From Leekyejoonella antrihumi (GTDB taxonomy: Bacteria > Actinomycetota > Actinomycetes > Actinomycetales > Dermatophilaceae), in NCBI RefSeq assembly GCF_007845645.1, contig NZ_VCQV01000005.1, positions 1 to 64,000 on the forward strand: a stretch of 64,000 nt of DNA. The letters are read 5' to 3'. Each line of letters starts with the position of its first letter. Positions within the stretch are counted from its first letter, which is position 1. Below the pieces are notes generated by a model that made no database searches, was not told the origin of the DNA, and saw only the letters and a list, made by a program, of their open reading frames with translations. This document shows positions 1 to 64,000 of the stretch, in pieces. The position numbers were made by a program, and so were the translations under genes.

Positions 1-1
1 G

Positions 2-94
2 TACACGACCAAGGAAATCGACGCGCTGCCCCTGACCCGCCACGAATTCCACGGCGACTGGAACTACACGCTGGCACCACCCGACACGCCGTAA
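2..94 (+). CDS. Transposase C-terminal fragment, ISAzo13-like (partial, enters from left edge)
   Basis: Frame 2 is open from the window edge to a TAA at 92-94 and encodes 30 residues ending in a segment that contains RHEFHGDWNYTLAP. An 'H-(D/E)-FHG-(D/E)-WNYT' tail near the C-terminus is what I know from ISAzo13-type (Rhodopirellula-type) DDE transposases, so this is read as the end of such a transposase. Only the tail is visible, so whether the element is intact upstream cannot be judged. The next gene begins 33 bp later, so the end of the element and that gene's promoter probably overlap. Confidence 0.55.
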   Translation, partial: YTTKEIDALPLTRHEFHGDWNYTLAPPDTP

Positions 95-127
95 CCAACC
101 CACATTATTAGATCGCAGCCCCTAACT

Positions 128-1675
128 GTGACAGACCGAAACCCACATCAGACCGACAGTGCCCGCAACGATCGCCCGGCGGCAGCGCCCCGCGGCGCTC
201 GCTGGGGCAGTGCCCACGTGCGTTTTCTACGCCGGCAGTCCTTCCTCAAGCTCAAGCGGCGCAAGCCACCGCTGACCGAGGACAACATCACCGTCGTCGA
301 CCCGGCGACACTGAAGCGCGCCATCTCCGCGTCGGCTGTGGGCAACATGATGGAGTGGTTCGACTTCGGTGTGTACGGCTACCTGGCCGCCACCTTGGGG
401 AAGGTCTTCTTCCCCGGTGCCTCACCGGCGGTGCAGCTGCTGTCCACCTTCGCAACCTTCGCCGTAGCGTTCTTGGTGCGCCCCCTCGGCGGCCTGTTCT
501 TCGGTCCGCTCGGCGACCGGGTCGGACGGCAGAAGGTCCTCGCCGCGACAATGATCATGATGGCCATCGGCACCTTCGCCGTCGGCCTGATTCCCAGCTA
601 CAGCACCATCGGCATCGGTGCACCGATCCTGCTGCTCATCGCGCGCATGGTGCAGGGCTTCTCCACCGGTGGTGAGTATGGTGGCGCGACGACCTTCATC
701 GCCGAGTACTCACCCGATCGCAAGCGAGGGTTCCTCGGCAGCTTCCTGGACTTCGGCACGTTCATCGGCTACGCCCTCGGCTCCGGTCTGGTCACCGTGC
801 TGAACGGCTCGCTGGGCGATCAGACGATGCTCAACTGGGGTTGGCGCATTCCGTTCTGGGTCGCCGGACCGATCGGCCTGGTCGGCCTCTATATGCGACT
901 CAAGCTGGAGGAGACGCCGGCCTTCCAGGAGCAGCTCGATGCCCATGACGCGAAGGTCAAGCAGCAGGAGCAGCAGAGCGGCGCCCAGGAGATCAAGACC
1001 GTCTTCGTGCGCTACTGGCGACCGCTGCTGGTCTGCATCGGCCTCGTCCTGCTTTACAACGTCACCAACTACATGATCACGGCCTACCTGCCGTCGTTCT
1101 TCACCGAGACGCTCGGACGTGGGCAGGCCAGCGCGGACATGCTGGTGCTCTCCTCCATGCTGGTCGTGGTGGTGATCATCGTGGGCATCGGCCGGATCAG
1201 CGACAAGGTCGGGCGCAAACCGGTGTTCGCCTTCGGCGCGGTGGCACAGATCATCCTGGCCATCCCGCTGTTCAAGATGCTGGAGCACGGCGGCACCGCC
1301 GCCCCGTTGATCGCTTGCCTGGCCTTCGGGGTGATCCTGGCATGCTTCGCGGCACCGACTGCGTCGACCTTGCCGGCGCTGTTCCCGACCAAGGTGCGTT
1401 ACGGCGCGCTGTCGATCGGGTTCAACATCTCCGTGTCGGTATTCGGCGGCACCACTCCCCTGGTCACCGAGGGCCTGGTCAGCCTCACCGACAACAACAT
1501 GATGCCCGCCTACTACCTGGTCGGCAGCGGCATCATCGGTCTGGTCGCGGTGTTCTTCCTGCGGGAGTCGGCCACCCAGCCGCTCGCCGGCTCCTCGCCG
1601 CAGGTGGGCAGCAAGCAGGAGGCCGCAGCCTTGATCGAAACCGTTGACAGGCTGCCGGAGCCATCGGTCGCCTAA
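128..1675 (+). CDS. MFS transporter, metabolite:H+ symporter (ProP-like) family
   Basis: 515 aa membrane protein with about 12 hydrophobic segments. The N-terminal stretch with VGNMMEWFDFGVYGYLA followed by the loop GDRVGRQKVL is typical of the MHS branch of MFS (ProP, KgtP, ShiA), which imports osmoprotectants or organic acids with protons. A second MFS signature, GRISDKVGRKP, sits near the middle. The start used is a GTG; the first ~55 residues are hydrophilic and basic, as in several actinobacterial homologues. I see no clear Shine-Dalgarno sequence. The substrate is unknown; glycine betaine or proline is possible given the bet genes 10 kb away, but nothing links them directly. An IS end lies just upstream. 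Confidence 0.85.
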   Translation: MTDRNPHQTDSARNDRPAAAPRGARWGSAHVRFLRRQSFLKLKRRKPPLTEDNITVVDPATLKRAISASAVGNMMEWFDFGVYGYLAATLGKVFFPGASPAVQLLSTFATFAVAFLVRPLGGLFFGPLGDRVGRQKVLAATMIMMAIGTFAVGLIPSYSTIGIGAPILLLIARMVQGFSTGGEYGGATTFIAEYSPDRKRGFLGSFLDFGTFIGYALGSGLVTVLNGSLGDQTMLNWGWRIPFWVAGPIGLVGLYMRLKLEETPAFQEQLDAHDAKVKQQEQQSGAQEIKTVFVRYWRPLLVCIGLVLLYNVTNYMITAYLPSFFTETLGRGQASADMLVLSSMLVVVVIIVGIGRISDKVGRKPVFAFGAVAQIILAIPLFKMLEHGGTAAPLIACLAFGVILACFAAPTASTLPALFPTKVRYGALSIGFNISVSVFGGTTPLVTEGLVSLTDNNMMPAYYLVGSGIIGLVAVFFLRESATQPLAGSSPQVGSKQEAAALIETVDRLPEPSVA

Positions 1676-1693
1676 ACCGCTGCGGTCGCAGCA

Positions 1694-1733
1694 CGAAGGC
1701 GGGCGGGGTGCCTGAGCACCCCGCCCGCCTTCG
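1694..1733. terminator. Strong bidirectional terminator hairpin
   Basis: A perfect inverted repeat: CGAAGGCGGGCGGGGTG pairs with its exact complement, an extra C-G pair closes a CTGA tetraloop, giving an 18-bp stem. It sits between the convergent MFS gene (stop at 1675) and nrdJ (stop at 1748), so it most likely ends transcription from both sides. There is no long U-tract, which is common for actinobacterial hairpin terminators. Confidence 0.85.
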
Positions 1734-1747
1734 TTCGCCCGGGTCGG

Positions 1748-4627
1748 TCAGCTGCAGCCGGAGGTGCTGCCGCAACCCTCACACACATAGCAGCTGCCGG
1801 CCGGGCGCATCTTCGTGCCACAGGTCATGCACATCGGCGCATCCGCGGACTTGCCCTGGAACTTCTCCATGAGCTCGGCCGAGGAGTGCACCTCGCCCGA
1901 GGCCGCGCGCAAGGACGCAGCGCCCGTGCCCGACTTCAGATCCTGGGCATCCGCCTCGACCTCTGCGGACTTCCTCGTAGAGGCCGGCGCGGCGCTCTGC
2001 GAGTAGCTCTCGAGCTCACCGGCAACGTCCTCGTCGGACTCGTCCTGGTCGGTGGCGTCGGCATACGAACCGGTCTCGAGCTGCCGGGCGCGCTCGTCGG
2101 CGGTGTGGATGCCCATGAACGACCGCGTCTCGAAGTCCATGTGATCCAGCGCGAGTCGGCGGAAGACGTAGTCCATGATCGACTGCGCCATGCGCACGTC
2201 CGGGTCGTCGGTCAGGCCGGCCGGCTCGAACCGCATGTTGGTGAACTTCTCGACGTAGGTCTCCAGCGGCACGCCGTACTGCAGCGCCACGGACACCGCG
2301 ATCGAGAACGCGTCCATCACACCGGCCAGGGTTGAACCCTGCTTGCCGAACTTCAGGAAGATCTCACCGAGCTCGTTGCTGTCGTAGGTGCTCGCCGTGA
2401 GGTAGCCCTCGGCGCCGCCGACCGCGAACGACGTCGTCTGGGACGCGCGACGCTTGGGCAGGCGCTTGCGCACCGGCCGGTACTCCACGACCTTCTCCAC
2501 CGGTGCTTCGCTGTGACTCTTCTTGCCGTCCGACAGGGGCTGACCGACTTTGCAGTTGTCGCGGTAGACCGCCAGCGCCTTGAGCCCGAGCTTCCAACCC
2601 TGCAGGTGGACTTCGGCGATGTCCTCGACCGTTGCCGTCTCCGGCAGATTCACGGTCTTGGAGATCGCACCGGACAGGAACGGCTGGGCTGCGGCCATCA
2701 TCCGCACGTGGCCCATGGGGCTGATCGCCCGCTCGCCCATCGCGCAGTCGAAGACCTCGTAGTGCTCCTTCTTCAGCCCGGGCGCGTCGATGACGTGGCC
2801 CTTGTCGGCGATGTGCTCGACGATGGCCTCGATCTGCTCATCCTGGTAGCCCAGCTTCCGCAGGGCGCGCGGGACCGTCTGGTTGACGATCTGCATCGAG
2901 CCGCCACCGACGAGCTTCTTGAACTTCACCAGCGAGAAGTCCGGCTCAATGCCGGTGGTGTCGCAATCCATCATGAAACCGATCGTGCCGGTCGGCGCGA
3001 GCACGGAGGCCTGCGCGTTGCGGAAGCCGTTCTTCGCACCGAGCTCGAGGACGCTCTTCCATGCCTGTGTGGCGTAGCGGTGGATGTCCCCGTCCATCGC
3101 GTCGAGGGTGCGCACCTCGTCGTTGGCGACCTGGTGCTTGCGCATGACGCGCTGGTGCGCCTCGGCGTTGCGGGCGTACCCGGCATACGGGCCGACGATG
3201 CCGGCGAGCTCGGCGGAGCGCTTGTAGGCGGCGCCGGTCAGCAGTGAGGTGATCGCCGCCGCGAGCGACCGGCCGCCCTCCGACTCGTAACCGCGGCCGG
3301 TGGCCATCAGCAGCGCACCGAGGTTGGCGTAGCCGATGCCCAGCTGGCGGTAGTCGACCGTGGTCTCGCCGATCGCCTCAGTCGGGAAGTCCGCGAAGCA
3401 GATCGAGATGTCCATGGCGGTGATGACCAGCTCGACGACCTTCTGGAAGGTCGCGGCATCGAACGTGTCGTCGTCCCGCAGGAACTTCAGCAGGTTCAGC
3501 GAGGCCAGGTTGCAGGAGCTGTTGTCCAGTGACATGTACTCCGAGCACGGGTTGGACGCCGTGATCCGACCGGTCTCGGGGTTGGTGTGCCAGTCGTTGA
3601 TTGTGTCGTCGTACTGTATGCCCGGGTCGGCGCACTCCCATGCCGCCTTGTTGATCTTGCCGAACAGCTCCCGGGCGTCGATCTCCTCGATCACCTCACC
3701 GGTCTCACGAGCCCGCAGGCCGAATCCGGACCCGTCCTCGACGGCCTTCATGAACGCGTCGCTGACCCGGACCGAGTTGTTCGCGTTCTGGTACTGCACG
3801 GACGTGATGTCCTTGCCACCGAGATCCATGTCGAAGCCGGCGTCGCGCAGGGCACGGATCTTCTCTTCCTCACGTGCCTTGGTCTCGACGAACTCCTCGA
3901 TGTCCGGGTGGTCCACGTCCAGGACGACCATCTTGGCCGCACGACGCGTCGCCCCACCGGACTTGATGGTCCCGGCGGACGCGTCTGCGCCGCGCATGAA
4001 GGAGACCGGGCCGCTGGCGGTGCCACCGCTGGAGAGCAGCTCCTTGGAGCTGCGGATGCGCGAGAGGTTGAGGCCGGCGCCGGAGCCGCCCTTGAAGATG
4101 AACCCTTCCTCGCGGTACCAGTTCAGGATCGAGTCCATCGAGTCCTCCACGGACAGGATGAAGCACGCCGAGACCTGCTGCGGCGACTTGGTGCCGACGT
4201 TGAACCAAACCGGGGAGTTGAAGCTGAACACCTGGTGCACCAGGGCCCAGGTCAGCTCGTGCTCGAAGATCTCGGCGTCCTCGTCCGAGGCGAAGTAGCC
4301 GTGGTCCTTGCCGGCCTTCACGTAGGTCAGCACAACCCGGTCGACGAGCTGCTTGAGGCTGCGCTCACGCACGTCCGTGCCCAGCGCGCCACGGAAGTAC
4401 TTGGTGGTCACGATGCTCGACGCGTTGACCGACCAGAAGTCGGGGAACTCGACGCCGCGCTGCTCAAAGATCGTCTCGCCGGTCTTCCAGTTCTGCTGCA
4501 CGACATCGCGGGTCGACCAGGTCACCTCGTCGTAGGGGTGCACGCCCGGGGTGGTGAAGATCCGCTCGACCTTGATGCCGCGGTTCTTGCGACGATCCTT
4601 TGAGCGTGCGCCGGTCGTCTCCGTCAT
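1748..4627 (-). CDS. nrdJ: Adenosylcobalamin-dependent (class II) ribonucleoside-diphosphate reductase
   Basis: 959 aa enzyme that reduces ribonucleotides to deoxyribonucleotides using a cobalamin-generated thiyl radical, so it works with or without oxygen. The catalytic Asn-Cys-Glu core is visible as NPCSE (around residue 355), followed by NSSCNLASLNL; the first redox cysteine lies in VSACFILS. The C-terminus has a cysteine-rich tail (CMTCGTKM and CEGCGSTSGCS) typical of actinobacterial NrdJ. The start was set at the ATG preceded by GGAGGAACC; the open frame runs 300 nt further upstream into nrdR, but that part has no family similarity. It lies 85 nt downstream of nrdR on the same strand, the usual nrdRJ operon, and its regulation is expected to come from the sites upstream of nrdR. 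Confidence 0.97.
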   Translation of the reverse strand: MTETTGARSKDRRKNRGIKVERIFTTPGVHPYDEVTWSTRDVVQQNWKTGETIFEQRGVEFPDFWSVNASSIVTTKYFRGALGTDVRERSLKQLVDRVVLTYVKAGKDHGYFASDEDAEIFEHELTWALVHQVFSFNSPVWFNVGTKSPQQVSACFILSVEDSMDSILNWYREEGFIFKGGSGAGLNLSRIRSSKELLSSGGTASGPVSFMRGADASAGTIKSGGATRRAAKMVVLDVDHPDIEEFVETKAREEEKIRALRDAGFDMDLGGKDITSVQYQNANNSVRVSDAFMKAVEDGSGFGLRARETGEVIEEIDARELFGKINKAAWECADPGIQYDDTINDWHTNPETGRITASNPCSEYMSLDNSSCNLASLNLLKFLRDDDTFDAATFQKVVELVITAMDISICFADFPTEAIGETTVDYRQLGIGYANLGALLMATGRGYESEGGRSLAAAITSLLTGAAYKRSAELAGIVGPYAGYARNAEAHQRVMRKHQVANDEVRTLDAMDGDIHRYATQAWKSVLELGAKNGFRNAQASVLAPTGTIGFMMDCDTTGIEPDFSLVKFKKLVGGGSMQIVNQTVPRALRKLGYQDEQIEAIVEHIADKGHVIDAPGLKKEHYEVFDCAMGERAISPMGHVRMMAAAQPFLSGAISKTVNLPETATVEDIAEVHLQGWKLGLKALAVYRDNCKVGQPLSDGKKSHSEAPVEKVVEYRPVRKRLPKRRASQTTSFAVGGAEGYLTASTYDSNELGEIFLKFGKQGSTLAGVMDAFSIAVSVALQYGVPLETYVEKFTNMRFEPAGLTDDPDVRMAQSIMDYVFRRLALDHMDFETRSFMGIHTADERARQLETGSYADATDQDESDEDVAGELESYSQSAAPASTRKSAEVEADAQDLKSGTGAASLRAASGEVHSSAELMEKFQGKSADAPMCMTCGTKMRPAGSCYVCEGCGSTSGCS

Positions 4628-4712
4628 GACTGGTTCCTCCGTGAACTCGAGTGCTTGATGTGCAGATGGTGTGGTGCCTGGGTATGCCGTGTGGTTGCGC
4701 GGGTGCGACGTT

Positions 4713-5240
4713 TCATCCATCATCTCGCCGACCACCGACAACGCCTTCGGCATCGCCTGGTGGCCCGCCGTCTTCAGGGTCGCGCCGGTCGGCGTCGCGT
4801 TCGGCCCGCAGCAGCGTGATGGCGGACTCGAAGTCCTCCAGGTTGTCGAACGCCTGATAGACGCTCGCGAACCGCAGGTAGGCGACCTCGTCGAGGCTGC
4901 GCAGCGGAGCCAGGATCTCCAGGCCGACATCGTGCGCGTCGATCTCCGCCGCGCCCTTGGCCCTGATCAGCTCCTCGACCTGCTGGGCGAGCAGCGCCAG
5001 GTGGTCCTCGGACACCGGGCGCCCCTGGCATGCCTTGCGCACACCGACGAGCACCTTCTGGCGACTGAACGGCTCACTGGCGCCGGACCTCTTCACGACG
5101 GTCAGGCTGGCCGTCTCCATCGTGCTGAACCGCTTGCCGCAGCTGGGGCACTGGCGGCGGCGCTTGATGAAGGTGCCGTCCTCGCTGGTGCGACTGTCGA
5201 CCACGCGGCTGTCATCATGACGGCAGAACGGGCAATGCAT
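4713..5240 (-). CDS. nrdR: Transcriptional repressor NrdR
   Basis: 175 aa. The N-terminus [17 protein letters not shown] and a second CPSC pair form the NrdR zinc ribbon; the central ~90 residues form the ATP-cone that senses ATP/dATP. NrdR represses ribonucleotide reductase genes by binding paired NrdR boxes. The start is the ATG of MHCPFC, preceded by GGAAGGAG; an upstream in-frame start at 5306 would add 22 unrelated residues. First gene of the nrdR-nrdJ operon. Two candidate NrdR boxes lie ~140-190 bp upstream, so the operon is probably autoregulated. The last ~20 residues are acidic and glycine-rich. Confidence 0.96.
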
Positions 5241-5298
5241 GACGGCTCCTTCCAGACCTCGTCGTCGGCATGGCGACGAGTCGTCCCACCGCTTCGTC

Positions 5299-5318
5299 CC
5301 GGGCATGAGAATGCCCGG
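5299..5318 (-). other. Hairpin in the nrdR leader
   Basis: CCGGGCAT and ATGCCCGG form a perfect 8-bp stem with a 4-nt loop about 60 nt before the nrdR start codon, and would be present in any transcript starting at the NrdR-box region. No U-tract follows, so it is not an obvious terminator. Its role is unknown. Confidence 0.5.
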
Positions 5319-5331
5319 CAGGGCGCGAGGC

Positions 5332-5396
5332 TGTGGAGTCCTCAGTGGACATCCTGTGGAAACTCAGTGGACATCTTGGGGACTATATGTGGACGA
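5332..5396 (+). promoter_or_regulatory. Phased array of six DnaA-box-like 9-mers
   Basis: Six 9-mers resembling TGTGGACAA (complement of the DnaA-box form TTGTCCACA) all point the same way: TGTGGAGTC (5332), AGTGGACAT (5344), TGTGGAAAC (5355), AGTGGACAT (5366), TGGGGACTA (5377) and TGTGGACGA (5388). Start-to-start distances are 12, 11, 11, 11 and 11 bp. Two units lie in an exact 13-bp direct repeat, CTCAGTGGACATC, with a 22-bp period. Individual matches are 6-8 of 9, so each would be a weak site; the regular spacing is the main evidence. Units 5 and 6 overlap the upstream NrdR box. Whether DnaA binds here is inference. Confidence 0.45.
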
Positions 5397-5424
5397 CTTA
5401 CATCGCTGTAACTACTAGATGTAG
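5383..5424. promoter_or_regulatory. Two NrdR-box-like operators, 32 bp centre to centre
   Basis: CTATATGTGG (5383-5392) and CTAGATGTAG (5415-5424) each match 8 of 10 core positions of the NrdR box (CwAtATaTwG). Their centres are 32 bp apart, about three helical turns, which is the usual arrangement of paired NrdR boxes. They lie 143-184 bp upstream of nrdR. The operon promoter is expected to overlap them on the minus strand. Confidence 0.65.
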
Positions 5425-5555
5425 GGATCGTATGCACTTGACGCCACCAATGCAAGAGCCGGCGCGAGCCGCTTCAAAGCCGCAGGTCACAGCCCCGGAT
5501 CCAGCGCGCCAACGGCGTGGCGTGGCCCACGACGACCGCCTCGCCGAGCGGCCTC

Positions 5556-5564
5556 TGTGGATAA
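5556..5564 (-). promoter_or_regulatory. Perfect DnaA box (TTATCCACA)
   Basis: The plus strand reads TGTGGATAA, an exact complement of the strong DnaA box TTATCCACA. It is ~160 bp beyond the weak 9-mer array and in the same orientation. A single 9-mer can occur by chance, so it counts mainly together with the array. Confidence 0.4.
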
Positions 5565-5752
5565 CCTCAGGTGCGGTCCGCGGCCTGCGGCAGACTGACA
5601 GCACGCCGTAAAACAGGGCCGCAGACCTGCCGCTCCCTCGAGTAGCGGCCGCCGGGTCCCGATCTTTACCAAGACTTTAAGGTTTCGACCCACCCCGGGC
5701 CGCGGGTCTCGCAATAATCAGCGGTTCGCGGAAGGCAACCAGGGAGGCTGTC

Positions 5753-6382
5753 ATGTCCATCCGACCACATCTGACCGCGCTGGCCCTCGCGACGAGCGTG
5801 ACCGCAGTCGCCGGCTGCTCCGGCTCGAGCGACGCGGGATCCTCACCGACGAGCACGACCACCGCCGATGCGAGCACGAGCACCGCATCCGCACCGCCGC
5901 CAACGACCACCGTCAGCCCGCCTGCCACCAGTAGCACCGGCACGGCGGCCGGAGCACCCGGAGTCCCCGAGCCGGCCCGCCAACACACGACCCCTGGCGC
6001 CATTGCCTTCACCAAGCACTACATCGACAACGTCAACAAAACTGGTCTACATCCGAAGATAGGAGTACTAGAAGCGCTTGCGGCTCCGACCTGCAAAACC
6101 TGTAACAATCTCGCAGACAGCGTAACGACGCTAGTCTCATCGAAACAACACTATTCCGCCGAAGTCGAAATAATACGCTCCGCCCATCGAGTGACTGGCG
6201 AACCAGGCATGGTAATTGAGGTCCTAGTCGACCAACCAGAAATCTCGGTGTTGAATCAGAATGGATCAACCTCTCGATCCGTGCCATCAACGATCAATTC
6301 AGGATTGGTATTCTTCCTAGATTGGACGAAGGCGGGTTGGCGGGTTCACGAGATAAAGATTGACAATTCGCAGGCATCATGA
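5753..6382 (+). CDS. Secreted lipoprotein, DUF6318-like
   Basis: 209 aa. The first ~25 residues are a signal peptide ending in the lipobox VAGC, so the mature protein should be lipid-anchored at the outer face of the membrane. A Ser/Thr/Pro-rich linker of ~50 residues follows, then a globular domain of ~140 residues that includes LAAPTCKTCNNLADSV, as in the DUF6318 family; its function is unknown. The second half of the gene is visibly richer in A and T than its surroundings. The stop overlaps the next start (ATGA), so the two genes are translationally coupled. Confidence 0.8.
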   Translation: MSIRPHLTALALATSVTAVAGCSGSSDAGSSPTSTTTADASTSTASAPPPTTTVSPPATSSTGTAAGAPGVPEPARQHTTPGAIAFTKHYIDNVNKTGLHPKIGVLEALAAPTCKTCNNLADSVTTLVSSKQHYSAEVEIIRSAHRVTGEPGMVIEVLVDQPEISVLNQNGSTSRSVPSTINSGLVFFLDWTKAGWRVHEIKIDNSQAS

Positions 6383-7281
6383 CGGCGGCAACAGTAGCGC
6401 TGGCAGCTATAGCGATTCTGCTTCCACCCGTGGTCGCAACAGATCCAGCCAACGATCCTGCATCCAACACTCACGGCTGCGTCGGTGTAGGAAACTGCGG
6501 CGTAGGTGGGGGTGGAGCATATGTTGGAATGCCGGCCAACGAAGTCAACAACCTGCCGAAGACGACGAAGGCAGAGTACAAGAAGCACACGGTGACCGTG
6601 GCCTACCAGTATCGAACACAGCCGATCTGCAAGAACGGCGACGATCCCGCGCACGGCTGCGTCGCGAACTATGGCATCTGCATCCCACTGATAAACGCAA
6701 GTGGCCCGTTGGTCACGATCAGCCGTCGCACCGTCCTACCGGAGAATGGGCACGGGCCGTGGGACAACGTTGGAACCACGTGCTACGCGACGCTGGTCCC
6801 CAATACCGAGAACAAACCGCAGCTCACCCTTGCCATGATCAAGGCGGCGTGGACCAAGACGCTATTTGCCAAACCCGACGTGAGCATCCAACCCGTCGGC
6901 AATCGCACCCTGGTGACGCTGCCGACCTACTTCAGCCTGAACTGGCCCAGGGCCGGCTATCAGCCCGACGAGATCAGCACCGTCACCCTGCTCGGCCACG
7001 GCGTGCGCATCAAGCCGACCTTTGTGCACAACACCTTCACCTTCGGCGACGGCACGACGAGCGGAGTCACAACGTCCAGCGGCGGCCCCTACCCCACCGG
7101 CGACATCACCCACGCCTACGACAAGGCCGGGACCTACACGACCTCGATCACGACGGCCTACGGCGGGCAGTTCAGCGTCGACAACGGACCCTGGACCACC
7201 ATCCCCGGCAGCATCAACATCACCGGTGCCGGCACGCAGCTTCGGGTGGTGACCGCAACCAACCGGCTCGTCAATCACTGA
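6379..7281 (+). CDS. Exported protein with a PKD-like C-terminal domain
   Basis: 300 aa. A hydrophobic N-terminal segment (residues 3-20) looks like a signal peptide. The C-terminal ~90 residues contain TFGDGTTSG followed by HAYDKAGTYTTSITTAY, the pattern of a PKD (immunoglobulin-like) domain that usually mediates binding outside the cell. Several cysteines in the first 140 residues could form disulfides. It overlaps the DUF6318 lipoprotein gene by 4 nt, so both are probably made together at the cell surface. No catalytic motif was recognised. The first ~150 bp are AT-rich like the end of the preceding gene. Confidence 0.7.
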   Translation: MTAATVALAAIAILLPPVVATDPANDPASNTHGCVGVGNCGVGGGGAYVGMPANEVNNLPKTTKAEYKKHTVTVAYQYRTQPICKNGDDPAHGCVANYGICIPLINASGPLVTISRRTVLPENGHGPWDNVGTTCYATLVPNTENKPQLTLAMIKAAWTKTLFAKPDVSIQPVGNRTLVTLPTYFSLNWPRAGYQPDEISTVTLLGHGVRIKPTFVHNTFTFGDGTTSGVTTSSGGPYPTGDITHAYDKAGTYTTSITTAYGGQFSVDNGPWTTIPGSINITGAGTQLRVVTATNRLVNH

Positions 7282-7314
7282 CGGCGAACCCGCGACAGGC
7301 GGGAGCTACGCCGC

Positions 7315-7707
7315 CTACCGCGGAATGCGCAGCGTCTGCCCTGCGTGCACGTCCAGCGTGTTCATCCGGTTCAGGACCTGCACGCGCACCACGGCCTCGT
7401 CGATGGGCAGCTGCGGCAGCGCGCGGTGCGCGATCTGCGACAGGGTCTGGCCGGACGTCACGGTCACCGTCGGCAGCGCCGCATCTCCTGCCGGTGCCGC
7501 CATGGCCCGCATCACGCCGAACCCGCCGAACAGCAGCGCGGCGAGGATGGAACAGGTGATCATCAGCCGGCCACGCCGGGTCATCCGCAGCCGACGCCGC
7601 GCATACGTGCGACACGGCAGGGCCGCTTCGCCGGTGGGCATCGACCGCAGGTGCCGACGACGCGGCGTGACGGTTGCCGGTGTCTCCCAAACAGTGATCG
7701 CGCTCAT
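7315..7707 (-). CDS. LysM protein divergent from lexA (DivS/ChiZ-like, SOS-induced cell-division inhibitor)
   Basis: 130 aa. A basic N-terminal tail is followed by one transmembrane helix (around residues 50-70) and a C-terminal LysM domain (VTVTSGQTLSQIA to AGQTLRIPR) that binds peptidoglycan. In actinobacteria the small membrane protein encoded divergently from lexA (DivS in Corynebacterium, Rv2719c/ChiZ in Mycobacterium) halts division during SOS; position, size and domain layout fit that role. The start is the ATG preceded by GGTGGAGGATGAG; the longer frame back to 7899 would cross the LexA boxes. A LexA-box-like site lies ~91 bp upstream. Confidence 0.8.
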   Translation of the reverse strand: MSAITVWETPATVTPRRRHLRSMPTGEAALPCRTYARRRLRMTRRGRLMITCSILAALLFGGFGVMRAMAAPAGDAALPTVTVTSGQTLSQIAHRALPQLPIDEAVVRVQVLNRMNTLDVHAGQTLRIPR

Positions 7708-7797
7708 CTCATCCTCCACCTCTCGCGGCGCCTGGACGGCCGCCGTTGCTCCTGACCAACCGATCCCCGCATCCGCATCTGTCGCACATTCGTACGA

Positions 7798-7813
7798 TAG
7801 AACCTTTGTACGA
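7798..7813. promoter_or_regulatory. LexA (SOS) box 1
   Basis: TAGAAC-CTTT-GTACGA matches 10 of 12 defined positions of the actinobacterial SOS box TCGAAC-N4-GTTCGA. It lies in the divergent promoter region, nearer to the LysM gene. Confidence 0.7.
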
Positions 7814-7850
7814 TGTATAGCACGGGCGTTCGAAGTTGTCGACACGCGTG

Positions 7851-7866
7851 TCGTACACGTGTTTGA
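7851..7866. promoter_or_regulatory. LexA (SOS) box 2
   Basis: TCGTAC-ACGT-GTTTGA also matches 10 of 12 consensus positions. It lies nearer to lexA, 139 bp before the chosen lexA start, and is the likely autoregulatory site. Confidence 0.7.
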
Positions 7867-8004
7867 AAACTCTGTGCGAACCTCGTAGTCTTGTCTCACA
7901 GACAGAACTCAAGCACCGACCACCGACAACCCCGCCGCGGGAGGCTCAGATCCCAGCAATGGCGCGGGGCTTCGCGAATCGGGGACGACAGGACGGCACA
8001 CACC

Positions 8005-8724
8005 ATGGCCAAGGTTCACCAGATGCCCGACCCGGAGGGAAAGGGCCTGACCACTCGTCAGCGGAAGGTGCTCGAGGTGATTCGCAACTCGGTGGATCGT
8101 CGCGGCTACCCGCCGAGCCTTCGCGAGATCGGCGAGGCGGTCGGACTGACCAGCCCGAGCTCGGTGGCGCACCAGTTGTCGATGCTCGAGCGCAAGGGCT
8201 ACCTGCGCCGGGACCCCAACCGCCCGCGTGCCATCGAGGTCATCTCCCCCGACCAGGGCAAGGACACCCGCGGCTACCGCGGCGGATCCAGCGTGCGGAG
8301 CGTCGAGGAGACCAGCGTCGACGAGACCGATCTCGGCAACGAGCGACCGGCCGCCACCTACGTCCCGGTGGTGGGACGCATCGCCGCCGGCGGGCCGATC
8401 CTGGCCGAGGAGGTCGTCGAGGACGTCTTTCCGCTGCCCAAACAGATCGTCGGCGAAGGCGACCTCTTCCTGCTCAAGGTCGTCGGTGACTCCATGGTCG
8501 ATGCGGCGATCTGCGACGGCGACTGGGTCGTGGTTCGCCAGCAGCCCACTGCGACCAATGGAGACATCGTGGCTGCGATGCTCGACAACGAGGCGACCGT
8601 CAAAACCTTCAAGCGCACGAAGGGCAAGGTCTGGCTGATGCCGCACAACGACGCCTACGACCCGATCGACGGCACCGACGCGGCCATCCTGGGCAAGGTC
8701 ACCGCGGTCCTGCGCCGCGTCTGA
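8005..8724 (+). CDS. lexA: SOS repressor LexA
   Basis: 239 aa. Residues ~15-75 form the winged helix-turn-helix domain ([28 protein letters not shown]). The self-cleavage bond is Ala128-Gly129 in [10 protein letters not shown]; the catalytic dyad is Ser163 (GDSMVDA) and Lys200 (NEATVKTF). LexA represses SOS genes until RecA filaments trigger its autocleavage. The start [10 protein letters not shown] was chosen because it gives the usual family length; the frame extends 114 nt further upstream without family similarity. Two LexA boxes lie between it and the divergent LysM gene, so it should regulate itself, that gene and recA at 48.9-50.1 kb. Confidence 0.96.
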
Positions 8725-8748
8725 CCAGAGGTCGGGGTGGGCCCTCGC

Positions 8749-9642
8749 CTAGCGGGCCGGGCCGCCGCCCAGCTCTGCGACCAGCCGGGTCAAGGTCGCG
8801 CCGAGCGGCGCGTCGATCTTGAGCGAGGTCTCGGCCTCCCCGCGCGTCCACCCGTGCGTGATGACTGCGACCGGAAGGCCGACGCGGGCCGCCCGACGCA
8901 CGAATCGGTAGCCGGACATCACGGCCAGCGACGACCCCAGCACGAGCAGCCCCCGTGACGCCTCGACAGCCGAGAAGCACTGCTCCACCAGTGGTTTGGC
9001 AACGGACTCGCCAAACATCACCACATCCGGCTTCAGCTTGTCCGAACCGCAGATGATGCACCGAGCCGGCCGGAACTGCGCGACCAGATCGTCGGAGAGC
9101 AGCACATCCCCGTCCGGACGGAGCGGACCTTCGACCGAGCGATCGAAGTCGGGGTTCGCTTCGGCCATCCACTCATCGACGCTCGCCCGCTCGTAGCGCT
9201 CACCACAGTTCATGCACACCACCGTGTCGAGGTTGCCGTGCAGCTCGACCACATCGCGTCCACCTGCCTGCTGCTGCAACCCGTCGACGTTCTGGGTGAT
9301 GATGCAGGTGACCGCGCCCTGCCGCTGCAGCGCGGCGACCGCCCGATGCCCGGCGTTCGGTGCCGCCGCGGCAAACCGAGGCCACCCGACATACGACCGC
9401 GCCCAGTAGCGCTGCCGTGCCTGGGGCGTCGCCAGTAGATCGGAGACGGTCATCGGTTGATTGCGTCGGCGGCCGTCCGGACCGCGATAGTCCGGGATGC
9501 CCGACTCGGTGGACAGGCCGGCACCGGTCAGGGCGACCAGCCCGCCGTCCCGCGCCAGGTCGACCAGGTCACGCCATACGTCCTCCCGCATGCCGGCCAT
9601 CGCAGCTGTCGTCACCACACGAGTGTCACACGAACGGGTCAT
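8749..9642 (-). CDS. NAD-dependent protein deacylase, sirtuin (SIR2) family
   Basis: 297 aa. The NAD-binding motifs GAGLSTESGIPDYRGP and TQNVDGLQQQAG, the catalytic histidine in ELHGNL and four zinc cysteines (CMNCG and CIICG) are all present, so it should be an active deacetylase or deacylase. The start is uncertain: ATG at 9642 gives ~17 extra residues, and ATG codons at 9600 and 9591 are alternatives. It is divergent from a LysR regulator with 59 bp between start codons, containing a T-N11-A operator-like palindrome, so the LysR protein may control it. It converges with lexA. Confidence 0.9.
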   Translation of the reverse strand: MTRSCDTRVVTTAAMAGMREDVWRDLVDLARDGGLVALTGAGLSTESGIPDYRGPDGRRRNQPMTVSDLLATPQARQRYWARSYVGWPRFAAAAPNAGHRAVAALQRQGAVTCIITQNVDGLQQQAGGRDVVELHGNLDTVVCMNCGERYERASVDEWMAEANPDFDRSVEGPLRPDGDVLLSDDLVAQFRPARCIICGSDKLKPDVVMFGESVAKPLVEQCFSAVEASRGLLVLGSSLAVMSGYRFVRRAARVGLPVAVITHGWTRGEAETSLKIDAPLGATLTRLVAELGGGPAR

Positions 9643-9675
9643 GCATCACGCCTGCACTCACATCGGATGAAATAA

Positions 9676-9690
9676 ATAACTCATTGTTAT
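9676..9690. promoter_or_regulatory. LysR-type operator palindrome
   Basis: ATAAC-TCATT-GTTAT is a perfect 5-bp inverted repeat that satisfies the LysR-box rule T-N11-A (T at 9677, A at 9689). It lies in an AT-rich patch between the sirtuin and LysR genes, 12 bp before the LysR start, and probably overlaps both promoters. Confidence 0.6.
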
Positions 9691-9701
9691 ATCATCGGGG
9701 C

Positions 9702-10646
9702 ATGATCGACGCAGCAGGGCTACGGGTCATCCGGGCCATCTCCGAAGAAGGTAGCTTTACCGCCGCCGCGACCTCGCTCGGATACTCCCAGCCGGCCATC
9801 TCCCAGATGGTCCGCCGACTCGAGGAGCGCACCGGCACCGCGTTGGTCGAGCGGCTCGGACGCACCGTCCGGCTGACTCAGGCGGGCCAGGTGCTCGCCC
9901 GGCACGCCGGCCCCGTGCTGAGCGCGATCGAAGCAGCCGAGTCCGAGGTGGCGGCCATTGCCGGACTGCGCGCCGGTCGGGTGCGGCTGATGGCCTTTCC
10001 GTCGTCGTCCTCGACCCTCGTGCCCCGTGCGCTCGCCCTGGTCAAGGAACGCTTTCCCGACGTCGAGGTGAGCTTTGCCGAGGGTGAGCCACCGGAGTCA
10101 CTGGCTGCGCTGCGCGCCGGCGAGTGCGACGTCGCCGTCGCGTTCACCTACGAGGGCACCGATATCGGCCGCGGCGAGGAACACGTCGAGACCTTCTTGT
10201 CCCGACCGCTGCTCGAGGACGAGGTCCGCCTCGCGGTGCCGAAGAACCACCCCCTCGCGAAGGCCGACAAGGCGCAGCTGTCGGACCTGGCCGATGCGCA
10301 GTGGATCGCCGGCTGTCCCCGATGCCGGGGCCACCTGCTGTCACTGGCAACCCGTGCAGGGTTCACGCCGCACGTCGCGTTCGAGACCGAGGACTACGTC
10401 GCCGTGCTCGGCCTGGTTGCCGAAGGTCTGGGCGTTGCACTCATCCCCGACCTGATCCTGCGGTCCGCCGGAAACGACCGCGTGGTCACCCTGCCCATCG
10501 ACCCGGCCTCCCGCCGCACAGTGCAGGCGGTGACGACGGCCGACCTGGAGCGGGTGCCTGCCGTCGCCGCGACGCTTGACGCCCTGGTGGATGCGGCGCG
10601 GGCGACCTGCCCGTCCCCGCTCACTGCTGCGATCAGCGCGCGCTGA
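9702..10646 (+). CDS. LysR family transcriptional regulator
   Basis: 314 aa. An N-terminal helix-turn-helix (GSFTAAATSLGYSQPAISQMVRRLE, residues ~17-42) is followed by the ~210-residue LysR substrate-binding domain. The start MIDAAGLRVIRAI puts the HTH at the usual distance; the open frame runs much further upstream through the sirtuin gene, but that part is antisense noise. It is divergent from the sirtuin gene. Whether the sirtuin gene is its target is inference. The effector is unknown. Confidence 0.92.
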   Translation: MIDAAGLRVIRAISEEGSFTAAATSLGYSQPAISQMVRRLEERTGTALVERLGRTVRLTQAGQVLARHAGPVLSAIEAAESEVAAIAGLRAGRVRLMAFPSSSSTLVPRALALVKERFPDVEVSFAEGEPPESLAALRAGECDVAVAFTYEGTDIGRGEEHVETFLSRPLLEDEVRLAVPKNHPLAKADKAQLSDLADAQWIAGCPRCRGHLLSLATRAGFTPHVAFETEDYVAVLGLVAEGLGVALIPDLILRSAGNDRVVTLPIDPASRRTVQAVTTADLERVPAVAATLDALVDAARATCPSPLTAAISAR

Positions 10647-10861
10647 TCGCAGCAGCTGTCCCGCTCAGCGGGATGACCCCTCGGCTGCCGCCACCGGCAC
10701 CTCGGCGGTGATACGTAAGAAGGCCAGGTGACGCTCATCCGTGTGGAGCACGTCGTGGATGATCTTGGATGAGTCCAAGGCGTTTGCCCAAGACCGGGTC
10801 GGAGCCGCCGAAGACGATGGGATTGACCTCGGCCCGGGCGGGCCGGCGGTCTGCGCCGTGC
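10647..10861. other. Intergenic region with possible decayed coding remnant
   Basis: About 215 bp between the LysR gene and the end of betA. On the minus strand two overlapping frames look protein-like in succession (a segment with EVNPIVFGGSDPVLGKRLG, then one with IIHDVLHTDERHLAFLRI), as if a former C-terminus had been split by a frameshift. I could not assign it to a family. Confidence 0.3.
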
Positions 10862-12625
10862 TCATCGCGGCTCACGACCCCGAACTGGCGCCCGCGTCGC
10901 ACCGGACGCGCTGGGCGGGTCGGTGCGAGCGTTCCAGGCATGGTTGCGCGGGTCACCGTCCGGGTAGAGCGGCAGGCCCTGCCCATGACGGTAGAACGGC
11001 ACCATCGACGGGTTCAACGGAGTATTGCCCAGGATCAGGTCGGCCGCCTTCTCGGCGACCATCATCACCGGGGAGTAGATGTTGCCGTTGGTGATGTAGG
11101 GGAACACGGACGCGTCCACGACACGCAGCCCCTCGACGCCATGCACGCGCATGGTGCTCGGGTCGATGACACTGTGCTCGTCGGTGCCCATCTTGGCCGT
11201 GCAGGAGGGGTGCAGCGCGGTCTCTGCGTCACGAGCGACCCAGTCCAGAATCTCCTGGTCGGTCTGCACCGACCTGCCCGGTGAGATCTCGCCGGCACTG
11301 AACGGCTCGAGCGCCGGCTGCTCGAGGATGTTGCGCGCAGCCCGGATCATCTCGATCCACTCGTTCCGGTCGGACTCGGTGGACAGGTAGTTGAACTGCA
11401 CCGCGGGATGTTCAAAAGGGTTGGTGCTCTTGAGCTTCACCGTTCCCCTGCAGTCGGAGTACATCGGGCCGATGTGCACCTGGTAGCCGTGCTCGGCCGC
11501 CGGCCGAGACCCGTCATACCGAATCGCGATCGGCAGGAAGTGGAACATCAGGTTGGGATAGGCCACCGCGTCATTGCTGCGGATGAACCCGCCTGCCTCG
11601 AAGTGGTTGCTGGCGCCAACCCCCTTGCGCATCAACCACTCAAGGCCGATCCGTGGCTTGTGGCGATGCTTCAGCCACGGTGCGATCGAGACCGGCAACT
11701 TGGACTCGTGCTGGATGTACACCTCGAGGTGGTCCTGCAGATTCGCGCCCACACCGGGCAGATCGACCATCGAGGTGACGCCCAGCGCCTCCAGATCCAC
11801 CGCATTGCCGATGCCGGCAAGCTGCAGCAACTGCGGGGAGTTGAACGCGCCACCGCACAGGATGACCTCGCGCGCCGCGACACTGCGATGCAGCTTCTTC
11901 GCGCGCAGGTAGTCGACACCGGTGACGCGGTTGCCCGCGGTGCGCAGACCGGTCACCTGCGCGAGCGTCTCGATGCGCAGGTTCTTCCGGCCCTGCACGG
12001 GGTGCAGGTAGGCTCGTGCGGCGCTCAGCCGACGCCCGCGGTGTATGTTGCGATCGAACTTGGCGAACCCCTCTTGCCGATAACCGTTCACGTCATCGGT
12101 CATCGGATAACCGGCTTCCTGCACCGCCTCGAAGAACGCGCCGAACAACGGGGAATCTACCGGACCGCGTTCCAAGATCAAGGGTCCCGAACCTCCACGC
12201 CAGTCGTCGGCACCGGCAAGGCAGGTCTCCATGCGCTTGAAGTAGGGCAGGCAGTGCGCGTAGTCCCACTGCTCCATGCCCGGGTCCTGCGACCAACGCT
12301 GCAGATCCATCGGGTTACCGCGCTGAAAGATCATCCCGTTGATGCTGCTCGAGCCGCCGAGGACCTTGCCACGGGCGTGGAACACCCGGCGCCCACCCAT
12401 GTGAGCTTCCGGCTCCGACTCGTAGCGCCAGTCGTAGAGCGGGTTGCCAATGGGGTACGGCAACGCCGCCGGCATGTGGATGAAGGGGTCGAGCTTCACG
12501 TCGTTGCGGCCGGCCTCGAGGACCAGCACGGAGGTCTGGGGGTCGGCGCTGAGTCGATTCGCCAGTGCCGACCCGGCCGAACCGCCACCGACGATGACAT
12601 AGTCCCAGCGGTCCGGGGTATTCAT
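10862..12625 (-). CDS. betA: Choline dehydrogenase (GMC oxidoreductase)
   Basis: 587 aa flavoprotein. The FAD-binding Rossmann motif [17 protein letters not shown] is at residues ~10-26, the GMC signature [13 protein letters not shown] follows near residue 90, and the C-terminal histidine region contains [10 protein letters not shown]. It oxidises choline to betaine aldehyde, feeding betB. The start ATG overlaps the betB stop (ATGA), so the two are one translationally coupled unit, betB first. The frame continues 400 nt further upstream inside betB and that part is an artefact. No betI regulator or choline importer is adjacent. Confidence 0.92.
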
Positions 12626-14145
12626 GCGTCCTCCTCGAGGTCCTGCGACTCGCGCACTGCGAACCATCCTGCGGGTGCGGGTCGCGTGTTGTGCCAGATG
12701 TGCTTGGTCTCTCGGTATTCGTCGAGCCCGGCCAGGCCGAGCTCGCGGCCGATCCCGGACTGCTTGAATCCACCCCACTCCGCCTGTGGGACGTAGGGGT
12801 GAAAGTCGTTGATCCAGATCGTTCCGTGGCGCAACCGCCCGGCGACCCGCTCTGCCCGGCCTGCGTTCTCGGTCCACACCGCGCCGGCGAGCCCGTAAAT
12901 CGTGTCGTTGGCCAGCGCCACCGCGGCATCCTCTGCCTCGTCGCGGGTGGACCCGGCGAAGGTCTCCACCGTGACGACCGGCCCGAACGACTCGTCCTGG
13001 ACGCACTGCATACCGCCGTGGCATCCGTCGAGCACCGTCGGCAGGAAGTAGTTGCCGTCGGTGTGCGACCGGTCGGTGGATCGTGCGCCACCACAGCGCA
13101 GCTGCGCGCCCTCATGAACGGCGGTGTCCACGTAGGCCTGCACCTTCGCGAGATGGTCGGCGCTGATCAGCGGCCCACTCTCGGCGTGCTCGTCGAACGG
13201 CCCACCCAGGCGTATGCCGTCCGCCCGGCGCACCATCTCATCCACAACCTGGTCGTGCACCGACTCCTCCACAATGAGCCGAGAGCCGGCCGAGCACACC
13301 TGCCCGGAGTCGAGGAAGATCGCGGTCAGCGCATTGTCGATCGCGGCGGGCAGGGCCGCATCGGCGAAGATGATGTTGGGGTTCTTCCCGCCCAGCTCCA
13401 GCGCAACACGCTTCACGGTCGGGGCTGCCGCGGCCATGATGCGACGGCCGGTGTGCAGGCCACCGGTGAACGAGACGAGATCTACCCGTGGGTCGTCGGT
13501 CATCGCCGCGCCGACCGTCGCGCCGCTGCCCAGCACGAGGTTGGCGACACCGTCGGGCAGACCTAGGTCAGTCAGTTCGCGCACCAACCAGATTGACGTG
13601 TGAGGGGTGAGCTCACTCGGCTTCAGCACGAAGGTGTTCGCCGCGGCCAGAGCGGGCGCGACCTTCCACGCGGTCTGCAGGAGCGGGTAGTTCCACGGCG
13701 TGATGAGCGCACAGACGCCGACGGGCTCATGCACCACGCGGCTGGACACATTTGCCATCCCCGTGTCGACGACGCGGCCACCATCTGCCTGCGCCAAGGA
13801 GGCAAAGTGACGGAATACCCCGATGATGTCATCCATGTCGAGCCGAGCCTCGACGAGGCGCTTTCCGGTATCCAGGGCCTCAAGCCTTGCCACGTCATCC
13901 TTCTGCGCCGTCAGGCGATCGGCCAGCCCGTGCAGGATGGCCGCACGGTCGGGGGCCGGTGTCGTACTCCAGCCGTCCGCGTCGAACGCCCGTCGTGCCG
14001 CGGCGACCGCATCGCGGGCGTCTGCCGTGGTGGCCTCGGACACCGTCCCCACCACGGCACCGTCCGCGGGGCAGACAACGGTGCGCGTGCCTCCGTCGGA
14101 CGCGCCACGCCATTGGCCGTTGATCAATAGATCTGTCTGTGACAT
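12622..14145 (-). CDS. betB: Betaine-aldehyde dehydrogenase
   Basis: 507 aa NAD(P)-dependent aldehyde dehydrogenase. The oxyanion asparagine region (TPWNYPLLQ), the catalytic glutamate in [15 protein letters not shown] and the catalytic cysteine in [13 protein letters not shown] are visible. With BetA it converts choline to glycine betaine, an osmoprotectant. The start [12 protein letters not shown] is preceded by CACGGGAG. It is the first gene of the betB-betA pair, and the upstream 130 bp must hold the promoter. Other aldehyde substrates are possible, but the pairing with a choline dehydrogenase makes the betaine role likely. Confidence 0.92.
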
Positions 14146-14277
14146 CAGCGCTCCCGTGCTTGATCGATGACGCGACCAGCGCCGTCGCGTGCAGATCATG
14201 TCTAGCAAGTTCCCGGGTCGGTGTGCCAGTCTGCATCCATCAGGCGGCCTCTGCTTCCGCGCGACGGGCGGCGGGAG

Positions 14278-16694
14278 TCAGCGCTGCGTCGACACCCGCA
14301 CCTGGCCGTGCTGCCCGAGGACTGCGACGTCACCCCATCGATCCGTGCGCAGCACCGTTGATCCACTGTCTCGAAGCAGGCTGAGTGTGCGCGGCGCCGG
14401 GTGTCCGTAGTCGTTGTCCTTGCCGACGCTGATCACCGCGACCGGTGCATGAATCATCTTGACCAGTTCGTCGTCCTCGTTCGAGGATCCGTGATGGGCG
14501 ACCTTCAGCACGTCGAAGGGCGGCCCGGACGGCAACCGCACCAGCTCCCGTCGCACCGCAGCAGCCGCCTCCCGCTCGATGTCACCGGTCAAGAAGAACC
14601 GCAGCCCGTGTGACCTCAGGTCGAGGACGATGCTGGCGTTGTTCTGCACCGAGCCGGCACGGATCGTGCGGCTCGGCCACAGGACCTGCGCCCGCACGTC
14701 GCCCCAGGCCAGGGTGTCGCCGGTGGCCAGCGTCCGCAGCGGTATGCGGTGCTGCGCCGCCACGCGCTGCACCATCGGCGCCTCCGCGGGTTCGGCGTCG
14801 CCGGAGCCGGAGTCCCCCAGTGTCACCGGGGTCACGAAGATCTCGCGTGCGCGGCGCCCGTCCAGGGCGCCTTCCAGACCGCCCACGTGGTCTGCGTGAA
14901 AGTGCGTCAGGACGATCGCGTCCAGCACCTGCACACCGAGACGGTCCAGGCACGCGTCGATGTGCTCCGGGTCCGGCCCGGTGTCGATGACCACGGCATG
15001 TCCCGGTGTTGTCGCGATCGCGCCCCCGTCCCCCTGTCCGACGTCACAGGCGACATAGACCCAGCCGGTTGGCGGCCAACCCGCATGCAGCGTCGGCGCG
15101 CACGAGGCCACGAGGACCGCGACGAGGCCGCCCGCCAACCACGGAGACCTGCGGACGCTCTGCGCGAGCCAACGCCCGCACAGCAACAGCACCAGGGTAA
15201 GGAGCGCCAGGAGCACGGCGCCGGTCGTGCCGTCCGGCCACGGCAGCATCCCGAACGGAACTCGTGCGCACGCGTGCGCGATCCACGCGATGCCCCAGGC
15301 CGGCAGGCCTGCGACCCAGGACGGGAGCCAGGACACCGTGGAGCCGAACGGCGAGACCAGCACGGTGACGACGCCCGCGAGCGTGGCGGGTGCCACGAGC
15401 GGAGCCGCGAGCATGTTGGCCGGCACGGCTACGACGCTCACCGATCCCTGTAGCAGCACGATCACCGGCGCGCACATCGCTTGTGCGGCAACGGGTATCG
15501 CGATCGCCTCACCCAGCCAGTGCAGCCGCTGCGGCAGTCCGCGCGCGAACCAGGCGCCCCAGGGCCGGGCGAAGAAGAGCAGCCCGGCCGTCGCCAGGCT
15601 GGACAGCGCGAAACCGTAGGACCTCGCCAACCACGGGTCGATGACGAGCAGCAGCAGAATCGCCGCGCCCAACGCTGCGGGACCCGACCGGCGACGGGAC
15701 AGGGAAACGCCCAGGAGACCGACGCCTCCCATGACCGCGGCACGGATCACACTCGGGTCCGGGCGACACGTCATCACAAAGATGACAATTGCCGCCAGGG
15801 CAATCGGCATGCGCCAACGGTGCGAGACGCGCAGCCAACCGGCGACGCCGAGTACGGCGAGCAGGACAAGGGTGACGTTGCTCCCACTGACGGCCGTGAG
15901 GTGCGACAGTCCGGTCGCCCGCATGTCGTCCTTGAGCTGCGTTGACACCCGGCCGGTGTCACCGACCACCAGACCCGGAACGAGGCCGCGCGGATCAGGT
16001 GGAAGGTGCGATGTGACGCTCGGAACGAGCCGCGCAGATCCTCGATCCCGCGAGTGAGGGCACCGGGTCGCCCGACCACGTGTGGCTCCCCACGCGGATT
16101 GATCAGCGCCTCGACGTCATCGCCCGGTTCGGCGGGAGACAGTCGTCCGGCAAAGGTCACCCGCTCATGCCAGTGGACCCGCAGCCAGGAGGCATCACCC
16201 ATCACCAGCACGGGCGTATGCGGTGTGCTCACCTGGCCGCGCCCCTCAACCATCCGCACGCTCACCCGGGTGATGACGAGGTCCTCACCGAACCGGCCTT
16301 GCGATCCCAGCGCACGCGGGTCGGACACCACCACTGCTTGCACCCGCACCGTCGCGTGCGCCTGTGCGAGCGACTGCACGGTGCCCGCTTCACGGGTCAG
16401 CAGATGCCCGGCGGTGGCGACGAGCCCGAGCGTGCAGCAGATGGCCGCCAGGCCGACCACGGGCGCTGCCCGGTGCAGGCGAGGGTGTGTCGACCGGTCC
16501 CATCGGCGGTGCACAGAGACCACGACGGCGACGGTCGCCAGCACGGCGAATCCTACTGCCAGCACGAGGATTAGCCCTGGCGGCCAGCCCAGCGCGCACA
16601 GCACCGCCACCCAGGTGGCCGATGCGGCCACCAGAAGTCGCAGGTCGAGCCCTGAGGGTGCGACGGGCGGCGTTGCATCCGTCGCTCGGCCCAT
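14278..16694 (-). pseudogene. comEC: comEC (DNA-uptake channel/metallohydrolase), frameshifted
   Basis: The ComEC protein is split between two frames. The N-terminal ~230 residues (from the ATG at 16694) carry transmembrane helices and the DUF4131-like region. The rest, with GLVPGLVVGDTG, many more helices and the C-terminal metallo-beta-lactamase-like domain (HFHADHVGGLEG), continues in the -1 frame. The switch lies between about 15970 and 16040: one frame reads RGSFRAS there, and the other continues as SVTSHLPPDPRGLVPG. A one-base deletion (or two-base insertion) restores a normal ComEC of ~800 residues. No slippery heptamer was seen. It could be a real inactivation or an assembly error. 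Overlaps the comEA stop by 1 nt. Confidence 0.8.
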
Positions 16695-17653
16695 CAGACC
16701 CGCACATGCGATCGCAGCTGCTGCATCATCTTTTCCCCGATTCCACTGACCTCGCCCAGCTCGTCCACCGAGCTGAAGCGCCCGTTGGCCCGGCGCCAGT
16801 CGATGATCCGCGAGGCGAGCACCGGCCCGACCCCAGGTAGGGATTCCAAGGCCTGCTGGTCTGCCGAGTTGAGGTCCACCACGGCTGGCGTCGGCGCGTT
16901 GCCGGCGCCTCCCGCAGGCCCGGGCGGCGCTGCACCGGGCGGCGGCGTCACCGACTCACCGGGTTTGGGGACCTGGATCTGTTCTCCGTCCACCACACGC
17001 CTCGCCAGGTTCACCCGGCTCAGGTCGGCTGCGGGAAGCGCCCCGCCAGCAGCCGCCAGAGCGTCCGTGACCCGTGCACCCGGCTTCAGCTGGACGACAC
17101 CGGGCTTGCCCACCTGACCGACCACCTGCACCACCACCTCGCTGGCCGTCGATGGCTGCGCCCCTGTCGAAGACCCCGTCGAAGGCCCGCGTGCGGCCGA
17201 CGCACCGAAGGTCGACTGTTGGCCGTGACCGGCGACCGCGCTGCCGGCCGACGCCGTCGATGAGGCCGATGAGACCGGGTGCGGCGCCGCGGACGCCTTC
17301 GACAGGAGGACCCGTCCGCCAAAGATGACTGCCGCCACCAGCACCAGCGCCAGCGCCCCGATCAGCGCCAGCCTGCTCGGCGCAACCTCGGGGTCCCGGA
17401 ACGCGGTCGGCGCGCGCACCAGTGGCTCGTGTGGGCGCACTCGGTTTTCCCCGCGGACGCCGACTCGATGCCGGCCGCTCGCGGCGGCGCGTCGTGACTC
17501 CTGCTCGGACCACCGGTCGAGCAGGTGCGGGCGACGATCCACCACGGTGTCCTCGGTCGGCAGCCATCCGGGTGAGCGTCGGACGGCGTCCAGCTCGTCG
17601 AGGACGGCCGAGAGCCGGTCCGATGCGTCGGATGAGGACGGAGCACCTGCCAT
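16694..17653 (-). CDS. comEA: ComEA-like DNA-binding protein (SLBB + helix-hairpin-helix)
   Basis: 319 aa. A hydrophilic N-terminal part of ~90 residues precedes a single transmembrane helix (around 100-120), a Ser/Ala-rich linker, an SLBB domain (VVQVVGQVGKPGVVQLKPG) and two C-terminal helix-hairpin-helix motifs (VVDLNSADQQALESLPGVG and VDELGEVSGIGEKM). ComEA binds incoming DNA at the cell surface and hands it to ComEC. The stop codon shares one base with the comEC start. Since comEC is frameshifted, the uptake pathway may be broken here. Confidence 0.92.
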   Translation of the reverse strand: MAGAPSSSDASDRLSAVLDELDAVRRSPGWLPTEDTVVDRRPHLLDRWSEQESRRAAASGRHRVGVRGENRVRPHEPLVRAPTAFRDPEVAPSRLALIGALALVLVAAVIFGGRVLLSKASAAPHPVSSASSTASAGSAVAGHGQQSTFGASAARGPSTGSSTGAQPSTASEVVVQVVGQVGKPGVVQLKPGARVTDALAAAGGALPAADLSRVNLARRVVDGEQIQVPKPGESVTPPPGAAPPGPAGGAGNAPTPAVVDLNSADQQALESLPGVGPVLASRIIDWRRANGRFSSVDELGEVSGIGEKMMQQLRSHVRV

Positions 17654-17760
17654 GCCGCCAACCTAAGCAGCGCCGGCCGCTCAGAACGGTCGAGACCGTG
17701 GGCCTGTGGACAGTCAGGCGAGCCGCGCGACGGGATGTGGAAGACGTCCGGCAACGGCGG

Positions 17761-18648
17761 TCAGGTGGCTGCGCCCACTATGGGCATCCGGCCGGCACCC
17801 CGCGGGTTCACCGACACCGCAAGGGTGCCCGGCCCGACGTGCGCTCCCACGACGGCCCCGAGCTCCACCAGCAGGATTCGCCGGGCGGTCGGAATGCTGT
17901 CGGTGAGGCGCTCCACGAGCTGTTCCGCTCGCTCCAGGGAGTCCAGGTGCTGCACCGCGACATCCACACCGTCGGGCGCATCCATCGCGGCGGTTGCCGC
18001 CACAGTGCGCTCCTCGAGCCGTGCCAGAGCCTTCGTGGCGGTGCGCACCCGCTCCAACGGCTCGATGTGCCCATCGGTCAGCGTGAGCAGCGGCTTGATC
18101 GACAGGGCCGACCCGAGCAGTGCCGACGCCTTGCCGATCCGCCCACCACGACGCAGGTGCTCCAGCGTGTCGACATAGAAGATCGCCGACCCGCCGTCGA
18201 CACTCTGCCGCACCAGCTTGACGATGTCGCTACCGACGGCCCCGGCCTCGGCGGCCTCGGCTGCGGCCAGCACCGCAAAACCCATCGTCATACCCAGGGC
18301 ACGGCTGTCGACGACATGCACCCTCACCGGCACCTGGCCGGCGGCGAGCTCGGCGGACTCGATCGTCGCCGACATCTGCGCGGACAGGTGGATCGAGACG
18401 ATCTCATCCACCCCGGCGTCAGTGAGTTCCCGATAGAGCTTCTCGAACGATGCGGGAGTGGGCCTGGAGGTCGAGACCGGCCGGAAGTCACGCAGGGCGT
18501 CCGCGACCTCACCGGCGCTGATGTCGAGACTCTCCTCGTAGGAGGTGCCGGCGACAACGACGTGCAGCGGCACCACGCGAATGCCGTGGCGTGCTGCCAG
18601 GTCCGGCGGCAGGTAGGCCGTCGAGTCGGTCACGACTGCCACAGCCAT
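17761..18648 (-). CDS. DegV family fatty-acid-binding protein
   Basis: 295 aa. It starts VAVVTDSTAYLPPDLA and contains the SRPTPASFEKLY and LRRGGRIGKASALLG motifs of DegV proteins, which bind a fatty acyl chain; in Firmicutes such proteins (FakB) present fatty acids to a kinase. The ATG at 18648 was chosen because AAGGGGTG lies 7 nt upstream; a TTG one codon earlier is the alternative. It follows leuS by 13 nt on the same strand, so it is probably transcribed with leuS. No FakA kinase is nearby. Confidence 0.9.
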   Translation of the reverse strand: MAVAVVTDSTAYLPPDLAARHGIRVVPLHVVVAGTSYEESLDISAGEVADALRDFRPVSTSRPTPASFEKLYRELTDAGVDEIVSIHLSAQMSATIESAELAAGQVPVRVHVVDSRALGMTMGFAVLAAAEAAEAGAVGSDIVKLVRQSVDGGSAIFYVDTLEHLRRGGRIGKASALLGSALSIKPLLTLTDGHIEPLERVRTATKALARLEERTVAATAAMDAPDGVDVAVQHLDSLERAEQLVERLTDSIPTARRILLVELGAVVGAHVGPGTLAVSVNPRGAGRMPIVGAAT

Positions 18649-18661
18649 CAATACACCCCTT

Positions 18662-21523
18662 CTAGCTCGCGACGATGTTCACGAGTTTAGGTGCCCGGAC
18701 GATCACCTTCCGGATCTGTCCATCGCCGATCGCGGCCAGGGCCTTCTCGCTCTCCCGTGCCAGGACCTCGAGGTCGGCGGCACTGATCCCGGGCGGCACC
18801 TGCAGCCGGTCGCGCACCTTGCCCATCACCTGCACGACACAGGTGACGGTGTCGTCCACCAGCAGCTGCGGGTCTGCGACCGGGAACGGCTCGTCGGTCA
18901 TGGTCTGGCTGTGCCCAAGAGCGGACCACAGTTCCTCGGCGATGTGCGGCGCCAGCGGCGCGGCCATCTGCACCAGCGGCCCCATGACGGCTCGGGGTGG
19001 AGCGTCCAGCTTGGTCACCGCGTTGTTCAGCTCGATCAGCTTGGCGACCGCGGTGTTGAAGTGCAGGTTCTCGTAGTCACGGCTGACCCCGTCAATCGTC
19101 TTGTGCAGCAGCCGATTCGTCGCGGAGTCTGGCTCGTCGTCCACGACGCGTGCCGCACCGGTCTCCTCGTCGACCACGTTGCGCCACAGTCGCTGCAGGA
19201 ACCGCTGCGCGCCGACGACCGCTCGGGTCTCCCACGGCCTGGACTGGTCCAGCGGACCCATCGACATCTCATACACCCGGAAGGTGTCGGCGCCGTACTC
19301 GTCACACATCTGGTCCGGCGTGACCACGTTCTTCAGCGACTTGCCCATCTTGCCGTATTCGCGGGTCACCGGCTTGCCCTGCCAGGTGTACGTCGTCCGC
19401 TCACCGTCGAGATGCTCCTCCACCTCTGCCGCGGGCACGGGGTAGCCGCGACTGTCTCGGAAGGCGAAGGCCTGGACCATGCCCTGATTGAACAGTCGTC
19501 GGAACGGCTCGTCCGAGCTGACGTGTCCGAGGTCGTGCAGCACCTTGTGCCAGAAGCGCGCGTAGAGCAGGTGCAGCACCGCATGCTCGGAGCCACCGAC
19601 ATAGAGGTCGACGCCACCCGGGTCGGCGACCACACCCTCACCGTCGCCCTGACCTGGACCCATCCAGTACTCCTCGACCGCCGGATCGACGAGAACGTCC
19701 TCGTTCGCGGGGTCCAGGTAGCGCAGCTCGTACCAGCACGAACCCGCCCAGTTGGGCATGGTGTTCGTCTCCCGACGGTACTTCTTGGGCCCGTCACCCA
19801 GATCGAGCTCGACCTCGACCCACTCGCTCGCGCGCGAGAGCGGGGACTCGGGCTGGGAGTCGGCGTCCTCCGGCTCGTAGGTCTTGGGCGAGTAGTCGGC
19901 CACCTCCGGCAGCTTGACCGGCAGCATCGAGTCGGGCAGGGCGTGTGCGACGCCGTCCTCGTCGTAGACGATGGGGAACGGTTCGCCCCAGTAGCGCTGC
20001 CGGCTGAACAGCCAATCTCGCAGCCGATAGGTGATGGTGCCCCGGCCGGTGCCATCGGCCTCCAGCAGCGCGATCACGTCTGCCTTTGCGTCGCCGACAT
20101 CCTTGCCGTCCAGCGAGATCCGCTCGTTGGACGAGTTGATCATCGGACCCGTCCCGGTGAATGCGCTGTCCTCGTCGTGGTCCGGTCCGGGCTGCACGGT
20201 GCGGCGGTAGGGCAGGTCGTACGCCTTGGCGAACGCCCAGTCGCGGGGATCTTCGGCCGGCACCGACATCACGGCACCGGTGCCGTACCCCATCAGCACA
20301 TAGTCGGCGATGAACACCGGGACGCGTTCTCCCGACACCGGGTTGACGGCATACGCGCCGGTGAAGACCCCCGTCTTCACCTTGCCGTCCGTCTGCCGGT
20401 CCAGGTCCGAGCGTCGCGACGTGGCCAACCGATAGGCGGCAACCGCCGCCTGGGGGTCGGCCGCGCCCTCGGTCCAGGCGCCCTGTGTGCCCTCCGGCCA
20501 GGCCGACGGCACGATGGCGTCGACCAGCGGGTGCTCGGGTGCCAGCACCATGAACGTGGCACCGAAGATGGTGTCCGGTCGAGTCGTGAAGACCTCGATC
20601 GAGTGGTCCGAACCATCGACGGCGAACCGCACCGCGGCACCGCTCGAGCGACCGATCCAGTTGCGCTGCTGCAGCTTGATCGACTCTGGCCAGTCCAGCC
20701 GGTCCAGGTCGTCGATCAGTCGGTCGGCGTAGGCGGTGATCCGCATCATCCACTGCGGCAGGTTGCGCTTGAAGACCGGGAAGTTGCCTCGCTCCGTGCG
20801 GCCCTCAGCCGTGACCTCCTCGTTGGCCACCACGGTCCCCAGGCCGGGGGCCCAGTTGACCGGGGACTGCGACTTGTAGGCCAGCCGGTGGCCGTCCACC
20901 GCGGCCCGTCGCTCCTCGTCGCTCAGGTCCGCCCAGGCGCGCCCGTCCGGGGTCGGCACCGCACCGGACTCGAACGCGGACACCAACTCGCCGATCGGGC
21001 GCGCCCGGCCGGCGGACGGGTCATACCAGGCGTTGTAGATCTGCAGGAAGATCCACTGCGTCCAGCGGTAGTAGTTCGGGTCGATGGTGACGATGGAGCG
21101 CCGGTCGTCGTGCGACAGCCCCAGCTGACGCAGCTGGCGACGCATGTTGCCCATGTTCTCTTCGGTGGTCTTGCGCGGATGCTGGCCGGTCTGCACGGCA
21201 TACTGCTCGGCCGGCAGTCCGAACGCGTCATACCCCAGCGTGTAGAGCACGTTGCGTCCGGCCGCGCGCTGATAGCGGGCGAACACATCGGTGGCGATGT
21301 AGCCGAGCGGGTGACCGACGTGCAGGCCGGCGCCGCTCGGGTACGGGAACATGTCCTGGATCATTATCTTCTTACGGCGCCCGACCTTGTCGGGCTCGGC
21401 CCAGGGGCCCGCGGGGTTCGGCGCGTGGAAGGCACCGGACTCCTGCCAGCGGTCCTGCCAGCGGCGCTCGATCTGCCCGGCCAGCACGGCGTTGTAACGG
21501 TGCTGTGGCTCGGTCTCACTCAT
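18662..21523 (-). CDS. leuS: Leucyl-tRNA synthetase
   Basis: 953 aa class I synthetase that charges tRNA-Leu. The HIGH motif appears as HVGHPLGY (around residue 67) and KMSKS as KMGKSLKN (around residue 730); between them lies the CP1 editing domain, and the C-terminal part is the anticodon-binding region. Length is normal for the actinobacterial enzyme. Its 5' leader holds a leucine-rich leader ORF, a stable hairpin and an intrinsic terminator, so its expression is probably controlled by attenuation in response to charged tRNA-Leu. degV follows 13 nt downstream. Confidence 0.98.
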
Positions 21524-21579
21524 GATGTCGTCGTCCTTCGGGGGTGCTCTGGCGTCGGCTGCGCGTCGGACTCGCCACA

Positions 21580-21607
21580 GAAAAGAACCCCCTGCTCCGG
21601 CAAGGGG
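21580..21607 (-). terminator. Attenuator terminator in the leuS leader
   Basis: On the minus strand CCCCTTGC pairs with GCAGGGGG (8 bp, one G-U) around a CGGA loop and is followed directly by TTCTTTTC. It lies after the leader ORF and 57 nt before the leuS ATG, so reading through it is required to express leuS. Confidence 0.75.
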
Positions 21608-21610
21608 TGG

Positions 21611-21640
21611 CCGCGCTGAGGTCCGAGTGGATCAGCGCGG
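21611..21640 (-). promoter_or_regulatory. Pause hairpin (segments 1:2) of the leuS attenuator
   Basis: CCGCGCTGA and TCAGCGCGG form a perfect 9-bp stem with a 12-nt loop. The 5' arm is the last codons and stop of the leader ORF (Pro-Arg-stop), so a ribosome stalled on the Leu codons just upstream would cover it. The alternative pairing that would block the terminator could not be settled by eye. Confidence 0.65.
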
Positions 21641-21670
21641 CTGGCTAAGGAATAGGAGCAGACGCTGCAT
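21632..21670 (-). CDS. leuS leader peptide (attenuation sensor)
   Basis: A 12-residue ORF, MQRLLLFLSQPR, with four Leu codons in five (CTG CTC CTA TTC CTT); CTA and CTT should be rare in so GC-rich a genome. It ends inside the 5' arm of a 9-bp hairpin, which is followed by an intrinsic terminator and then leuS. This is the classical layout of ribosome-mediated attenuation: slow translation of the Leu codons when charged tRNA-Leu is scarce should change the folding and allow leuS transcription. No Shine-Dalgarno is visible; the -10-like TACCCT ends 6 nt before the ATG, which suggests a leaderless transcript. Function is inferred from layout. Confidence 0.7.
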   Translation of the reverse strand: MQRLLLFLSQPR

Positions 21671-21676
21671 ATCCGT

Positions 21677-21682
21677 AGGGTA
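21677..21682 (-). promoter_or_regulatory. Predicted -10 element of the leuS leader promoter
   Basis: TACCCT (minus strand) fits the actinobacterial TANNNT -10 pattern and lies exactly 6 nt before the leader ATG, placing the transcription start at or beside the start codon. A convincing -35 was not seen; TTGTCG lies 19 bp upstream. Confidence 0.5.
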
Positions 21683-21703
21683 GCGCAGGCGTCGCCGGGC
21701 ACG

Positions 21704-21740
21704 ACAAAGGCCGCCTCCCGGCGGGGGGGACGGCCCTTGT
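21704..21740 (-). terminator. Terminator of rpsT
   Basis: ACAAGGGCCG and CGGCCTTTGT (minus strand) pair over 10 bp with one G-U, around a G/C-rich middle. It sits 56 nt after the rpsT stop and immediately upstream of the leuS leader promoter, separating the two transcripts. Confidence 0.65.
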
Positions 21741-21795
21741 GGTGTAGTTCGCGTCAGAGCGCGGCCGCAGGCTGCGCCAATCGACACAGGCTCCG

Positions 21796-22056
21796 TCAGA
21801 GCGCGTTGACCTTCTTCGCCAGGGCGGCCTTCTTGTTGGCTGCCTTGTTCTTGTGGATCACGCCCTTGCTGACGGCCTTGTCCAGCTTGCGGGAGGCGTC
21901 GCGCAGGGCGGCGATCGCCTCGTCCTTCTTGCCGGCCTCGGTGGCCGCGCTGACCTTGCGGATGTAGGTGTGCAGCTCGGACTTGTAGGCCTTGTTGCGC
22001 TGCGTGCGGACCGCGTTGGTCTTGATCCGCTTCATCTGCGACTTGATGTTTGCCAC
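21796..22056 (-). CDS. rpsT: 30S ribosomal protein S20
   Basis: 86 aa, Lys/Ala-rich, with the S20 signature [20 protein letters not shown] at the N-terminus and [20 protein letters not shown] at the C-terminus. It binds 16S rRNA in the body of the small subunit. The start is a GTG preceded by GAGGAAG; this gives the normal S20 length, whereas the frame running back to 22200 adds 48 unrelated residues. It is monocistronic, with its own terminator. Confidence 0.97.
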
Positions 22057-22269
22057 GTGGTACTTCCTCGGTCGATAGATCTGTTGGCTGTCGTATGAGG
22101 GCGACAGACGTGACTGCGGATTGGGCGTGGGGACACCCGGCGATTCAGTCACGCTGATAGTGCTGTCCTGCGAGCGCGCACGACCAGAGCGCGCACGCAA
22201 GGCGTAAATCTACCAGGGGCCCAGCAAGACGCCCAAATCGGTGGCCGATCGCGGGCTTTGCCGTTCGTC

Positions 22270-23694
22270 TCAGTCGGCCGCGGGGAGCTCGGCGACCTGG
22301 TGATACGACTTGGGGATCTTGTACCTCGCCAGGCGCTGCGGCAGGTTGCTTCTGAGCCGGTCGACCAGATTACTCCAGTCCGCGGGGTCTTCGGGCACGA
22401 TGTATGCGGTCACTGCCTCGCCCCACGTGGGGTCGGGCTCCCCCGTGATGCGCGCCCGGAGGACACCGGCAACGGACTCCACTGCCTCGGCCACCTGACC
22501 TGGGTACACGTGGTACGAACCCGTGTTGATCATGCCGTCAAGGCGCCCGGCCAGGTGCACATAGCCCCCATCGTCGAGGTAGGCAACGTCCCCGAGGGAG
22601 CACCATCCCTCGGGGTCGAGGAGTTCCGGCGACACCATCGGGCTGCGGGTCTGCAGCTCGCCGTAGCCGGGCGGCTTCCCCGGGGCATCCCCGAGGCGAA
22701 CCTCGATCTGGGGGATGAATCGGCCACAGCTGCTCGCCAGCTCATCGTCGCCGGCGAGGATCTGCTCGTGTTCGCTGGTTCCCAGAACCGCCAGAGGCCA
22801 GCCGGCCTCGAACCGTCCGTACAGCTGGACCATCGACGGCCCGAGCACCCGCCGGACCCGCCGCAGCTCGGTCGCCGCCAACGGTGCTCCGCCGTAAAGG
22901 GTGTGCCGCAGGGACAGGACCGCGTCCTCCTGGGCCCGGTCGGCCATCCTGGTCAGCATGCCCGGAACCCCAAAAGTCGCGGTGACGTGGTGCTCGTGGA
23001 CGGCCTGCAGCGCGCGATCCGCGTCGAACCGGTCCAGGACGACTTGCGGCAGACCCATCGACAGGAACGGAAAGCTCGCGACCATCCCCGTGCCGTGCAT
23101 CAGCTGCTGCATGGTGAGCAGCACTTCTCGATCGTCGAAGCCGGGGCCGTACCAGCCGGTCCGGTACAGCTCGCGATTGATCCGCAGCACCGCGTCCCAG
23201 TTGCCATAGGAGGTCGTGACGGCGTGCAGCGCGCCGCCCACGACCTGGCGTGGATAGAGGACCAACGTGGTGTCCGAGTCCACCTCGATCTGGTCGGTCC
23301 AGGATGAGCCCGACGGAGGAACTCCGTCGTAGCCGAGCACGTCCCCGGTCAGCCCCGCGACGTGCTCCTCGTCAGCGAGGACCAGGTCGACCGCGGCGCC
23401 CGCAAAGACCGCGCTCGCCTCGACGGGCGGAACATCCGGGTCGACGGGAACCCTCGTCGCTCCGATCCACTCGACGGCGAGAAATGCCTCGTAGGCCGCG
23501 AACCCATTGCGGTACATCAACCCGATCCGGCGACCCGTCAGGCCACGGGCGACGAGGGCGCCCGCCAACCGACAGGTTCGCTCTGCGATCTCGCGGCCGG
23601 TACGCGCCCCCTGGTCGCCAACCAGAAGGTCACGATCGGCTGCCGAGTGAAGCGCAGTCCGGATGTTCTGACCGGCGACGACCGTGGCACTCAC
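22270..23694 (-). CDS. ANL-superfamily AMP-ligase-like protein, degenerate
   Basis: 474 aa with an overall acyl-CoA synthetase fold. Recognisable parts: an aromatic core near YGRFEAGWP (A5 position), LGDVAYLDDGGYVHLAGR (A7) and RLDGMINTGSYHVYPG (A8). Two catalytic elements are abnormal: the Ser/Thr/Gly-rich ATP loop (usually SSGTTGxPK) is replaced by LYPRQVVGGALHAV, and the protein stops at ELPAAD, before the usual C-terminal catalytic lysine. It may have lost adenylation activity or be a partner subunit. The GTG start overlaps the stop of the canonical ligase upstream by 4 nt, so the two are co-translated. Substrate unknown. Confidence 0.75.
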   Translation of the reverse strand: MSATVVAGQNIRTALHSAADRDLLVGDQGARTGREIAERTCRLAGALVARGLTGRRIGLMYRNGFAAYEAFLAVEWIGATRVPVDPDVPPVEASAVFAGAAVDLVLADEEHVAGLTGDVLGYDGVPPSGSSWTDQIEVDSDTTLVLYPRQVVGGALHAVTTSYGNWDAVLRINRELYRTGWYGPGFDDREVLLTMQQLMHGTGMVASFPFLSMGLPQVVLDRFDADRALQAVHEHHVTATFGVPGMLTRMADRAQEDAVLSLRHTLYGGAPLAATELRRVRRVLGPSMVQLYGRFEAGWPLAVLGTSEHEQILAGDDELASSCGRFIPQIEVRLGDAPGKPPGYGELQTRSPMVSPELLDPEGWCSLGDVAYLDDGGYVHLAGRLDGMINTGSYHVYPGQVAEAVESVAGVLRARITGEPDPTWGEAVTAYIVPEDPADWSNLVDRLRSNLPQRLARYKIPKSYHQVAELPAAD

Positions 23695-25283
23695 CTGCCG
23701 GCCCCGGTCAGCTGGGTGCGCAGCTCGGCGCGCTGCACCTTGGCTCCGCCGAGCACCGTGGGCAGCTCAGTGCGGTACTCGATTCTGGCGGGGCACTCCC
23801 GCTCAGTGAGCGTGCTGCGGACAAAGGCGAGGATGCTCGACGTCAACTCGTCATCGGGTGAACACCCCGGACGGAGCTGAACCACCGCCACCACGGACTG
23901 CCGGTCCGGTTCGCCCATCCCGATCACGCCGCAGTTGGCGACATCCGGGTGCCCCGTCACGGCCGCCTCCACCAGGTGCGGATACACCACGGCCCCGTCA
24001 ATCGTGATGGTGTCGACTGCGCGATCGGCGTAGTACAGGTATCCGTCCTCGTCCAGGTAACCCACATCGAACGGGCGGAACCAGTCGCCGGGAAAGGTTG
24101 CCTCCGCGGTCTTCTCCGGCATCCCCCAGTACTCACCGAGTGACATCGCGCTGCGCACCGCAATCTCCCCGACCTCACCCGGAGCCAGCGTGTTTCCTTC
24201 CTGGTCCTTGATGGCGATCTCGAAGAACGGACCGCCGCTTCGACCCACGCTGGCGCGGCGCTCCGGATGCCCGTCGAGCTCGTGGGGCAACAGGCGGGTG
24301 GTGATGGCGCCCTGCTCGGTCGAGCCGAATCCGTGCGCCCAGACCGGTCCGAGCAGCTTGGTCGTCCGGTCCAGCAGGTCGGGAGTGCCGAAGAAGATGA
24401 CGACCCGGCGCAACCGGTGGTCGATCCCGCCACGCTTCTCGACCTCGTCCAGAATCGGTCCCCACAACGGCCCGGGCGCGAACGTCGCGGTGACCCCCTC
24501 GCGCAGGATCGTGTCCACGATGACCTCCGGATCGAACTCGGCATCGTCCAGCAACACCGACCGTGCGCCTCGAATCAGGTACGGGTAGAGCGTCTGGAAG
24601 CCGGCTGCCCACTGCAGCGCGTGGAAGTGCAGATTGACGTCGTCGAGACCGACGGGCGGGATGCCGGGGCCGAAGGTGTCGAAATGGTGCAGGTTGTGGT
24701 CGATGACCGCCTGCCAGGAGCGATAGGTCTTCACCCATGGTTTGGGGTGCCCCGTCGTGCCCGAGCTGAGCTGCAGGAAGTTCGCCGCGTTCTCGTCGAC
24801 GTCCAGCAGCGGCTCCGACGCCCGACCCGCAGCCACGACGTCCGCATAGGGCACCGCCCACTCCGGGGCATCCGGGCCGATGGCGATCAGGTGCTTCACG
24901 GTCTGCAGCCGACTACGACAGGACTCGATCTCCTTGGTGAATCGCGTGTCGAACAACAGTGCGGTGGCGCCGACGTGGTCCAAGGACCAGACGTGGTCAT
25001 CCATCGCGATGTGCGTGTGCAGCACCTCGCGCACCAGGTTGTGCTTCTCACAACCCAACCAGATCTGGAAGACCTCGGGCGTGTTGTAGGCGAGCACGCC
25101 GACCCGATCACCGCGCCGCACGCCGAGCTCAACCATCCCCGACCCGATCCGGTTCGCCGACTCATTGAGCTCGGCAAAGCTCTGGGAGCTCGTCGTGCCG
25201 TCACCGGCCACGGCAGTGAGTGCCGTCTTGGCCCCGAACCATACGGCTGCCAACCGCGTCAACGATCCTGCTTCGACCTGCAT
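23691..25283 (-). CDS. AMP-dependent acyl-CoA synthetase/ligase
   Basis: 530 aa ANL-family enzyme that activates a carboxylic acid as an acyl-AMP, usually then as a CoA thioester. The ATP loop LSSGTTGHPKPW (around residue 170), GFGSTEQGA (A5), DVGYLDEDGYLYYADR (A7) and the C-terminal catalytic lysine in LGGAKVQR are all present. The ATG is preceded by GAAGGAGT. It is first in a two-gene unit with the degenerate ligase. A TetR regulator is divergent, and a palindromic operator lies between them. The substrate is unknown; aromatic or fatty acid activation is a guess from the family. Confidence 0.88.
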   Translation of the reverse strand: MQVEAGSLTRLAAVWFGAKTALTAVAGDGTTSSQSFAELNESANRIGSGMVELGVRRGDRVGVLAYNTPEVFQIWLGCEKHNLVREVLHTHIAMDDHVWSLDHVGATALLFDTRFTKEIESCRSRLQTVKHLIAIGPDAPEWAVPYADVVAAGRASEPLLDVDENAANFLQLSSGTTGHPKPWVKTYRSWQAVIDHNLHHFDTFGPGIPPVGLDDVNLHFHALQWAAGFQTLYPYLIRGARSVLLDDAEFDPEVIVDTILREGVTATFAPGPLWGPILDEVEKRGGIDHRLRRVVIFFGTPDLLDRTTKLLGPVWAHGFGSTEQGAITTRLLPHELDGHPERRASVGRSGGPFFEIAIKDQEGNTLAPGEVGEIAVRSAMSLGEYWGMPEKTAEATFPGDWFRPFDVGYLDEDGYLYYADRAVDTITIDGAVVYPHLVEAAVTGHPDVANCGVIGMGEPDRQSVVAVVQLRPGCSPDDELTSSILAFVRSTLTERECPARIEYRTELPTVLGGAKVQRAELRTQLTGAGR

Positions 25284-25371
25284 AAGGGTGACTCCTTCGT
25301 CTCGTGCAGACGGTCCGGGAGGTGCAGGCCACGGTGAAACGGCATGCCGAAGCGGCTCCTCCGCACATGGT

Positions 25372-25389
25372 TGAGACTAGTCTGTCTCA
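25372..25389. promoter_or_regulatory. TetR-type operator
   Basis: TGAGACTAGTCTGTCTCA contains an outer inverted repeat TGAGAC-N6-GTCTCA and an inner perfect palindrome AGACTAGTCT. The AGAC-YR-GTCT core is typical of TetR-family operators of the NemR type. It lies between the ligase gene (start 25283) and the TetR gene (start 25442), suited to repress both. Confidence 0.65.
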
Positions 25390-25441
25390 TATATAGGATC
25401 TTGTCCGGACCGAATCGCAGTGTCAAGGAGAAGATGAGGCA

Positions 25442-26071
25442 ATGAGTCAGACAAAGGTCGGACAGCCGCAGCGCGCACCCGGTCGCGGCGGTGTGGCGGC
25501 ACTGCCGGCTCGCGAGCGCATTCTCGCCGCGGCCACGCGGATGTTCTACCACCAGGGCATCACCAACACCGGCATCGACGCCGTCATCGAGTCCGCCGGC
25601 GTCGCCAAGATGTCGCTGTATCGACACTTCGGCTCCAAGGACCAACTCATCGTGGAATGCCTGGCCCGGCTCGACACGCGCTACCACAACTGGTTCGTCG
25701 AGCAGGTGGAAAACCACGACGTCGAGCCGACCGAGAGGGTGCTGAGCGTCTTCGACGTGCTCGACGAGTGGTTCCATGACGACCACTTCCGCGGATGTGC
25801 GTTCATCAACGCCACCGTCGAGCTCGCCGACCGGTCGCATCCGGCGCGGCAGCCGGCCATGGCCCACAAGCGCCGCAATCGAGAGTATGTGGAGCAGCTG
25901 GTCGAGCGTGCCGACCTACCGGACCCGCCAGTCCTTGCCCGGCAGATCATGCTCCTCATCGAGGGCGCCATTGTCACCGCGCTGGTGCAGGAGGATCTGG
26001 ACGCGGCCCTGGACGCCAAGGACGTCGCTCGGCACCTGCTGGAAGCCGTCTGCGCACGACCTCGGCGCTAG
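25442..26071 (+). CDS. TetR/AcrR family transcriptional regulator
   Basis: 209 aa. The N-terminal HTH is GITNTGIDAVIESAGVAKMSLYRHFGSK in outline (residues ~37-65); the rest is the helical ligand-binding domain. It is divergent from the two ANL ligase genes and most likely represses them and itself through the palindrome in the gap, with a substrate or acyl-CoA product as ligand (inference). A Shine-Dalgarno-like AAGGAG lies 11 nt upstream. Its 3' end overlaps the convergent holA by 4 nt. Confidence 0.9.
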   Translation: MSQTKVGQPQRAPGRGGVAALPARERILAAATRMFYHQGITNTGIDAVIESAGVAKMSLYRHFGSKDQLIVECLARLDTRYHNWFVEQVENHDVEPTERVLSVFDVLDEWFHDDHFRGCAFINATVELADRSHPARQPAMAHKRRNREYVEQLVERADLPDPPVLARQIMLLIEGAIVTALVQEDLDAALDAKDVARHLLEAVCARPRR

Positions 26072-27054
26072 CCAGCCCGACCGGTCGCCGCGCCATGCCG
26101 CTGCGCGGTGATCGCGAGCACGGCCTGCTCCACGGCATACACGGGGTCGCGCCCGCCGCCCTTGACCGCGAAGTCGGCTGCTGCCACGGCCTGGATCGCG
26201 CGACCGAGTCGGTCGCCGTCCCAGCCACGAGCCGCCTGCCGGGCGCGGTCGACCTGCCAGGGAGCCATTCCCAGCGACTTCGCCAGCGCACCCGATGACC
26301 CGCCGCCGGCGGTGGCCACGCGCGCCACCTGACGCAGCTGACTGGCCAGCACCGCGACGATCGGCACCGGGTCCACCCCGGAGGCGAGCGCGTGCCGCAG
26401 CAGCCGCAGCGCGTCGGCCGCGTTGCCGGCGACGGCGGCGTCGGCCACCCGGAAACCGGTGGCCTCCACCTTCCCCCCGTAGTACAGGGCAACCCGGCCC
26501 TCGTCGACCACACCGGCAGTGTCGGCGATGAGCTGCTGGCACGACGATGCCAGCTCGGAAAGGTCCTTGCCCACCGCCTCGAGCAGCGCGCGCACTGCAT
26601 CGGGCGTGATCTTGCGCCGCGCCACCTGAAACTCGCCCATGACGAACGAGGACTTGTCCCGGTCCGACTTGATGGCGGGCGCGTCGATGACCCGAGCATC
26701 GGCGTTCTTCAGGGCCGTCAGCGCCTTCTTCCCGCGCTGACCGCCCTTGTGCAGCACGGTCAGCCAGACGTCCTGCAGGTCGGTCTCGACCAGCGCCACG
26801 ACGTCCTGGACCAGATCGTCGCCGCCCTCGTCCAGATCGCGCACCACGAGCAGCTTGGTGCCGCTGAAGAGACTCGGGCTCGCGTGCATCGCCAGCTCCC
26901 CGGGCTGGTAGGTGCTCGCCTCCATCCGGATGACCTCGGTCTCGGGGTCAACGGCTCGGTAGGCCTCGATCGTGCTGGCCAGCGCTCGATCGGCCAAGAC
27001 CTGCTCGGGCCCGGCGATCAGCACATATGTCGGCATCCCGGTCATCGGGGGCAA
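26068..27054 (-). CDS. holA: DNA polymerase III delta subunit
   Basis: 328 aa. The N-terminal AAA+-like region begins PTYVLIAGPEQVLADRAL, with no complete Walker A as expected for delta. The central part and the C-terminal domain (GGKVEATGFRVADAAVAGN, SLGMAPWQVDRARQAARGW) match HolA of actinobacteria. Delta opens the sliding clamp within the clamp loader. Start candidates are the ATG at 27054 and a second one six codons later. In related genomes holA lies beside comEC and rpsT; here the ligase/TetR block lies between holA and rpsT. Confidence 0.92.
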   Translation of the reverse strand: MPPMTGMPTYVLIAGPEQVLADRALASTIEAYRAVDPETEVIRMEASTYQPGELAMHASPSLFSGTKLLVVRDLDEGGDDLVQDVVALVETDLQDVWLTVLHKGGQRGKKALTALKNADARVIDAPAIKSDRDKSSFVMGEFQVARRKITPDAVRALLEAVGKDLSELASSCQQLIADTAGVVDEGRVALYYGGKVEATGFRVADAAVAGNAADALRLLRHALASGVDPVPIVAVLASQLRQVARVATAGGGSSGALAKSLGMAPWQVDRARQAARGWDGDRLGRAIQAVAAADFAVKGGGRDPVYAVEQAVLAITAQRHGAATGRAG

Positions 27055-27120
27055 CGGCCTCGTGCGGTGGTTCTCATGTCACAACCCTGCCATCTCCGTC
27101 CGACACGCACGGGCTGGGTG

Positions 27121-29394
27121 TCAGCTCTCCAGGGAGAGGCCGAGACTCGTGGCTCGTGCGGCCGCCTCGGACACGGCAACGTCGAGGTGATCCGCAAGCT
27201 CCTCCAGCGTCAGGCCGAGGTCCGCACCATCACGCAGCTCCTCGTCGTCCTCGGCAGTCCAGTCCCGCTCGCCCACCGATCCCGACGGGTCGTGGCCTGG
27301 CGCGATTCGCGCCTCCTGCGGGCTGGGGTCGGCCGGCAGCCCGGAGTCCTCCGACTCGGTCACCGGCATCGTGACGGTGGGCTCGGCAGTGGGCGCCGCC
27401 TCCTTCTGCCCGCTCATCACGGCCAGGCTGCGCTCGGCCGGGCGCTCCACGGGGACCACCGGGTCCGCGGTCTCGTGCAGCCGTTTGAGTGCCTGCAGCA
27501 CGAGACCACGATCCGTCGTGGGCCAGAACGGCGGCAGCGAGCGCTGAAGGAACCCGGCATACCGTGCCGAGATCATCCTCGAGTCGAGGAACGCGACGAC
27601 ACCGCGGTCCGAGGACCGCCGGATCAGGCGTCCTGCACCCTGGGAGAGGCGAAGCGCCGCGTGGGTGGCCGACACGGCCATGAATCCGTTGCCGCCCATC
27701 TTGGCGATCGCCTGGGACCGCGCCGATGCCAGTGGGTCGTCCGGCCGGGGAAAGGGTATGCGGTCGATCAGCACCAGCTGGCAGGCCGAGCCAGGCACGT
27801 CGACGCCCTGCCACAAGGACATCGTCCCGAACAGACAGGTGGTCGCGTCCGACGCGAACGCCCGCACGAGCGTAGAGGTCTGGTCGTCGCCCTGACACAG
27901 CACCGGGATGTCGTCACCGAACCGGATTCGCATCTCCTCCGCGGCGGCCTTCGCGGCGCGGGTCGATGAGAACAGGCCGAGGGTGCGTCCGCCGGCCACC
28001 CGGATCAGCGTCTCGATCTCGTCCATGGTCGCGGTCGACGTGCCGTCCCGGCCGGGCGCCGGCAGGTGCTGCGCGACATACGCAATGGCCTGCGTCGGGT
28101 AGTCGAAGGGTGAGCCGACGTCGAGGCCCGACCACGGCGGCCCGCCTTCGCCGCGTAGGCCGAGGGTGCCGGCGATGGCGTCGAACGTGCCACCGAGCTC
28201 GAGGGTCGCGGAGGTCATGACCACGGTCCGATCGTCGAAGACCTTGTCGCGCAGCAGCATTGCCACACTCATCGGCGCGACGCGCAGCACACTCCCCCGG
28301 CGTGGGTCCTGGCTGACCCACGTCACGTCGAGCTCCCGCTCCTCCAGGATGCGCTCTGCATTGTCGAAGAGCTCGTCTACGGCAGCGCGGGCCATCTGAC
28401 GCGACCCGTCATTGTCGGCCGGCGACGCGGGCTTGAGCTCGCTCTGCACCTCGCGCGCCGCATCGCGCAACCGGGTCAGCGCGAGCGCGAGGTTGTCGGG
28501 CACCCCCATCAGGCGGCCCTCGGCGAGCTGCCCGAGGATCTGGTCGAAGAACTCGCCCATCTCACCCAGCGTGGCCGTGTCGGCCAGCCGGCCGCAGCGT
28601 TTTACGGCCGTCGAGATCATCCCGGCCGTGAGATCGTCGGTGATCGTGGAGGTGACCCGGTCGACCAGCTCGTGCGCCTCGTCGATGATCAGCAGGTCGT
28701 GCTCCGGCAGCATCTGGCGGCCCTCGAAGGCGTCGATCGCCATGAAGCTGTGGTTGGTCACGACGACGTCGACGTCCTTGGCAGCGGCGCGCGCACGCTC
28801 GACGAAGCACTCCTGCACCATCGGGCACTTCTGGCCCAGACACTGGTCGGCGGACACCGACACCTGCCGCCAGGCGCGCTCGCTGACACCTGGCACCAGC
28901 TCGTCACGGTCGCCCGAGTCGGTCTCGTCGGCCCACTCCCGCAGCCGGGTGACCTCCTGGCCCAGGCGCCCCGCCCCGGCATCGACGTCACCGACCGAGA
29001 TCAGACCCTCATCCTCGTCCGGATATCCGCCCACCAGCTTGTGCTGACACAGGTAGTTGCGCCGCCCCTTCACCAGGCCGTAGGTCGGCCGGCGGCCGAG
29101 CACCGGGCGCAGCGCGTCCGCGATCCGCGGCAGGTCGCGGTCGACGATCTGGGCCTGCAGCGCCAGGGTGGCCGTCGCAACGATCGCGGGTCGGCCGGTC
29201 TCCACCGCATGCTTGATCGCCGGCACCAGGTAGGCAAGCGACTTGCCGGTCCCGGTGCCGGCCTGGACGAGCAGGTGGGAGCCCTCCGCGACGGAGTCGG
29301 TCACCGCGTGCGCCATCTGCACCTGCCCCGGGCGCTCCACTCCTCCGACTCCCTGGACGGCGGCGTGCAGGAGTGCGTCGAGGTCGGCAGGCAT
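27121..29394 (-). CDS. ATP-dependent DNA helicase, DinG/XPD-like
   Basis: 757 aa superfamily 2 helicase. Walker A is AGTGTGKSLAY (around residue 48), the DEAH box is LIIDEAHEL and motif VI contains QGAGRLIRR. Cysteines in NYLCQHK, QCLGQKCPMVQECF lie where DinG/XPD proteins bind a 4Fe-4S cluster. A C-terminal extension of ~100 residues is acidic and ends in a helical module. Such helicases unwind DNA or R-loops during repair. I found no LexA box upstream, so SOS control is not supported. Two 40-bp palindromes lie upstream of its start. Confidence 0.9.
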   Translation of the reverse strand: MPADLDALLHAAVQGVGGVERPGQVQMAHAVTDSVAEGSHLLVQAGTGTGKSLAYLVPAIKHAVETGRPAIVATATLALQAQIVDRDLPRIADALRPVLGRRPTYGLVKGRRNYLCQHKLVGGYPDEDEGLISVGDVDAGAGRLGQEVTRLREWADETDSGDRDELVPGVSERAWRQVSVSADQCLGQKCPMVQECFVERARAAAKDVDVVVTNHSFMAIDAFEGRQMLPEHDLLIIDEAHELVDRVTSTITDDLTAGMISTAVKRCGRLADTATLGEMGEFFDQILGQLAEGRLMGVPDNLALALTRLRDAAREVQSELKPASPADNDGSRQMARAAVDELFDNAERILEERELDVTWVSQDPRRGSVLRVAPMSVAMLLRDKVFDDRTVVMTSATLELGGTFDAIAGTLGLRGEGGPPWSGLDVGSPFDYPTQAIAYVAQHLPAPGRDGTSTATMDEIETLIRVAGGRTLGLFSSTRAAKAAAEEMRIRFGDDIPVLCQGDDQTSTLVRAFASDATTCLFGTMSLWQGVDVPGSACQLVLIDRIPFPRPDDPLASARSQAIAKMGGNGFMAVSATHAALRLSQGAGRLIRRSSDRGVVAFLDSRMISARYAGFLQRSLPPFWPTTDRGLVLQALKRLHETADPVVPVERPAERSLAVMSGQKEAAPTAEPTVTMPVTESEDSGLPADPSPQEARIAPGHDPSGSVGERDWTAEDDEELRDGADLGLTLEELADHLDVAVSEAAARATSLGLSLES

Positions 29395-29497
29395 TGCCCC
29401 AGCGTATGCCGCACCCCCGCCCCCGCGGGAAGGGCACCGACTCGCTGTGGACAGTCCGTCCTACAACGGGTCACCGTCGGCGATCACGGCACCGTGC

Positions 29498-29537
29498 TGC
29501 AGTGAAATCGCAGGCTATAGCGCGCGGATCCACTGCG
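29498..29537. repeat. Imperfect 40-bp palindrome, copy 1
   Basis: Begins TGCAGTGAAATCGC and ends GCGGATCCACTGCG, centred on GCTATAGC. Almost identical to copy 2 with centres 62 bp apart. Confidence 0.85.
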
Positions 29538-29559
29538 GACCGACGGGGACCGTCGGGCG

Positions 29560-29599
29560 TGCAGTGAAGTCGCAGGCTATAGCGCGCGGATCCACTGCA
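29560..29599. repeat. Imperfect 40-bp palindrome, copy 2
   Basis: Begins TGCAGTGAAGTCGC and ends GCGGATCCACTGCA, with 15 of 20 base pairs matching between the arms and the centre GCTATAGC perfect. It differs from copy 1 at only two positions. Both lie between the end of the GH63-like gene and the start of the DinG-like gene, where they could be a tandem operator or paired terminator hairpins. Confidence 0.85.
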
Positions 29600-29614
29600 G
29601 CCGGGGCCGGCGGC

Positions 29615-32284
29615 CTAGGAGAACATCCGTCCGTGCGGTGCGCAGATCAGGTGCGCGACCAGCGCGGTCCACCCCGTCTGGTGGGTAGCCCCCAGCCCCG
29701 CGCCGTTGTCACCGTCGAAGTATTCGCAGAAGGTCACGTGCTCGTCCCACAACGGTCCGCTCGGGTACCACCGCGGCGTGCCGGGCCGGCGACCGTCGAC
29801 ACCGGGACGGAAGAGATCGACCATACGACCGGTCAGGTCTGCTGCCGCATCGGCGATCGAGCCTTCGTGTCCCGAGCCCGTCGGACACTCGAGCCGCGCC
29901 TGCGGGTTCGCGACCGCAAGCGTGCGCAACGCGTCGAGCAGCAGGAAGTTGACCGGGAACCAGATCGGTCCCCGCCAGTTCGAGTTGCCGCCGAACAGTG
30001 CCGTGTCAGACTCCGCGGGGTTGTAGCGGATCGAGAGGTTCGCGCCGTCGACATCCATCGTGAACTGCTCGCGGTAGGCGGCCGAAAGCGACCGGATGCC
30101 ATGGGGTCCGAGGAACTCCGACTCGTCCAGCAGGTGCCCCAGCAGCCGCGCGCGACGCTCCTTGCCGACCAGCGTCATCGTGATGCGCTGGTCGTCCGTC
30201 GACTCGTGGTGCATGAGCACGTCCGCGAGCTGAGGGTCCCGACGGGACACCCACTGGACCTCCGAGATGAGACCGGGCAGCTCGTCGAGTACGGCGGGAT
30301 GCACGGTCTCGACCGCAATCAGGGGCAGCAGCCCCACCAGCGATCGGACGGGTAGCTGCTCCGAGGTGCCGTCCGGGCGCACGATCGCGTCGTAGTAGAA
30401 CCCGTCCTCCTGCGACCACAGCGAGATGCCCTGATGCCCGAAGTTGTCCATCGCGCCGGCCAACCGCAGGAAGTACTCGAAGAAAGTCCGTGCGGTGCTG
30501 TCCCAGCCGGGCTTCGTCCGCGCCAGCTCCACGGCGATGCGCAGCATCGACAGCGAGTAGAACGCCATCCAGCTGGTGGCGTCCGACTGCTCGAGCCGCA
30601 TCCCGTTCGGGAGAGGCTGCGATCGGTCGAACAGGCCGATGTTGTCCATCCCGAGGAAGCCGCCCTCGAAGAGGTAGGACCCGTCGGCATCCTTGCGGTT
30701 GATCCACCACGAGAAGTTCAGCAGCAGCTTGGAGAAGATGCGGACCAGGAACTCGTGGTCGCGGCCACCGTCGATCGTGAAGACCTGCCAGGCGGCCCAG
30801 GCGTGGACCGGCGGGTTGACGTCGTTGAAGTTCCACTCGTAGGCGGGCAGCTGCCCGTTCGGGTGCTGCGCCCACTCACGGCACATCAACTCGAGCTGGC
30901 TCTTGGCGAACGCCGGATCGATCTCGGCGAGCGGCACCGTGTGGAAGGCCAGGTCCCAGGACGCGAACCACGGGTACTCCCACGAGTCGGGCATCGAGAT
31001 GATGTCGGCCACGTCGAAGTGGGTCCAGGTCGCATTGCGTCCGCTGTGTCGGTCCCTGCGGTCCGCGGGAGGTGCCGGCTCCCCCGGATCGCCCTCCAGC
31101 CACTCGTTGACGGAGTAGCGGAACAGCTGTTTGCCCCACAGCAGACCCGCAAACGCCCGCCGCGCGATGTGCTTGTCCTGATCACCGGCGGACTCGGGGA
31201 TCACGGCGTCATAGAAGTCGTCGGCCTCGCCGCGACGGTGCTCGACCACACCGGTGAAGTCCTCGCCGAACGCGTCGCCGGTGGCCGCCTCCATCGGCGC
31301 CACGCCCGCACCGTTCGCGGCCGCCGGGCTTACTCCGCGAAGCCTCAGCCGCACGGTGACGCTCTCCCCTGCCGGCACCGAGTCGTAGTGCCACCAGAAG
31401 CCGACCTTCGTGCCTGCATCGGCTCGCACGTGCGAGGTGTCGCCGTGGACGATCGCGTCGTCGAGGCCGTCCGTGGGACAGTCGGTCACGTTGGCTGAAC
31501 CGAACAGCCGCTCGTTGTTGGACTCGTTGTCACAGAACAAGATCCGCGGATCGCCGTCCGCGATGAGCTGGTAGCTGCCCAGCCAGGCGTGGGAGATGTC
31601 AACCGCCCCACCGCGCAATTCCATCGTCGGCTTGCGGTCGTCGCGTCCCCACGCCCAGGTGTTGCGGAACCAGCCCTGCGGCATCAGATCCAGGGGCGCG
31701 GCATCCGGCCCCTGATTGGTGACGCGGATCTCCATGCCGATGTCCATCGGGCCGGCCTTGGCATACGTGACGTGTACGTCGAAGAACCGATTGTCCTCCA
31801 GGACACCGGTGTCGGTCAGCTCGTACTCGGGGTCGAGCCGGCCGCGGCTCGCGGACCCGGCCAGCAGGTCCGCATACGGGAAGGCCGCCTGGGGGTAACG
31901 GTAGAGCCAGGTGGCGTAGGAGTGCGTCGGGGTGGCATCGATGGGCCACCACACCTCTTTGACGTCCTCGCCGTGGTTGCCCTGAGCATTCGTCAGGCCG
32001 AAGAAGCGCTCCTTGAGGCGGTCGTCGTGACCGTTCCAGAGCGCGACACCAAGGTTGAAGAACCCGAACCTGTCGCACAGTCCGGCGAGACCGTCCTCGC
32101 CCCATCGGTAGGACCGTCGGTGCGCCTGGTCGAAGGGAAGGTAGGCCCAGGCGTCCCCATCGGCCGAATAGTCCTCCCGGACCGTCCCCCACTGGCGTCC
32201 CGACACGTACGGGCCCCAGAGCTTCCACGGGGAGTCATCGGTCGGCGACGCCGCTATCCGGGCGTGCTCGGCGCTCTGCGTCAC
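29615..32284 (-). CDS. Glycoside hydrolase, GH63-like (mannosyl-oligosaccharide glucosidase-like)
   Basis: 889 aa cytoplasmic protein without a signal peptide. It has the N-terminal MGYNIV-independent start VTQSAEHARIA and stretches such as LWGPYVSGRQWGTVREDYS, SLWSQEDGFYYDAIV and NWRGPIWFPVNFLLLDAL that I recognise from bacterial GH63-like glucosidases with an (alpha/alpha)6 barrel. The likely role is hydrolysis of an alpha-glucoside such as a glucosylated compatible solute; the substrate is inferred. The start is a GTG only 6 nt after the stop of a 38-residue membrane protein, so translation is probably coupled. Confidence 0.82.
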   Translation of the reverse strand: MTQSAEHARIAASPTDDSPWKLWGPYVSGRQWGTVREDYSADGDAWAYLPFDQAHRRSYRWGEDGLAGLCDRFGFFNLGVALWNGHDDRLKERFFGLTNAQGNHGEDVKEVWWPIDATPTHSYATWLYRYPQAAFPYADLLAGSASRGRLDPEYELTDTGVLEDNRFFDVHVTYAKAGPMDIGMEIRVTNQGPDAAPLDLMPQGWFRNTWAWGRDDRKPTMELRGGAVDISHAWLGSYQLIADGDPRILFCDNESNNERLFGSANVTDCPTDGLDDAIVHGDTSHVRADAGTKVGFWWHYDSVPAGESVTVRLRLRGVSPAAANGAGVAPMEAATGDAFGEDFTGVVEHRRGEADDFYDAVIPESAGDQDKHIARRAFAGLLWGKQLFRYSVNEWLEGDPGEPAPPADRRDRHSGRNATWTHFDVADIISMPDSWEYPWFASWDLAFHTVPLAEIDPAFAKSQLELMCREWAQHPNGQLPAYEWNFNDVNPPVHAWAAWQVFTIDGGRDHEFLVRIFSKLLLNFSWWINRKDADGSYLFEGGFLGMDNIGLFDRSQPLPNGMRLEQSDATSWMAFYSLSMLRIAVELARTKPGWDSTARTFFEYFLRLAGAMDNFGHQGISLWSQEDGFYYDAIVRPDGTSEQLPVRSLVGLLPLIAVETVHPAVLDELPGLISEVQWVSRRDPQLADVLMHHESTDDQRITMTLVGKERRARLLGHLLDESEFLGPHGIRSLSAAYREQFTMDVDGANLSIRYNPAESDTALFGGNSNWRGPIWFPVNFLLLDALRTLAVANPQARLECPTGSGHEGSIADAAADLTGRMVDLFRPGVDGRRPGTPRWYPSGPLWDEHVTFCEYFDGDNGAGLGATHQTGWTALVAHLICAPHGRMFS

Positions 32285-32290
32285 AGCGTG

Positions 32291-32407
32291 TTACGGGATG
32301 CGGACGCCGAATACGGACAGCACCGCCTGCAGCACGCAGGCTCCGCAGAAGACCGCGAAGAAGAGGGCAAAAGTGGCCAGCATTCCCCGCACGATGTTGT
32401 AACCCAT
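32291..32407 (-). CDS. Small single-span membrane protein (38 aa)
   Basis: ORF MGYNIVRGMLATFALFFAVF followed by a short tail ending GVRIP. About 25 consecutive hydrophobic residues form one transmembrane helix with two cysteines (FCGAC). AAAGGAG lies ~11 nt before the ATG. It is followed after 6 nt by the GH63-like gene, and the next gene upstream is hflX. Codon use is GC-rich like its neighbours. No family is recognised; it may be a small regulator or a leader ORF for translation of the hydrolase. Confidence 0.6.
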   Translation of the reverse strand: MGYNIVRGMLATFALFFAVFCGACVLQAVLSVFGVRIP

Positions 32408-32482
32408 GGTCGTGTGCGCTCCTTTGTCGTCAAACTCCGCCAGGGTGAGCCTACGACGTGAGCCTAGCGCGCCGAGACCGGG

Positions 32483-33955
32483 TCACACGAGGTAGGCAGT
32501 GAGGTCGCCCCGCAGGATGCGGGTCACCTTCGCGTGCATATGAGTGCCGTCCGGAGTGTGGTCGCTGCTGATGACGTCGCCCTCGTGGTGAATGCGGCTC
32601 AGCAGGTCGCCTCGGTCATAGGGCAGCAGTACCTCCACGCGCAGGTCGGGATGCGGCAGCTCACGGTCAATCAGGTCCCGCAGGTCATCGAACCCGGCGC
32701 CGGTGCGCGCCGACACGACCACCGAGTGCTTCTCGGCACGCTGCAGTCGAGCGATGACGTCCGGCGGCGCAAGGTCTGCCTTGTTGATCACGATGACCTC
32801 TTTGATGTCGGTCGCACCGACGTCGGCGAGCACGCCCCGCACCGCGGTGATCTGCGACTCGGGGTCCGGGTGCGAGCCGTCCACGACGTGCAGCACCAGA
32901 TCGGCGTCGGCAACCTCCTCCAGGGTGGAGCGGAATGCCTCGACCAGCTGGTGGGGCAGGTCTCGCACGAAACCAACGGTGTCGGCCAGGGTGTACAGAT
33001 GGCCGTCCGAGGTCTCTGCGCGCCGGACCGTCGGGTCCAGCGTGGCGAACAGCTGGTTCTGCACCAGCGCTCCGGCGTCGGTGAGCCGGTTCAGAATCGA
33101 GGACTTGCCGGCGTTGGTGTAGCCGGCGATGGCCACCGACGGCACGTGGTTCACCTGACGTGAGTGCCGCTTGGTGTCGCGCATGGTCTTCATGCCGCCC
33201 AGCTCGCGCTTGAGCTTGGACATGCGGGTGTTGATGCGCCGGCGATCCAGCTCGATCTTGGTCTCACCAGGGCCGCGGGAGCCCATGCCCTGACCCGTCG
33301 CGCCTGCCTGGCCACCGGCCTGCCGGGACATCGAGGCGCCCCAGCCGCGCAGCCGCGGGAGGAGGTATTGCAGCTGGGCGAGCTCGACCTGGGCCTTGCC
33401 CTCCTTGGATTTGGCGTGCTGGGCGAAGATGTCCAGGATCAACGCGGTGCGGTCGATGACCTTGACCTTGACGACGTCCTCCAGGCCACGCCGCTGGCTC
33501 GGAGCCAGCTCACCGTCGGCGATGACCGTGTCGGCGCCCTCCGCGATGACCAGGTCGCGCAGCTCGACCGCCTTACCGGAGCCCATCCAGGTGCCGGGAT
33601 CCGGACGCATCCGCCGCTGCAGCACCCCGGCCAGCACGGTCGAACCCGCGGTCTCGGCGAGCGCGGACAGCTCGCGCAGGGAGTTCTCCGCGTCCTCGAT
33701 GGTGCCCTCACCCCATACCCCCGCGAGGACCACCCGCTCCAGCCGCAACTGGCGGTACTCGACCTCGGTGACGTCCTGCAGCTCGGTGGACAGGCCCTCG
33801 ACCCGGCGCAGCGCCGCGCGCGCCTCGCGGTCGAACTGCTCACCGTCCGGCGACCCGTCGATCAAGAAGCCCGACTCGTCGTATCGCGTGTCCAGGTCTT
33901 CCCGGTCGGCCAGCGCCTCTGCGTGCCCCTCGAGAAAGTCGTTGTGTGCGGTCAT
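32483..33955 (-). CDS. hflX: Ribosome-associated GTPase HflX
   Basis: 490 aa. The N-terminal HflX domain includes RPDPGTWMGSGKA and GELAPSQRRGLED; a glycine-rich linker (GQAGATGQGMGSRGPGETKIE) leads to the GTPase domain with Walker A GYTNAGKSS, switch LDPTVR, DTVGF and NKAD. HflX splits stalled ribosomes under stress. The start was set at the ATG with AAGGGAG upstream; the frame runs 246 nt further back into the repeat region without family similarity. Its upstream region contains two of the repeat hairpins described below. Confidence 0.95.
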   Translation of the reverse strand: MTAHNDFLEGHAEALADREDLDTRYDESGFLIDGSPDGEQFDREARAALRRVEGLSTELQDVTEVEYRQLRLERVVLAGVWGEGTIEDAENSLRELSALAETAGSTVLAGVLQRRMRPDPGTWMGSGKAVELRDLVIAEGADTVIADGELAPSQRRGLEDVVKVKVIDRTALILDIFAQHAKSKEGKAQVELAQLQYLLPRLRGWGASMSRQAGGQAGATGQGMGSRGPGETKIELDRRRINTRMSKLKRELGGMKTMRDTKRHSRQVNHVPSVAIAGYTNAGKSSILNRLTDAGALVQNQLFATLDPTVRRAETSDGHLYTLADTVGFVRDLPHQLVEAFRSTLEEVADADLVLHVVDGSHPDPESQITAVRGVLADVGATDIKEVIVINKADLAPPDVIARLQRAEKHSVVVSARTGAGFDDLRDLIDRELPHPDLRVEVLLPYDRGDLLSRIHHEGDVISSDHTPDGTHMHAKVTRILRGDLTAYLV

Positions 33956-34050
33956 GTTCTCCCTTGCGTCACTGACATGCTTGCAAACATCAACGCCGCG
34001 CGCGACCGCTTTATGCCAGTCTCCGAGCCGTCCGGCCGCGCCCAACAGCC

Positions 34051-34125
34051 GCATATCCGTGCCCACGCACGCCAAATGCTGCCGGACCGGCCTCACCACC
34101 GCGCATATCCGTGCCCACGCACGCC
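34051..34125. repeat. 75-bp repeat, left copy (two hairpin units)
   Basis: Holds two units starting GCATATCCGTGCCCACGCAC at 34051 and 34103. Each 29-nt unit can fold: CGTGC/GCACG inner stem with a CCAC loop, and GCA(T)/(A)TGC outer stem. The 75 bp differ from the right copy at one position. Confidence 0.85.
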
Positions 34126-34211
34126 ATTTGCCGTGCCAGGACGTCCGCCGACTGCACATTCGCCTGTGGAAAACTCCAAACGGTGCCCTTGCGGCTGGCA
34201 CGGTCGTGGAT

Positions 34212-35138
34212 ATGGCGCCTGCACACCTGGATCCGAGTCGTCCGTTCCGCTATCGGACCGCCCTGGCAGCCGGTGTCTCACGATCCGTGCTGGAGTCACC
34301 CGCCTACACCCGACTGTGGCAGGACTGCTACGTCAGCGCACTTGTGCCGATCACGCCTCAGCTGCTGATCCAGGGCGCCCTGCTGGTCGTTCCTGGTGCG
34401 TGGTGCGTCAGCCATCACAGCGCTGCCCGCATGCTCGGCGGCGTCGTGCCTGACACTGCCGTCGTCCACCTCGGTGGTGACCGTGCGCTGCGCACAGGTC
34501 GCGCCGACATCAGGCTGCATCGTTATCGTCGGCGGCCTTCGACGACCTGGGCACGTGGTATCCGGGTGACTGATCGGGTGCAGACCTTTCTCGACCTGGC
34601 GGCGGTGCTCGATCTCGTCGACCTCGTGGTGCTCGCTGACTCCTTTGCCAGGTCCGACGAGCAGTTCCTGGCTGAACTGGTCGAGGCAGCTGGAAGCTAC
34701 TCCGGCAAGGGCGCCCACCTCGCACGTCGAGCAGCCGGTCTGGCTCGGGCACGCGTCGACTCACCGAATGAGTCGAGGCTGCGGCTGCTGATGGTGCTCG
34801 CCGGGCTTCCTGAACCGGTGGTCAACCTCGAGCTCCATGACAAATGTGGCCGGGTGCGGTACCGCATCGATCTGTCGTATCCCGATGCCCGCCTCGCGAT
34901 CGAGTACGACGGGCGGCACCACATCGACCGTCGGCGGCAGTGGACCGCGGACCTGGCCCGACGGGAGGACATCGAGGGCGAGGACTGGCGGTTCATCGTC
35001 GTCATCGCCACCGATCTCTTCGCCACGCCGGATCGGACTCTGCACCGCATCACCACCGCCATGCGCGAGCGCGGGATGCCGGTCCCCTGTCTGGACACCA
35101 CGTGGTGCCGCTACTTTCCCGGGCGCACCGGTCCTTGA
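34212..35138 (+). CDS. DUF559 (Vsr-like endonuclease fold) protein bracketed by repeats
   Basis: 308 aa. The N-terminal ~190 residues resemble the AbiEi-type regulatory region that often precedes DUF559. The C-terminal ~110 residues show the DUF559 pattern: NESRLRLLM, a beta-strand pair, LAIEYDGRHHID, RQWTADLARREDIEGEDWRFIVV. The conserved E-x-D and R-R-E residues of the Vsr/restriction-endonuclease-like core are present, so DNA cleavage is plausible but unproven. Start at ATG 34212; an in-frame GTG two codons earlier is the alternative. It lies between hflX and a methyltransferase gene and is flanked on both sides by near-identical 75-bp repeats. Confidence 0.8.
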   Translation: MAPAHLDPSRPFRYRTALAAGVSRSVLESPAYTRLWQDCYVSALVPITPQLLIQGALLVVPGAWCVSHHSAARMLGGVVPDTAVVHLGGDRALRTGRADIRLHRYRRRPSTTWARGIRVTDRVQTFLDLAAVLDLVDLVVLADSFARSDEQFLAELVEAAGSYSGKGAHLARRAAGLARARVDSPNESRLRLLMVLAGLPEPVVNLELHDKCGRVRYRIDLSYPDARLAIEYDGRHHIDRRRQWTADLARREDIEGEDWRFIVVIATDLFATPDRTLHRITTAMRERGMPVPCLDTTWCRYFPGRTGP

Positions 35139-35141
35139 GGC

Positions 35142-35216
35142 GCATATCCGTGCCCACGCACGCCAAATGCTGCCGGACCGGGCTCACCACCGCGCATATC
35201 CGTGCCCACGCACGCC
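35142..35216. repeat. 75-bp repeat, right copy (two hairpin units)
   Basis: Same as the left copy except one C/G difference in the spacer; units start at 35142 and 35194. The last unit ends in TATGC (35218-35222) so its outer stem GCATA/TATGC is complete. It begins 3 bp after the DUF559 stop and ends ~40 bp before the next gene. Confidence 0.85.
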
Positions 35217-35262
35217 GTATGCCGCACGCCGGGTCCCAGCCAGATCAGTAGGCTGTGTGGCG

Positions 35263-35874
35263 ATGTCCGACCACTACTTCACCGCGCAGCCGGCCAGCGA
35301 CGACGAGCGCCGGACGATGAATGTGCCGCTCGCCGGTGCGACGCGCGAGATCGTCACGGCGCCCGGGATCTTCTCCCCCGACCGCATCGACCAGGGCACC
35401 ACCGTGCTGCTGACTCATGCGCCGCCGCCGCCTTCCACGGGCACCTTCCTCGATCTCGGATGCGGCTGGGGACCAGTAGCGCTCACGCTCGCGCTCGCCG
35501 CGCCGGCAGCGACGGTGTGGGCGGTCGACGTCAACGAGCGTGCGCTCGACCTCACGCGGACCAACGCGAGGTCGCTCGGCCTGTCGGGTGTCACCGCAAC
35601 GACGCCGGATGCTTTGCCCGCCGAGGTCCGGTTCGACCTCATCTGGTCCAACCCGCCGATCCGGGTGGGCAAGAAGGTGCTGCACGACCTGATGCGCACC
35701 TGGCTGCCGCGGATGTCCGAGCACGGCACGGCCTACCTGGTGGTGCAGCGGAACCTCGGTTCGGACTCCCTGCAGCGCTGGCTGAACGACGAGCTGTCCG
35801 GCGACGGGCTCGTGACCACGCGATATACGAGCATCCGGGGATTCCGGATCCTGCAGGTCACTCGGGAAGGGTGA
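35263..35874 (+). CDS. Class I SAM-dependent methyltransferase, RsmC-like
   Basis: 203 aa. Motif I is FLDLGCGWGPVALTLA, the acidic motif II WAVDVNERALDLTRTNA, and the catalytic NPPxxxG-type motif appears as SNPPIRVGKK; together these fit the small-subunit rRNA guanine-N2 methyltransferase (RsmC/RlmG) group. The start MSDHYFTAQPASDDE is the usual N-terminus of that group. No Shine-Dalgarno is visible. It converges with dapF and overlaps it by 17 bp. Confidence 0.88.
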   Translation: MSDHYFTAQPASDDERRTMNVPLAGATREIVTAPGIFSPDRIDQGTTVLLTHAPPPPSTGTFLDLGCGWGPVALTLALAAPAATVWAVDVNERALDLTRTNARSLGLSGVTATTPDALPAEVRFDLIWSNPPIRVGKKVLHDLMRTWLPRMSEHGTAYLVVQRNLGSDSLQRWLNDELSGDGLVTTRYTSIRGFRILQVTREG

Positions 35875-36715
35875 CCTCTCCGGTGGCGACGATCTGCGCC
35901 GGTCCGGACAGCGCCACCCGATGGAGCAGGAGGTGCACGCCGAGCCGCCCGCCCGGAAGGTCGACGTTCCAATTCAGGTGGTCCACCGGCTGACCGCCCC
36001 ACCACCAGGTGGCGATTGCCGCAGCCGCCGCACCAGTGCCACACGACTGGGTCTCCCCCACACCACGCTCATGCACCCGCATGCTGATGTGCCCTGGAGC
36101 GTGAGCCCGGACGAACTCGACATTCGTGCCGTGCGGAGGCTCCGGATCCACCTTCGGCGGGTGGGTCAGATCGAGTCCGTCGAGATCGACCGAGGGCGGC
36201 AGTGCGATGACGGTATGCGGGTTGCCCAGGTCGACACTCAGCGCAGGCAGCGGTTCGGCGGCACCGACGACCTGGACCACGCTGTCCATCCCTCGCTCCT
36301 GAGCCTCATCGAGACGGCTCAACCGCCACTCGCCCAGATCCGTGCGGTAGCCGTTCGGGACGAGGTTGATGCGCTTGCTCCCGGCGCGCGTCGCGATCTC
36401 GAACTCGGGACCATCGGCCAGGTCGTGGTCGACGAGGTATTTCGCGAACACCCGGGTGCCGTTGCCGCACATCTCGGCCGCCGACCCGTCGGCGTTGCGA
36501 TAGTCCATGAACCACTCCGGCCCGTCGGCCACCGCCGGCTCGCCGCTGGCGGCCGACCGGACGATGCGGATCAGCCCGTCTCCGCCGATCCCGCCACGCC
36601 GGTCGCACAGGAAGGCGACCTGCGCCGGCGTCAGGTCGACCTGCCCGTCCACATCCGGGATGAGCACGAAGTCGTTGTGCGTGCCGTGGCCTTTGGCGAA
36701 CTGGATGGTCGTCAC
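35858..36715 (-). CDS. dapF: Diaminopimelate epimerase
   Basis: 285 aa. The two catalytic cysteines sit in AEMCGNGTR and in TQSCGTGAAAAA, with the duplicated dapF fold around them. It converts LL- to meso-diaminopimelate for lysine and peptidoglycan synthesis. A GTG start (VTTIQFAKGHGTHNDF) is chosen because that N-terminus is conserved; AGAGGA lies upstream. It follows miaA by 4 nt, giving a miaA-dapF unit. Confidence 0.96.
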   Translation of the reverse strand: MTTIQFAKGHGTHNDFVLIPDVDGQVDLTPAQVAFLCDRRGGIGGDGLIRIVRSAASGEPAVADGPEWFMDYRNADGSAAEMCGNGTRVFAKYLVDHDLADGPEFEIATRAGSKRINLVPNGYRTDLGEWRLSRLDEAQERGMDSVVQVVGAAEPLPALSVDLGNPHTVIALPPSVDLDGLDLTHPPKVDPEPPHGTNVEFVRAHAPGHISMRVHERGVGETQSCGTGAAAAAIATWWWGGQPVDHLNWNVDLPGGRLGVHLLLHRVALSGPAQIVATGEVTLPE

Positions 36716-36719
36716 GTGG

Positions 36720-37649
36720 TCATCCTCTCGCATCAACCTGCGCCGCCGCTCGAACCGCCTGCAACGCCCGATCCGTGAGGTTCGCCGCGTCGTGCGGCAG
36801 CCATACGACCCGCGGGTCCGGACGGAACCACGACAGCTGACGACGCGCGAGCTTGCGGGTGGCTGAGCACGTTGACGTCCTCGCCTCCTCCTCACCGAGA
36901 CGACCGTCGATCTGCGCCAGTGCCTGGGCGTAGCCGATCGCCCGGCTGGCGGTGCGCCCGTCTCGCAGCCCATGGTCGATGAGCCCGCGCACCTCCTCGA
37001 GCAGACCGGCTTCCCACATGTGGTGGACGCGTTGCTCGATACGTTCGTCGAGAACCTCCCGAGGCGCCTTGAGCCCGATCATCAGCGTCGGGCGCTCATA
37101 GGTGCGAGTCGGCATGGTGGCGCTGAACGGTCGGCCGGTGACATCGATGACTTCCAGCGCTCGCACGATCCGGCGCCCGTTCGTGGCGAGAATCTGCGCC
37201 GCAGCCACGGGGTCGCGCTCCGCGAGCACGGCGTGCAGCTCTGCCGTACCGCGCTCCTGCAGCCGCTCCTCCCAGGCCGCCCGAACCTGCGGGTCGGTAG
37301 GAGGGATCTCCAGGTGATCCAGCGATGCCCGCACATAGAGGCCGGAGCCACCCACCAGGATCGGCTGCCGGCCGCTCGCGCGGATGCGGTCGAGGTCCTC
37401 ACGCGAATGCCTTTGGTATGCCGCGACACTCGCCTCGTCGCGAACATCGAGCACATCCAGCTGGTGATGTGGCACGCCAGCCCGCTGCGCCATCGTCAGC
37501 TTGGCTGTGCCGATGTCCATGCCTCGATAGAGCTGGGAGGCATCGGCGTTGACGATCTCGCCGTCGAGCGCGTGTGCAAGCGCAACACCGAGGTCGGACT
37601 TGCCGACGGCTGTCGGACCGACGACGGCGATGATCTCTGGCGCACTCAT
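36720..37649 (-). CDS. miaA: tRNA dimethylallyltransferase
   Basis: 309 aa. Walker A GPTAVGKSDL, NADASQLYRGMDIGTAK and VGGSGLYVRA are the MiaA signatures. It adds a dimethylallyl group to A37 of tRNAs reading U-starting codons; MiaB (43.8-45.4 kb) then methylthiolates it. The start MSAPEIIAVVGPTAV fits the family; a stronger AAGGAG is ~18 nt upstream, so the start context is not ideal. The very long open frame upstream, antisense to the RNA helicase, is noise. dapF follows immediately. Confidence 0.96.
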   Translation of the reverse strand: MSAPEIIAVVGPTAVGKSDLGVALAHALDGEIVNADASQLYRGMDIGTAKLTMAQRAGVPHHQLDVLDVRDEASVAAYQRHSREDLDRIRASGRQPILVGGSGLYVRASLDHLEIPPTDPQVRAAWEERLQERGTAELHAVLAERDPVAAAQILATNGRRIVRALEVIDVTGRPFSATMPTRTYERPTLMIGLKAPREVLDERIEQRVHHMWEAGLLEEVRGLIDHGLRDGRTASRAIGYAQALAQIDGRLGEEEARTSTCSATRKLARRQLSWFRPDPRVVWLPHDAANLTDRALQAVRAAAQVDARG

Positions 37650-37844
37650 CTGGTCGAGTCTGCCAACTCCTTCACTGGACGGTGTACCGGGTGCCGTACT
37701 CCAGCGGCACCGTTGCCACCAGCTCGGCATACGTCGCCGGCGCTGAGCAGACACGACGGCTGCTGCCCGCCCCGGGCGCTCTCGATGTGATGGGCGAGGG
37801 CCGTCGGCTGGCCAGACCCCCTGCCGAGGGTGGAGGCTGGCCCT

Positions 37845-37973
37845 ATGAGTACCCAAAACACGAACGACGCCTACGACAAGCAGGAAGAGGAGGTCGCCAC
37901 CGAGGAGGGGATGCCGCCGAGTCCCCAGGAGCAGGCCGACGACCGCGAGGCGGACTCCGAAGACGAGCGCTGA
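37845..37973 (+). CDS. Small acidic protein (42 aa)
   Basis: ORF beginning MSTQNTNDAYDKQEEEVA and ending READSEDER: almost half of its residues are acidic and no hydrophobic core is visible, so it is probably disordered. GTGGAGG lies ~9 nt before the ATG. It stands alone between miaA and the RNA helicase leader. Family not recognised; very short acidic proteins of this kind are common near housekeeping genes in actinobacteria. Confidence 0.55.
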   Translation: MSTQNTNDAYDKQEEEVATEEGMPPSPQEQADDREADSEDER

Positions 37974-38113
37974 ACCACTGCTGCGCCCCCTGAGTGCCGT
38001 GTGTCCCTGCTCACACGCGGCCGTCTGAATGCGAGTTCCCAGGGGGCGGTGCGGTAGCCTCCTGGTTAGCAGTTCGTCCAGTCTTACCTCGAGCTGTGGG
38101 TGTGTTGCAGCGA

Positions 38114-38152
38114 ATGGCTCCGCACCGGCCGTTCTTTTGACTCCACGGAGTC
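38114..38152 (+). promoter_or_regulatory. uORF plus hairpin in the RNA-helicase leader
   Basis: An 8-residue ORF, MAPHRPFF (38114-38140), ends with a TGA overlapping the 5' arm of a perfect hairpin GACTCC-AC-GGAGTC (38139-38152). The hairpin lies 46 nt before the chosen helicase start codon. A stop codon embedded in a hairpin arm resembles the leuS leader, but there is no amino-acid bias of the same kind and no terminator was seen. Its role, for example in cold or translation stress, is inference. Confidence 0.4.
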
Positions 38153-38198
38153 CTCGTCTGGCTGTGGTGAGACAGTTCCCACAGAAGAGTCTATTTTC

Positions 38199-39620
38199 TT
38201 GTCTACTCAGAGCTTCACCGATCTCGGTGTGCCCGCTTCCCTGGCCGACATCCTTGCCTCGCAAGGAATCGACACCCCCACTCCGATCCAGGCAGCGACG
38301 CTGCCTGACTCCCTTGCCGGCCGGGACGTGCTCGGCCGCGGCCGTACCGGTTCGGGCAAGACGTTCGCGTTCCTGCTGCCGCTCGTGGCACGCCTCGCCG
38401 CGTCGGGGCAGCCACGCCGCCCCAAGCAGCCACGCGCCCTGATTCTCGCCCCCACCCGCGAGCTGGTCGGCCAGATCGAGCGAGCACTCGCGCCGATGGC
38501 CCAGTCGGCGGGCATGTCCACCCTCACCGTCTTCGGCGGCGTCGGCCAAAACCCTCAGGTCCGCGGACTCCAGCGTGGTGTCGACGTGCTCGTCGCCTGC
38601 CCGGGTCGGCTCGATGACCTGATCGGTCAGGGCCATGCGTCGCTCGCCGGCGTGGAGATCACCGTGCTCGACGAAGCCGACCACATGGCCGACCTCGGCT
38701 TCCTGCCGGTCGTGCGCCGCCTGCTGAAGCAGACGCCCGATCGCGGTCAGCGCCTGCTCTTCTCGGCCACCCTCGACTCCGGCGTCGGTGTCATCGTCAA
38801 GCAGTTCCTGCACAACCCGGTGACCCACGAAGCCGACTCGGCACAGTCTCCGGTCTCGCAGATGAGCCACCACGTGCTGCACATCGGACGCGACCACCGC
38901 GTGCCGATCCTCGTCGACCTCACCAGTGCACCCGGACGCACGGTCATCTTCACGCGCACCAAGCACGGTGCCAAGGCCCTCTCGCGTCAACTCAACAGTC
39001 AGGGTGTGCCCGCGATCGAGCTGCACGGGAACCTCAGCCAGAACGCCCGCACCCGCAACATGGCAGCGTTCCACGACGGCCGGGCCAACACCCTCGTTGC
39101 CACGGACGTCGCGGCCCGCGGCATCCACGTGGACGATGTCGCGCTGGTCATTCACGCGGACCCGCCCACCGAGCACAAGGCCTACCTGCACCGGTCCGGC
39201 CGGACCGCGCGCGCTGGTGCCGAGGGCACCGTGATCACCTTGATGACCGACGACCAAGTCCGCGACGTGCGCAGCCTCACGCGGGCCGCCGGCATCAAGC
39301 CGACGACCACGCGAGTCGCCGACACGACGCACCCGGTGCTGCGGACGCTCGCTCCCGGCGAGCGGACACTGGTAGCCGGCGGACTTGCACCGCTGGTCGC
39401 CCCCCAGACGAATAATGGTCGGAGCAACAACGGCTCACGCTCGAAGAAGCCGGCCCGCGCGTCTGGTGGCGGTGGCCGCACGTCCTCGCAGCGCCGCACG
39501 TCGCCCGGCAGCTCGGAGCGTCGCAGTTCCGGTGGTGCCGGTCGCGGCCGATCGGGCCCCGGCGCCGGCTCAGCCGGACGCTCGCACAACGCAGCGGACT
39601 TCAGCCGCGGGCGTCGCTGA
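38199..39620 (+). CDS. DEAD-box ATP-dependent RNA helicase
   Basis: 473 aa. Q-motif region FTDLGVPASLADIL, Walker A GRTGSGKT, DEAD box VLDEADHM, SAT motif FSATLDS, and motif VI HRSGRTARAG are in the right order. The C-terminal ~70 residues are Ser/Arg/Gly-rich and basic, as in RNA-remodelling helicases. The start is uncertain: the TTG at 38199 gives LSTQSFTDLG and is preceded by AGAAGAG, whereas the frame opens at a GTG at 38100. The 5' leader (37974-38198) holds the uORF and hairpin. Confidence 0.92.
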   Translation: MSTQSFTDLGVPASLADILASQGIDTPTPIQAATLPDSLAGRDVLGRGRTGSGKTFAFLLPLVARLAASGQPRRPKQPRALILAPTRELVGQIERALAPMAQSAGMSTLTVFGGVGQNPQVRGLQRGVDVLVACPGRLDDLIGQGHASLAGVEITVLDEADHMADLGFLPVVRRLLKQTPDRGQRLLFSATLDSGVGVIVKQFLHNPVTHEADSAQSPVSQMSHHVLHIGRDHRVPILVDLTSAPGRTVIFTRTKHGAKALSRQLNSQGVPAIELHGNLSQNARTRNMAAFHDGRANTLVATDVAARGIHVDDVALVIHADPPTEHKAYLHRSGRTARAGAEGTVITLMTDDQVRDVRSLTRAAGIKPTTTRVADTTHPVLRTLAPGERTLVAGGLAPLVAPQTNNGRSNNGSRSKKPARASGGGGRTSSQRRTSPGSSERRSSGGAGRGRSGPGAGSAGRSHNAADFSRGRR

Positions 39621-39628
39621 CGCAGCTC

Positions 39629-39672
39629 GCCACCGTTCAGTAGGTCATCTGCATGACCTGCCGAACGGTGGC
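39629..39672. terminator. Bidirectional hairpin between the RNA helicase and trpS
   Basis: Nested inverted repeats: outer GCCACCGTTC/GAACGGTGGC (10 bp) and inner AGGTCAT/ATGACCT (7 bp) around a CTGC loop. It lies between convergent genes and includes the last codons of trpS. Confidence 0.65.
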
Positions 39673-40743
39673 CAGCGTCGCCTCGGCGATCTCGTCCGCC
39701 CGTGCGTTTCCCGCGCGAAGCACATCTCGTAGGTAGGCCTGGTCGGCCGCGAGTTCGGCACGTCGCCGACGGTGGCCGGCCAGGCCTTCGTTGACTGCCT
39801 CGATCACGACCTTCTTCAGCTGCGCCGCTCCCCCGTCGCCGACCTGTTCGGCGATCTGCTGCGGGCTCTCGCCGCGGAAGAGCGCGGCAGTGGTCAGCAT
39901 GCTCGAGACCTCGGGGCGCCGGCCCGGCTCGAACGTGATTCGCCGCTCGGAGTCGGTGCGGGCCTTGCGGATCAGCGCCGCCGTCTCGTCGGCGGTCGCT
40001 GCCAGGGTGACACTGTTGCCGCGGCTCTTCGACATCTTCTGGCCGTCCAGGCCGAGCACCAGCGGTGCGTCCGAGAGCAACGCGTCGGGCTCGCGGAACA
40101 CCTCCTGCCCACCGGCATACCTGCGGTTGAACCGGCGAGCGATGAGGCGTGTCTGCTCCACGTGTGGCAGGTTGTCCCGGCCGATCGGCACGACGTTCGC
40201 GTGGCAGAAGAGGATGTCGGCGGCCTGGTGCACCGGATAGGTCAGCAGCAGGCCGGACAGCGGCCGGCCGTCCGTGGCCGCGAGCTCGTCCTTGACGGTC
40301 GGGTTGCGGCGTAGCTCGGAGTCGGTGACCAGCGACAGGAACGGCAGGAGCAGCTGGTTGAGGGCCGGCACCGCGGAGTGCGTGAAGATCGTCGATTGCT
40401 CGGGGTCGATGCCTGCCGCGAGATAGTCGAGCACGCAGCCCATCACGTTGTCCTGGATCGCACCGACCGAGTCACGATCGGTGATGACCTGGTAGTCGGC
40501 TACGAGAACCAGGCTCTCGATGCCCTTGTCCTGCAGCTCGACTCGAGACCGCAGACTCGCGAGGTAGTGCCCGATGTGGAGCGGTCCGGTCGGGCGGTCT
40601 CCCGTCAACACCCGAAGTTTGACGCGGCCAGATGACTCCGGATCGTCAATCAGCTCGTGCAGCAAGACACTTCGAGACGCCGCCGCGTCGAAGGACGGAT
40701 CGGTCGACATGTCGCTCGGGGTGCTGGTTGGTAGGACTGTCAT
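39637..40743 (-). CDS. trpS: Tryptophanyl-tRNA synthetase, TrpRS-II-like, attenuator-controlled
   Basis: 368 aa class I synthetase. HIGH is PLHIGHY (residues ~54-60) and KMSKS is GQKMSKSRG. The N-terminal block TGDRPTGPLHIGHYLASL and VADYQVITD is typical of the TrpRS-II branch; at the position of the active-site His in most bacterial TrpRS (VDQHAIT) there is Gln85. In Streptomyces coelicolor an auxiliary, indolmycin-resistant TrpRS of this kind is controlled by ribosome-mediated attenuation; here too a Trp-rich leader ORF precedes the gene. AAGGAAG lies upstream of the start. It may be the only or an auxiliary TrpRS; the window cannot tell. Confidence 0.93.
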   Translation of the reverse strand: MTVLPTSTPSDMSTDPSFDAAASRSVLLHELIDDPESSGRVKLRVLTGDRPTGPLHIGHYLASLRSRVELQDKGIESLVLVADYQVITDRDSVGAIQDNVMGCVLDYLAAGIDPEQSTIFTHSAVPALNQLLLPFLSLVTDSELRRNPTVKDELAATDGRPLSGLLLTYPVHQAADILFCHANVVPIGRDNLPHVEQTRLIARRFNRRYAGGQEVFREPDALLSDAPLVLGLDGQKMSKSRGNSVTLAATADETAALIRKARTDSERRITFEPGRRPEVSSMLTTAALFRGESPQQIAEQVGDGGAAQLKKVVIEAVNEGLAGHRRRRAELAADQAYLRDVLRAGNARADEIAEATLATVRQVMQMTY

Positions 40744-40805
40744 GATGGGCTTCCTTTTACGGATCGAGCCCTCAGGCGAGCGTCAGCCAATGCTGGCACA
40801 GCACA

Positions 40806-40825
40806 ACGCCGCCCAAGGGCGGCGT
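40806..40825 (-). terminator. Attenuator terminator in the trpS leader
   Basis: ACGCCGCCC and GGGCGGCGT form a perfect 9-bp stem with a 2-nt loop, between the leader ORF and trpS. The U-tract is poor (TTGTG), so termination efficiency is uncertain. The 5' arm (GCCGCC) is complementary to GGCGGC just after the leader stop codon (40848-40853), giving a competing antiterminator. Confidence 0.65.
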
Positions 40826-40855
40826 GATGGATCGAGTCTTGTCAGCGGCCGCCTG

Positions 40856-40900
40856 TCAGGGCAGCCACCAGCAGCGGCGAGAGATCGCAATCGGACTCAT
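40856..40900 (-). CDS. trpS leader peptide with tandem Trp codons
   Basis: 14-residue ORF MSPIAISRRCWWLP with two adjacent TGG codons near its end. Codons for Arg-Arg-Cys just before them contain CGCCGCTGC, which can pair with GGCGGC right after the stop; GGCGGC can also pair with the terminator 5' arm. A ribosome stalled on the Trp codons would hide the first segment and favour the antiterminator, the classical trp attenuation logic. A promoter-like -10 (TATGCT) lies 6 nt before the ATG, so the mRNA is probably leaderless. Function inferred from layout. Confidence 0.75.
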   Translation of the reverse strand: MSPIAISRRCWWLP

Positions 40901-40906
40901 GGGTGC

Positions 40907-40936
40907 AGCATACGGGCGAGGCGGTGGAGCTGTCAC
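40907..40936 (-). promoter_or_regulatory. Predicted promoter of the trpS leader transcript
   Basis: GTGACA (-35, 5 of 6 match to TTGACA), 18 bp, then TATGCT (-10), 6 nt before the leader ATG. The -35 overlaps the stop codon of the decayed SRPBCC gene. Confidence 0.6.
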
Positions 40937-41160
40937 GCGCACGTTTGGACAGTGCACGCGAGGATGCCCAAGGTAGCCCGGATCGCGCTCTCGGGGATGA
41001 CTGGGAAGATGCCCCGTGGGCGGTAGGACTTCCTCGATCCCAGTCCAGTCGTAGTAGGAGGTCACCAGGGTGCCGTGCTCGGCCGGCTCGAGCCGGTAGC
41101 CGTACCGGTGGTCCAGCGGCGGCTGCACGGTTCCCGAGATCGTCCACTCGATCAGCGACG
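40933..41160 (-). pseudogene. SRPBCC/polyketide-cyclase-like fragment, frameshifted
   Basis: One frame reads SLIEWTISGTVQPPLDHRY, then TLVTSYYDWTGIEEVLP; the sense then jumps to another frame reading IFPVIPESAIRATLGILACT and a stop at 40933-40935. The endings YYDWTG and PESAIRATLGIL are familiar from the C-terminal part of SRPBCC proteins. Only the last ~75 residues remain recognisable and they need a frameshift, so this is a remnant. The trpS leader promoter overlaps its end. Confidence 0.55.
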
Positions 41161-41589
41161 ACGGCCCGGTTTGGCGTACAGAACGGGCTCCATCGTTGCT
41201 GGTGCAAACGCTTCCGTGAGCACGATGAGCCGACCAACCGGGACGCGCTGCGGCGCGAGCTCGACGAAGCCGACACTCCGGTCGGTCTCCTGGCCGACCT
41301 CAAGGATCAGCCAGCCGGGCGGACCGAGTTGTACACGCCGCACCCTGCCTGGGATGTGTAGCAACCGAGCGCTCCAGCGTGTCAATGGTGCCTCGGTGAT
41401 GGACGGAGCACCCACAGGCAGGGCGGGTCACGAACGGCGCCACCGAACAAGCAGCGACATCAGAATCCATCGACATAGCCAGGCCACTCACCGAATTCCT
41501 GAACATCCGCGACACACCTGCCGGACGCCCTACTGCCACGCCCCCACCGGCCACTCCACCGCACCACCACCGCTCGAACGCTGAGCGGG
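41161..41589. other. Intergenic region without a recognisable gene
   Basis: About 430 bp between the SRPBCC remnant and the MFS gene. Short open frames exist on both strands, one on the minus strand with VELAPQRVPVGRLIVLTEAF, but none has a recognisable family or good start context. It may contain more of the decayed SRPBCC gene or another relic. Confidence 0.4.
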
Positions 41590-42864
41590 TCAGAGGTGAG
41601 CCGGTTCGACCTGCACGGTCGGCCTGCTCCCATCGCGTCGCGCAAGGACCGGGATCACACCGGCCACGACGATGGCGGCAAGATAGAGCGCGCCGATGAA
41701 GAGGACCGTGCCCGTCCAGCCGGCCGCGCTGAAGGCCAGGCCGACGATCGCCCCCGCAACGGAGCTGCCCACGTAGTAGGCGAACAGATAGAGCGAGCTG
41801 GCCTCCGCGCGATGGCGATCAGCCAGCAGACCCACCCAGCCGCTCGCCACAGCGTGTGCGGCGAAGAACCCCGCGGTGAACAGCAGCATGCCGACCAGCA
41901 CACACGGCAGGTTTGCCGGCAGCGTGATGATCAGCCCGGTCCACGAGACGATCTCGACACCCAGCAGCACCCGCTGGCGGCCCAGGCGGTCCGCCAGTCG
42001 GCCGGCCAGGGCCGACGAGAGGGTGCCCGAGAGATACATCAGGAAGACCAGCCCGATCACCGACTGCGGCAGGCTGAACGGCTTGGCCAGAAGCCGGAAC
42101 GCGATGATGTTGTAGAACGACACGAACCCACCCATCAGCAGGAAGCCCGTGCCGAACAGCGCGAGCAGGCCAGGTTGCCGCACGTGCTCCAACAGATGGC
42201 TCCAGGTGCTGCGCAGCCCGATCCGCTGCGGCCGGAAGTAGATCGACGGTGGCGCCGCACGCAGAAATGCTGCGGTGAACAGCAGCGACACGACCGCCGC
42301 CAGCTCGAGTGACCACCGCCACGACGTGAGGTCGACAGCGAAGGAGGTCAGCAGCCGCCCGGCCAGGCCGCCGATCGTGGTGCCCGCGATATAGCGACCC
42401 ATGGCCGCGCCGAGATCACTTCCGTGGACCTCCTCCGCAAGGTAGGCCATGGCCGTCGCCGGCACCCCGGCGAGCGCCGCGCCCTGCAGCGCGCGCAGCA
42501 CGATCAGCACTCCCATCGTCTGCGCGAGCGGAATGACCAGGCCGAGCAGGGCCGCAATGAGGCCGGAGGTGGCCATCACTCGCACTCGACCGAACCGTTC
42601 GGACAGGACGCTCGCGGGAATGATCGCCAGCGCCAACAGGCCCGTCGTTGCCGACACCGCCAGCGCGGACGTGGCCGGTGACACCGAGAACTGCGTCGTC
42701 AGCTCCGGCAGCACCGCCTGCTCGGCATACATGGCGACGAAGGTCGTCATGCCCGCAGCGAACAGGGCCGTGGTGATCCGCCGGTACCCCGCGTCCCCAC
42801 GGCGGTAACCTGCCGGCCCGTGCGGCAACCCGCCGGCCGTCGATCCGATCGTCACGACACCCAT
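41590..42864 (-). CDS. MFS efflux transporter, YnfM-like
   Basis: 424 aa with ~12 hydrophobic segments. The MFS loop motif appears as LSERFGRVRVM after helix 2 and again as AGRLADRLGRQRVLLG. The sequence around TTFVAMYAEQAVLPELTTQF resembles YnfM/AraJ-type drug or sugar efflux proteins. It is divergent from a LysR regulator; in E. coli the YnfM exporter is likewise paired with a divergent LysR (YnfL). Substrate unknown. Confidence 0.85.
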   Translation of the reverse strand: MGVVTIGSTAGGLPHGPAGYRRGDAGYRRITTALFAAGMTTFVAMYAEQAVLPELTTQFSVSPATSALAVSATTGLLALAIIPASVLSERFGRVRVMATSGLIAALLGLVIPLAQTMGVLIVLRALQGAALAGVPATAMAYLAEEVHGSDLGAAMGRYIAGTTIGGLAGRLLTSFAVDLTSWRWSLELAAVVSLLFTAAFLRAAPPSIYFRPQRIGLRSTWSHLLEHVRQPGLLALFGTGFLLMGGFVSFYNIIAFRLLAKPFSLPQSVIGLVFLMYLSGTLSSALAGRLADRLGRQRVLLGVEIVSWTGLIITLPANLPCVLVGMLLFTAGFFAAHAVASGWVGLLADRHRAEASSLYLFAYYVGSSVAGAIVGLAFSAAGWTGTVLFIGALYLAAIVVAGVIPVLARRDGSRPTVQVEPAHL

Positions 42865-42925
42865 CCTCGCGCGACGTCGCTACAAACGGAAATACATGGC
42901 TTGCGCAGCTCTTATGTCAGATATG

Positions 42926-42931
42926 CATAAT
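42926..42931 (+). promoter_or_regulatory. Predicted -10 element of the LysR gene (leaderless)
   Basis: CATAAT within TATGCATAAT lies exactly 6 nt before the ATG at 42938, the same spacing as in the leuS and trpS leader ORFs. This supports that ATG and a leaderless transcript. Confidence 0.5.
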
Positions 42932-42937
42932 GGACCC

Positions 42938-43810
42938 ATGCGTGAGCACCTCCGCTGGTTTGTGGTCCTCGCCGAGGAGGAGAACGTCTCGGCGGCGGCA
43001 GACCGGTTGCACATGTCGCAGCCCACCCTCTCCCGCCAGCTCGCCAGGCTTGAAAAGCATCTGGAGACCCGGCTGTTCGATCGACACGGCCGAAGGCTGG
43101 CGCTCAACGCCGCCGGCCGGGTCTTCGCCGGGTACGCGGGTCGGGCGGACGCCGAGCTCGCGGCCGGTGAGCAGGAGGTGCGCGACCTGACCACCGGAGG
43201 GCCGAGAGTGGTCCGACTCGGATTCCTCCACTCCTTCGGCACCTGGCTGGTGCCCGACCTCATCGAGGCGACGCACGACCAGGACCCCTCGCTTCGGTTC
43301 GAGCTCGTGCAGGGGTCCTCGGAAGCGGTCACCGAGCACGTCGTCACCGGTGCGGTCGAGCTGGGCATCGTGTCTCCCAAGCCGACGACCGCACGGGTAG
43401 CGTGGCGACGCCTGCTGCGCCAGTCGGTCGTTCTCGCGGTCCCCGCACATCACCGGCTCTCAGGACGGCGCAGCGTCCGACCGTCGGAGCTTGCGGACGA
43501 GGCCTTCGTCACGATGCAGGCGGGGTTCGGGATGCGTCAGATCCTTGATGAGCTGGCCGCGGCGAGCGGCATCACGCCACACATCGCCGCCGAGTGCCAG
43601 GAGCTCAGCACGGTCGCCGGGCTCGTGGCGGCGCGCATCGGCGTGGCCCTGCTGCCCGGCGAGGTCCACCAGCACCATCCGCCGGGCATGGTCACGCTGC
43701 CATTGGCGGGAGTTGACAGTGGCCGCGACGTCGGCCTGATCTGGGCGCGCGGACGCACCTTGAGCACACCGGCCATCAGCGTGCGCGACCTCGCGCGGCA
43801 GATGTCATGA
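42938..43810 (+). CDS. LysR family transcriptional regulator, divergent from MFS gene
   Basis: 290 aa. The HTH lies at residues ~18-40 (NVSAAADRLHMSQPTLSRQLARLE); the remainder is the effector-binding domain. The start MREHLRWFVVLAEEENVS matches the usual LysR N-terminus; ATGs at 42896 and 42914 are in frame but would sit in the promoter region. It probably controls the divergent exporter gene from the 73-bp gap. The effector is unknown. Confidence 0.9.
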   Translation: MREHLRWFVVLAEEENVSAAADRLHMSQPTLSRQLARLEKHLETRLFDRHGRRLALNAAGRVFAGYAGRADAELAAGEQEVRDLTTGGPRVVRLGFLHSFGTWLVPDLIEATHDQDPSLRFELVQGSSEAVTEHVVTGAVELGIVSPKPTTARVAWRRLLRQSVVLAVPAHHRLSGRRSVRPSELADEAFVTMQAGFGMRQILDELAAASGITPHIAAECQELSTVAGLVAARIGVALLPGEVHQHHPPGMVTLPLAGVDSGRDVGLIWARGRTLSTPAISVRDLARQMS

Positions 43811-43843
43811 AGGTCTCGGCCGGTCCGCTGCCGATCGGGTGGC

Positions 43844-45367
43844 TCAGCCCGTGCAGCAGGCCGTCTGCACAGCCGGCGCCACCGGCGGTGCGCCGACCTG
43901 TGGGATACCGAGCGCGACAGCAGGCTTCCTCGTGACGCCGTCGGCTGCGCCGTCCTGCAACGCCGCCCACGCATCACCGCCGGCGGTTCGCCGGACTCGA
44001 TAGGTGCCGCCCTGGACGCCGGAGTCGGCCACCAGGTGGTGCGGCGCGGCATACGTCACAGCTACCGCGACCACGTCTCCGGGGCGGGGCCGCTCAGCAC
44101 CGTCCGGCACACCGAAGTGGACCAGCCGGTTGTCCTGCGCGCGTCCGGACAGGCGGTGCGTCTCGGCGTCCTTGCGTCCCTCGCCGGGGGCGACAAGCAC
44201 CTCGACCGTGCGGCCCTCCTGCTTGCGGTTCTCACTCCAGGAGACCTCCTCCTGCAGCTCGAGCAGCCGCTCGAAGCGCTCCTGCACCACGGCCTTGGGC
44301 AGCTGGTCGGCCATCTCGGCGGCCGGGGTCCCGGGCCGGATGGAGTACTGGAAGGTGAACGCCGAGGAGAACCGCGCCTCGCGGGTCACGTCGAGGGTCG
44401 CCTGGAAGTCCTCCTCGGTCTCTCCCGGGAAGCCGACGATGATGTCGGTGGTGATGGCCGCCTCCGGCATCGCCGCACGGACCCGGTCGAGGATGCCGAG
44501 AAACTTCTTGGATCGGTAGGAGCGGCGCATCGTCTTGAGCACGCGGTCGGACCCGGACTGCAACGGCATGTGCAGCTGTGGCATGACGTTCGGGGTCTCC
44601 GCCATCGCATCGATCACATCGTCGGTGAAGGCCGCCGGGTGCGGGCTGGTGAAGCGCACCCGCTCCAGACCCTTGATGTCCCCGCACGAGCGCAGCAGCT
44701 TGCCGAAGGCGAGCCGGTCGCCGAACTCCACGCCATACGTGTTGACGTTCTGACCGAGCAGCGTCACCTCGCCGACCCCTTGGTCAACCAGCGCCTGCAC
44801 CTCGGCGAGCACGTCGCCCGGCCGACGGTCCTTCTCCTTGCCGCGCAGTGCGGGGACGATGCAGAACGTGCAGGTGTTGTTGCAGCCGACCGAGATCGAC
44901 ACCCAGCCGCTGTATGCCGAGTCGCGCCGGGTCGGCAGGGTCGACGGAAAGGTCTCCAGCGACTCAAGAATCTCGACCTGCGCCTCGGCGTTGTGCCGAG
45001 CCCGCTCCAGCAGCACCGGCAGCGAACCGACATTGTGCGTGCCGAAGACGACATCGACCCATGGCGCCCGGTCGACGATACTCGACCGGTCCTTCTGCGC
45101 CAGGCACCCGCCGACCGCAATCTGCATACCCGGATTGCTCTGCTTGACCGGTCGCAACTGCCCGAGCTGGCCATAGAGCTTGCCGGCGGCATTTTCGCGC
45201 ACCGCGCAGGTGTTGAAGACCACGACATCGGGAGCGGCCGGTCGTTCCGGCTCCGCGAGGCCCATCACGTCGACAAAACCGGCCGACTCCAGCAGGCCGG
45301 CGATCCGCTCGGAGTCGTGCACGTTCATCTGGCACCCGTGGGTGCGCACCTCATACGTCTTGGTCAT
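43844..45367 (-). CDS. miaB: tRNA-2-methylthio-N6-dimethylallyladenosine synthase
   Basis: 507 aa radical-SAM enzyme. The N-terminal UPF0004 domain starts [18 protein letters not shown]; the radical-SAM cluster cysteines are in [11 protein letters not shown]; the C-terminal TRAM domain follows, then ~45 residues of tail ending CCTG. It methylthiolates i6A37 made by MiaA. The start [11 protein letters not shown] was preferred to an ATG seven codons earlier. A GlcD-type oxidase gene lies just upstream on the same strand. Confidence 0.96.
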
Positions 45368-45399
45368 AACCCACCCAGGGTAAGCCACCGGGCCCTACC

Positions 45400-46791
45400 T
45401 CACAGAACGCTTCCAGTCGGAGATGCCACCGGCAGGACCTTGCCGGGATTGAGGATGCCGTGCGGGTCGAGCGCCTTCTTGATCGCCTGCTGCATCGCCA
45501 TGACGTGCGGACCCTGCTCCTTGGCCAGGCCGGGCATCTTCAGCAGCCCCACGCCGTGCTCGCCGGTCACCGTGCCGCCCAGCGCGATCGCATCGTCGAT
45601 GATCCGACCGAAGGCCTGCTGCGCACGCTCCCGCGCCGCCGTGTCGCCGCGCTCGGTGATCATCAACGGGTGCAGATTGCCGTCTCCCGCGTGGGCGACG
45701 TTGGCGATCTGGGTGTTGCACTCGGCTGCGATGACTTCGATGCGGCGCAGCATCTCGGGCACGTGCTCCTTGGGCACGCAGATGTCCTCGGTGAGCAGGT
45801 CTCCCAAACCCTCCATCGCCGGGTAGGCCAGCCGCCGGGCCGCCATCATGACCTCCGCCTCCTTCGGGTCGCAGGTCTCGGCCACGAAGGTGGCATTCCC
45901 CGCGGTGAAGGCCTCCTGCAGCAGCTGCGACTCCCGCACGCCGGTGTCTCCCGGCTGGTCGACCTCGCCGATGAGGATCACGTTCGCCTCACCCGACAGG
46001 CCCATGTGTGCATAGTTGTCCACCGCCTGCAGGCAGACCCGGTCGACGAGCTCGAGCGCAGACGGGGTGACGCCCTTGGCGGCGACCTCGCGCACCGCCA
46101 CACCGGCGTCGACGATCGAGTCGAAGTAGCCGATGACCGTGCGCGGTGGATCCGGCAGCGGACGAAGACGAACGGTGATCTCGGTGATGACCCCGAGGGT
46201 GCCCTCCGATCCGACCATCAGCCCGACGAGGTCCAACCCGGCGACACCCTTGGCTGTGCGCCGCCCGATCCGCACGACCTCGCCCGTTCCGGTGACCACC
46301 TGCAGACTCAGGACGTAGTCCCGTGTCACGCCGTACTTCACGCAACAGACGCCTCCGGCGTTGGTCCCGACGTTGCCACCGATCGTTGACCAGGGCGCGC
46401 TCGCGGGGTCCGGCGGGTACCAAAGTCCTTCCTTGGCAACGGCATCGCGCAGATCGTTGTTGACGACGCCGGGTTCGACGACCGCGAGACGCTCGAGCGC
46501 GTTGATCTCCTTGACCTTGTTCATCCGCTCGAGCGAGATGATCACGCAGCCATCCACGGCGTTCGCCCCACCCGACAGGCCGGTGCCCGCCCCGCGCGGC
46601 ACCACGGGCACATCGTGCTCGATGGCCCACCGCACGGTCTGCTGCACGTCATAGACACTGGTTGCCCGCACGACGGCGAGAGCCCTCCCGTATGCCGCCC
46701 ACTCGGCCTCGTCATGGACGTACCCGGCCACGAGGTCCTCGTCGGTAAGCACGATGCTGCTGCCGAGCGCGTCCTGCAGCGTGTCGATCAT
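45400..46791 (-). CDS. FAD-linked oxidase, glycolate oxidase/D-lactate dehydrogenase (GlcD) type
   Basis: 463 aa. The FAD-binding PCMH domain includes PVVPRGAGTGLSGGA and the STIGGNVGTNAGGVCCVKYG loop; the C-terminal domain contains AHAGDGNLHPL and GEHGVGLLK, which hold the metal-binding and substrate residues of GlcD/DLD proteins. It likely oxidises a 2-hydroxy acid such as glycolate or D-lactate. The start MIDTLQDALG is preceded by GAGAGGACC. No GlcE/GlcF partners are adjacent, so it may act alone. Confidence 0.9.
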   Translation of the reverse strand: MIDTLQDALGSSIVLTDEDLVAGYVHDEAEWAAYGRALAVVRATSVYDVQQTVRWAIEHDVPVVPRGAGTGLSGGANAVDGCVIISLERMNKVKEINALERLAVVEPGVVNNDLRDAVAKEGLWYPPDPASAPWSTIGGNVGTNAGGVCCVKYGVTRDYVLSLQVVTGTGEVVRIGRRTAKGVAGLDLVGLMVGSEGTLGVITEITVRLRPLPDPPRTVIGYFDSIVDAGVAVREVAAKGVTPSALELVDRVCLQAVDNYAHMGLSGEANVILIGEVDQPGDTGVRESQLLQEAFTAGNATFVAETCDPKEAEVMMAARRLAYPAMEGLGDLLTEDICVPKEHVPEMLRRIEVIAAECNTQIANVAHAGDGNLHPLMITERGDTAARERAQQAFGRIIDDAIALGGTVTGEHGVGLLKMPGLAKEQGPHVMAMQQAIKKALDPHGILNPGKVLPVASPTGSVL

Positions 46792-46971
46792 CGGGGTCCT
46801 CTCGTCGGCCGGTCGATTCGGATCCCACGCTATGCCCATCACCGACCACCGCGGCGAGCGCCGTCGTCAGCGCTCGGACGGACCCTCATCGCCGCCGTCG
46901 GGGTCTTCCTGCAGCTCCCAGGGCAGCGCCGACACGGCCGTGCCGAGCGACGGGCCCTAGCGGAAGGCCGG

Positions 46972-47202
46972 CTACGACCGGCGGCGTCGGGCGCGCAACA
47001 GATAGACGATCGGTAGGACCCCGCCGGAGTTCACCAGCGCCAGTGCACCCGCCCACGCCGGCTTCCGGCCTCGAAGGTCGCTGCTCGGCCGCTGAGCCAG
47101 ATCAATGAGCGCGGCAATCTTCAGACCTGCTTCGAACGCACCGCCGAGCAGGACAGCCTGCCGAACACGCGGATCCAGGTCACTCCAGCGCTTCTTGTCC
47201 AT
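46972..47202 (-). CDS. Small membrane protein (76 aa)
   Basis: MDKKRWSDLDPRVRQAVLL is followed by two hydrophobic segments (around 15-30 and 50-68) and a basic Arg-rich end. Proteins of this shape (a short cytosolic head, a helix with FEAGLKIAALIDLAQRP, then NSGGVLPIVYLL) are common unannotated membrane proteins in actinobacteria, similar in layout to the PLDc_N type. An in-frame ATG 12 codons upstream exists; the inner start has CAGGAT before it. Confidence 0.6.
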   Translation of the reverse strand: MDKKRWSDLDPRVRQAVLLGGAFEAGLKIAALIDLAQRPSSDLRGRKPAWAGALALVNSGGVLPIVYLLRARRRRS

Positions 47203-47259
47203 GGTGCAATCCTGCACCGCAGCCCAGGTCATCCACAAGCCAGCGAATGGCCAGGTCCG

Positions 47260-47697
47260 TCAGCCGCGCACCCGGTGCCCGGAGGTCGTCAGCAGTTCAC
47301 TGATGCCCTCCGGCACCTCGCCGACGATCGCGCGGCACATGGCGGCCGCCATTCGCATGCCCTGTCGTTTGGCCAGGTCTGCGAGACGACCCTCGGCGTG
47401 GTCGTCGATGGCCTGCCACCACAGCTGCAGCCATCGTTCGAAGTGCCGTGGCTCGAAGGGACTGAGCTCGTCGACCTGCTGGTGCCGCTGGATCACCTTG
47501 CGGGTGTAGCTGCGCTCGCCGAGCAGGGTGGTGGCCCAGAAGTCGGTGACGATCGGCAGGTGTCGCTCCAGGCTCATGTGCTGCTGGAAGATGGGTGCAA
47601 GCACCGGGTCGGCGAAGGCCCTGCCATAGAAGTCCTCCAGCAGCGCGAGGATGTCCTCGCGGCCGGCGAGGTCCTGCAGATCGGAGGGCTCATCCAT
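47260..47697 (-). CDS. Group III truncated haemoglobin-like protein
   Basis: 145 aa single-domain globin. Helix B/E region FYGRAFADPVLAPIFQ, then HMSLERHLPIVTDFWATTLLGE and the proximal-His region YTRKVIQRHQQV match group III truncated haemoglobins, which bind O2 or NO. Length is typical (~140 aa). It stands between a small membrane protein and an unknown gene. The physiological partner is unknown. Confidence 0.88.
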   Translation of the reverse strand: MDEPSDLQDLAGREDILALLEDFYGRAFADPVLAPIFQQHMSLERHLPIVTDFWATTLLGERSYTRKVIQRHQQVDELSPFEPRHFERWLQLWWQAIDDHAEGRLADLAKRQGMRMAAAMCRAIVGEVPEGISELLTTSGHRVRG

Positions 47698-47728
47698 ATC
47701 TCCAATGATACTTGGAACTATGAGATGG

Positions 47729-48175
47729 TCAGCCGATCAGGACGCCGACGGACGGCAGCACCGTACGCCACGGCATGACGGTGCCGGTCATCGCGACAGG
47801 TTTGAAGGCCACGTCCAGCAGCTGCAGCACCGAACCTGAGCCTGCCAAGCCGGCAACCTGACTGCGGAGGACCTGCAGATAGTTCAACATCTCCGGGGTG
47901 AACTTCGGGGAGAGCCGTGCCCTTATGCCGACCAGGTCGTACATCTGCCCATTGACGGTCAAAACCATCGTGCCCAGGGCCGTGCAATTCGCCCGGGCCT
48001 CCTGGGCGGGCACATCGAACACCTGACCGACGACGTCCAGCATGCGCAGCCTGCCGGTTCTCACCTCGAGGATGGCCGGCACGCACTTGCGTCCGTCGAT
48101 CTTGCTCTTGCGCCAGTACAGCCCGGCGGCGAAGAGCTCGGTGGTAGGCACTTGCTGTGTCACGTGGCACATCAC
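47729..48175 (-). CDS. Conserved hypothetical protein between recX and the globin gene
   Basis: 148 aa, beta-rich in appearance, without signal peptide or membrane helix. Alternating segments such as VPAILEVRTGRLRMLDV and VLTVNGQMYDLVGIRARLS suggest a small beta-barrel (possibly PH-like), which is a guess. The frame starts at GTG 48175 with ATG one codon later; both are poor start contexts. It lies 8 nt after the recX stop on the same strand, so it may be transcribed with recA-recX. Confidence 0.55.
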   Translation of the reverse strand: MMCHVTQQVPTTELFAAGLYWRKSKIDGRKCVPAILEVRTGRLRMLDVVGQVFDVPAQEARANCTALGTMVLTVNGQMYDLVGIRARLSPKFTPEMLNYLQVLRSQVAGLAGSGSVLQLLDVAFKPVAMTGTVMPWRTVLPSVGVLIG

Positions 48176-48183
48176 GCACGGGG

Positions 48184-48912
48184 TCAGTCGCGTTGATGCT
48201 CCGGGGCCTGCGCGACGGCCTCGCGGATCACCGACCAGGCGAGTGACGAGGAGTAACCCTTGCGAGCCAGCATCCCGGCCAGCCGACGGGTCTGCACCGT
48301 GGCGTCCAGGCCGTGCATACTGCGCAACTTCTTGGCCACCAGCATCTCCGCACGCTCACGCTCATCGTCGGTGTCGATGTCGTCCAGGACCTCACGCACC
48401 GTCTCGTCGTCGATGCCCTTCTGGCGCAGTTCCGCGGCCAGGCCACGCAGCCCCAGCCCGCGCGAGGCCTGGCGAGTGCGCACATAGGTTGCGGCGAACT
48501 CCCGGTCATCGACCAGGCCGACCTCCTGCAATCGGTCCAGCACCTCGCCGGCAACCTGCGGGTCACAGTCGCGCTGCGCGAGCTTCTCGGCAAGCTGCTT
48601 GCGACTTCGAGGCGCACCCGTCAGCGACTTGAGCACGATCGCCCGCGCGACGTCATGCGGATCCGGCTCACGATCCTGCCGCTGGCTCGGCGTGCGCTGC
48701 CTCGATGGCGCAGCACCTGGGGAGCCGGCCGCCTGCGCGAGCTTTCGCCCGGCCGGATGCGCGCTGCTGCGCCGGCTCTGCGCCGGTTCGGGCAGGGCCC
48801 GAGTGGCCGCCGGCACCCGCGGCCGAAATGGGATGACCTCGGCCAGACCGCCCGCCCCCTGATCCACGAAGTCCGGGGGCGGACCGTCCTGCCGGTCAAA
48901 CGGATTGGCCAT
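48184..48912 (-). CDS. recX: RecA regulator RecX
   Basis: 242 aa. The C-terminal ~150 residues contain the three-helix RecX repeats (LTGAPRSRKQLAEKLAQR, LRGLAAELRQKGID, RRLAGMLARKGYSS). An N-terminal ~85 residues are Pro/Arg/Ala-rich and probably disordered, longer than in many RecX proteins. RecX limits RecA filament growth. The start MANPFDRQDGPP lies 13 nt after the recA stop, so the two form an operon. The frame extends 57 nt upstream into recA without similarity. Confidence 0.93.
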   Translation of the reverse strand: MANPFDRQDGPPPDFVDQGAGGLAEVIPFRPRVPAATRALPEPAQSRRSSAHPAGRKLAQAAGSPGAAPSRQRTPSQRQDREPDPHDVARAIVLKSLTGAPRSRKQLAEKLAQRDCDPQVAGEVLDRLQEVGLVDDREFAATYVRTRQASRGLGLRGLAAELRQKGIDDETVREVLDDIDTDDERERAEMLVAKKLRSMHGLDATVQTRRLAGMLARKGYSSSLAWSVIREAVAQAPEHQRD

Positions 48913-48925
48913 CAGTGGTTGCCGG

Positions 48926-50065
48926 TCAGAAGTTGACCGGCACCTCCGCAGGCACCTCCGCCGGTGCACTGTCGGGCTCGACGACGCTCAGCGCTTCCTC
49001 CGGCTTCTCGGACTGTGGGCCCACTCCGAGCTTGTCCTTGATCTTCTTCTCGATCTCATCGGCCAGATCGGGATTGTCGATCAGGAAGTTGCGAACGTTC
49101 TCCTTGCCCTGACCTAGCTGGTCGCCCTCGTAGGTGTACCAGGCGCCGGACTTGCGCACGAAGCCCTCTTCGACTCCCATGTCGATCAGGCCGCCCTCGC
49201 GAGAGATGCCGTGCCCGTAGAGGATGTCGAACTCCGCCTGCTTGAACGGCGGTGCGACCTTGTTCTTCACGACCTTGACCCGAGTGCGGTTGCCGACCGC
49301 GTCCGTGCCGTCCTTCAGCGTCTCGATGCGCCGCACGTCCAGGCGCACCGACGCATAGAACTTCAGCGCCTTGCCGCCCGTGGTGGTCTCCGGCGAGCCG
49401 AACATCACCCCGATCTTCTCGCGCAGCTGGTTGATGAAGATCGCCGTCGTGCCGGTGTTGTTCAGCGCACCGGTGATCTTGCGCAGTGCCTGCGACATCA
49501 GCCGGGCCTGCAGCCCGACGTGGCTGTCGCCCATCTCGCCCTCGATCTCGGCGCGTGGCACGAGCGCAGCCACCGAGTCGACGACGATGATGTCCAGCGA
49601 GCCGGAGCGGATCAGCATGTCCGCGATCTCCAGTGCCTGCTCACCGGTGTCCGGCTGGCTGACCAGCAGCGCATCGGTGTCGACACCCAGCTTCTTGGCG
49701 TAGTCCGGGTCGAGCGCGTGCTCCGCGTCGATGAACGCGGCGATCCCGCCGTTCTTCTGCGCACTGGCGACCGCGTGAAGCGCCACGGTGGTCTTACCGC
49801 TGCTCTCCGGGCCGTAGATCTCGACCACCCGGCCGCGCGGCAGCCCGCCGATGCCGAGGGCGATGTCCAGCGCGATGGCCCCGGTGGGGATCACGTCGAT
49901 CGGCGGCCGCACATTGTCGCCGAGGCGCATGACCGCGCCCTTGCCGTGCGTCTTCTCGATCTGTGCCATCACGGTGTCGAGCGACTTCATCTTGTCGCCG
50001 CCCCCGCCGCCTCTGACGACGGTCTTGTCGATGCCCTTGTCAGCGGACTTGGTCCTGACTGCCAT
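48926..50065 (-). CDS. recA: Recombinase RecA
   Basis: 379 aa. Walker A GPESSGKT, Walker [18 protein letters not shown], and loop L2 in [22 protein letters not shown] are standard. It forms filaments on single-stranded DNA, promotes strand exchange and triggers LexA self-cleavage. The start [11 protein letters not shown] is preceded by AAGGAGC. A LexA box (10 of 12) lies ~190 bp upstream, supporting SOS induction. recX follows directly. Confidence 0.98.
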
Positions 50066-50196
50066 GACTGCTCCTTGCTGTCTCGTGGTGAGCGCGCCTA
50101 CCGTCGACCTCTCCGTGGCCACGTGCTCGGTTGCCGAACGGATCTGGTCAGACGCTAGATGCCAGCACCGACAGCCACCGGTCGCATCCCGCACGC

Positions 50197-50205
50197 TGTG
50201 GATAA
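50197..50205 (-). promoter_or_regulatory. Perfect DnaA box upstream of recA
   Basis: The plus strand reads TGTGGATAA, complement of TTATCCACA, 132 bp before the recA ATG. A lone 9-mer may be a chance match. Confidence 0.3.
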
Positions 50206-50246
50206 GCAGCTCTCGAGCGGGCACCTGTGAATACGGTAACCCAGCT

Positions 50247-50262
50247 CCGAACACTCGTACGA
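50247..50262. promoter_or_regulatory. LexA (SOS) box of recA
   Basis: CCGAAC-ACTC-GTACGA matches 10 of 12 positions of TCGAAC-N4-GTTCGA and shares the GTACGA half-site with the lexA-LysM box 1. It lies 182-197 bp upstream of recA. Confidence 0.65.
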
Positions 50263-50302
50263 ACGGCACGCCGCGACACGCCGAGCCGATATCGGGCGCC
50301 GA

Positions 50303-51106
50303 TCAGCGCCCGAGCAGCACCAGCCCACTGTGATTGTCCTGCGGCAGGGTGCCTTCGAGCCAGGCGGCCACCCCGATGTTGCGCAGGTCCACCCGCGCGC
50401 CATAGCTGGACAGGAACGACGTCTCCGCCGCGTCCCGTCCGGTGGCGATCCGCAGCAGTGACTGCCGCGGCGCCAGACCGGTCGCATCGATCACCCACCA
50501 CGCACCGTCGACATATGCCTCGACCACGGCGTGGAAGTCCATCGGTGTCAGTCCGGGCGCATACCCGGTCACCAGTCGGGCCGGCACTCCCCTGGCGCGC
50601 AGGATCGCCACCACGAGGTGCGCGAAGTCGCGGCACACCCCGCTGCGCTGCAGATAGGTCTCCGTCGCGCCATCGGTGACTCGACTGGACCCTGCGATGT
50701 ATGCGGTGCGCCCGGCGACCCAGTCCCGCACCCGCAGGACGAGGTCGGCCCCGCAGTAGTCGTCGAACTGCTCACGCGCGATGCCGAAGAGGCGGTCGGA
50801 CTCGGCATACCGGCTCGGCACGAGGTTGCCGAGCTGGGCAGCCAGCCCATCGGGTTCGCACGTCTCGTAGCCGAAGACCCGGGCCTCATAGGAGACCTCG
50901 TAGTCACCGCGTGGCACGTGCACCACATGGAGCACACCGTGATGGGCGATCTCCACGGCCTGCACGTCATACGTCCGGCCTGCCGAGGTGACGCTGAGAT
51001 GGTCCGAGATCGACAGTCCGTCGCACCGTGCCGCGGCCACCGACAGCACCAGCCGGGCATCACCGGCGACCTGCAGGTTGAGGTGCGAGGACACTCTGCG
51101 CTCCAT
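50303..51106 (-). CDS. Transglutaminase-like cysteine protease family protein
   Basis: 267 aa. The catalytic Cys-His-Asp triad is visible: RSGVCRDFAHL, MDFHAVVEAYVD and WWVIDATG. The N-terminal part is a beta-rich bacterial transglutaminase-like region. Such proteins are often involved in peptide processing; the substrate here is unknown. It is translated right after the DUF3046 gene, sharing one base (TGATG), so the two may be functionally linked. Confidence 0.88.
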   Translation of the reverse strand: MERRVSSHLNLQVAGDARLVLSVAAARCDGLSISDHLSVTSAGRTYDVQAVEIAHHGVLHVVHVPRGDYEVSYEARVFGYETCEPDGLAAQLGNLVPSRYAESDRLFGIAREQFDDYCGADLVLRVRDWVAGRTAYIAGSSRVTDGATETYLQRSGVCRDFAHLVVAILRARGVPARLVTGYAPGLTPMDFHAVVEAYVDGAWWVIDATGLAPRQSLLRIATGRDAAETSFLSSYGARVDLRNIGVAAWLEGTLPQDNHSGLVLLGR

Positions 51107-51342
51107 CACGCACCACCCCTGCTCTCGCGGATCGGCAGGTCCCGACCGAGCCGGCGTTCCTCGGGGACTCCCATGTCGTCGCACAGCGCCCGCCAGACGT
51201 TCCGCGGTGGCACACCCGCGTCCAACGCCTCGACCGCCGTGCGGTCACCGAGCGCATGGATGGCATGGCTCCGGGAAAGGACGCGGCTGTAGGCCGAGGT
51301 GAACTCATCATCCATCAGCCGCCAGAACTCACTAAGTCGCAC
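51106..51342 (-). CDS. DUF3046 protein
   Basis: 78 aa. VRLSEFWRLMDDEFTSAYSRVL at the N-terminus (in parts) and GVPPRNVWRALCDDMGVPEERR match the DUF3046 family of small actinobacterial proteins, commonly found near recA. Function unknown. The GTG start at 51342 was chosen for family length. It is the first gene of a pair with the transglutaminase-like gene. Confidence 0.85.
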   Translation of the reverse strand: MRLSEFWRLMDDEFTSAYSRVLSRSHAIHALGDRTAVEALDAGVPPRNVWRALCDDMGVPEERRLGRDLPIRESRGGA

Positions 51343-51473
51343 AAGGCACAGTGTGTCAGCCCCTCGATCGGCCATACTTCAGTGCATGCAGTTGATCCAC
51401 CCAACCGATGTCCGCCGTCGCCGGTCCCGGTCGACCCGGCCATCCGCCCCGAGCCCCAGCATGAGGTGACCAA

Positions 51474-52496
51474 ATGACCTGGCACATGCCTTCGGAGAAC
51501 GCTCCGCACAAGCGCACCTGGATGGCCTTCCCGACAACGGGGTACACCCTTGGCGAGACACCCGCCGAGGCCGACGCGGCCCGGCGCACCTGGGCGGCCG
51601 TCGCCAACGCCGTGGCGCAGTTCGAGCCGGTCTCGATGGTCATCACACCCGATGACGTCGAGGTCGCACGCCCGTTGCTGGACTCGGCGATCGACCTGCA
51701 CGAGGCACCGCTCGACGACGCCTGGATGCGCGACATGGGCCCGACCTTCGTCGTCTCCGACGACGGTCGGCTCGGCGCCGTGGACTGGGTCTTCAACGGA
51801 TGGGGTGCCCAGTCCTGGGCAACCTGGGACCGCGATGCCCAGATCGGCACACAGGTGGCCGTCCTCGCAGGGGCGGAGGTCATTGACTCACCAATTGTCA
51901 ATGAGGGTGGTGGAATTCACGTCGATGGCAACGGGACCCTGCTCCTGACGGAAACAGTGCAGCTCGACAAGGGCCGCAACCCCGACCTGACCAAGTCCGA
52001 CATCGAGGCCGAGATGAGGCGCTGCCTCGGCGTCTCTCACATCATCTGGCTACCGCGTGGGCTGACCCGTGACTACGACGAGTTCGGCACCCGCGGGCAC
52101 GTCGACATCGTGGCGACCATGCCGGCGCCGGGCATCGCCCTGGTGCACAATCAGGAAGACCCCGCCCACCCAGACCACGAGGTCAGCAAGCAGATCATCG
52201 ACGTCCTCTCCCGGGCACACGATGCCGATGGTCATGCGCTGCAGATCGTCCCGATCCCGGCTCCCGTCTGCCTCACCGATGACGACGGCCCGGTCGACTA
52301 CAGCTACGTCAACCACCTGGTGGTCAACGGTGGCGTGATCGCGTGCACGTTCGATGACGCGAACGACGACCGCGCGCTGGACATCCTGCGACAGGTCTAC
52401 CCGGGTCGCGAAGTGGTCGGTGTCGACGCGCGCGAGCTCTATGCGCGCGGCGGCGGCATTCACTGCATCACCCAGCAGGAGCCCGACCTCGGCTAG
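51474..52496 (+). CDS. aguA: Agmatine deiminase
   Basis: 340 aa. The guanidine-modifying-enzyme catalytic residues are in DDAWMRDMGPTF, NEGGGIHVDGNG, RGHVDIVA and the nucleophile GGGIHCITQQEP near the C-terminus. It converts agmatine to N-carbamoylputrescine and ammonia, a step toward putrescine. The ATG is preceded by GAGGTGA. The partner amidohydrolase is not in the window. An SDR gene follows 26 nt downstream. Confidence 0.93.
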   Translation: MTWHMPSENAPHKRTWMAFPTTGYTLGETPAEADAARRTWAAVANAVAQFEPVSMVITPDDVEVARPLLDSAIDLHEAPLDDAWMRDMGPTFVVSDDGRLGAVDWVFNGWGAQSWATWDRDAQIGTQVAVLAGAEVIDSPIVNEGGGIHVDGNGTLLLTETVQLDKGRNPDLTKSDIEAEMRRCLGVSHIIWLPRGLTRDYDEFGTRGHVDIVATMPAPGIALVHNQEDPAHPDHEVSKQIIDVLSRAHDADGHALQIVPIPAPVCLTDDDGPVDYSYVNHLVVNGGVIACTFDDANDDRALDILRQVYPGREVVGVDARELYARGGGIHCITQQEPDLG

Positions 52497-52521
52497 CGCC
52501 ACTGCGACTACGTTGGCAGGT

Positions 52522-53394
52522 ATGTCTTCCAACTCACTGGCCGGCAAGAGAGTCCTCATCACCGGCGGCGCCCGTGGGATCGGCGCCGCGCTCGCCAAAC
52601 GGCTGCACGACCGGGGCGCGACCGTCGCGGTCGCCGGGCTCGAGCCGCATCTCCTCGCGCAGGTTGCGGCCGAGCTCGGTGGCCCCTGGCGACAGGTCGA
52701 TGTGTCCGTCCGTGAGCAGGTCGACCAGATGATGCACGAGCTGGTCACCGAGCTCGGCGGCCTCGACGTGGTGGTGGCCAACGCAGGCATCGCCAAGCAG
52801 CTGCCGATCGACGGCGGCGACCCGCAGATCATGGAGAAGACGCTCGCCGTCAACACCCTCGGCGTCTACTACACGCTGCGCGCGGCAGCGCCGCACATCA
52901 GCCACCCGGGCGGATACGCCCTCATGACCTCATCGCTCGCCGCGGCCGTACAGGTCCCTCTGCTGGGCGCGTACTCTGCGTCGAAGGCCGCCGTCGAGAC
53001 CATCGGCAACACCCTGCGCCTCGAGATCAGGCCGACCGGAGCACGCGTCGGAGTCGCCTACTTCGCCGAGATCGACACCGACATGACCAGCCGCGGGTTC
53101 GGCACGCAGGCAGCGAAGGCCCTGACCGGCGGCGGCACCGTGAGTGGGGTGGCTCCGCTGTCCTCCGCCATCAACGCATTGGAGCGCGGTATCGCGCGAC
53201 GCTCCCGCCGCATCGTCGCACCGGCCTGGGTCGCACCGCTCCTGCCGATCCGAATGATCGTCCAGCGCGCCGTGGAGTTGCGCGGATTCCCCGACCTGCC
53301 GCGCGCACTGCAGATCGCGCGAGACGAGCACGTTCGCTTCACCACCGACCAACCGGGGGCGGAGCTGGACGATGCCGGCAGGCGGGCAGGATGA
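52522..53394 (+). CDS. Short-chain dehydrogenase/reductase
   Basis: 290 aa. The cofactor motif TGGARGIGAALA, NAGIAK, and the catalytic Ser-Tyr-Lys triad (TSSLAAAVQVPLLGAYSASKAA) are complete. It should oxidise or reduce an alcohol/ketone with NAD(P). The C-terminal ~100 residues extend beyond the core fold. It overlaps the following carboxymuconolactone-decarboxylase-like gene by 4 nt. Substrate unknown. Confidence 0.9.
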   Translation: MSSNSLAGKRVLITGGARGIGAALAKRLHDRGATVAVAGLEPHLLAQVAAELGGPWRQVDVSVREQVDQMMHELVTELGGLDVVVANAGIAKQLPIDGGDPQIMEKTLAVNTLGVYYTLRAAAPHISHPGGYALMTSSLAAAVQVPLLGAYSASKAAVETIGNTLRLEIRPTGARVGVAYFAEIDTDMTSRGFGTQAAKALTGGGTVSGVAPLSSAINALERGIARRSRRIVAPAWVAPLLPIRMIVQRAVELRGFPDLPRALQIARDEHVRFTTDQPGAELDDAGRRAG

Positions 53395-53927
53395 GCCCGC
53401 GGATCGCCCCAGGGCGGCTGCGCGACATCGGGCTGCCGGCCTACGTCATGAGCCGCGCCGCCGGCCGAGTGACCGGCACGCGGCCTCCTGCCATCTTCAC
53501 GACGCTCGCACGAACACGCGGGCTCTACTGGGGCTGGCTGCACTTCGCCGGTGCCCTGATGCCGTTCGGCCGCCTTCCGCGACGGGAGAGCGAGCTGGTC
53601 ATCCTGCGTGTGGCCCATCGCCGAGGCAACGCGTATGAGTGGGCACACCACACACTGCTTGGCCGGCGCTCCGGGGTGACGGGCGACGAGATCGTCCGGC
53701 TCGGGCAGGACAACGCTGAGGCGGTATGGACCCCGCGAGAGACGGTGCTGCTCGCCGCCACTGACGAGCTGCTCCGAGACCGGGACCTGTGCGACGACAC
53801 CTGGCGCTCGGTGCGCACGCACCTGGACGAGCGGGAGGCAATCGAACTGCTGCTGCTGGTCGGCCACTACGACATGCTGGCTACCACCCTGGGCACGCTG
53901 CGCCTGGCGCCGGACCCTGCGCGGTAG
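53391..53927 (+). CDS. Carboxymuconolactone decarboxylase/AhpD-like protein
   Basis: 178 aa. The central RESELVILRVAHRRGNAYEWAHH segment (split over two helices) matches the CMD family fold, but the redox Cys-x-x-Cys of AhpD is missing, so it is closer to the non-redox decarboxylase-like members. The ATG overlaps the SDR stop (ATGA), so both are co-translated. Together they may process a small organic compound; the pathway is unknown. Confidence 0.82.
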   Translation: MSPRIAPGRLRDIGLPAYVMSRAAGRVTGTRPPAIFTTLARTRGLYWGWLHFAGALMPFGRLPRRESELVILRVAHRRGNAYEWAHHTLLGRRSGVTGDEIVRLGQDNAEAVWTPRETVLLAATDELLRDRDLCDDTWRSVRTHLDEREAIELLLLVGHYDMLATTLGTLRLAPDPAR

Positions 53928-53934
53928 TCGGCCG

Positions 53935-54510
53935 TCACGGCACCAGGGGAACAAAGTTGTAGCGGCCGAAGCGCTCGATGTGAGCACCGCCGGCAGTGGC
54001 TGAGACGCGCACCAGCCGCCCCGCCACGGGTGCCACCAGGACACCCTCGTCGCCGAGCTGGTCAATCAGACTCTGTGGCAGCTCCGTTCCCTGTGCCGAG
54101 ACCAGGATCCGGTCGAAGGGGGCGCAGTCGGGTGCCCCGAGCACACCGTCCTGCGCGGCCCGGATGGTGGCCCACGGCCGGTTCAGTGCCCGCACCCGAC
54201 GAGAGCCGAAATCCACCAGGCGCGGCCGCCGCTCGACTCCGAGCACCGTTCCTGCCCGGCCGACCAGTTCGGCCAGGATGCCGGTGGTCCACCCCGACCC
54301 GGACCCCACATCGAGCACCCGGTCGCCCTGGACCGGCGCGAGCAGCTCAAGCATGTCGAGCACCGTCGTCGGTTGGGAATTGGTCTGTCCTTCGCCGATG
54401 GGCAGTGGACGGTCCGCATCGGCCCACCGCACCTGATCCGGCGGCAGGAACCCCTCCCGCGAGGTGGCCGCCATCGCCCTGCGCGCACGGTCACGCGCCG
54501 GGGACTTCAT
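53935..54510 (-). CDS. Protein-L-isoaspartate O-methyltransferase-like protein
   Basis: 191 aa. LPIGEGQTNSQPTTVLDMLE is the PCMT substrate-site signature and VLDVGSGSGWTTGILAELVG the SAM motif I. PCMT repairs isoaspartyl residues in aged proteins. It is a little shorter than the usual ~210 aa. It converges with the CMD gene (7-nt gap) and is divergent from lhr (47 bp). Confidence 0.88.
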   Translation of the reverse strand: MKSPARDRARRAMAATSREGFLPPDQVRWADADRPLPIGEGQTNSQPTTVLDMLELLAPVQGDRVLDVGSGSGWTTGILAELVGRAGTVLGVERRPRLVDFGSRRVRALNRPWATIRAAQDGVLGAPDCAPFDRILVSAQGTELPQSLIDQLGDEGVLVAPVAGRLVRVSATAGGAHIERFGRYNFVPLVP

Positions 54511-54557
54511 CAGTCCAGTATGCCGCTTGTCGGCATCCGATGGCAGGCTGGTGCGTG

Positions 54558-57500
54558 ATGCCAGCAGATGTGCTCGACCGGTTCTCCCCGGCCACCCGCG
54601 CGTGGTTCACGGGGTCCTTCGCCGCGCCTACCCCCGCCCAGTCCGGCGCCTGGGACGCGATCAGTGCCGGTGACCACACCCTGGTCATTGCACCCACCGG
54701 CTCGGGCAAGACTCTCTCGGCCTTCCTGTGGGCCCTGGACCGGTTGGCCGCGCTGGGCCCGCCCGATGACCCTCGCGGCCGCTGCCGGGTGCTCTACATC
54801 TCCTCTATGAAGGCGCTCGCCGTCGACGTCGAGCGCAATCTGCGGGCGCCGCTGGTCGGCATCCGCCACGCCGCGAGCCGCCTCGAGCTGCCCGAGCCGG
54901 ACATCGGGGTCGCCGTGCGCTCCGGTGATACGCCGGCCCGGGATCGTCGAGCGTTCGCCACGCACCCGTCCGACATCCTCATCACGACTCCGGAGTCGTT
55001 GTTCCTGCTGCTGACCTCGGCCGCGCGCGAGGCGCTCGCCGGCGTCCAGACGGTCATCCTCGACGAGGTGCATGCGGTGGCGGGCACCAAGCGCGGAGCA
55101 CATCTGGCGATCTCCCTCGAACGGCTCGACGCGTTGCTGGCGAAGCCCGCGCAGCGCATCGGGCTCTCGGCGACGGTCCGCCCGGCCGACGAGGTCGCGC
55201 GGTTCCTCGGCGGCGGCCGACCCGTCACCACCGTGGCGCCGCCGTCCACCAAGACCTGGGATCTCGAGGTCGAGGTGCCCGTCCCCGACATGTCCGAGCT
55301 CGGCCAGACGAGCGGCACCCCGCAGGACGGCCCCTCCGCGACGCCCCGCGAGCGCAGCTCGATCTGGCCGCATGTCGAGGAGCGGATCGTCGACCTCGTC
55401 GCCGCGCACCGATCCACGCTGATCTTCGCCAACTCTCGACGACTGGCCGAGCGACTCACGGCGCGACTCAATGAGATCTGGCAGGACCGCAGCACGACCG
55501 GCGACGAGACCACGCCGCCCGATTCGCCCGTCGGCACACCGCATACACATGCTCAGGTCATGGCGCAGTCCGGCCAGAGCGACGGCGCAGCGCCGGTGCT
55601 GGCCAGAGCGCACCACGGCTCGGTCAGCAAGGAGGTCCGCACCGAGATCGAGGACGCGCTCAAGGCCGGCCGGTTGCCGGCCGTCGTCGCCACCAGCTCT
55701 CTCGAGCTCGGCATCGACATGGGCGCGATCGACCTGGTGATCCAGGTCGAGTCGCCACCGAGTGTGGCCAGCGGACTGCAGCGAGTGGGCCGCGCCGGTC
55801 ACCATGTCGGCGCAACCTCGCGAGGCGTCCTCTTCCCCAAGTTCCGTGGCGACCTGGTGCAGACCGCCGTGGTGGTCGAGCGCATGCGGGACGGCGCGAT
55901 CGAGTCGTTGCACGTCCCCGCCAACCCGGTGGACGTGCTTGCTCAGCAGATCGTGGCGATGTGCGCGATGGACGACTGGGACGTCGACGAGCTCTATGCC
56001 GTCGTGCGGCGATCCGCACCCTTCACCGCGCTGGCTCGCACGGTGCTCGAGTCCGTCCTCGACATGCTGTCGGGACGCTACCCGAGCGACGAGTTCGCCG
56101 AGCTGCGACCACGACTGGTCTGGGACCGAATCAATGGCACGCTGTCGGGACGCCGCGGTGCGCAGTGGCTGGCCACCACGAGCGGCGGCACGATTCCCGA
56201 CCGTGGACTGTTCGCGGTGTTCCTGGCGACCGGGGAGGGGCCGGGTCGGCGCGTCGGAGAGCTCGACGAGGAGATGGTCTACGAGTCCCGCGTGGGCGAC
56301 GTGATCACGCTGGGCACGACCAGCTGGCGAGTCGAGGAGATCACCCATGACCGCGTGCTGGTCACCCCGGCGCCGGGAGAGCCGGGACGGCTGCCGTTCT
56401 GGAAGGGCGACAGCTTGGGCCGGCCGGCGGAGCTGGGGCGAGCGGTCGGTGCCTTCGTGCGTGAGCTCGCCGCGCTCGACGATGGGGCGGCCCACCGGCG
56501 CGTGACCGCCGCGGGCCTGGATGCGTGGGCCGCGGACAACCTGGTTGCCTACCTGCGCGACCAGCGCCAGGCGACCCACCACATTCCGCATGACAAGGTG
56601 ATCGTCGTCGAGCGCTTCCGTGACGAGATCGGTGACTGGCGCGTGGTCGTGCACTCACCGTTCGGCGCGCAGGTGCATGCGCCGTGGGCGCTGGCGATTG
56701 CCGCCCGGCTTCAGGAACGCTTCGGCACGCAGGTGCAGTCCATGCACGCCGATGACGGAATCGTCCTGCGGCTGCTCGATATCGAGCTCGAGGGCGACGA
56801 TCGAGGGCTCGACACGGAGATCATGCAGGCCCTTACCCTCGACCCCGACGAGGTGGACGAACTGGTCACCGCGCAGCTCGGCGGCTCCGCCCTGTTCGCC
56901 TCGCGGTTTCGCGAATGCGCCGCCCGTGCCCTGTTGCTTCCACGGCGCATCCCCGGCCGTCGCCAGGCGCTGTGGCAGCAACGCCAACGGTCCGCGGCGC
57001 TGCTGGAGGTGGCCAGCCGCTACCCATCCTTCCCCATTGTGCTGGAGACCGTTCGCGAGTGCGTCCAGGACGTCTTCGACGTGCCGGCCCTGATCGACCT
57101 GATGCGCGATATCGCCGCACGCCGGATTCGCATCATCGGCGTGGAGACCGCCGCGCCGTCACCGTTCGCCCGCAGCCTGCTGTTCGGGTATGTCGCACAG
57201 TTCCTCTACGAGGGCGACTCACCGCTTGCCGAGCGCCGGGCGGCAGCCCTCACCCTCGACGCATCCTTGCTGGCCGATCTTCTCGGTCAGGGCGAGGGTG
57301 CGTCCATGCGGGACCTGCTCGATCCGCAGGTGCTGCTGACGACGCACGATGAGCTGCAACGGCTGGCGCCCGATCGCCGCTGCCGCAACCTCGAGCACGT
57401 AGCCGACCTGCTGCGCGTCCTCGGGCCGCTGACCGCGGGCGAGGTGCGCGACCGCACCGCCGACCAGTCCGCCGCGGACGCCGGGCAGTGGCTCACCGAG

Positions 57501-59249
57501 CTCGTCAGCGCGCGTCGCGCCATTATCGTGCGTTGGGACGAGGTCGACCGGTTTGCGGGCGCCGAGGACGCAGCTCGCCTGCGCGACGCACTCGGCGTGG
57601 CCCTTCCTCCGGGCCTACCGGCCGCATTCCTCGAACCGGTCGACGACCCGCTCGGTGGCCTCCTGCACCGCTACGCACGCACCCACACACCCTTCACCGT
57701 GTCGGATGCTGCCACCGCATTCGGGCTCGGCCGGGCCGTCGTCCAGGGCACACTGACCCGCCTGACCACCGACGGCCGGGTCGTCGAGGGCGAGCTGCGC
57801 CCGATCGAACAGGGCGGTGGACGCGGCCTCGACTACTGCGACGCCCAGGTGCTGCGCCTCCTCAAGCGACGGTCGCTCGCCGCGCTTCGGGCCGAGGTGG
57901 AGCCAGTCGGCCAAACCGACCTCGCCACGTTCCTGCCCGCCTGGCAAGGCATCGGCGCGGGCAGCAGAGGGGCCGACGGACTGGTCCGCGCCATCGAGCA
58001 GCTGGCGGGCGCGTCGGTGCCGGCCAGTGCGCTGGAGACGCTCGTGCTGCCGGCTCGCGTCGGCGACTACTCACCGGCACTCCTGGACGAGCTCATGGCG
58101 AGCGGCGAGGTGCTCTGGCAAGGGCACGGATCGCTGCCCGGTCGCGACGGGTGGATCTCACTGCATCTTGCCGAGACCGCGCACCTCACCCTGGCCCCAC
58201 CGGACGAGCACCTGCAGCTGGACGAGCACCACCACGGCGTGCTCGACGCGCTGTCGGGCGGTGGCGCATTCTTCTTCCGCGCCCTCAGCGAGTCGGTCGG
58301 TGGCCACGACGAGAGTCTCATCCTGAGCGCACTGTGGGACCTGGTCTGGGGCGGACGGGTCAGCGGGGACACCATGGCCCCGCTTCGCGCGTTGCTGTCG
58401 GGTGGTCGCGGGGCACACCGACGCCGACCGGGTGGCCCCCGACGCGCCCGTTACGGCGGCTTGTCGACGCACCAGCGCCTTCAGCCGGGCTCGAGTCGCG
58501 CGACACCGGGGCGGGTGGGTCCGCCGCTGGGCGCGGGACGGTGGTCGCTGCTGCCGGCGGTGGAGGCGGACTCGACCATTCGGTCCCTGGCCACCGCCGA
58601 GGTGCTCCTGGACCGATACGGCGTCCTCACCCGCGGCGCCGTCGTGAGCGAGGGCGTGCCGGGAGGCTTTGCCGCCGTCTACCGCGTGCTTGCCTCGGCC
58701 GAGGAGGCCGGTCGGGTCCGGCGCGGCTATTTCGTGGAAGGGCTCGGCGCGGCGCAGTTCGCGACGTCCGGCGCGATCGATCGGCTTCGCGCCGAGAGCC
58801 ATCCTGTCGCTGGGCAGGTGGACCCGTGGAGCACCCAGCAGGCCGCGGCGACCGCCACCCTCGTCCTGGCGGCCTGCGACCCGGCAAACCCCTACGGCGC
58901 CGCCCTCCCCTGGCCGCGCCGAGAGGAGGGCCCGGAACTCTGCGCCGATGGGCACGGCACCGGTCATCGCCCCGGTCGCAAGGCGGGTGCCCTGGTCGTC
59001 CTGGTCGACGGCGTGCTCGCGGTCTACGTCGAGCGCGGCGGTCGCACGATCCTGTCCTGGACCCGGGATCCGCGCAGGCTTCAGTCGGCGGCGGACGCGC
59101 TGGCACTGACGGTGCGCGATGGCGTGCTCGACCAGCTCACCGTGGTGACGGTGGACGGGGCTCCGGTGCTCGGCTCGGACCAACCGCTACCCACGGCGCT
59201 GCGGCAGGCAGGGTTCCACAGCACGCCGCGAGGGCTGCGGATCAGGTAG
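54558..59249 (+). CDS. lhr: Large ATP-dependent helicase Lhr
   Basis: 1563 aa SF2 helicase. Walker A is IAPTGSGKTLSAF (around residue 47), DEVH is ILDEVHAV, and motif VI QRVGRAGHH is present; the long C-terminal region is the Lhr-CTD with winged-helix domains. Lhr is a DNA-repair helicase known from Mycobacterium (about 1500 aa) and archaea. The start MPADVLDRFSPATRAWF fits; the frame runs 528 nt further upstream over the PCMT gene and is noise. RBS weak. Confidence 0.95.
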   Translation: MPADVLDRFSPATRAWFTGSFAAPTPAQSGAWDAISAGDHTLVIAPTGSGKTLSAFLWALDRLAALGPPDDPRGRCRVLYISSMKALAVDVERNLRAPLVGIRHAASRLELPEPDIGVAVRSGDTPARDRRAFATHPSDILITTPESLFLLLTSAAREALAGVQTVILDEVHAVAGTKRGAHLAISLERLDALLAKPAQRIGLSATVRPADEVARFLGGGRPVTTVAPPSTKTWDLEVEVPVPDMSELGQTSGTPQDGPSATPRERSSIWPHVEERIVDLVAAHRSTLIFANSRRLAERLTARLNEIWQDRSTTGDETTPPDSPVGTPHTHAQVMAQSGQSDGAAPVLARAHHGSVSKEVRTEIEDALKAGRLPAVVATSSLELGIDMGAIDLVIQVESPPSVASGLQRVGRAGHHVGATSRGVLFPKFRGDLVQTAVVVERMRDGAIESLHVPANPVDVLAQQIVAMCAMDDWDVDELYAVVRRSAPFTALARTVLESVLDMLSGRYPSDEFAELRPRLVWDRINGTLSGRRGAQWLATTSGGTIPDRGLFAVFLATGEGPGRRVGELDEEMVYESRVGDVITLGTTSWRVEEITHDRVLVTPAPGEPGRLPFWKGDSLGRPAELGRAVGAFVRELAALDDGAAHRRVTAAGLDAWAADNLVAYLRDQRQATHHIPHDKVIVVERFRDEIGDWRVVVHSPFGAQVHAPWALAIAARLQERFGTQVQSMHADDGIVLRLLDIELEGDDRGLDTEIMQALTLDPDEVDELVTAQLGGSALFASRFRECAARALLLPRRIPGRRQALWQQRQRSAALLEVASRYPSFPIVLETVRECVQDVFDVPALIDLMRDIAARRIRIIGVETAAPSPFARSLLFGYVAQFLYEGDSPLAERRAAALTLDASLLADLLGQGEGASMRDLLDPQVLLTTHDELQRLAPDRRCRNLEHVADLLRVLGPLTAGEVRDRTADQSAADAGQWLTELVSARRAIIVRWDEVDRFAGAEDAARLRDALGVALPPGLPAAFLEPVDDPLGGLLHRYARTHTPFTVSDAATAFGLGRAVVQGTLTRLTTDGRVVEGELRPIEQGGGRGLDYCDAQVLRLLKRRSLAALRAEVEPVGQTDLATFLPAWQGIGAGSRGADGLVRAIEQLAGASVPASALETLVLPARVGDYSPALLDELMASGEVLWQGHGSLPGRDGWISLHLAETAHLTLAPPDEHLQLDEHHHGVLDALSGGGAFFFRALSESVGGHDESLILSALWDLVWGGRVSGDTMAPLRALLSGGRGAHRRRPGGPRRARYGGLSTHQRLQPGSSRATPGRVGPPLGAGRWSLLPAVEADSTIRSLATAEVLLDRYGVLTRGAVVSEGVPGGFAAVYRVLASAEEAGRVRRGYFVEGLGAAQFATSGAIDRLRAESHPVAGQVDPWSTQQAAATATLVLAACDPANPYGAALPWPRREEGPELCADGHGTGHRPGRKAGALVVLVDGVLAVYVERGGRTILSWTRDPRRLQSAADALALTVRDGVLDQLTVVTVDGAPVLGSDQPLPTALRQAGFHSTPRGLRIR

Positions 59250-59304
59250 CCAACAGCACGCCGCGAGGGCTGCCGGGTTTCGGGACGAGGCGGTCTGTGG
59301 CCTG

Positions 59305-60270
59305 TCAGGAGTGCGCCTTCCGGACCGTCGCCTCGATGGTGTGCGCCAGCACGTCCTGGCCCGCGACGGTGGGGTGCACCCCACAGCCGTCCTGGGCTCC
59401 GCTGGCGGTCGAGGTCTGATTCGGGAAGAGCTGGGTCAGCAGCCCGGCGGCGCAACTGTCACCACCGGAGTGCAGTGCGGCGTTTTGGTAGGCGGCGTAC
59501 TCATCGGCAATCTTGACGCCGAAGGGCTTGGCGGCACTGGCCATCGCCTGATTCAGTCCCTGGCTGTTGGCGTTGGCGGCGGCCGAGGCGTAGTCCAGCG
59601 AGTAGTAGTCGACGATCACGATCTGGCCGAAGTAGTGCGCCCGGTAGCGCAGGTTGAACAGGATCGTGCGCACGTTCGTCGTGATCCCCTTGAGGGTCGC
59701 GGCCAGTGCCGGGCCGGTGCAGGTGCCACCGTTGTTCGCATCGCAGAGGAACCCGTCGTTGGCTCCGATGCCGAGGGTGATCAGCCGAGTGTTGTGGTGC
59801 CGCTTCAGGTAGTCGACAGCGAAGGTCAATTGGCTCTCGCTGCTGTTGCGGTACGTCACATGCAGGGGAAGGTTGGTGCGGTACCCCGCGGGTGTCTCAC
59901 AGGCATAGCTGGGGTTGGCCGTACTGACGAAGCTGCCGGACGTCTCGCCCGGGCACGATGCGTTCGTGACGTGCAGACCGAACGCCGAGCCGATCTCTGC
60001 CGGGTAGCCGACGAAGCTCGTGGGGTCCGTGTAGTTCGGCGGTGGGAACGTGGTGGCCTCGCGGTAGCCGAACGCCACCGAGTCGCCGAGGGCGAGATAG
60101 TCCGAGCCGGGAACGACCGGCCGTTGAGCGTTGGAGCCCTGGTGCTGGGGCGGGGAGCTGTGGTGTGTCGTGGCCGCCAGGGAGGGCGCCGAGGCGCCCA
60201 GGACGAGCGCCCCCGCACTGACCACGGCAAGGACGGTCCGGCGCGTACGCCGAGGGTGGGGAACGCGCAT
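59305..60270 (-). CDS. Secreted SGNH/GDSL esterase-lipase
   Basis: 321 aa. An N-terminal signal peptide with a basic head (MRVPHPRRTRRTV) and Ala-rich core ends near SLAATTHH. Block I is YLALGDSVAFGY (nucleophile Ser), GIGANDGFL is the GxND block, and the C-terminal catalytic His is in GCGVHPTVAGQ. It should hydrolyse ester bonds outside the cell. Six or more cysteines after the signal peptide could form disulfides as in the GDSL lipase of Streptomyces. Confidence 0.88.
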   Translation of the reverse strand: MRVPHPRRTRRTVLAVVSAGALVLGASAPSLAATTHHSSPPQHQGSNAQRPVVPGSDYLALGDSVAFGYREATTFPPPNYTDPTSFVGYPAEIGSAFGLHVTNASCPGETSGSFVSTANPSYACETPAGYRTNLPLHVTYRNSSESQLTFAVDYLKRHHNTRLITLGIGANDGFLCDANNGGTCTGPALAATLKGITTNVRTILFNLRYRAHYFGQIVIVDYYSLDYASAAANANSQGLNQAMASAAKPFGVKIADEYAAYQNAALHSGGDSCAAGLLTQLFPNQTSTASGAQDGCGVHPTVAGQDVLAHTIEATVRKAHS

Positions 60271-60401
60271 GACTGCCTGCTTCCGTAAAACTGGCCCCGA
60301 GGCAGATCGAACAATAGTCCTGACCCGAAGTGCGGTCAATCATCCCCAGTCGCCGGTCAACTGGCCCAGCATGCGCGGACCGACCACCGTATGAGGTGAG
60401 G

Positions 60402-60698
60402 TCAGGCGGCAGAGACCACGGGCCGCGCCGCGGCCACCGGCAGCCGGACCGGCACGGCAAGCTCCTCGGCAAGCGCCACCCGTTCGGACACCAGCAGCAG
60501 GGCCTGCGAAAGTCGCAGACCCAGGGCAACACACACCGAGGCCAGCAGTTCCGAGGAGGCTTCCTTCTCGCCTCGCTCGATCTCGCTCAGATAGCCCAGT
60601 GAGACCTTGGCGGCGGCCGAGACCTCACGCAAGGTGCGCCCCTGCTCCTGGCGCTGCTCGCGCAGCACATCGCCCAGTTCGCGTCGAAGCAAGATCAT
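60402..60698 (-). CDS. clgR: XRE-family transcriptional regulator, ClgR-like
   Basis: 98 aa. The XRE HTH ([27 protein letters not shown], in parts) occupies residues ~20-50. Its location upstream of cinA-pgsA-rimO matches ClgR, the actinobacterial activator of clp protease and stress genes. GGAGG lies before the ATG. The C-terminal tail, rich in Ala/Val/Pro, is like that of other ClgR proteins, which are themselves Clp substrates. Confidence 0.85.
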
Positions 60699-60847
60699 CG
60701 CGCCTCCTGGAGCTCATCGGCCAACGGGTTCATCTGACTGTCTCCACGATAACCCGCCGGACCGACGTCCGACCCTGCGGACCACGAGGAAAGGGCAGCA
60801 ACTCCTGCACACAGCGCATAGGGACTGCAACACCGGCACCTCACGGG

Positions 60848-61351
60848 TTAGTCCGCAGGCGGCCGATCCGGCACGGCGGGAAGGACACTCAGCGCGAGCT
60901 CAATGATCCGGGCGACCGTGGCAGCCCGGATGGCTGCCCGATCTCCGGCCAGGTCCAGCCGCCGTACCTCGTCCTGTGGCGCACCCGCGCGGTCCACCCA
61001 ACCCGCCGCTATGAAGACCCGACCCACGGGCTGACCATCCTGCGGCTGCGGGCCGGCTACGCCCGTGGTGGCAAGACCAAGCGCCGCGCCCAGCACACTG
61101 CGCGCACCGTGGGCCATCTCTCGGGCCACCTGCGCCTGGACTGCGCCGCCGTTTCGCAACAGAAAGTCGTCCACGCCGAGGACGTCCGCCTTCACCTGGG
61201 TCGCATAGGACACGACGCCCCCGCGCACCACCGCGCTCGCGCCCGGCACCGCGGTCAGCGCAGCGCTCACCAGTCCCCCGGTCAAAGACTCCGCGCACCC
61301 CACGGTCAGGCCGCGATCCGCCAGCCGCGCAATCAGCTCACTCGCCGGCAC
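60848..61351 (-). CDS. cinA: CinA-family nicotinamide-nucleotide amidase
   Basis: 167 aa, the C-terminal CinA domain only (no MoaB-like N-terminal part, as usual in actinobacteria). Motifs: VGCAESLTGGLVSAALT and TTGVAGPQPQDGQPVGRVF. It deamidates nicotinamide mononucleotide for NAD salvage. Its start overlaps the end of pgsA by 14 nt, so it is part of the rimO-pgsA-cinA-clgR chain. Confidence 0.92.
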   Translation of the reverse strand: MPASELIARLADRGLTVGCAESLTGGLVSAALTAVPGASAVVRGGVVSYATQVKADVLGVDDFLLRNGGAVQAQVAREMAHGARSVLGAALGLATTGVAGPQPQDGQPVGRVFIAAGWVDRAGAPQDEVRRLDLAGDRAAIRAATVARIIELALSVLPAVPDRPPAD

Positions 61352-61997
61352 GACGTCGCCTGGCTGCCCGACGTGCCATCGCCCGGGGGCTCGTCTTGCG
61401 CAGCTTCGCCGCGCGGAAGACGTAGTCGACGCCGGTCACCAGAGTGACCACCACCGCGGCAATCATGATCACCCACGCGACGAAGTGCCAGGCACCACCC
61501 AGCGGCAGCACGAACAAGGCGATCGCGAGCGCCTGCAGGGCGGTCTTCACCTTGCCGCCACGACTGGCGGGCAGGACTCCGTGCCGGATGACCAGCAACC
61601 TCAACAGAGTGATGCCCAGCTCTCGCACCAGGACGACGACGGTGATCCACCAGGGCAGCGCGTTGATGATCGACAGGCCGACCAGGGCCATCCCCATGAG
61701 CGCCTTGTCGGCAATTGGGTCGACCATCTTGCCGAAGTCGGTCACCAGCCCCCGCGAACGCGCGAGGTCTCCGTCGATGCGATCCGTGATGGACGCGACG
61801 ACAAAGACCCCGAAGGCTGCGACCCGATAGCCGGTGCTCTCGCCGTCCTGGTAGAGCAGGAGCCACCCGAAGATCGGCACCATGGCCAGGCGCAGCATCG
61901 TCAGGCCATTGGCGATGTTCCAGTTGCTGACGTCGCTGCTCGGCTCGCCGGCCGGGTCGGGCACCAGCCCGGGTGGGCCGGGGCGCTCTCCCGTCAT
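61338..61997 (-). CDS. pgsA: CDP-diacylglycerol-glycerol-3-phosphate 3-phosphatidyltransferase
   Basis: 219 aa membrane enzyme. The CDP-alcohol phosphotransferase motif D-G-x2-A-R-x8-G-x3-D-x3-D is visible in [20 protein letters not shown] followed by VDPIADK. Several transmembrane helices follow. It makes phosphatidylglycerol phosphate. The start overlaps the rimO stop by 4 nt, and cinA starts within its end. Confidence 0.93.
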
Positions 61998-63472
61998 CCG
62001 CGCGGCCGGGCGACGAGGTCGATACCGATCGTGTCCACCACCTCGACCTGCACAATGTCACCCACGGAGGGGGCGGGGGCGCCGTCCTCCAGTAGAAGGA
62101 CCGTCTCCCCGTCGACGTCCGGGCCCTGCTGGCCCGCTCGACCGCGCACCCGGTCGTCCGGGTCGTCCCCGTCCGGGTCGACCTGCTCGACCAACACCTC
62201 GAGTGTCTCACCGACCCGCTCGGCCGCCCGCTCGTTGGTCAGTTCCTCGATGAGGGTGTGGAAGTGGTCGACGCGAGCCGCAATCTCGTCGGCGGAAATC
62301 TTGGTGCCGTAGGTCTCCGCCTCCGTTCCGTCCTCGTCGGAGTAGCCGAACACCCCCGTCACATCGAGCCGGGCGTGCGTCAGGAACTCCTCCAGCTCGG
62401 CAAGGTCCTCATCCGTCTCCCCCGGAAAACCGACAATGACGTTCGAGCGGATGCCGGCCCGTGGTGCTCGCTCCCGCACCTGCTCAAGCAGCTGAAGGAA
62501 CGACTCCCGGTTGCCGAAGCGCCGCATCCGGCGAAGCAGTGGCCCGCTCGCGTGCTGGAAGGAGATGTCGAAGTAGGGCACCACCCCCGGTGTCTGCGTC
62601 ATCACATCGAGCAGGTCGGGTCGCACCTCGGCCGGCTGCAGATAGGACACCCGGACGCGCTCGATGCCGTCGATTCGGGTCAGCTCGGGCAGCATCGTGT
62701 CCAGCAGCCGGAGGTCGCCCAGGTCCTTGCCGTAGGACGTGGAGTTCTCGCTGACGAGGAAGAGCTCCTTGACATCATGCTCGGCCAGCCAGCGAGCCTC
62801 GGCAAGGACGTCGTTCGGCCGCCGGGAGACGAACGCTCCACGGAACATCGGGATGGCGCAGAACGCGCAGCGACGGTCGCACCCACTGGCAATCTTCAAT
62901 GGCGCCCACGGTCGCCCGTCGAGCCGAGCCCGGATGATGCGGGGGGTCGCAGCCGGCGACTCGATCGCGACATCGCCGGCCGGCGGACGCACATCGCCGT
63001 GCCCGGGCACTGCCACGCCGGAGGCGGAGGACTGCCGTTCCACCGGCGAGACCGGCAGCAGCTTGCGCCGATCGCCCGGAGTGTGGGCCCGCGGCGGGTG
63101 ACCGTTCAAGATCGCCGTGAGGTGACCGGACATGTCCTGGTAGGAGTCGAAGCCGAGCACCGCGTCGGCCTCCGGCAGCTGGTCGGCCAGCTGCTTGCCA
63201 TACCGCTCGGCCAGGCATCCGACGGCGACGACCGCCGCCGTCTTGCCACGTTCCTTCAGGTCGTTGGCCTCCAGCAGCGCGTCGATCGAGTCCTTTTTGG
63301 CCTGCTCGACGAAGCCGCAGGTGTTGACGACGGCCACGTCCGCATCCTCGGCGTTGTCGACCAGAGTCCAGCCTTCCGAGGCGAGGCGTCCCGCGAGCTC
63401 CTCGGAGTCGACTTCGTTGCGGGCGCACCCGAGGGTCACGATCGCAACACTGCGTGAGGTAGCCGTCGTCAT
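61994..63472 (-). CDS. rimO: Ribosomal protein S12 methylthiotransferase
   Basis: 492 aa radical-SAM protein. UPF0004 domain starts [23 protein letters not shown] cysteines in [11 protein letters not shown]; a TRAM domain near the end. It methylthiolates Asp of S12. A paralogue of miaB in this window, distinguished by the S12-type features. The chosen start [15 protein letters not shown] fits; the frame extends 525 nt upstream across the dipeptidase gene, which is noise. Confidence 0.93.
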
Positions 63473-63533
63473 GCCTACAACTCTAAAGGGATAGGGTGCA
63501 TGGTCCGTCCACGGCTCGTGATCTGATGAAGCC

Positions 63534-64000
63534 ATGACCTCGCCGACGCTGGACCATGTCACCTCGCTGCTCGCGCAACACCCTCTCATCGACGGCCACA
63601 ACGACCTGCCGTGGTGTGCCAGGGAGACCGTCGGGTACGACTTCGACCGGCTCGACATCGCGGGCGACACCAGCGACCGCAACCACACCGACATACCCCG
63701 GCTGCGCAAGGGCCAGGTCGGGGCGCAGTTCTGGTCGGTCTTCGTGCCGTCCAACCTGCCGGACGGCACGGCGGTGACCGCCACGCTCGAGCAGATCGAT
63801 GCCGTGCACCAGATGATCGGGCGATACAGCGACGACTTCGCTCTCGCGCGCACGGCCGACGAGGTGGAGGCGGTGTTCGCCTCCGGCCGGATTGCCTCGC
63901 TGCTGGGCGCGGAGGGCGGACAGTCGATCGACAGCTCCCTCGCGGCACTGCGGATGCTGTACGTGCTCGGCGTGCGGTACATGACGCTCACCCACAACGA
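63534..64000 (+). CDS. Membrane-type dipeptidase (renal dipeptidase family), partial
   Basis: The first ~155 residues are visible and run off the right edge. The metal ligand motif [10 protein letters not shown], then [18 protein letters not shown] and the glutamate region [11 protein letters not shown] are typical of the peptidase M19 family, zinc-dependent hydrolases of dipeptides. It is divergent from rimO. A stop-less frame to the window end, so length is unknown. Confidence 0.88.

Follow-up and report, generated by a model that had tools for sequence, protein, structure and literature searches.

An AbiEi–Vsr nuclease gene of Leekyejoonella antrihumi and its private, scattered repeats: a possible REP-like system with an enzyme other than a Y1 transposase

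A gene of Leekyejoonella antrihumi that encodes an AbiEi-like domain joined to a Vsr-like nuclease lies between two nearly identical blocks of short repeats. As judged from comparison of sequences, the family to which it belongs combines bracketing by repeats, a regular repeat lattice, scatter of the repeats through the genome, and an AbiEi–Vsr fusion with retained catalytic residues. We favour, with a probability of roughly 0.55, the reading that gene and repeats form one REP-like system, run by an AbiEi-nuclease in place of a Y1 transposase.

The repeat blocks and the gene between them

Coordinates refer to the window, which is the whole 64-kb stretch of DNA that was analysed. Its features at this locus are the following.

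32483..33955, minus strand: hflX, left neighbour, context only
34047..34133, plus strand: upstream repeat block, 87 nt, two 29-nt units at a 52-bp period, 95% identical to the downstream block
34051..34079, plus strand: repeat unit A1
34103..34131, plus strand: repeat unit A2, 52 bp from A1
34163..34174, plus strand: CCTGTGGAAAAC, DnaA-box-like element preceding the gene family (motif counts in homologs)
34212..35138, plus strand: AbiEi-like/Vsr-like nuclease gene, 308 aa, protein P0001 (ORF, profile and structure matches)
34212..34748, plus strand: N-terminal AbiEi antitoxin fold, residues 1–179, putative DNA-binding part (structure matches 6y8q_A and 1zel_A)
34761..35078, plus strand: Vsr/EDxHD-type nuclease domain, residues 184–289 (matches 3r3p_A and 1cw0_A; alignment of 56 homologs)
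35138..35224, plus strand: downstream repeat block, 87 nt, 95% identity with the upstream block
35142..35170, plus strand: repeat unit B1
35194..35222, plus strand: repeat unit B2, 52 bp from B1
35263..35874, plus strand: class I methyltransferase, right neighbour, context only

An earlier note on this DNA had described two 75-bp copies with two units each and one difference between them, and this description holds: the copies at 34051–34125 and 35142–35216 have a single mismatch (C at 34091, G at 35182), and the starts of the two units in each copy are 52 bp apart. The similarity extends past 75 bp, to 87 nt at 95% identity (34047–34133 compared to 35138–35224). The 20-mer GCATATCCGTGCCCACGCAC occurs exactly 4 times in the window, compared to 0 expected from 100 shuffles, and an exact search of the genome found no match to it elsewhere. 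The units had also been described as hairpins. As single-stranded DNA they do fold in the manner described, into modest structures of −5.4 to −7.2 kcal/mol (z −2.1 to −3.1), but the inner CGTGC/GCACG stem is broken in most of the related units of the genome (19 units, 17 distinct), with 10 to 12 of the 17 distinct units unpaired at three of the five pairs. The hairpin was rejected as the recognised form, its inner stem being unsupported by pair counts on the 19 units. The outer GCAT...ATGC dyad is mostly retained across these units, and by this comparison the conserved features are the outer dyad and the 52-bp spacing rather than the hairpin. A GTAG (or CGTC) tag is absent from the 19 units, and the repeats had no match in Rfam.

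Pfam matched the protein to MTES_1575 (E 4e-9) and weakly to DUF559 (E 0.02), PADLOC matched it to AbiEi (E 5e-5), and a search of the PDB by sequence profile returned no match. A confident structure model from 56 homologs (pLDDT 93.8, pTM 0.90), matched to solved structures, bore out the AbiEi-like N-terminus and Vsr-like nuclease of the earlier note. In this model, residues 1–179 match the whole fold of the Streptococcus AbiEi antitoxin (6y8q_A; Z 11.4 over 171 residues) and also match Rv2827c (1zel_A; Z 8.6), and residues 184–289 match the catalytic domain of I-Bth0305I (3r3p_A; Z 12.0, rmsd 2.4, 96 of 97 residues) and Vsr (1cw0_A; Z 9.4). E231, D233, G234, and E252 are invariant in the alignment of 56 homologs, and D220 and H237 are kept in over 90% of them; this conservation of catalytic residues suggests that the nuclease is probably active. 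Neither Pfam nor the structure model revealed a Y1 domain. The protein did not match a known anti-phage defence system, as only the AbiEi half and weak nuclease matches were found, with no partner gene; the neighbours are hflX and the methyltransferase, and no AbiEii/DUF1814 toxin gene lies beside the gene.

Of 150 genomes from the GTDB family of the host, 126 contain homologs of P0001. The motif TGTGGA[TCA] is present a short distance upstream of the start codon in 67 of 80 homologs, compared to 33 of 1841 control segments (1.8%), and this DnaA-box-like element may couple the gene to DnaA. The element, CCTGTGGAYRAC in the window (34163–34174) and in the homologs (L053–L132), is the reverse complement of a DnaA box.

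Bracketing, spacing, and repeat specificity across the family

Bracketing was scored when the 350 nt on one side of the gene held a direct or inverted repeat of sequence in the 350 nt on the other side, at 78 loci (named or our own) with enough flanking sequence from many actinobacteria; flanks of different loci, paired with each other, served as controls. A repeat across the gene with a score of at least 15 was found at 72% of the 78 loci, compared to 1.1% of 379 mismatched flank pairs, and with a score of at least 20 at 50% of the loci, compared to 0.3% of mismatched pairs. Every taxon group sampled contained bracketed loci, which numbered 10/10 in Dermacoccaceae, 23/34 in Intrasporangiaceae and others, 10/15 in Ornithinimicrobiaceae, 9/15 in Nocardioidaceae, and 4/4 in propionibacteria and others, and 16 of 20 more distant homologs (30–42% identical) were bracketed as well. 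A clear bracket was absent by this test at about one quarter of loci. On these counts, genes of the family are usually bracketed by short, mostly dyad-like repeats.

The spacing was assayed by searching each flank for an internal repeat with a score of at least 14, with other segments of the same loci and shuffled flanks as controls. Internal repeats were present in 53% of flanks, and 59 of these 83 had a lag of 50–53 bp; the corresponding values were 2.6% and 2 of 27 for other segments of the same loci, and shuffled flanks gave an internal repeat in 0 of 780 cases. In the repeat arrays of Flexivirga endophytica, neighbouring units lie 51 or 52 bp apart in 39 of 43 cases on the same strand and in 5 of 7 cases on opposite strands. 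Loci with unrelated repeat sequences have in common a lattice of 51–53 bp, and its natural reading would be about five helical turns. In a distant subfamily, three members (L380, L381, and L383) show a 40-bp lag in place of 52.

Paralogs within one genome carry different repeats: units matched at 4–9 between loci, compared to 16–77 within a locus, with partly related repeats only for close pairs. Units from different loci show no relation when their proteins are less than 60% identical, and most are related once identity exceeds 70%. By this co-variation, each repeat family is specific to its enzyme. The L. antrihumi genome also contains a truncated, frameshifted paralog that is 64% identical (L043 1960–2706; G000:C74:60959–61705) and still bracketed, by GCATATCGACGCCGGCGATGCC units. 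One homolog, on a contig labelled Acidobacteria (L068), is nested within Ornithinimicrobium in the tree, probably as a result of a binning error.

Gene-free repeats and the hflX–methyltransferase locus

A search of the genome and its relatives, as the earlier note had proposed, found gene-free copies of the repeats in L. antrihumi and other repeat families in Flexivirga and in Humibacillus and Terrabacter. L. antrihumi has about ten gene-free repeat sites, with intergenic 29-nt units that differ from GCATATCNNNGCCNNCNNNNNCCNNNTGC by at most one mismatch. These sites include four pairs at exactly 52 bp (C74:48783, C13:73636, C63:122236, and C68:18936) and further single units, one of them between deoA and cdd. 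Among the gene-free families of this genome, those of the GACACCAG type are without an intact matching gene, and 18 queries found no gene relics beside the gene-free pairs. Other families, each present in tens of copies, occur in F. endophytica and F. caeni, and Humibacillus and Terrabacter have another scattered family. Scattered repeats occur as single units, pairs, or arrays, including arrays of ten units, and the majority of a family's copies are distant from the gene. The earlier note had held that repeats in places without a DUF559 gene would speak against its reading; such repeats exist, but the same families also bracket the gene, and for this reason we count the gene-free copies as part of the system.

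Two Flexivirga species (G026 and G145) have an 80-bp inverted-pair element in common at nine orthologous gene-free sites. Nine of the eleven gene-free sites of G026 are filled in G145, and all nine G145 element sites outside the gene locus are filled in G026 too, indicating that movement is rare. At one site, an ORF that is unbroken in G145 and begins with MSEQVTTEVSGDPRVADV has this start split by the element in G026, where a later ATG is in frame; the extra segment is ~130 bp, longer than the 80-bp element. The simplest reading of this two-species comparison without an outgroup is that the element inserted in G026 at the ORF start. Flexivirga element arms (L179–L198) come in two discrete versions, CAAAAGTCGACC and CRTTTCTCGACC, which are mixed within single elements. 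We also considered whether intergenic sites generally exchange one repeat family for another, and rejected this as a rule, as it was seen only before ruvC in Flexivirga and at no other of about ten sites. Across five Flexivirga species (L259–L263), the gap before ruvC is occupied in three lineages by three repeat families unrelated to one another, and in a fourth lineage it has none; this gap is possibly a preferred site.

Junctions of hflX and the methyltransferase with and without the gene, a comparison also proposed by the earlier note, were examined at 30 methyltransferase loci, with hflX scored as adjacent when the gap was under 450 bp. hflX adjoins the methyltransferase without such a gene in 17 genomes of 15 other genera, and the gene is present at this locus only in L. 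antrihumi, Allobranchiibius, and Flexivirga. Eight of the gene-free junctions, from genomes of other genera, were read for the L. antrihumi repeat, and all eight lacked it. The L. antrihumi gene and the Allobranchiibius orthologs at this locus form one clade (support 96/88), yet the repeats of the Allobranchiibius orthologs are unrelated to those of L. antrihumi. Most simply, the gene would be a lineage-specific gain that then stayed in place, and it looks stably inherited at this locus in a clade of two genera. The stable location in all relatives that the earlier note had named as contrary evidence is thus found inside this small clade only, as the 17 genomes of 15 other genera are without the gene. 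The note's suggestion that the gene is mobile, or is excised as a circle by recombination between the copies, found no support: locus and clade are shared, each flank has its own complete repeat set, and no locus was found from which the gene is gone and a single repeat set remains. The gene-free junction of Metallococcus carri (L216 1385–1510) contains tandem CTTTATGCCTCGGTGTGCGTCGCT.

Explanations and known systems

We place at about even odds the fuller proposal that the AbiEi–Vsr fusion is an independent actinobacterial counterpart of REP–RAYT, which would recognise, homogenise, and spread private repeats at a fixed geometry of about five turns; its recognition would have diverged so rapidly that repeats are unrelated even between orthologs of a single locus and between paralogs of a single genome. 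Co-variation and fold suggest that the AbiEi module would read the gene's own repeat. The protein, as a dimer or a pair, would act across two units ~52 bp apart, an arrangement suggested by the gene-specific paired repeats of AbiEi together with the long dimer target of I-Bth0305I; the latter enzyme binds as a dimer to nearly 60 bp of DNA (PMC3943268), a length compatible with a 52-bp site of two units. The nuclease domains would then nick or cut between or beside the two units, and repair of the break from other copies would keep the copies alike and occasionally copy an element into a new intergenic place. Through the upstream units, the protein would probably also repress its own promoter in the manner of AbiEi. 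Counting against one system of gene and repeats, a plain DNA-binding regulator would need the 52-bp lattice equally.

Pure autoregulation is the main rival. The repeats would then be only binding sites, with the AbiEi part repressing its own gene through the upstream units, the scattered units forming a regulon, and the nuclease not acting on them. Such operators would suit an N-terminal domain with the whole AbiEi fold, as AbiEi and Rv2827c each bind a pair of 23-bp inverted repeats in the promoter of their own gene and do not bind those of the other (PMC7319586); the upstream units, moreover, precede a conserved promoter-proximal element, and the 52-bp phase is suited to cooperative binding. 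Autoregulation leaves unexplained, however, the equal arrays downstream of the stop codon, the near-identical spacer between the units of both copies (75 bp with one mismatch), the private repeat sets of paralogs, which differ in every unit, the ten-unit arrays, the likely insertion into an ORF start, and the retention of catalytic residues in 56 homologs, and we consider it unlikely, if a serious contender. It is improbable that gene and flanking repeats form a mobile cassette, moved either by homing or by excision and insertion through recombination at the repeats. Direct repeats at both gene ends, a homing-type nuclease fold, and, in 17 genomes of 15 genera, an hflX–methyltransferase junction without the gene would all be expected of such a cassette, but L. 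antrihumi and Allobranchiibius have the same locus, a supported clade, and nevertheless unrelated repeats, the empty junctions of eight genomes are without the repeat, and an empty site with only one repeat set was not encountered. Copies in one genome also differ in their repeats and are therefore not simple duplicates of each other.

The distance of most family copies from the gene could mean that some other factor spreads the repeats as general intergenic elements, with the genes merely sitting in or near them. We regard this as very improbable, as at most loci tested a single family flanks the gene on either side, each paralog of a genome has a different family beside it, and control segments are without such repeats. 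That the units are RNA or terminator hairpins of neighbouring transcripts is barely credible: they do fold with moderate energy, but their inner stem is not conserved across units, they match nothing in Rfam, a terminator has no use for a 52-bp spacing, and repeats occur before start codons and not only after stop codons.

The earlier note's proposal of REP-like repeats tied to a nuclease other than a Y1 transposase is supported. The reading of gene and repeats as one system has its closest parallels in features of the REP/REPIN repeats of proteobacteria with RAYTs (TnpA_REP; REPtrons), which likewise are short, dyad-like, intergenic, genome-wide, and often paired or arrayed, also flank a stably inherited nuclease-like gene, and co-vary with its protein. 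RAYTs, however, are HUH Y1 transposases that act on single-stranded hairpins with a GTAG tag (PMC8266576), whereas here the enzyme is an AbiEi–Vsr fusion with no Y1/HUH transposase gene, a common tag is absent, the hairpin is not kept, and the units lie on a fixed ~52-bp lattice. The EDxHD homing endonuclease I-Bth0305I and Vsr have in common with our protein a nuclease fold with acidic catalytic residues, the long target contacted by a dimer being a feature of I-Bth0305I itself, but the DNA-binding part here is AbiEi-like, and homing enzymes have one target, interrupted by their own gene, in contrast to many repeats on both sides and elsewhere. The AbiEi antitoxin and Rv2827c resemble it in the whole two-domain AbiEi fold, in paired repeats before the gene, and in gene-specific recognition (here predicted); unlike them, it has no AbiEii/DUF1814 toxin neighbour, its nuclease is fused, and its repeats are also downstream and genome-wide. 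Type IIE/IIF-like restriction enzymes act on two sites, as the mechanism proposed here would require, but no modification gene is present here and the sites are in the host chromosome and different for each gene copy.

We found no earlier description of such a system in open-access papers, the scope of our search, with subscription papers and preprints outside it. As far as that literature shows, and in keeping with the novelty suggested by the earlier note, the proposed pairing of an AbiEi-nuclease with its own spreading repeats is, provisionally, undescribed. If the reading is true, populations of REP-like repeats evolved on at least two occasions, with unrelated enzymes. Hundreds of natural pairs of a DNA-reading domain and its own site would also become available, which might reveal a recognition code for AbiEi-type domains, and a very common and so far unexplained actinobacterial gene family would be explained.
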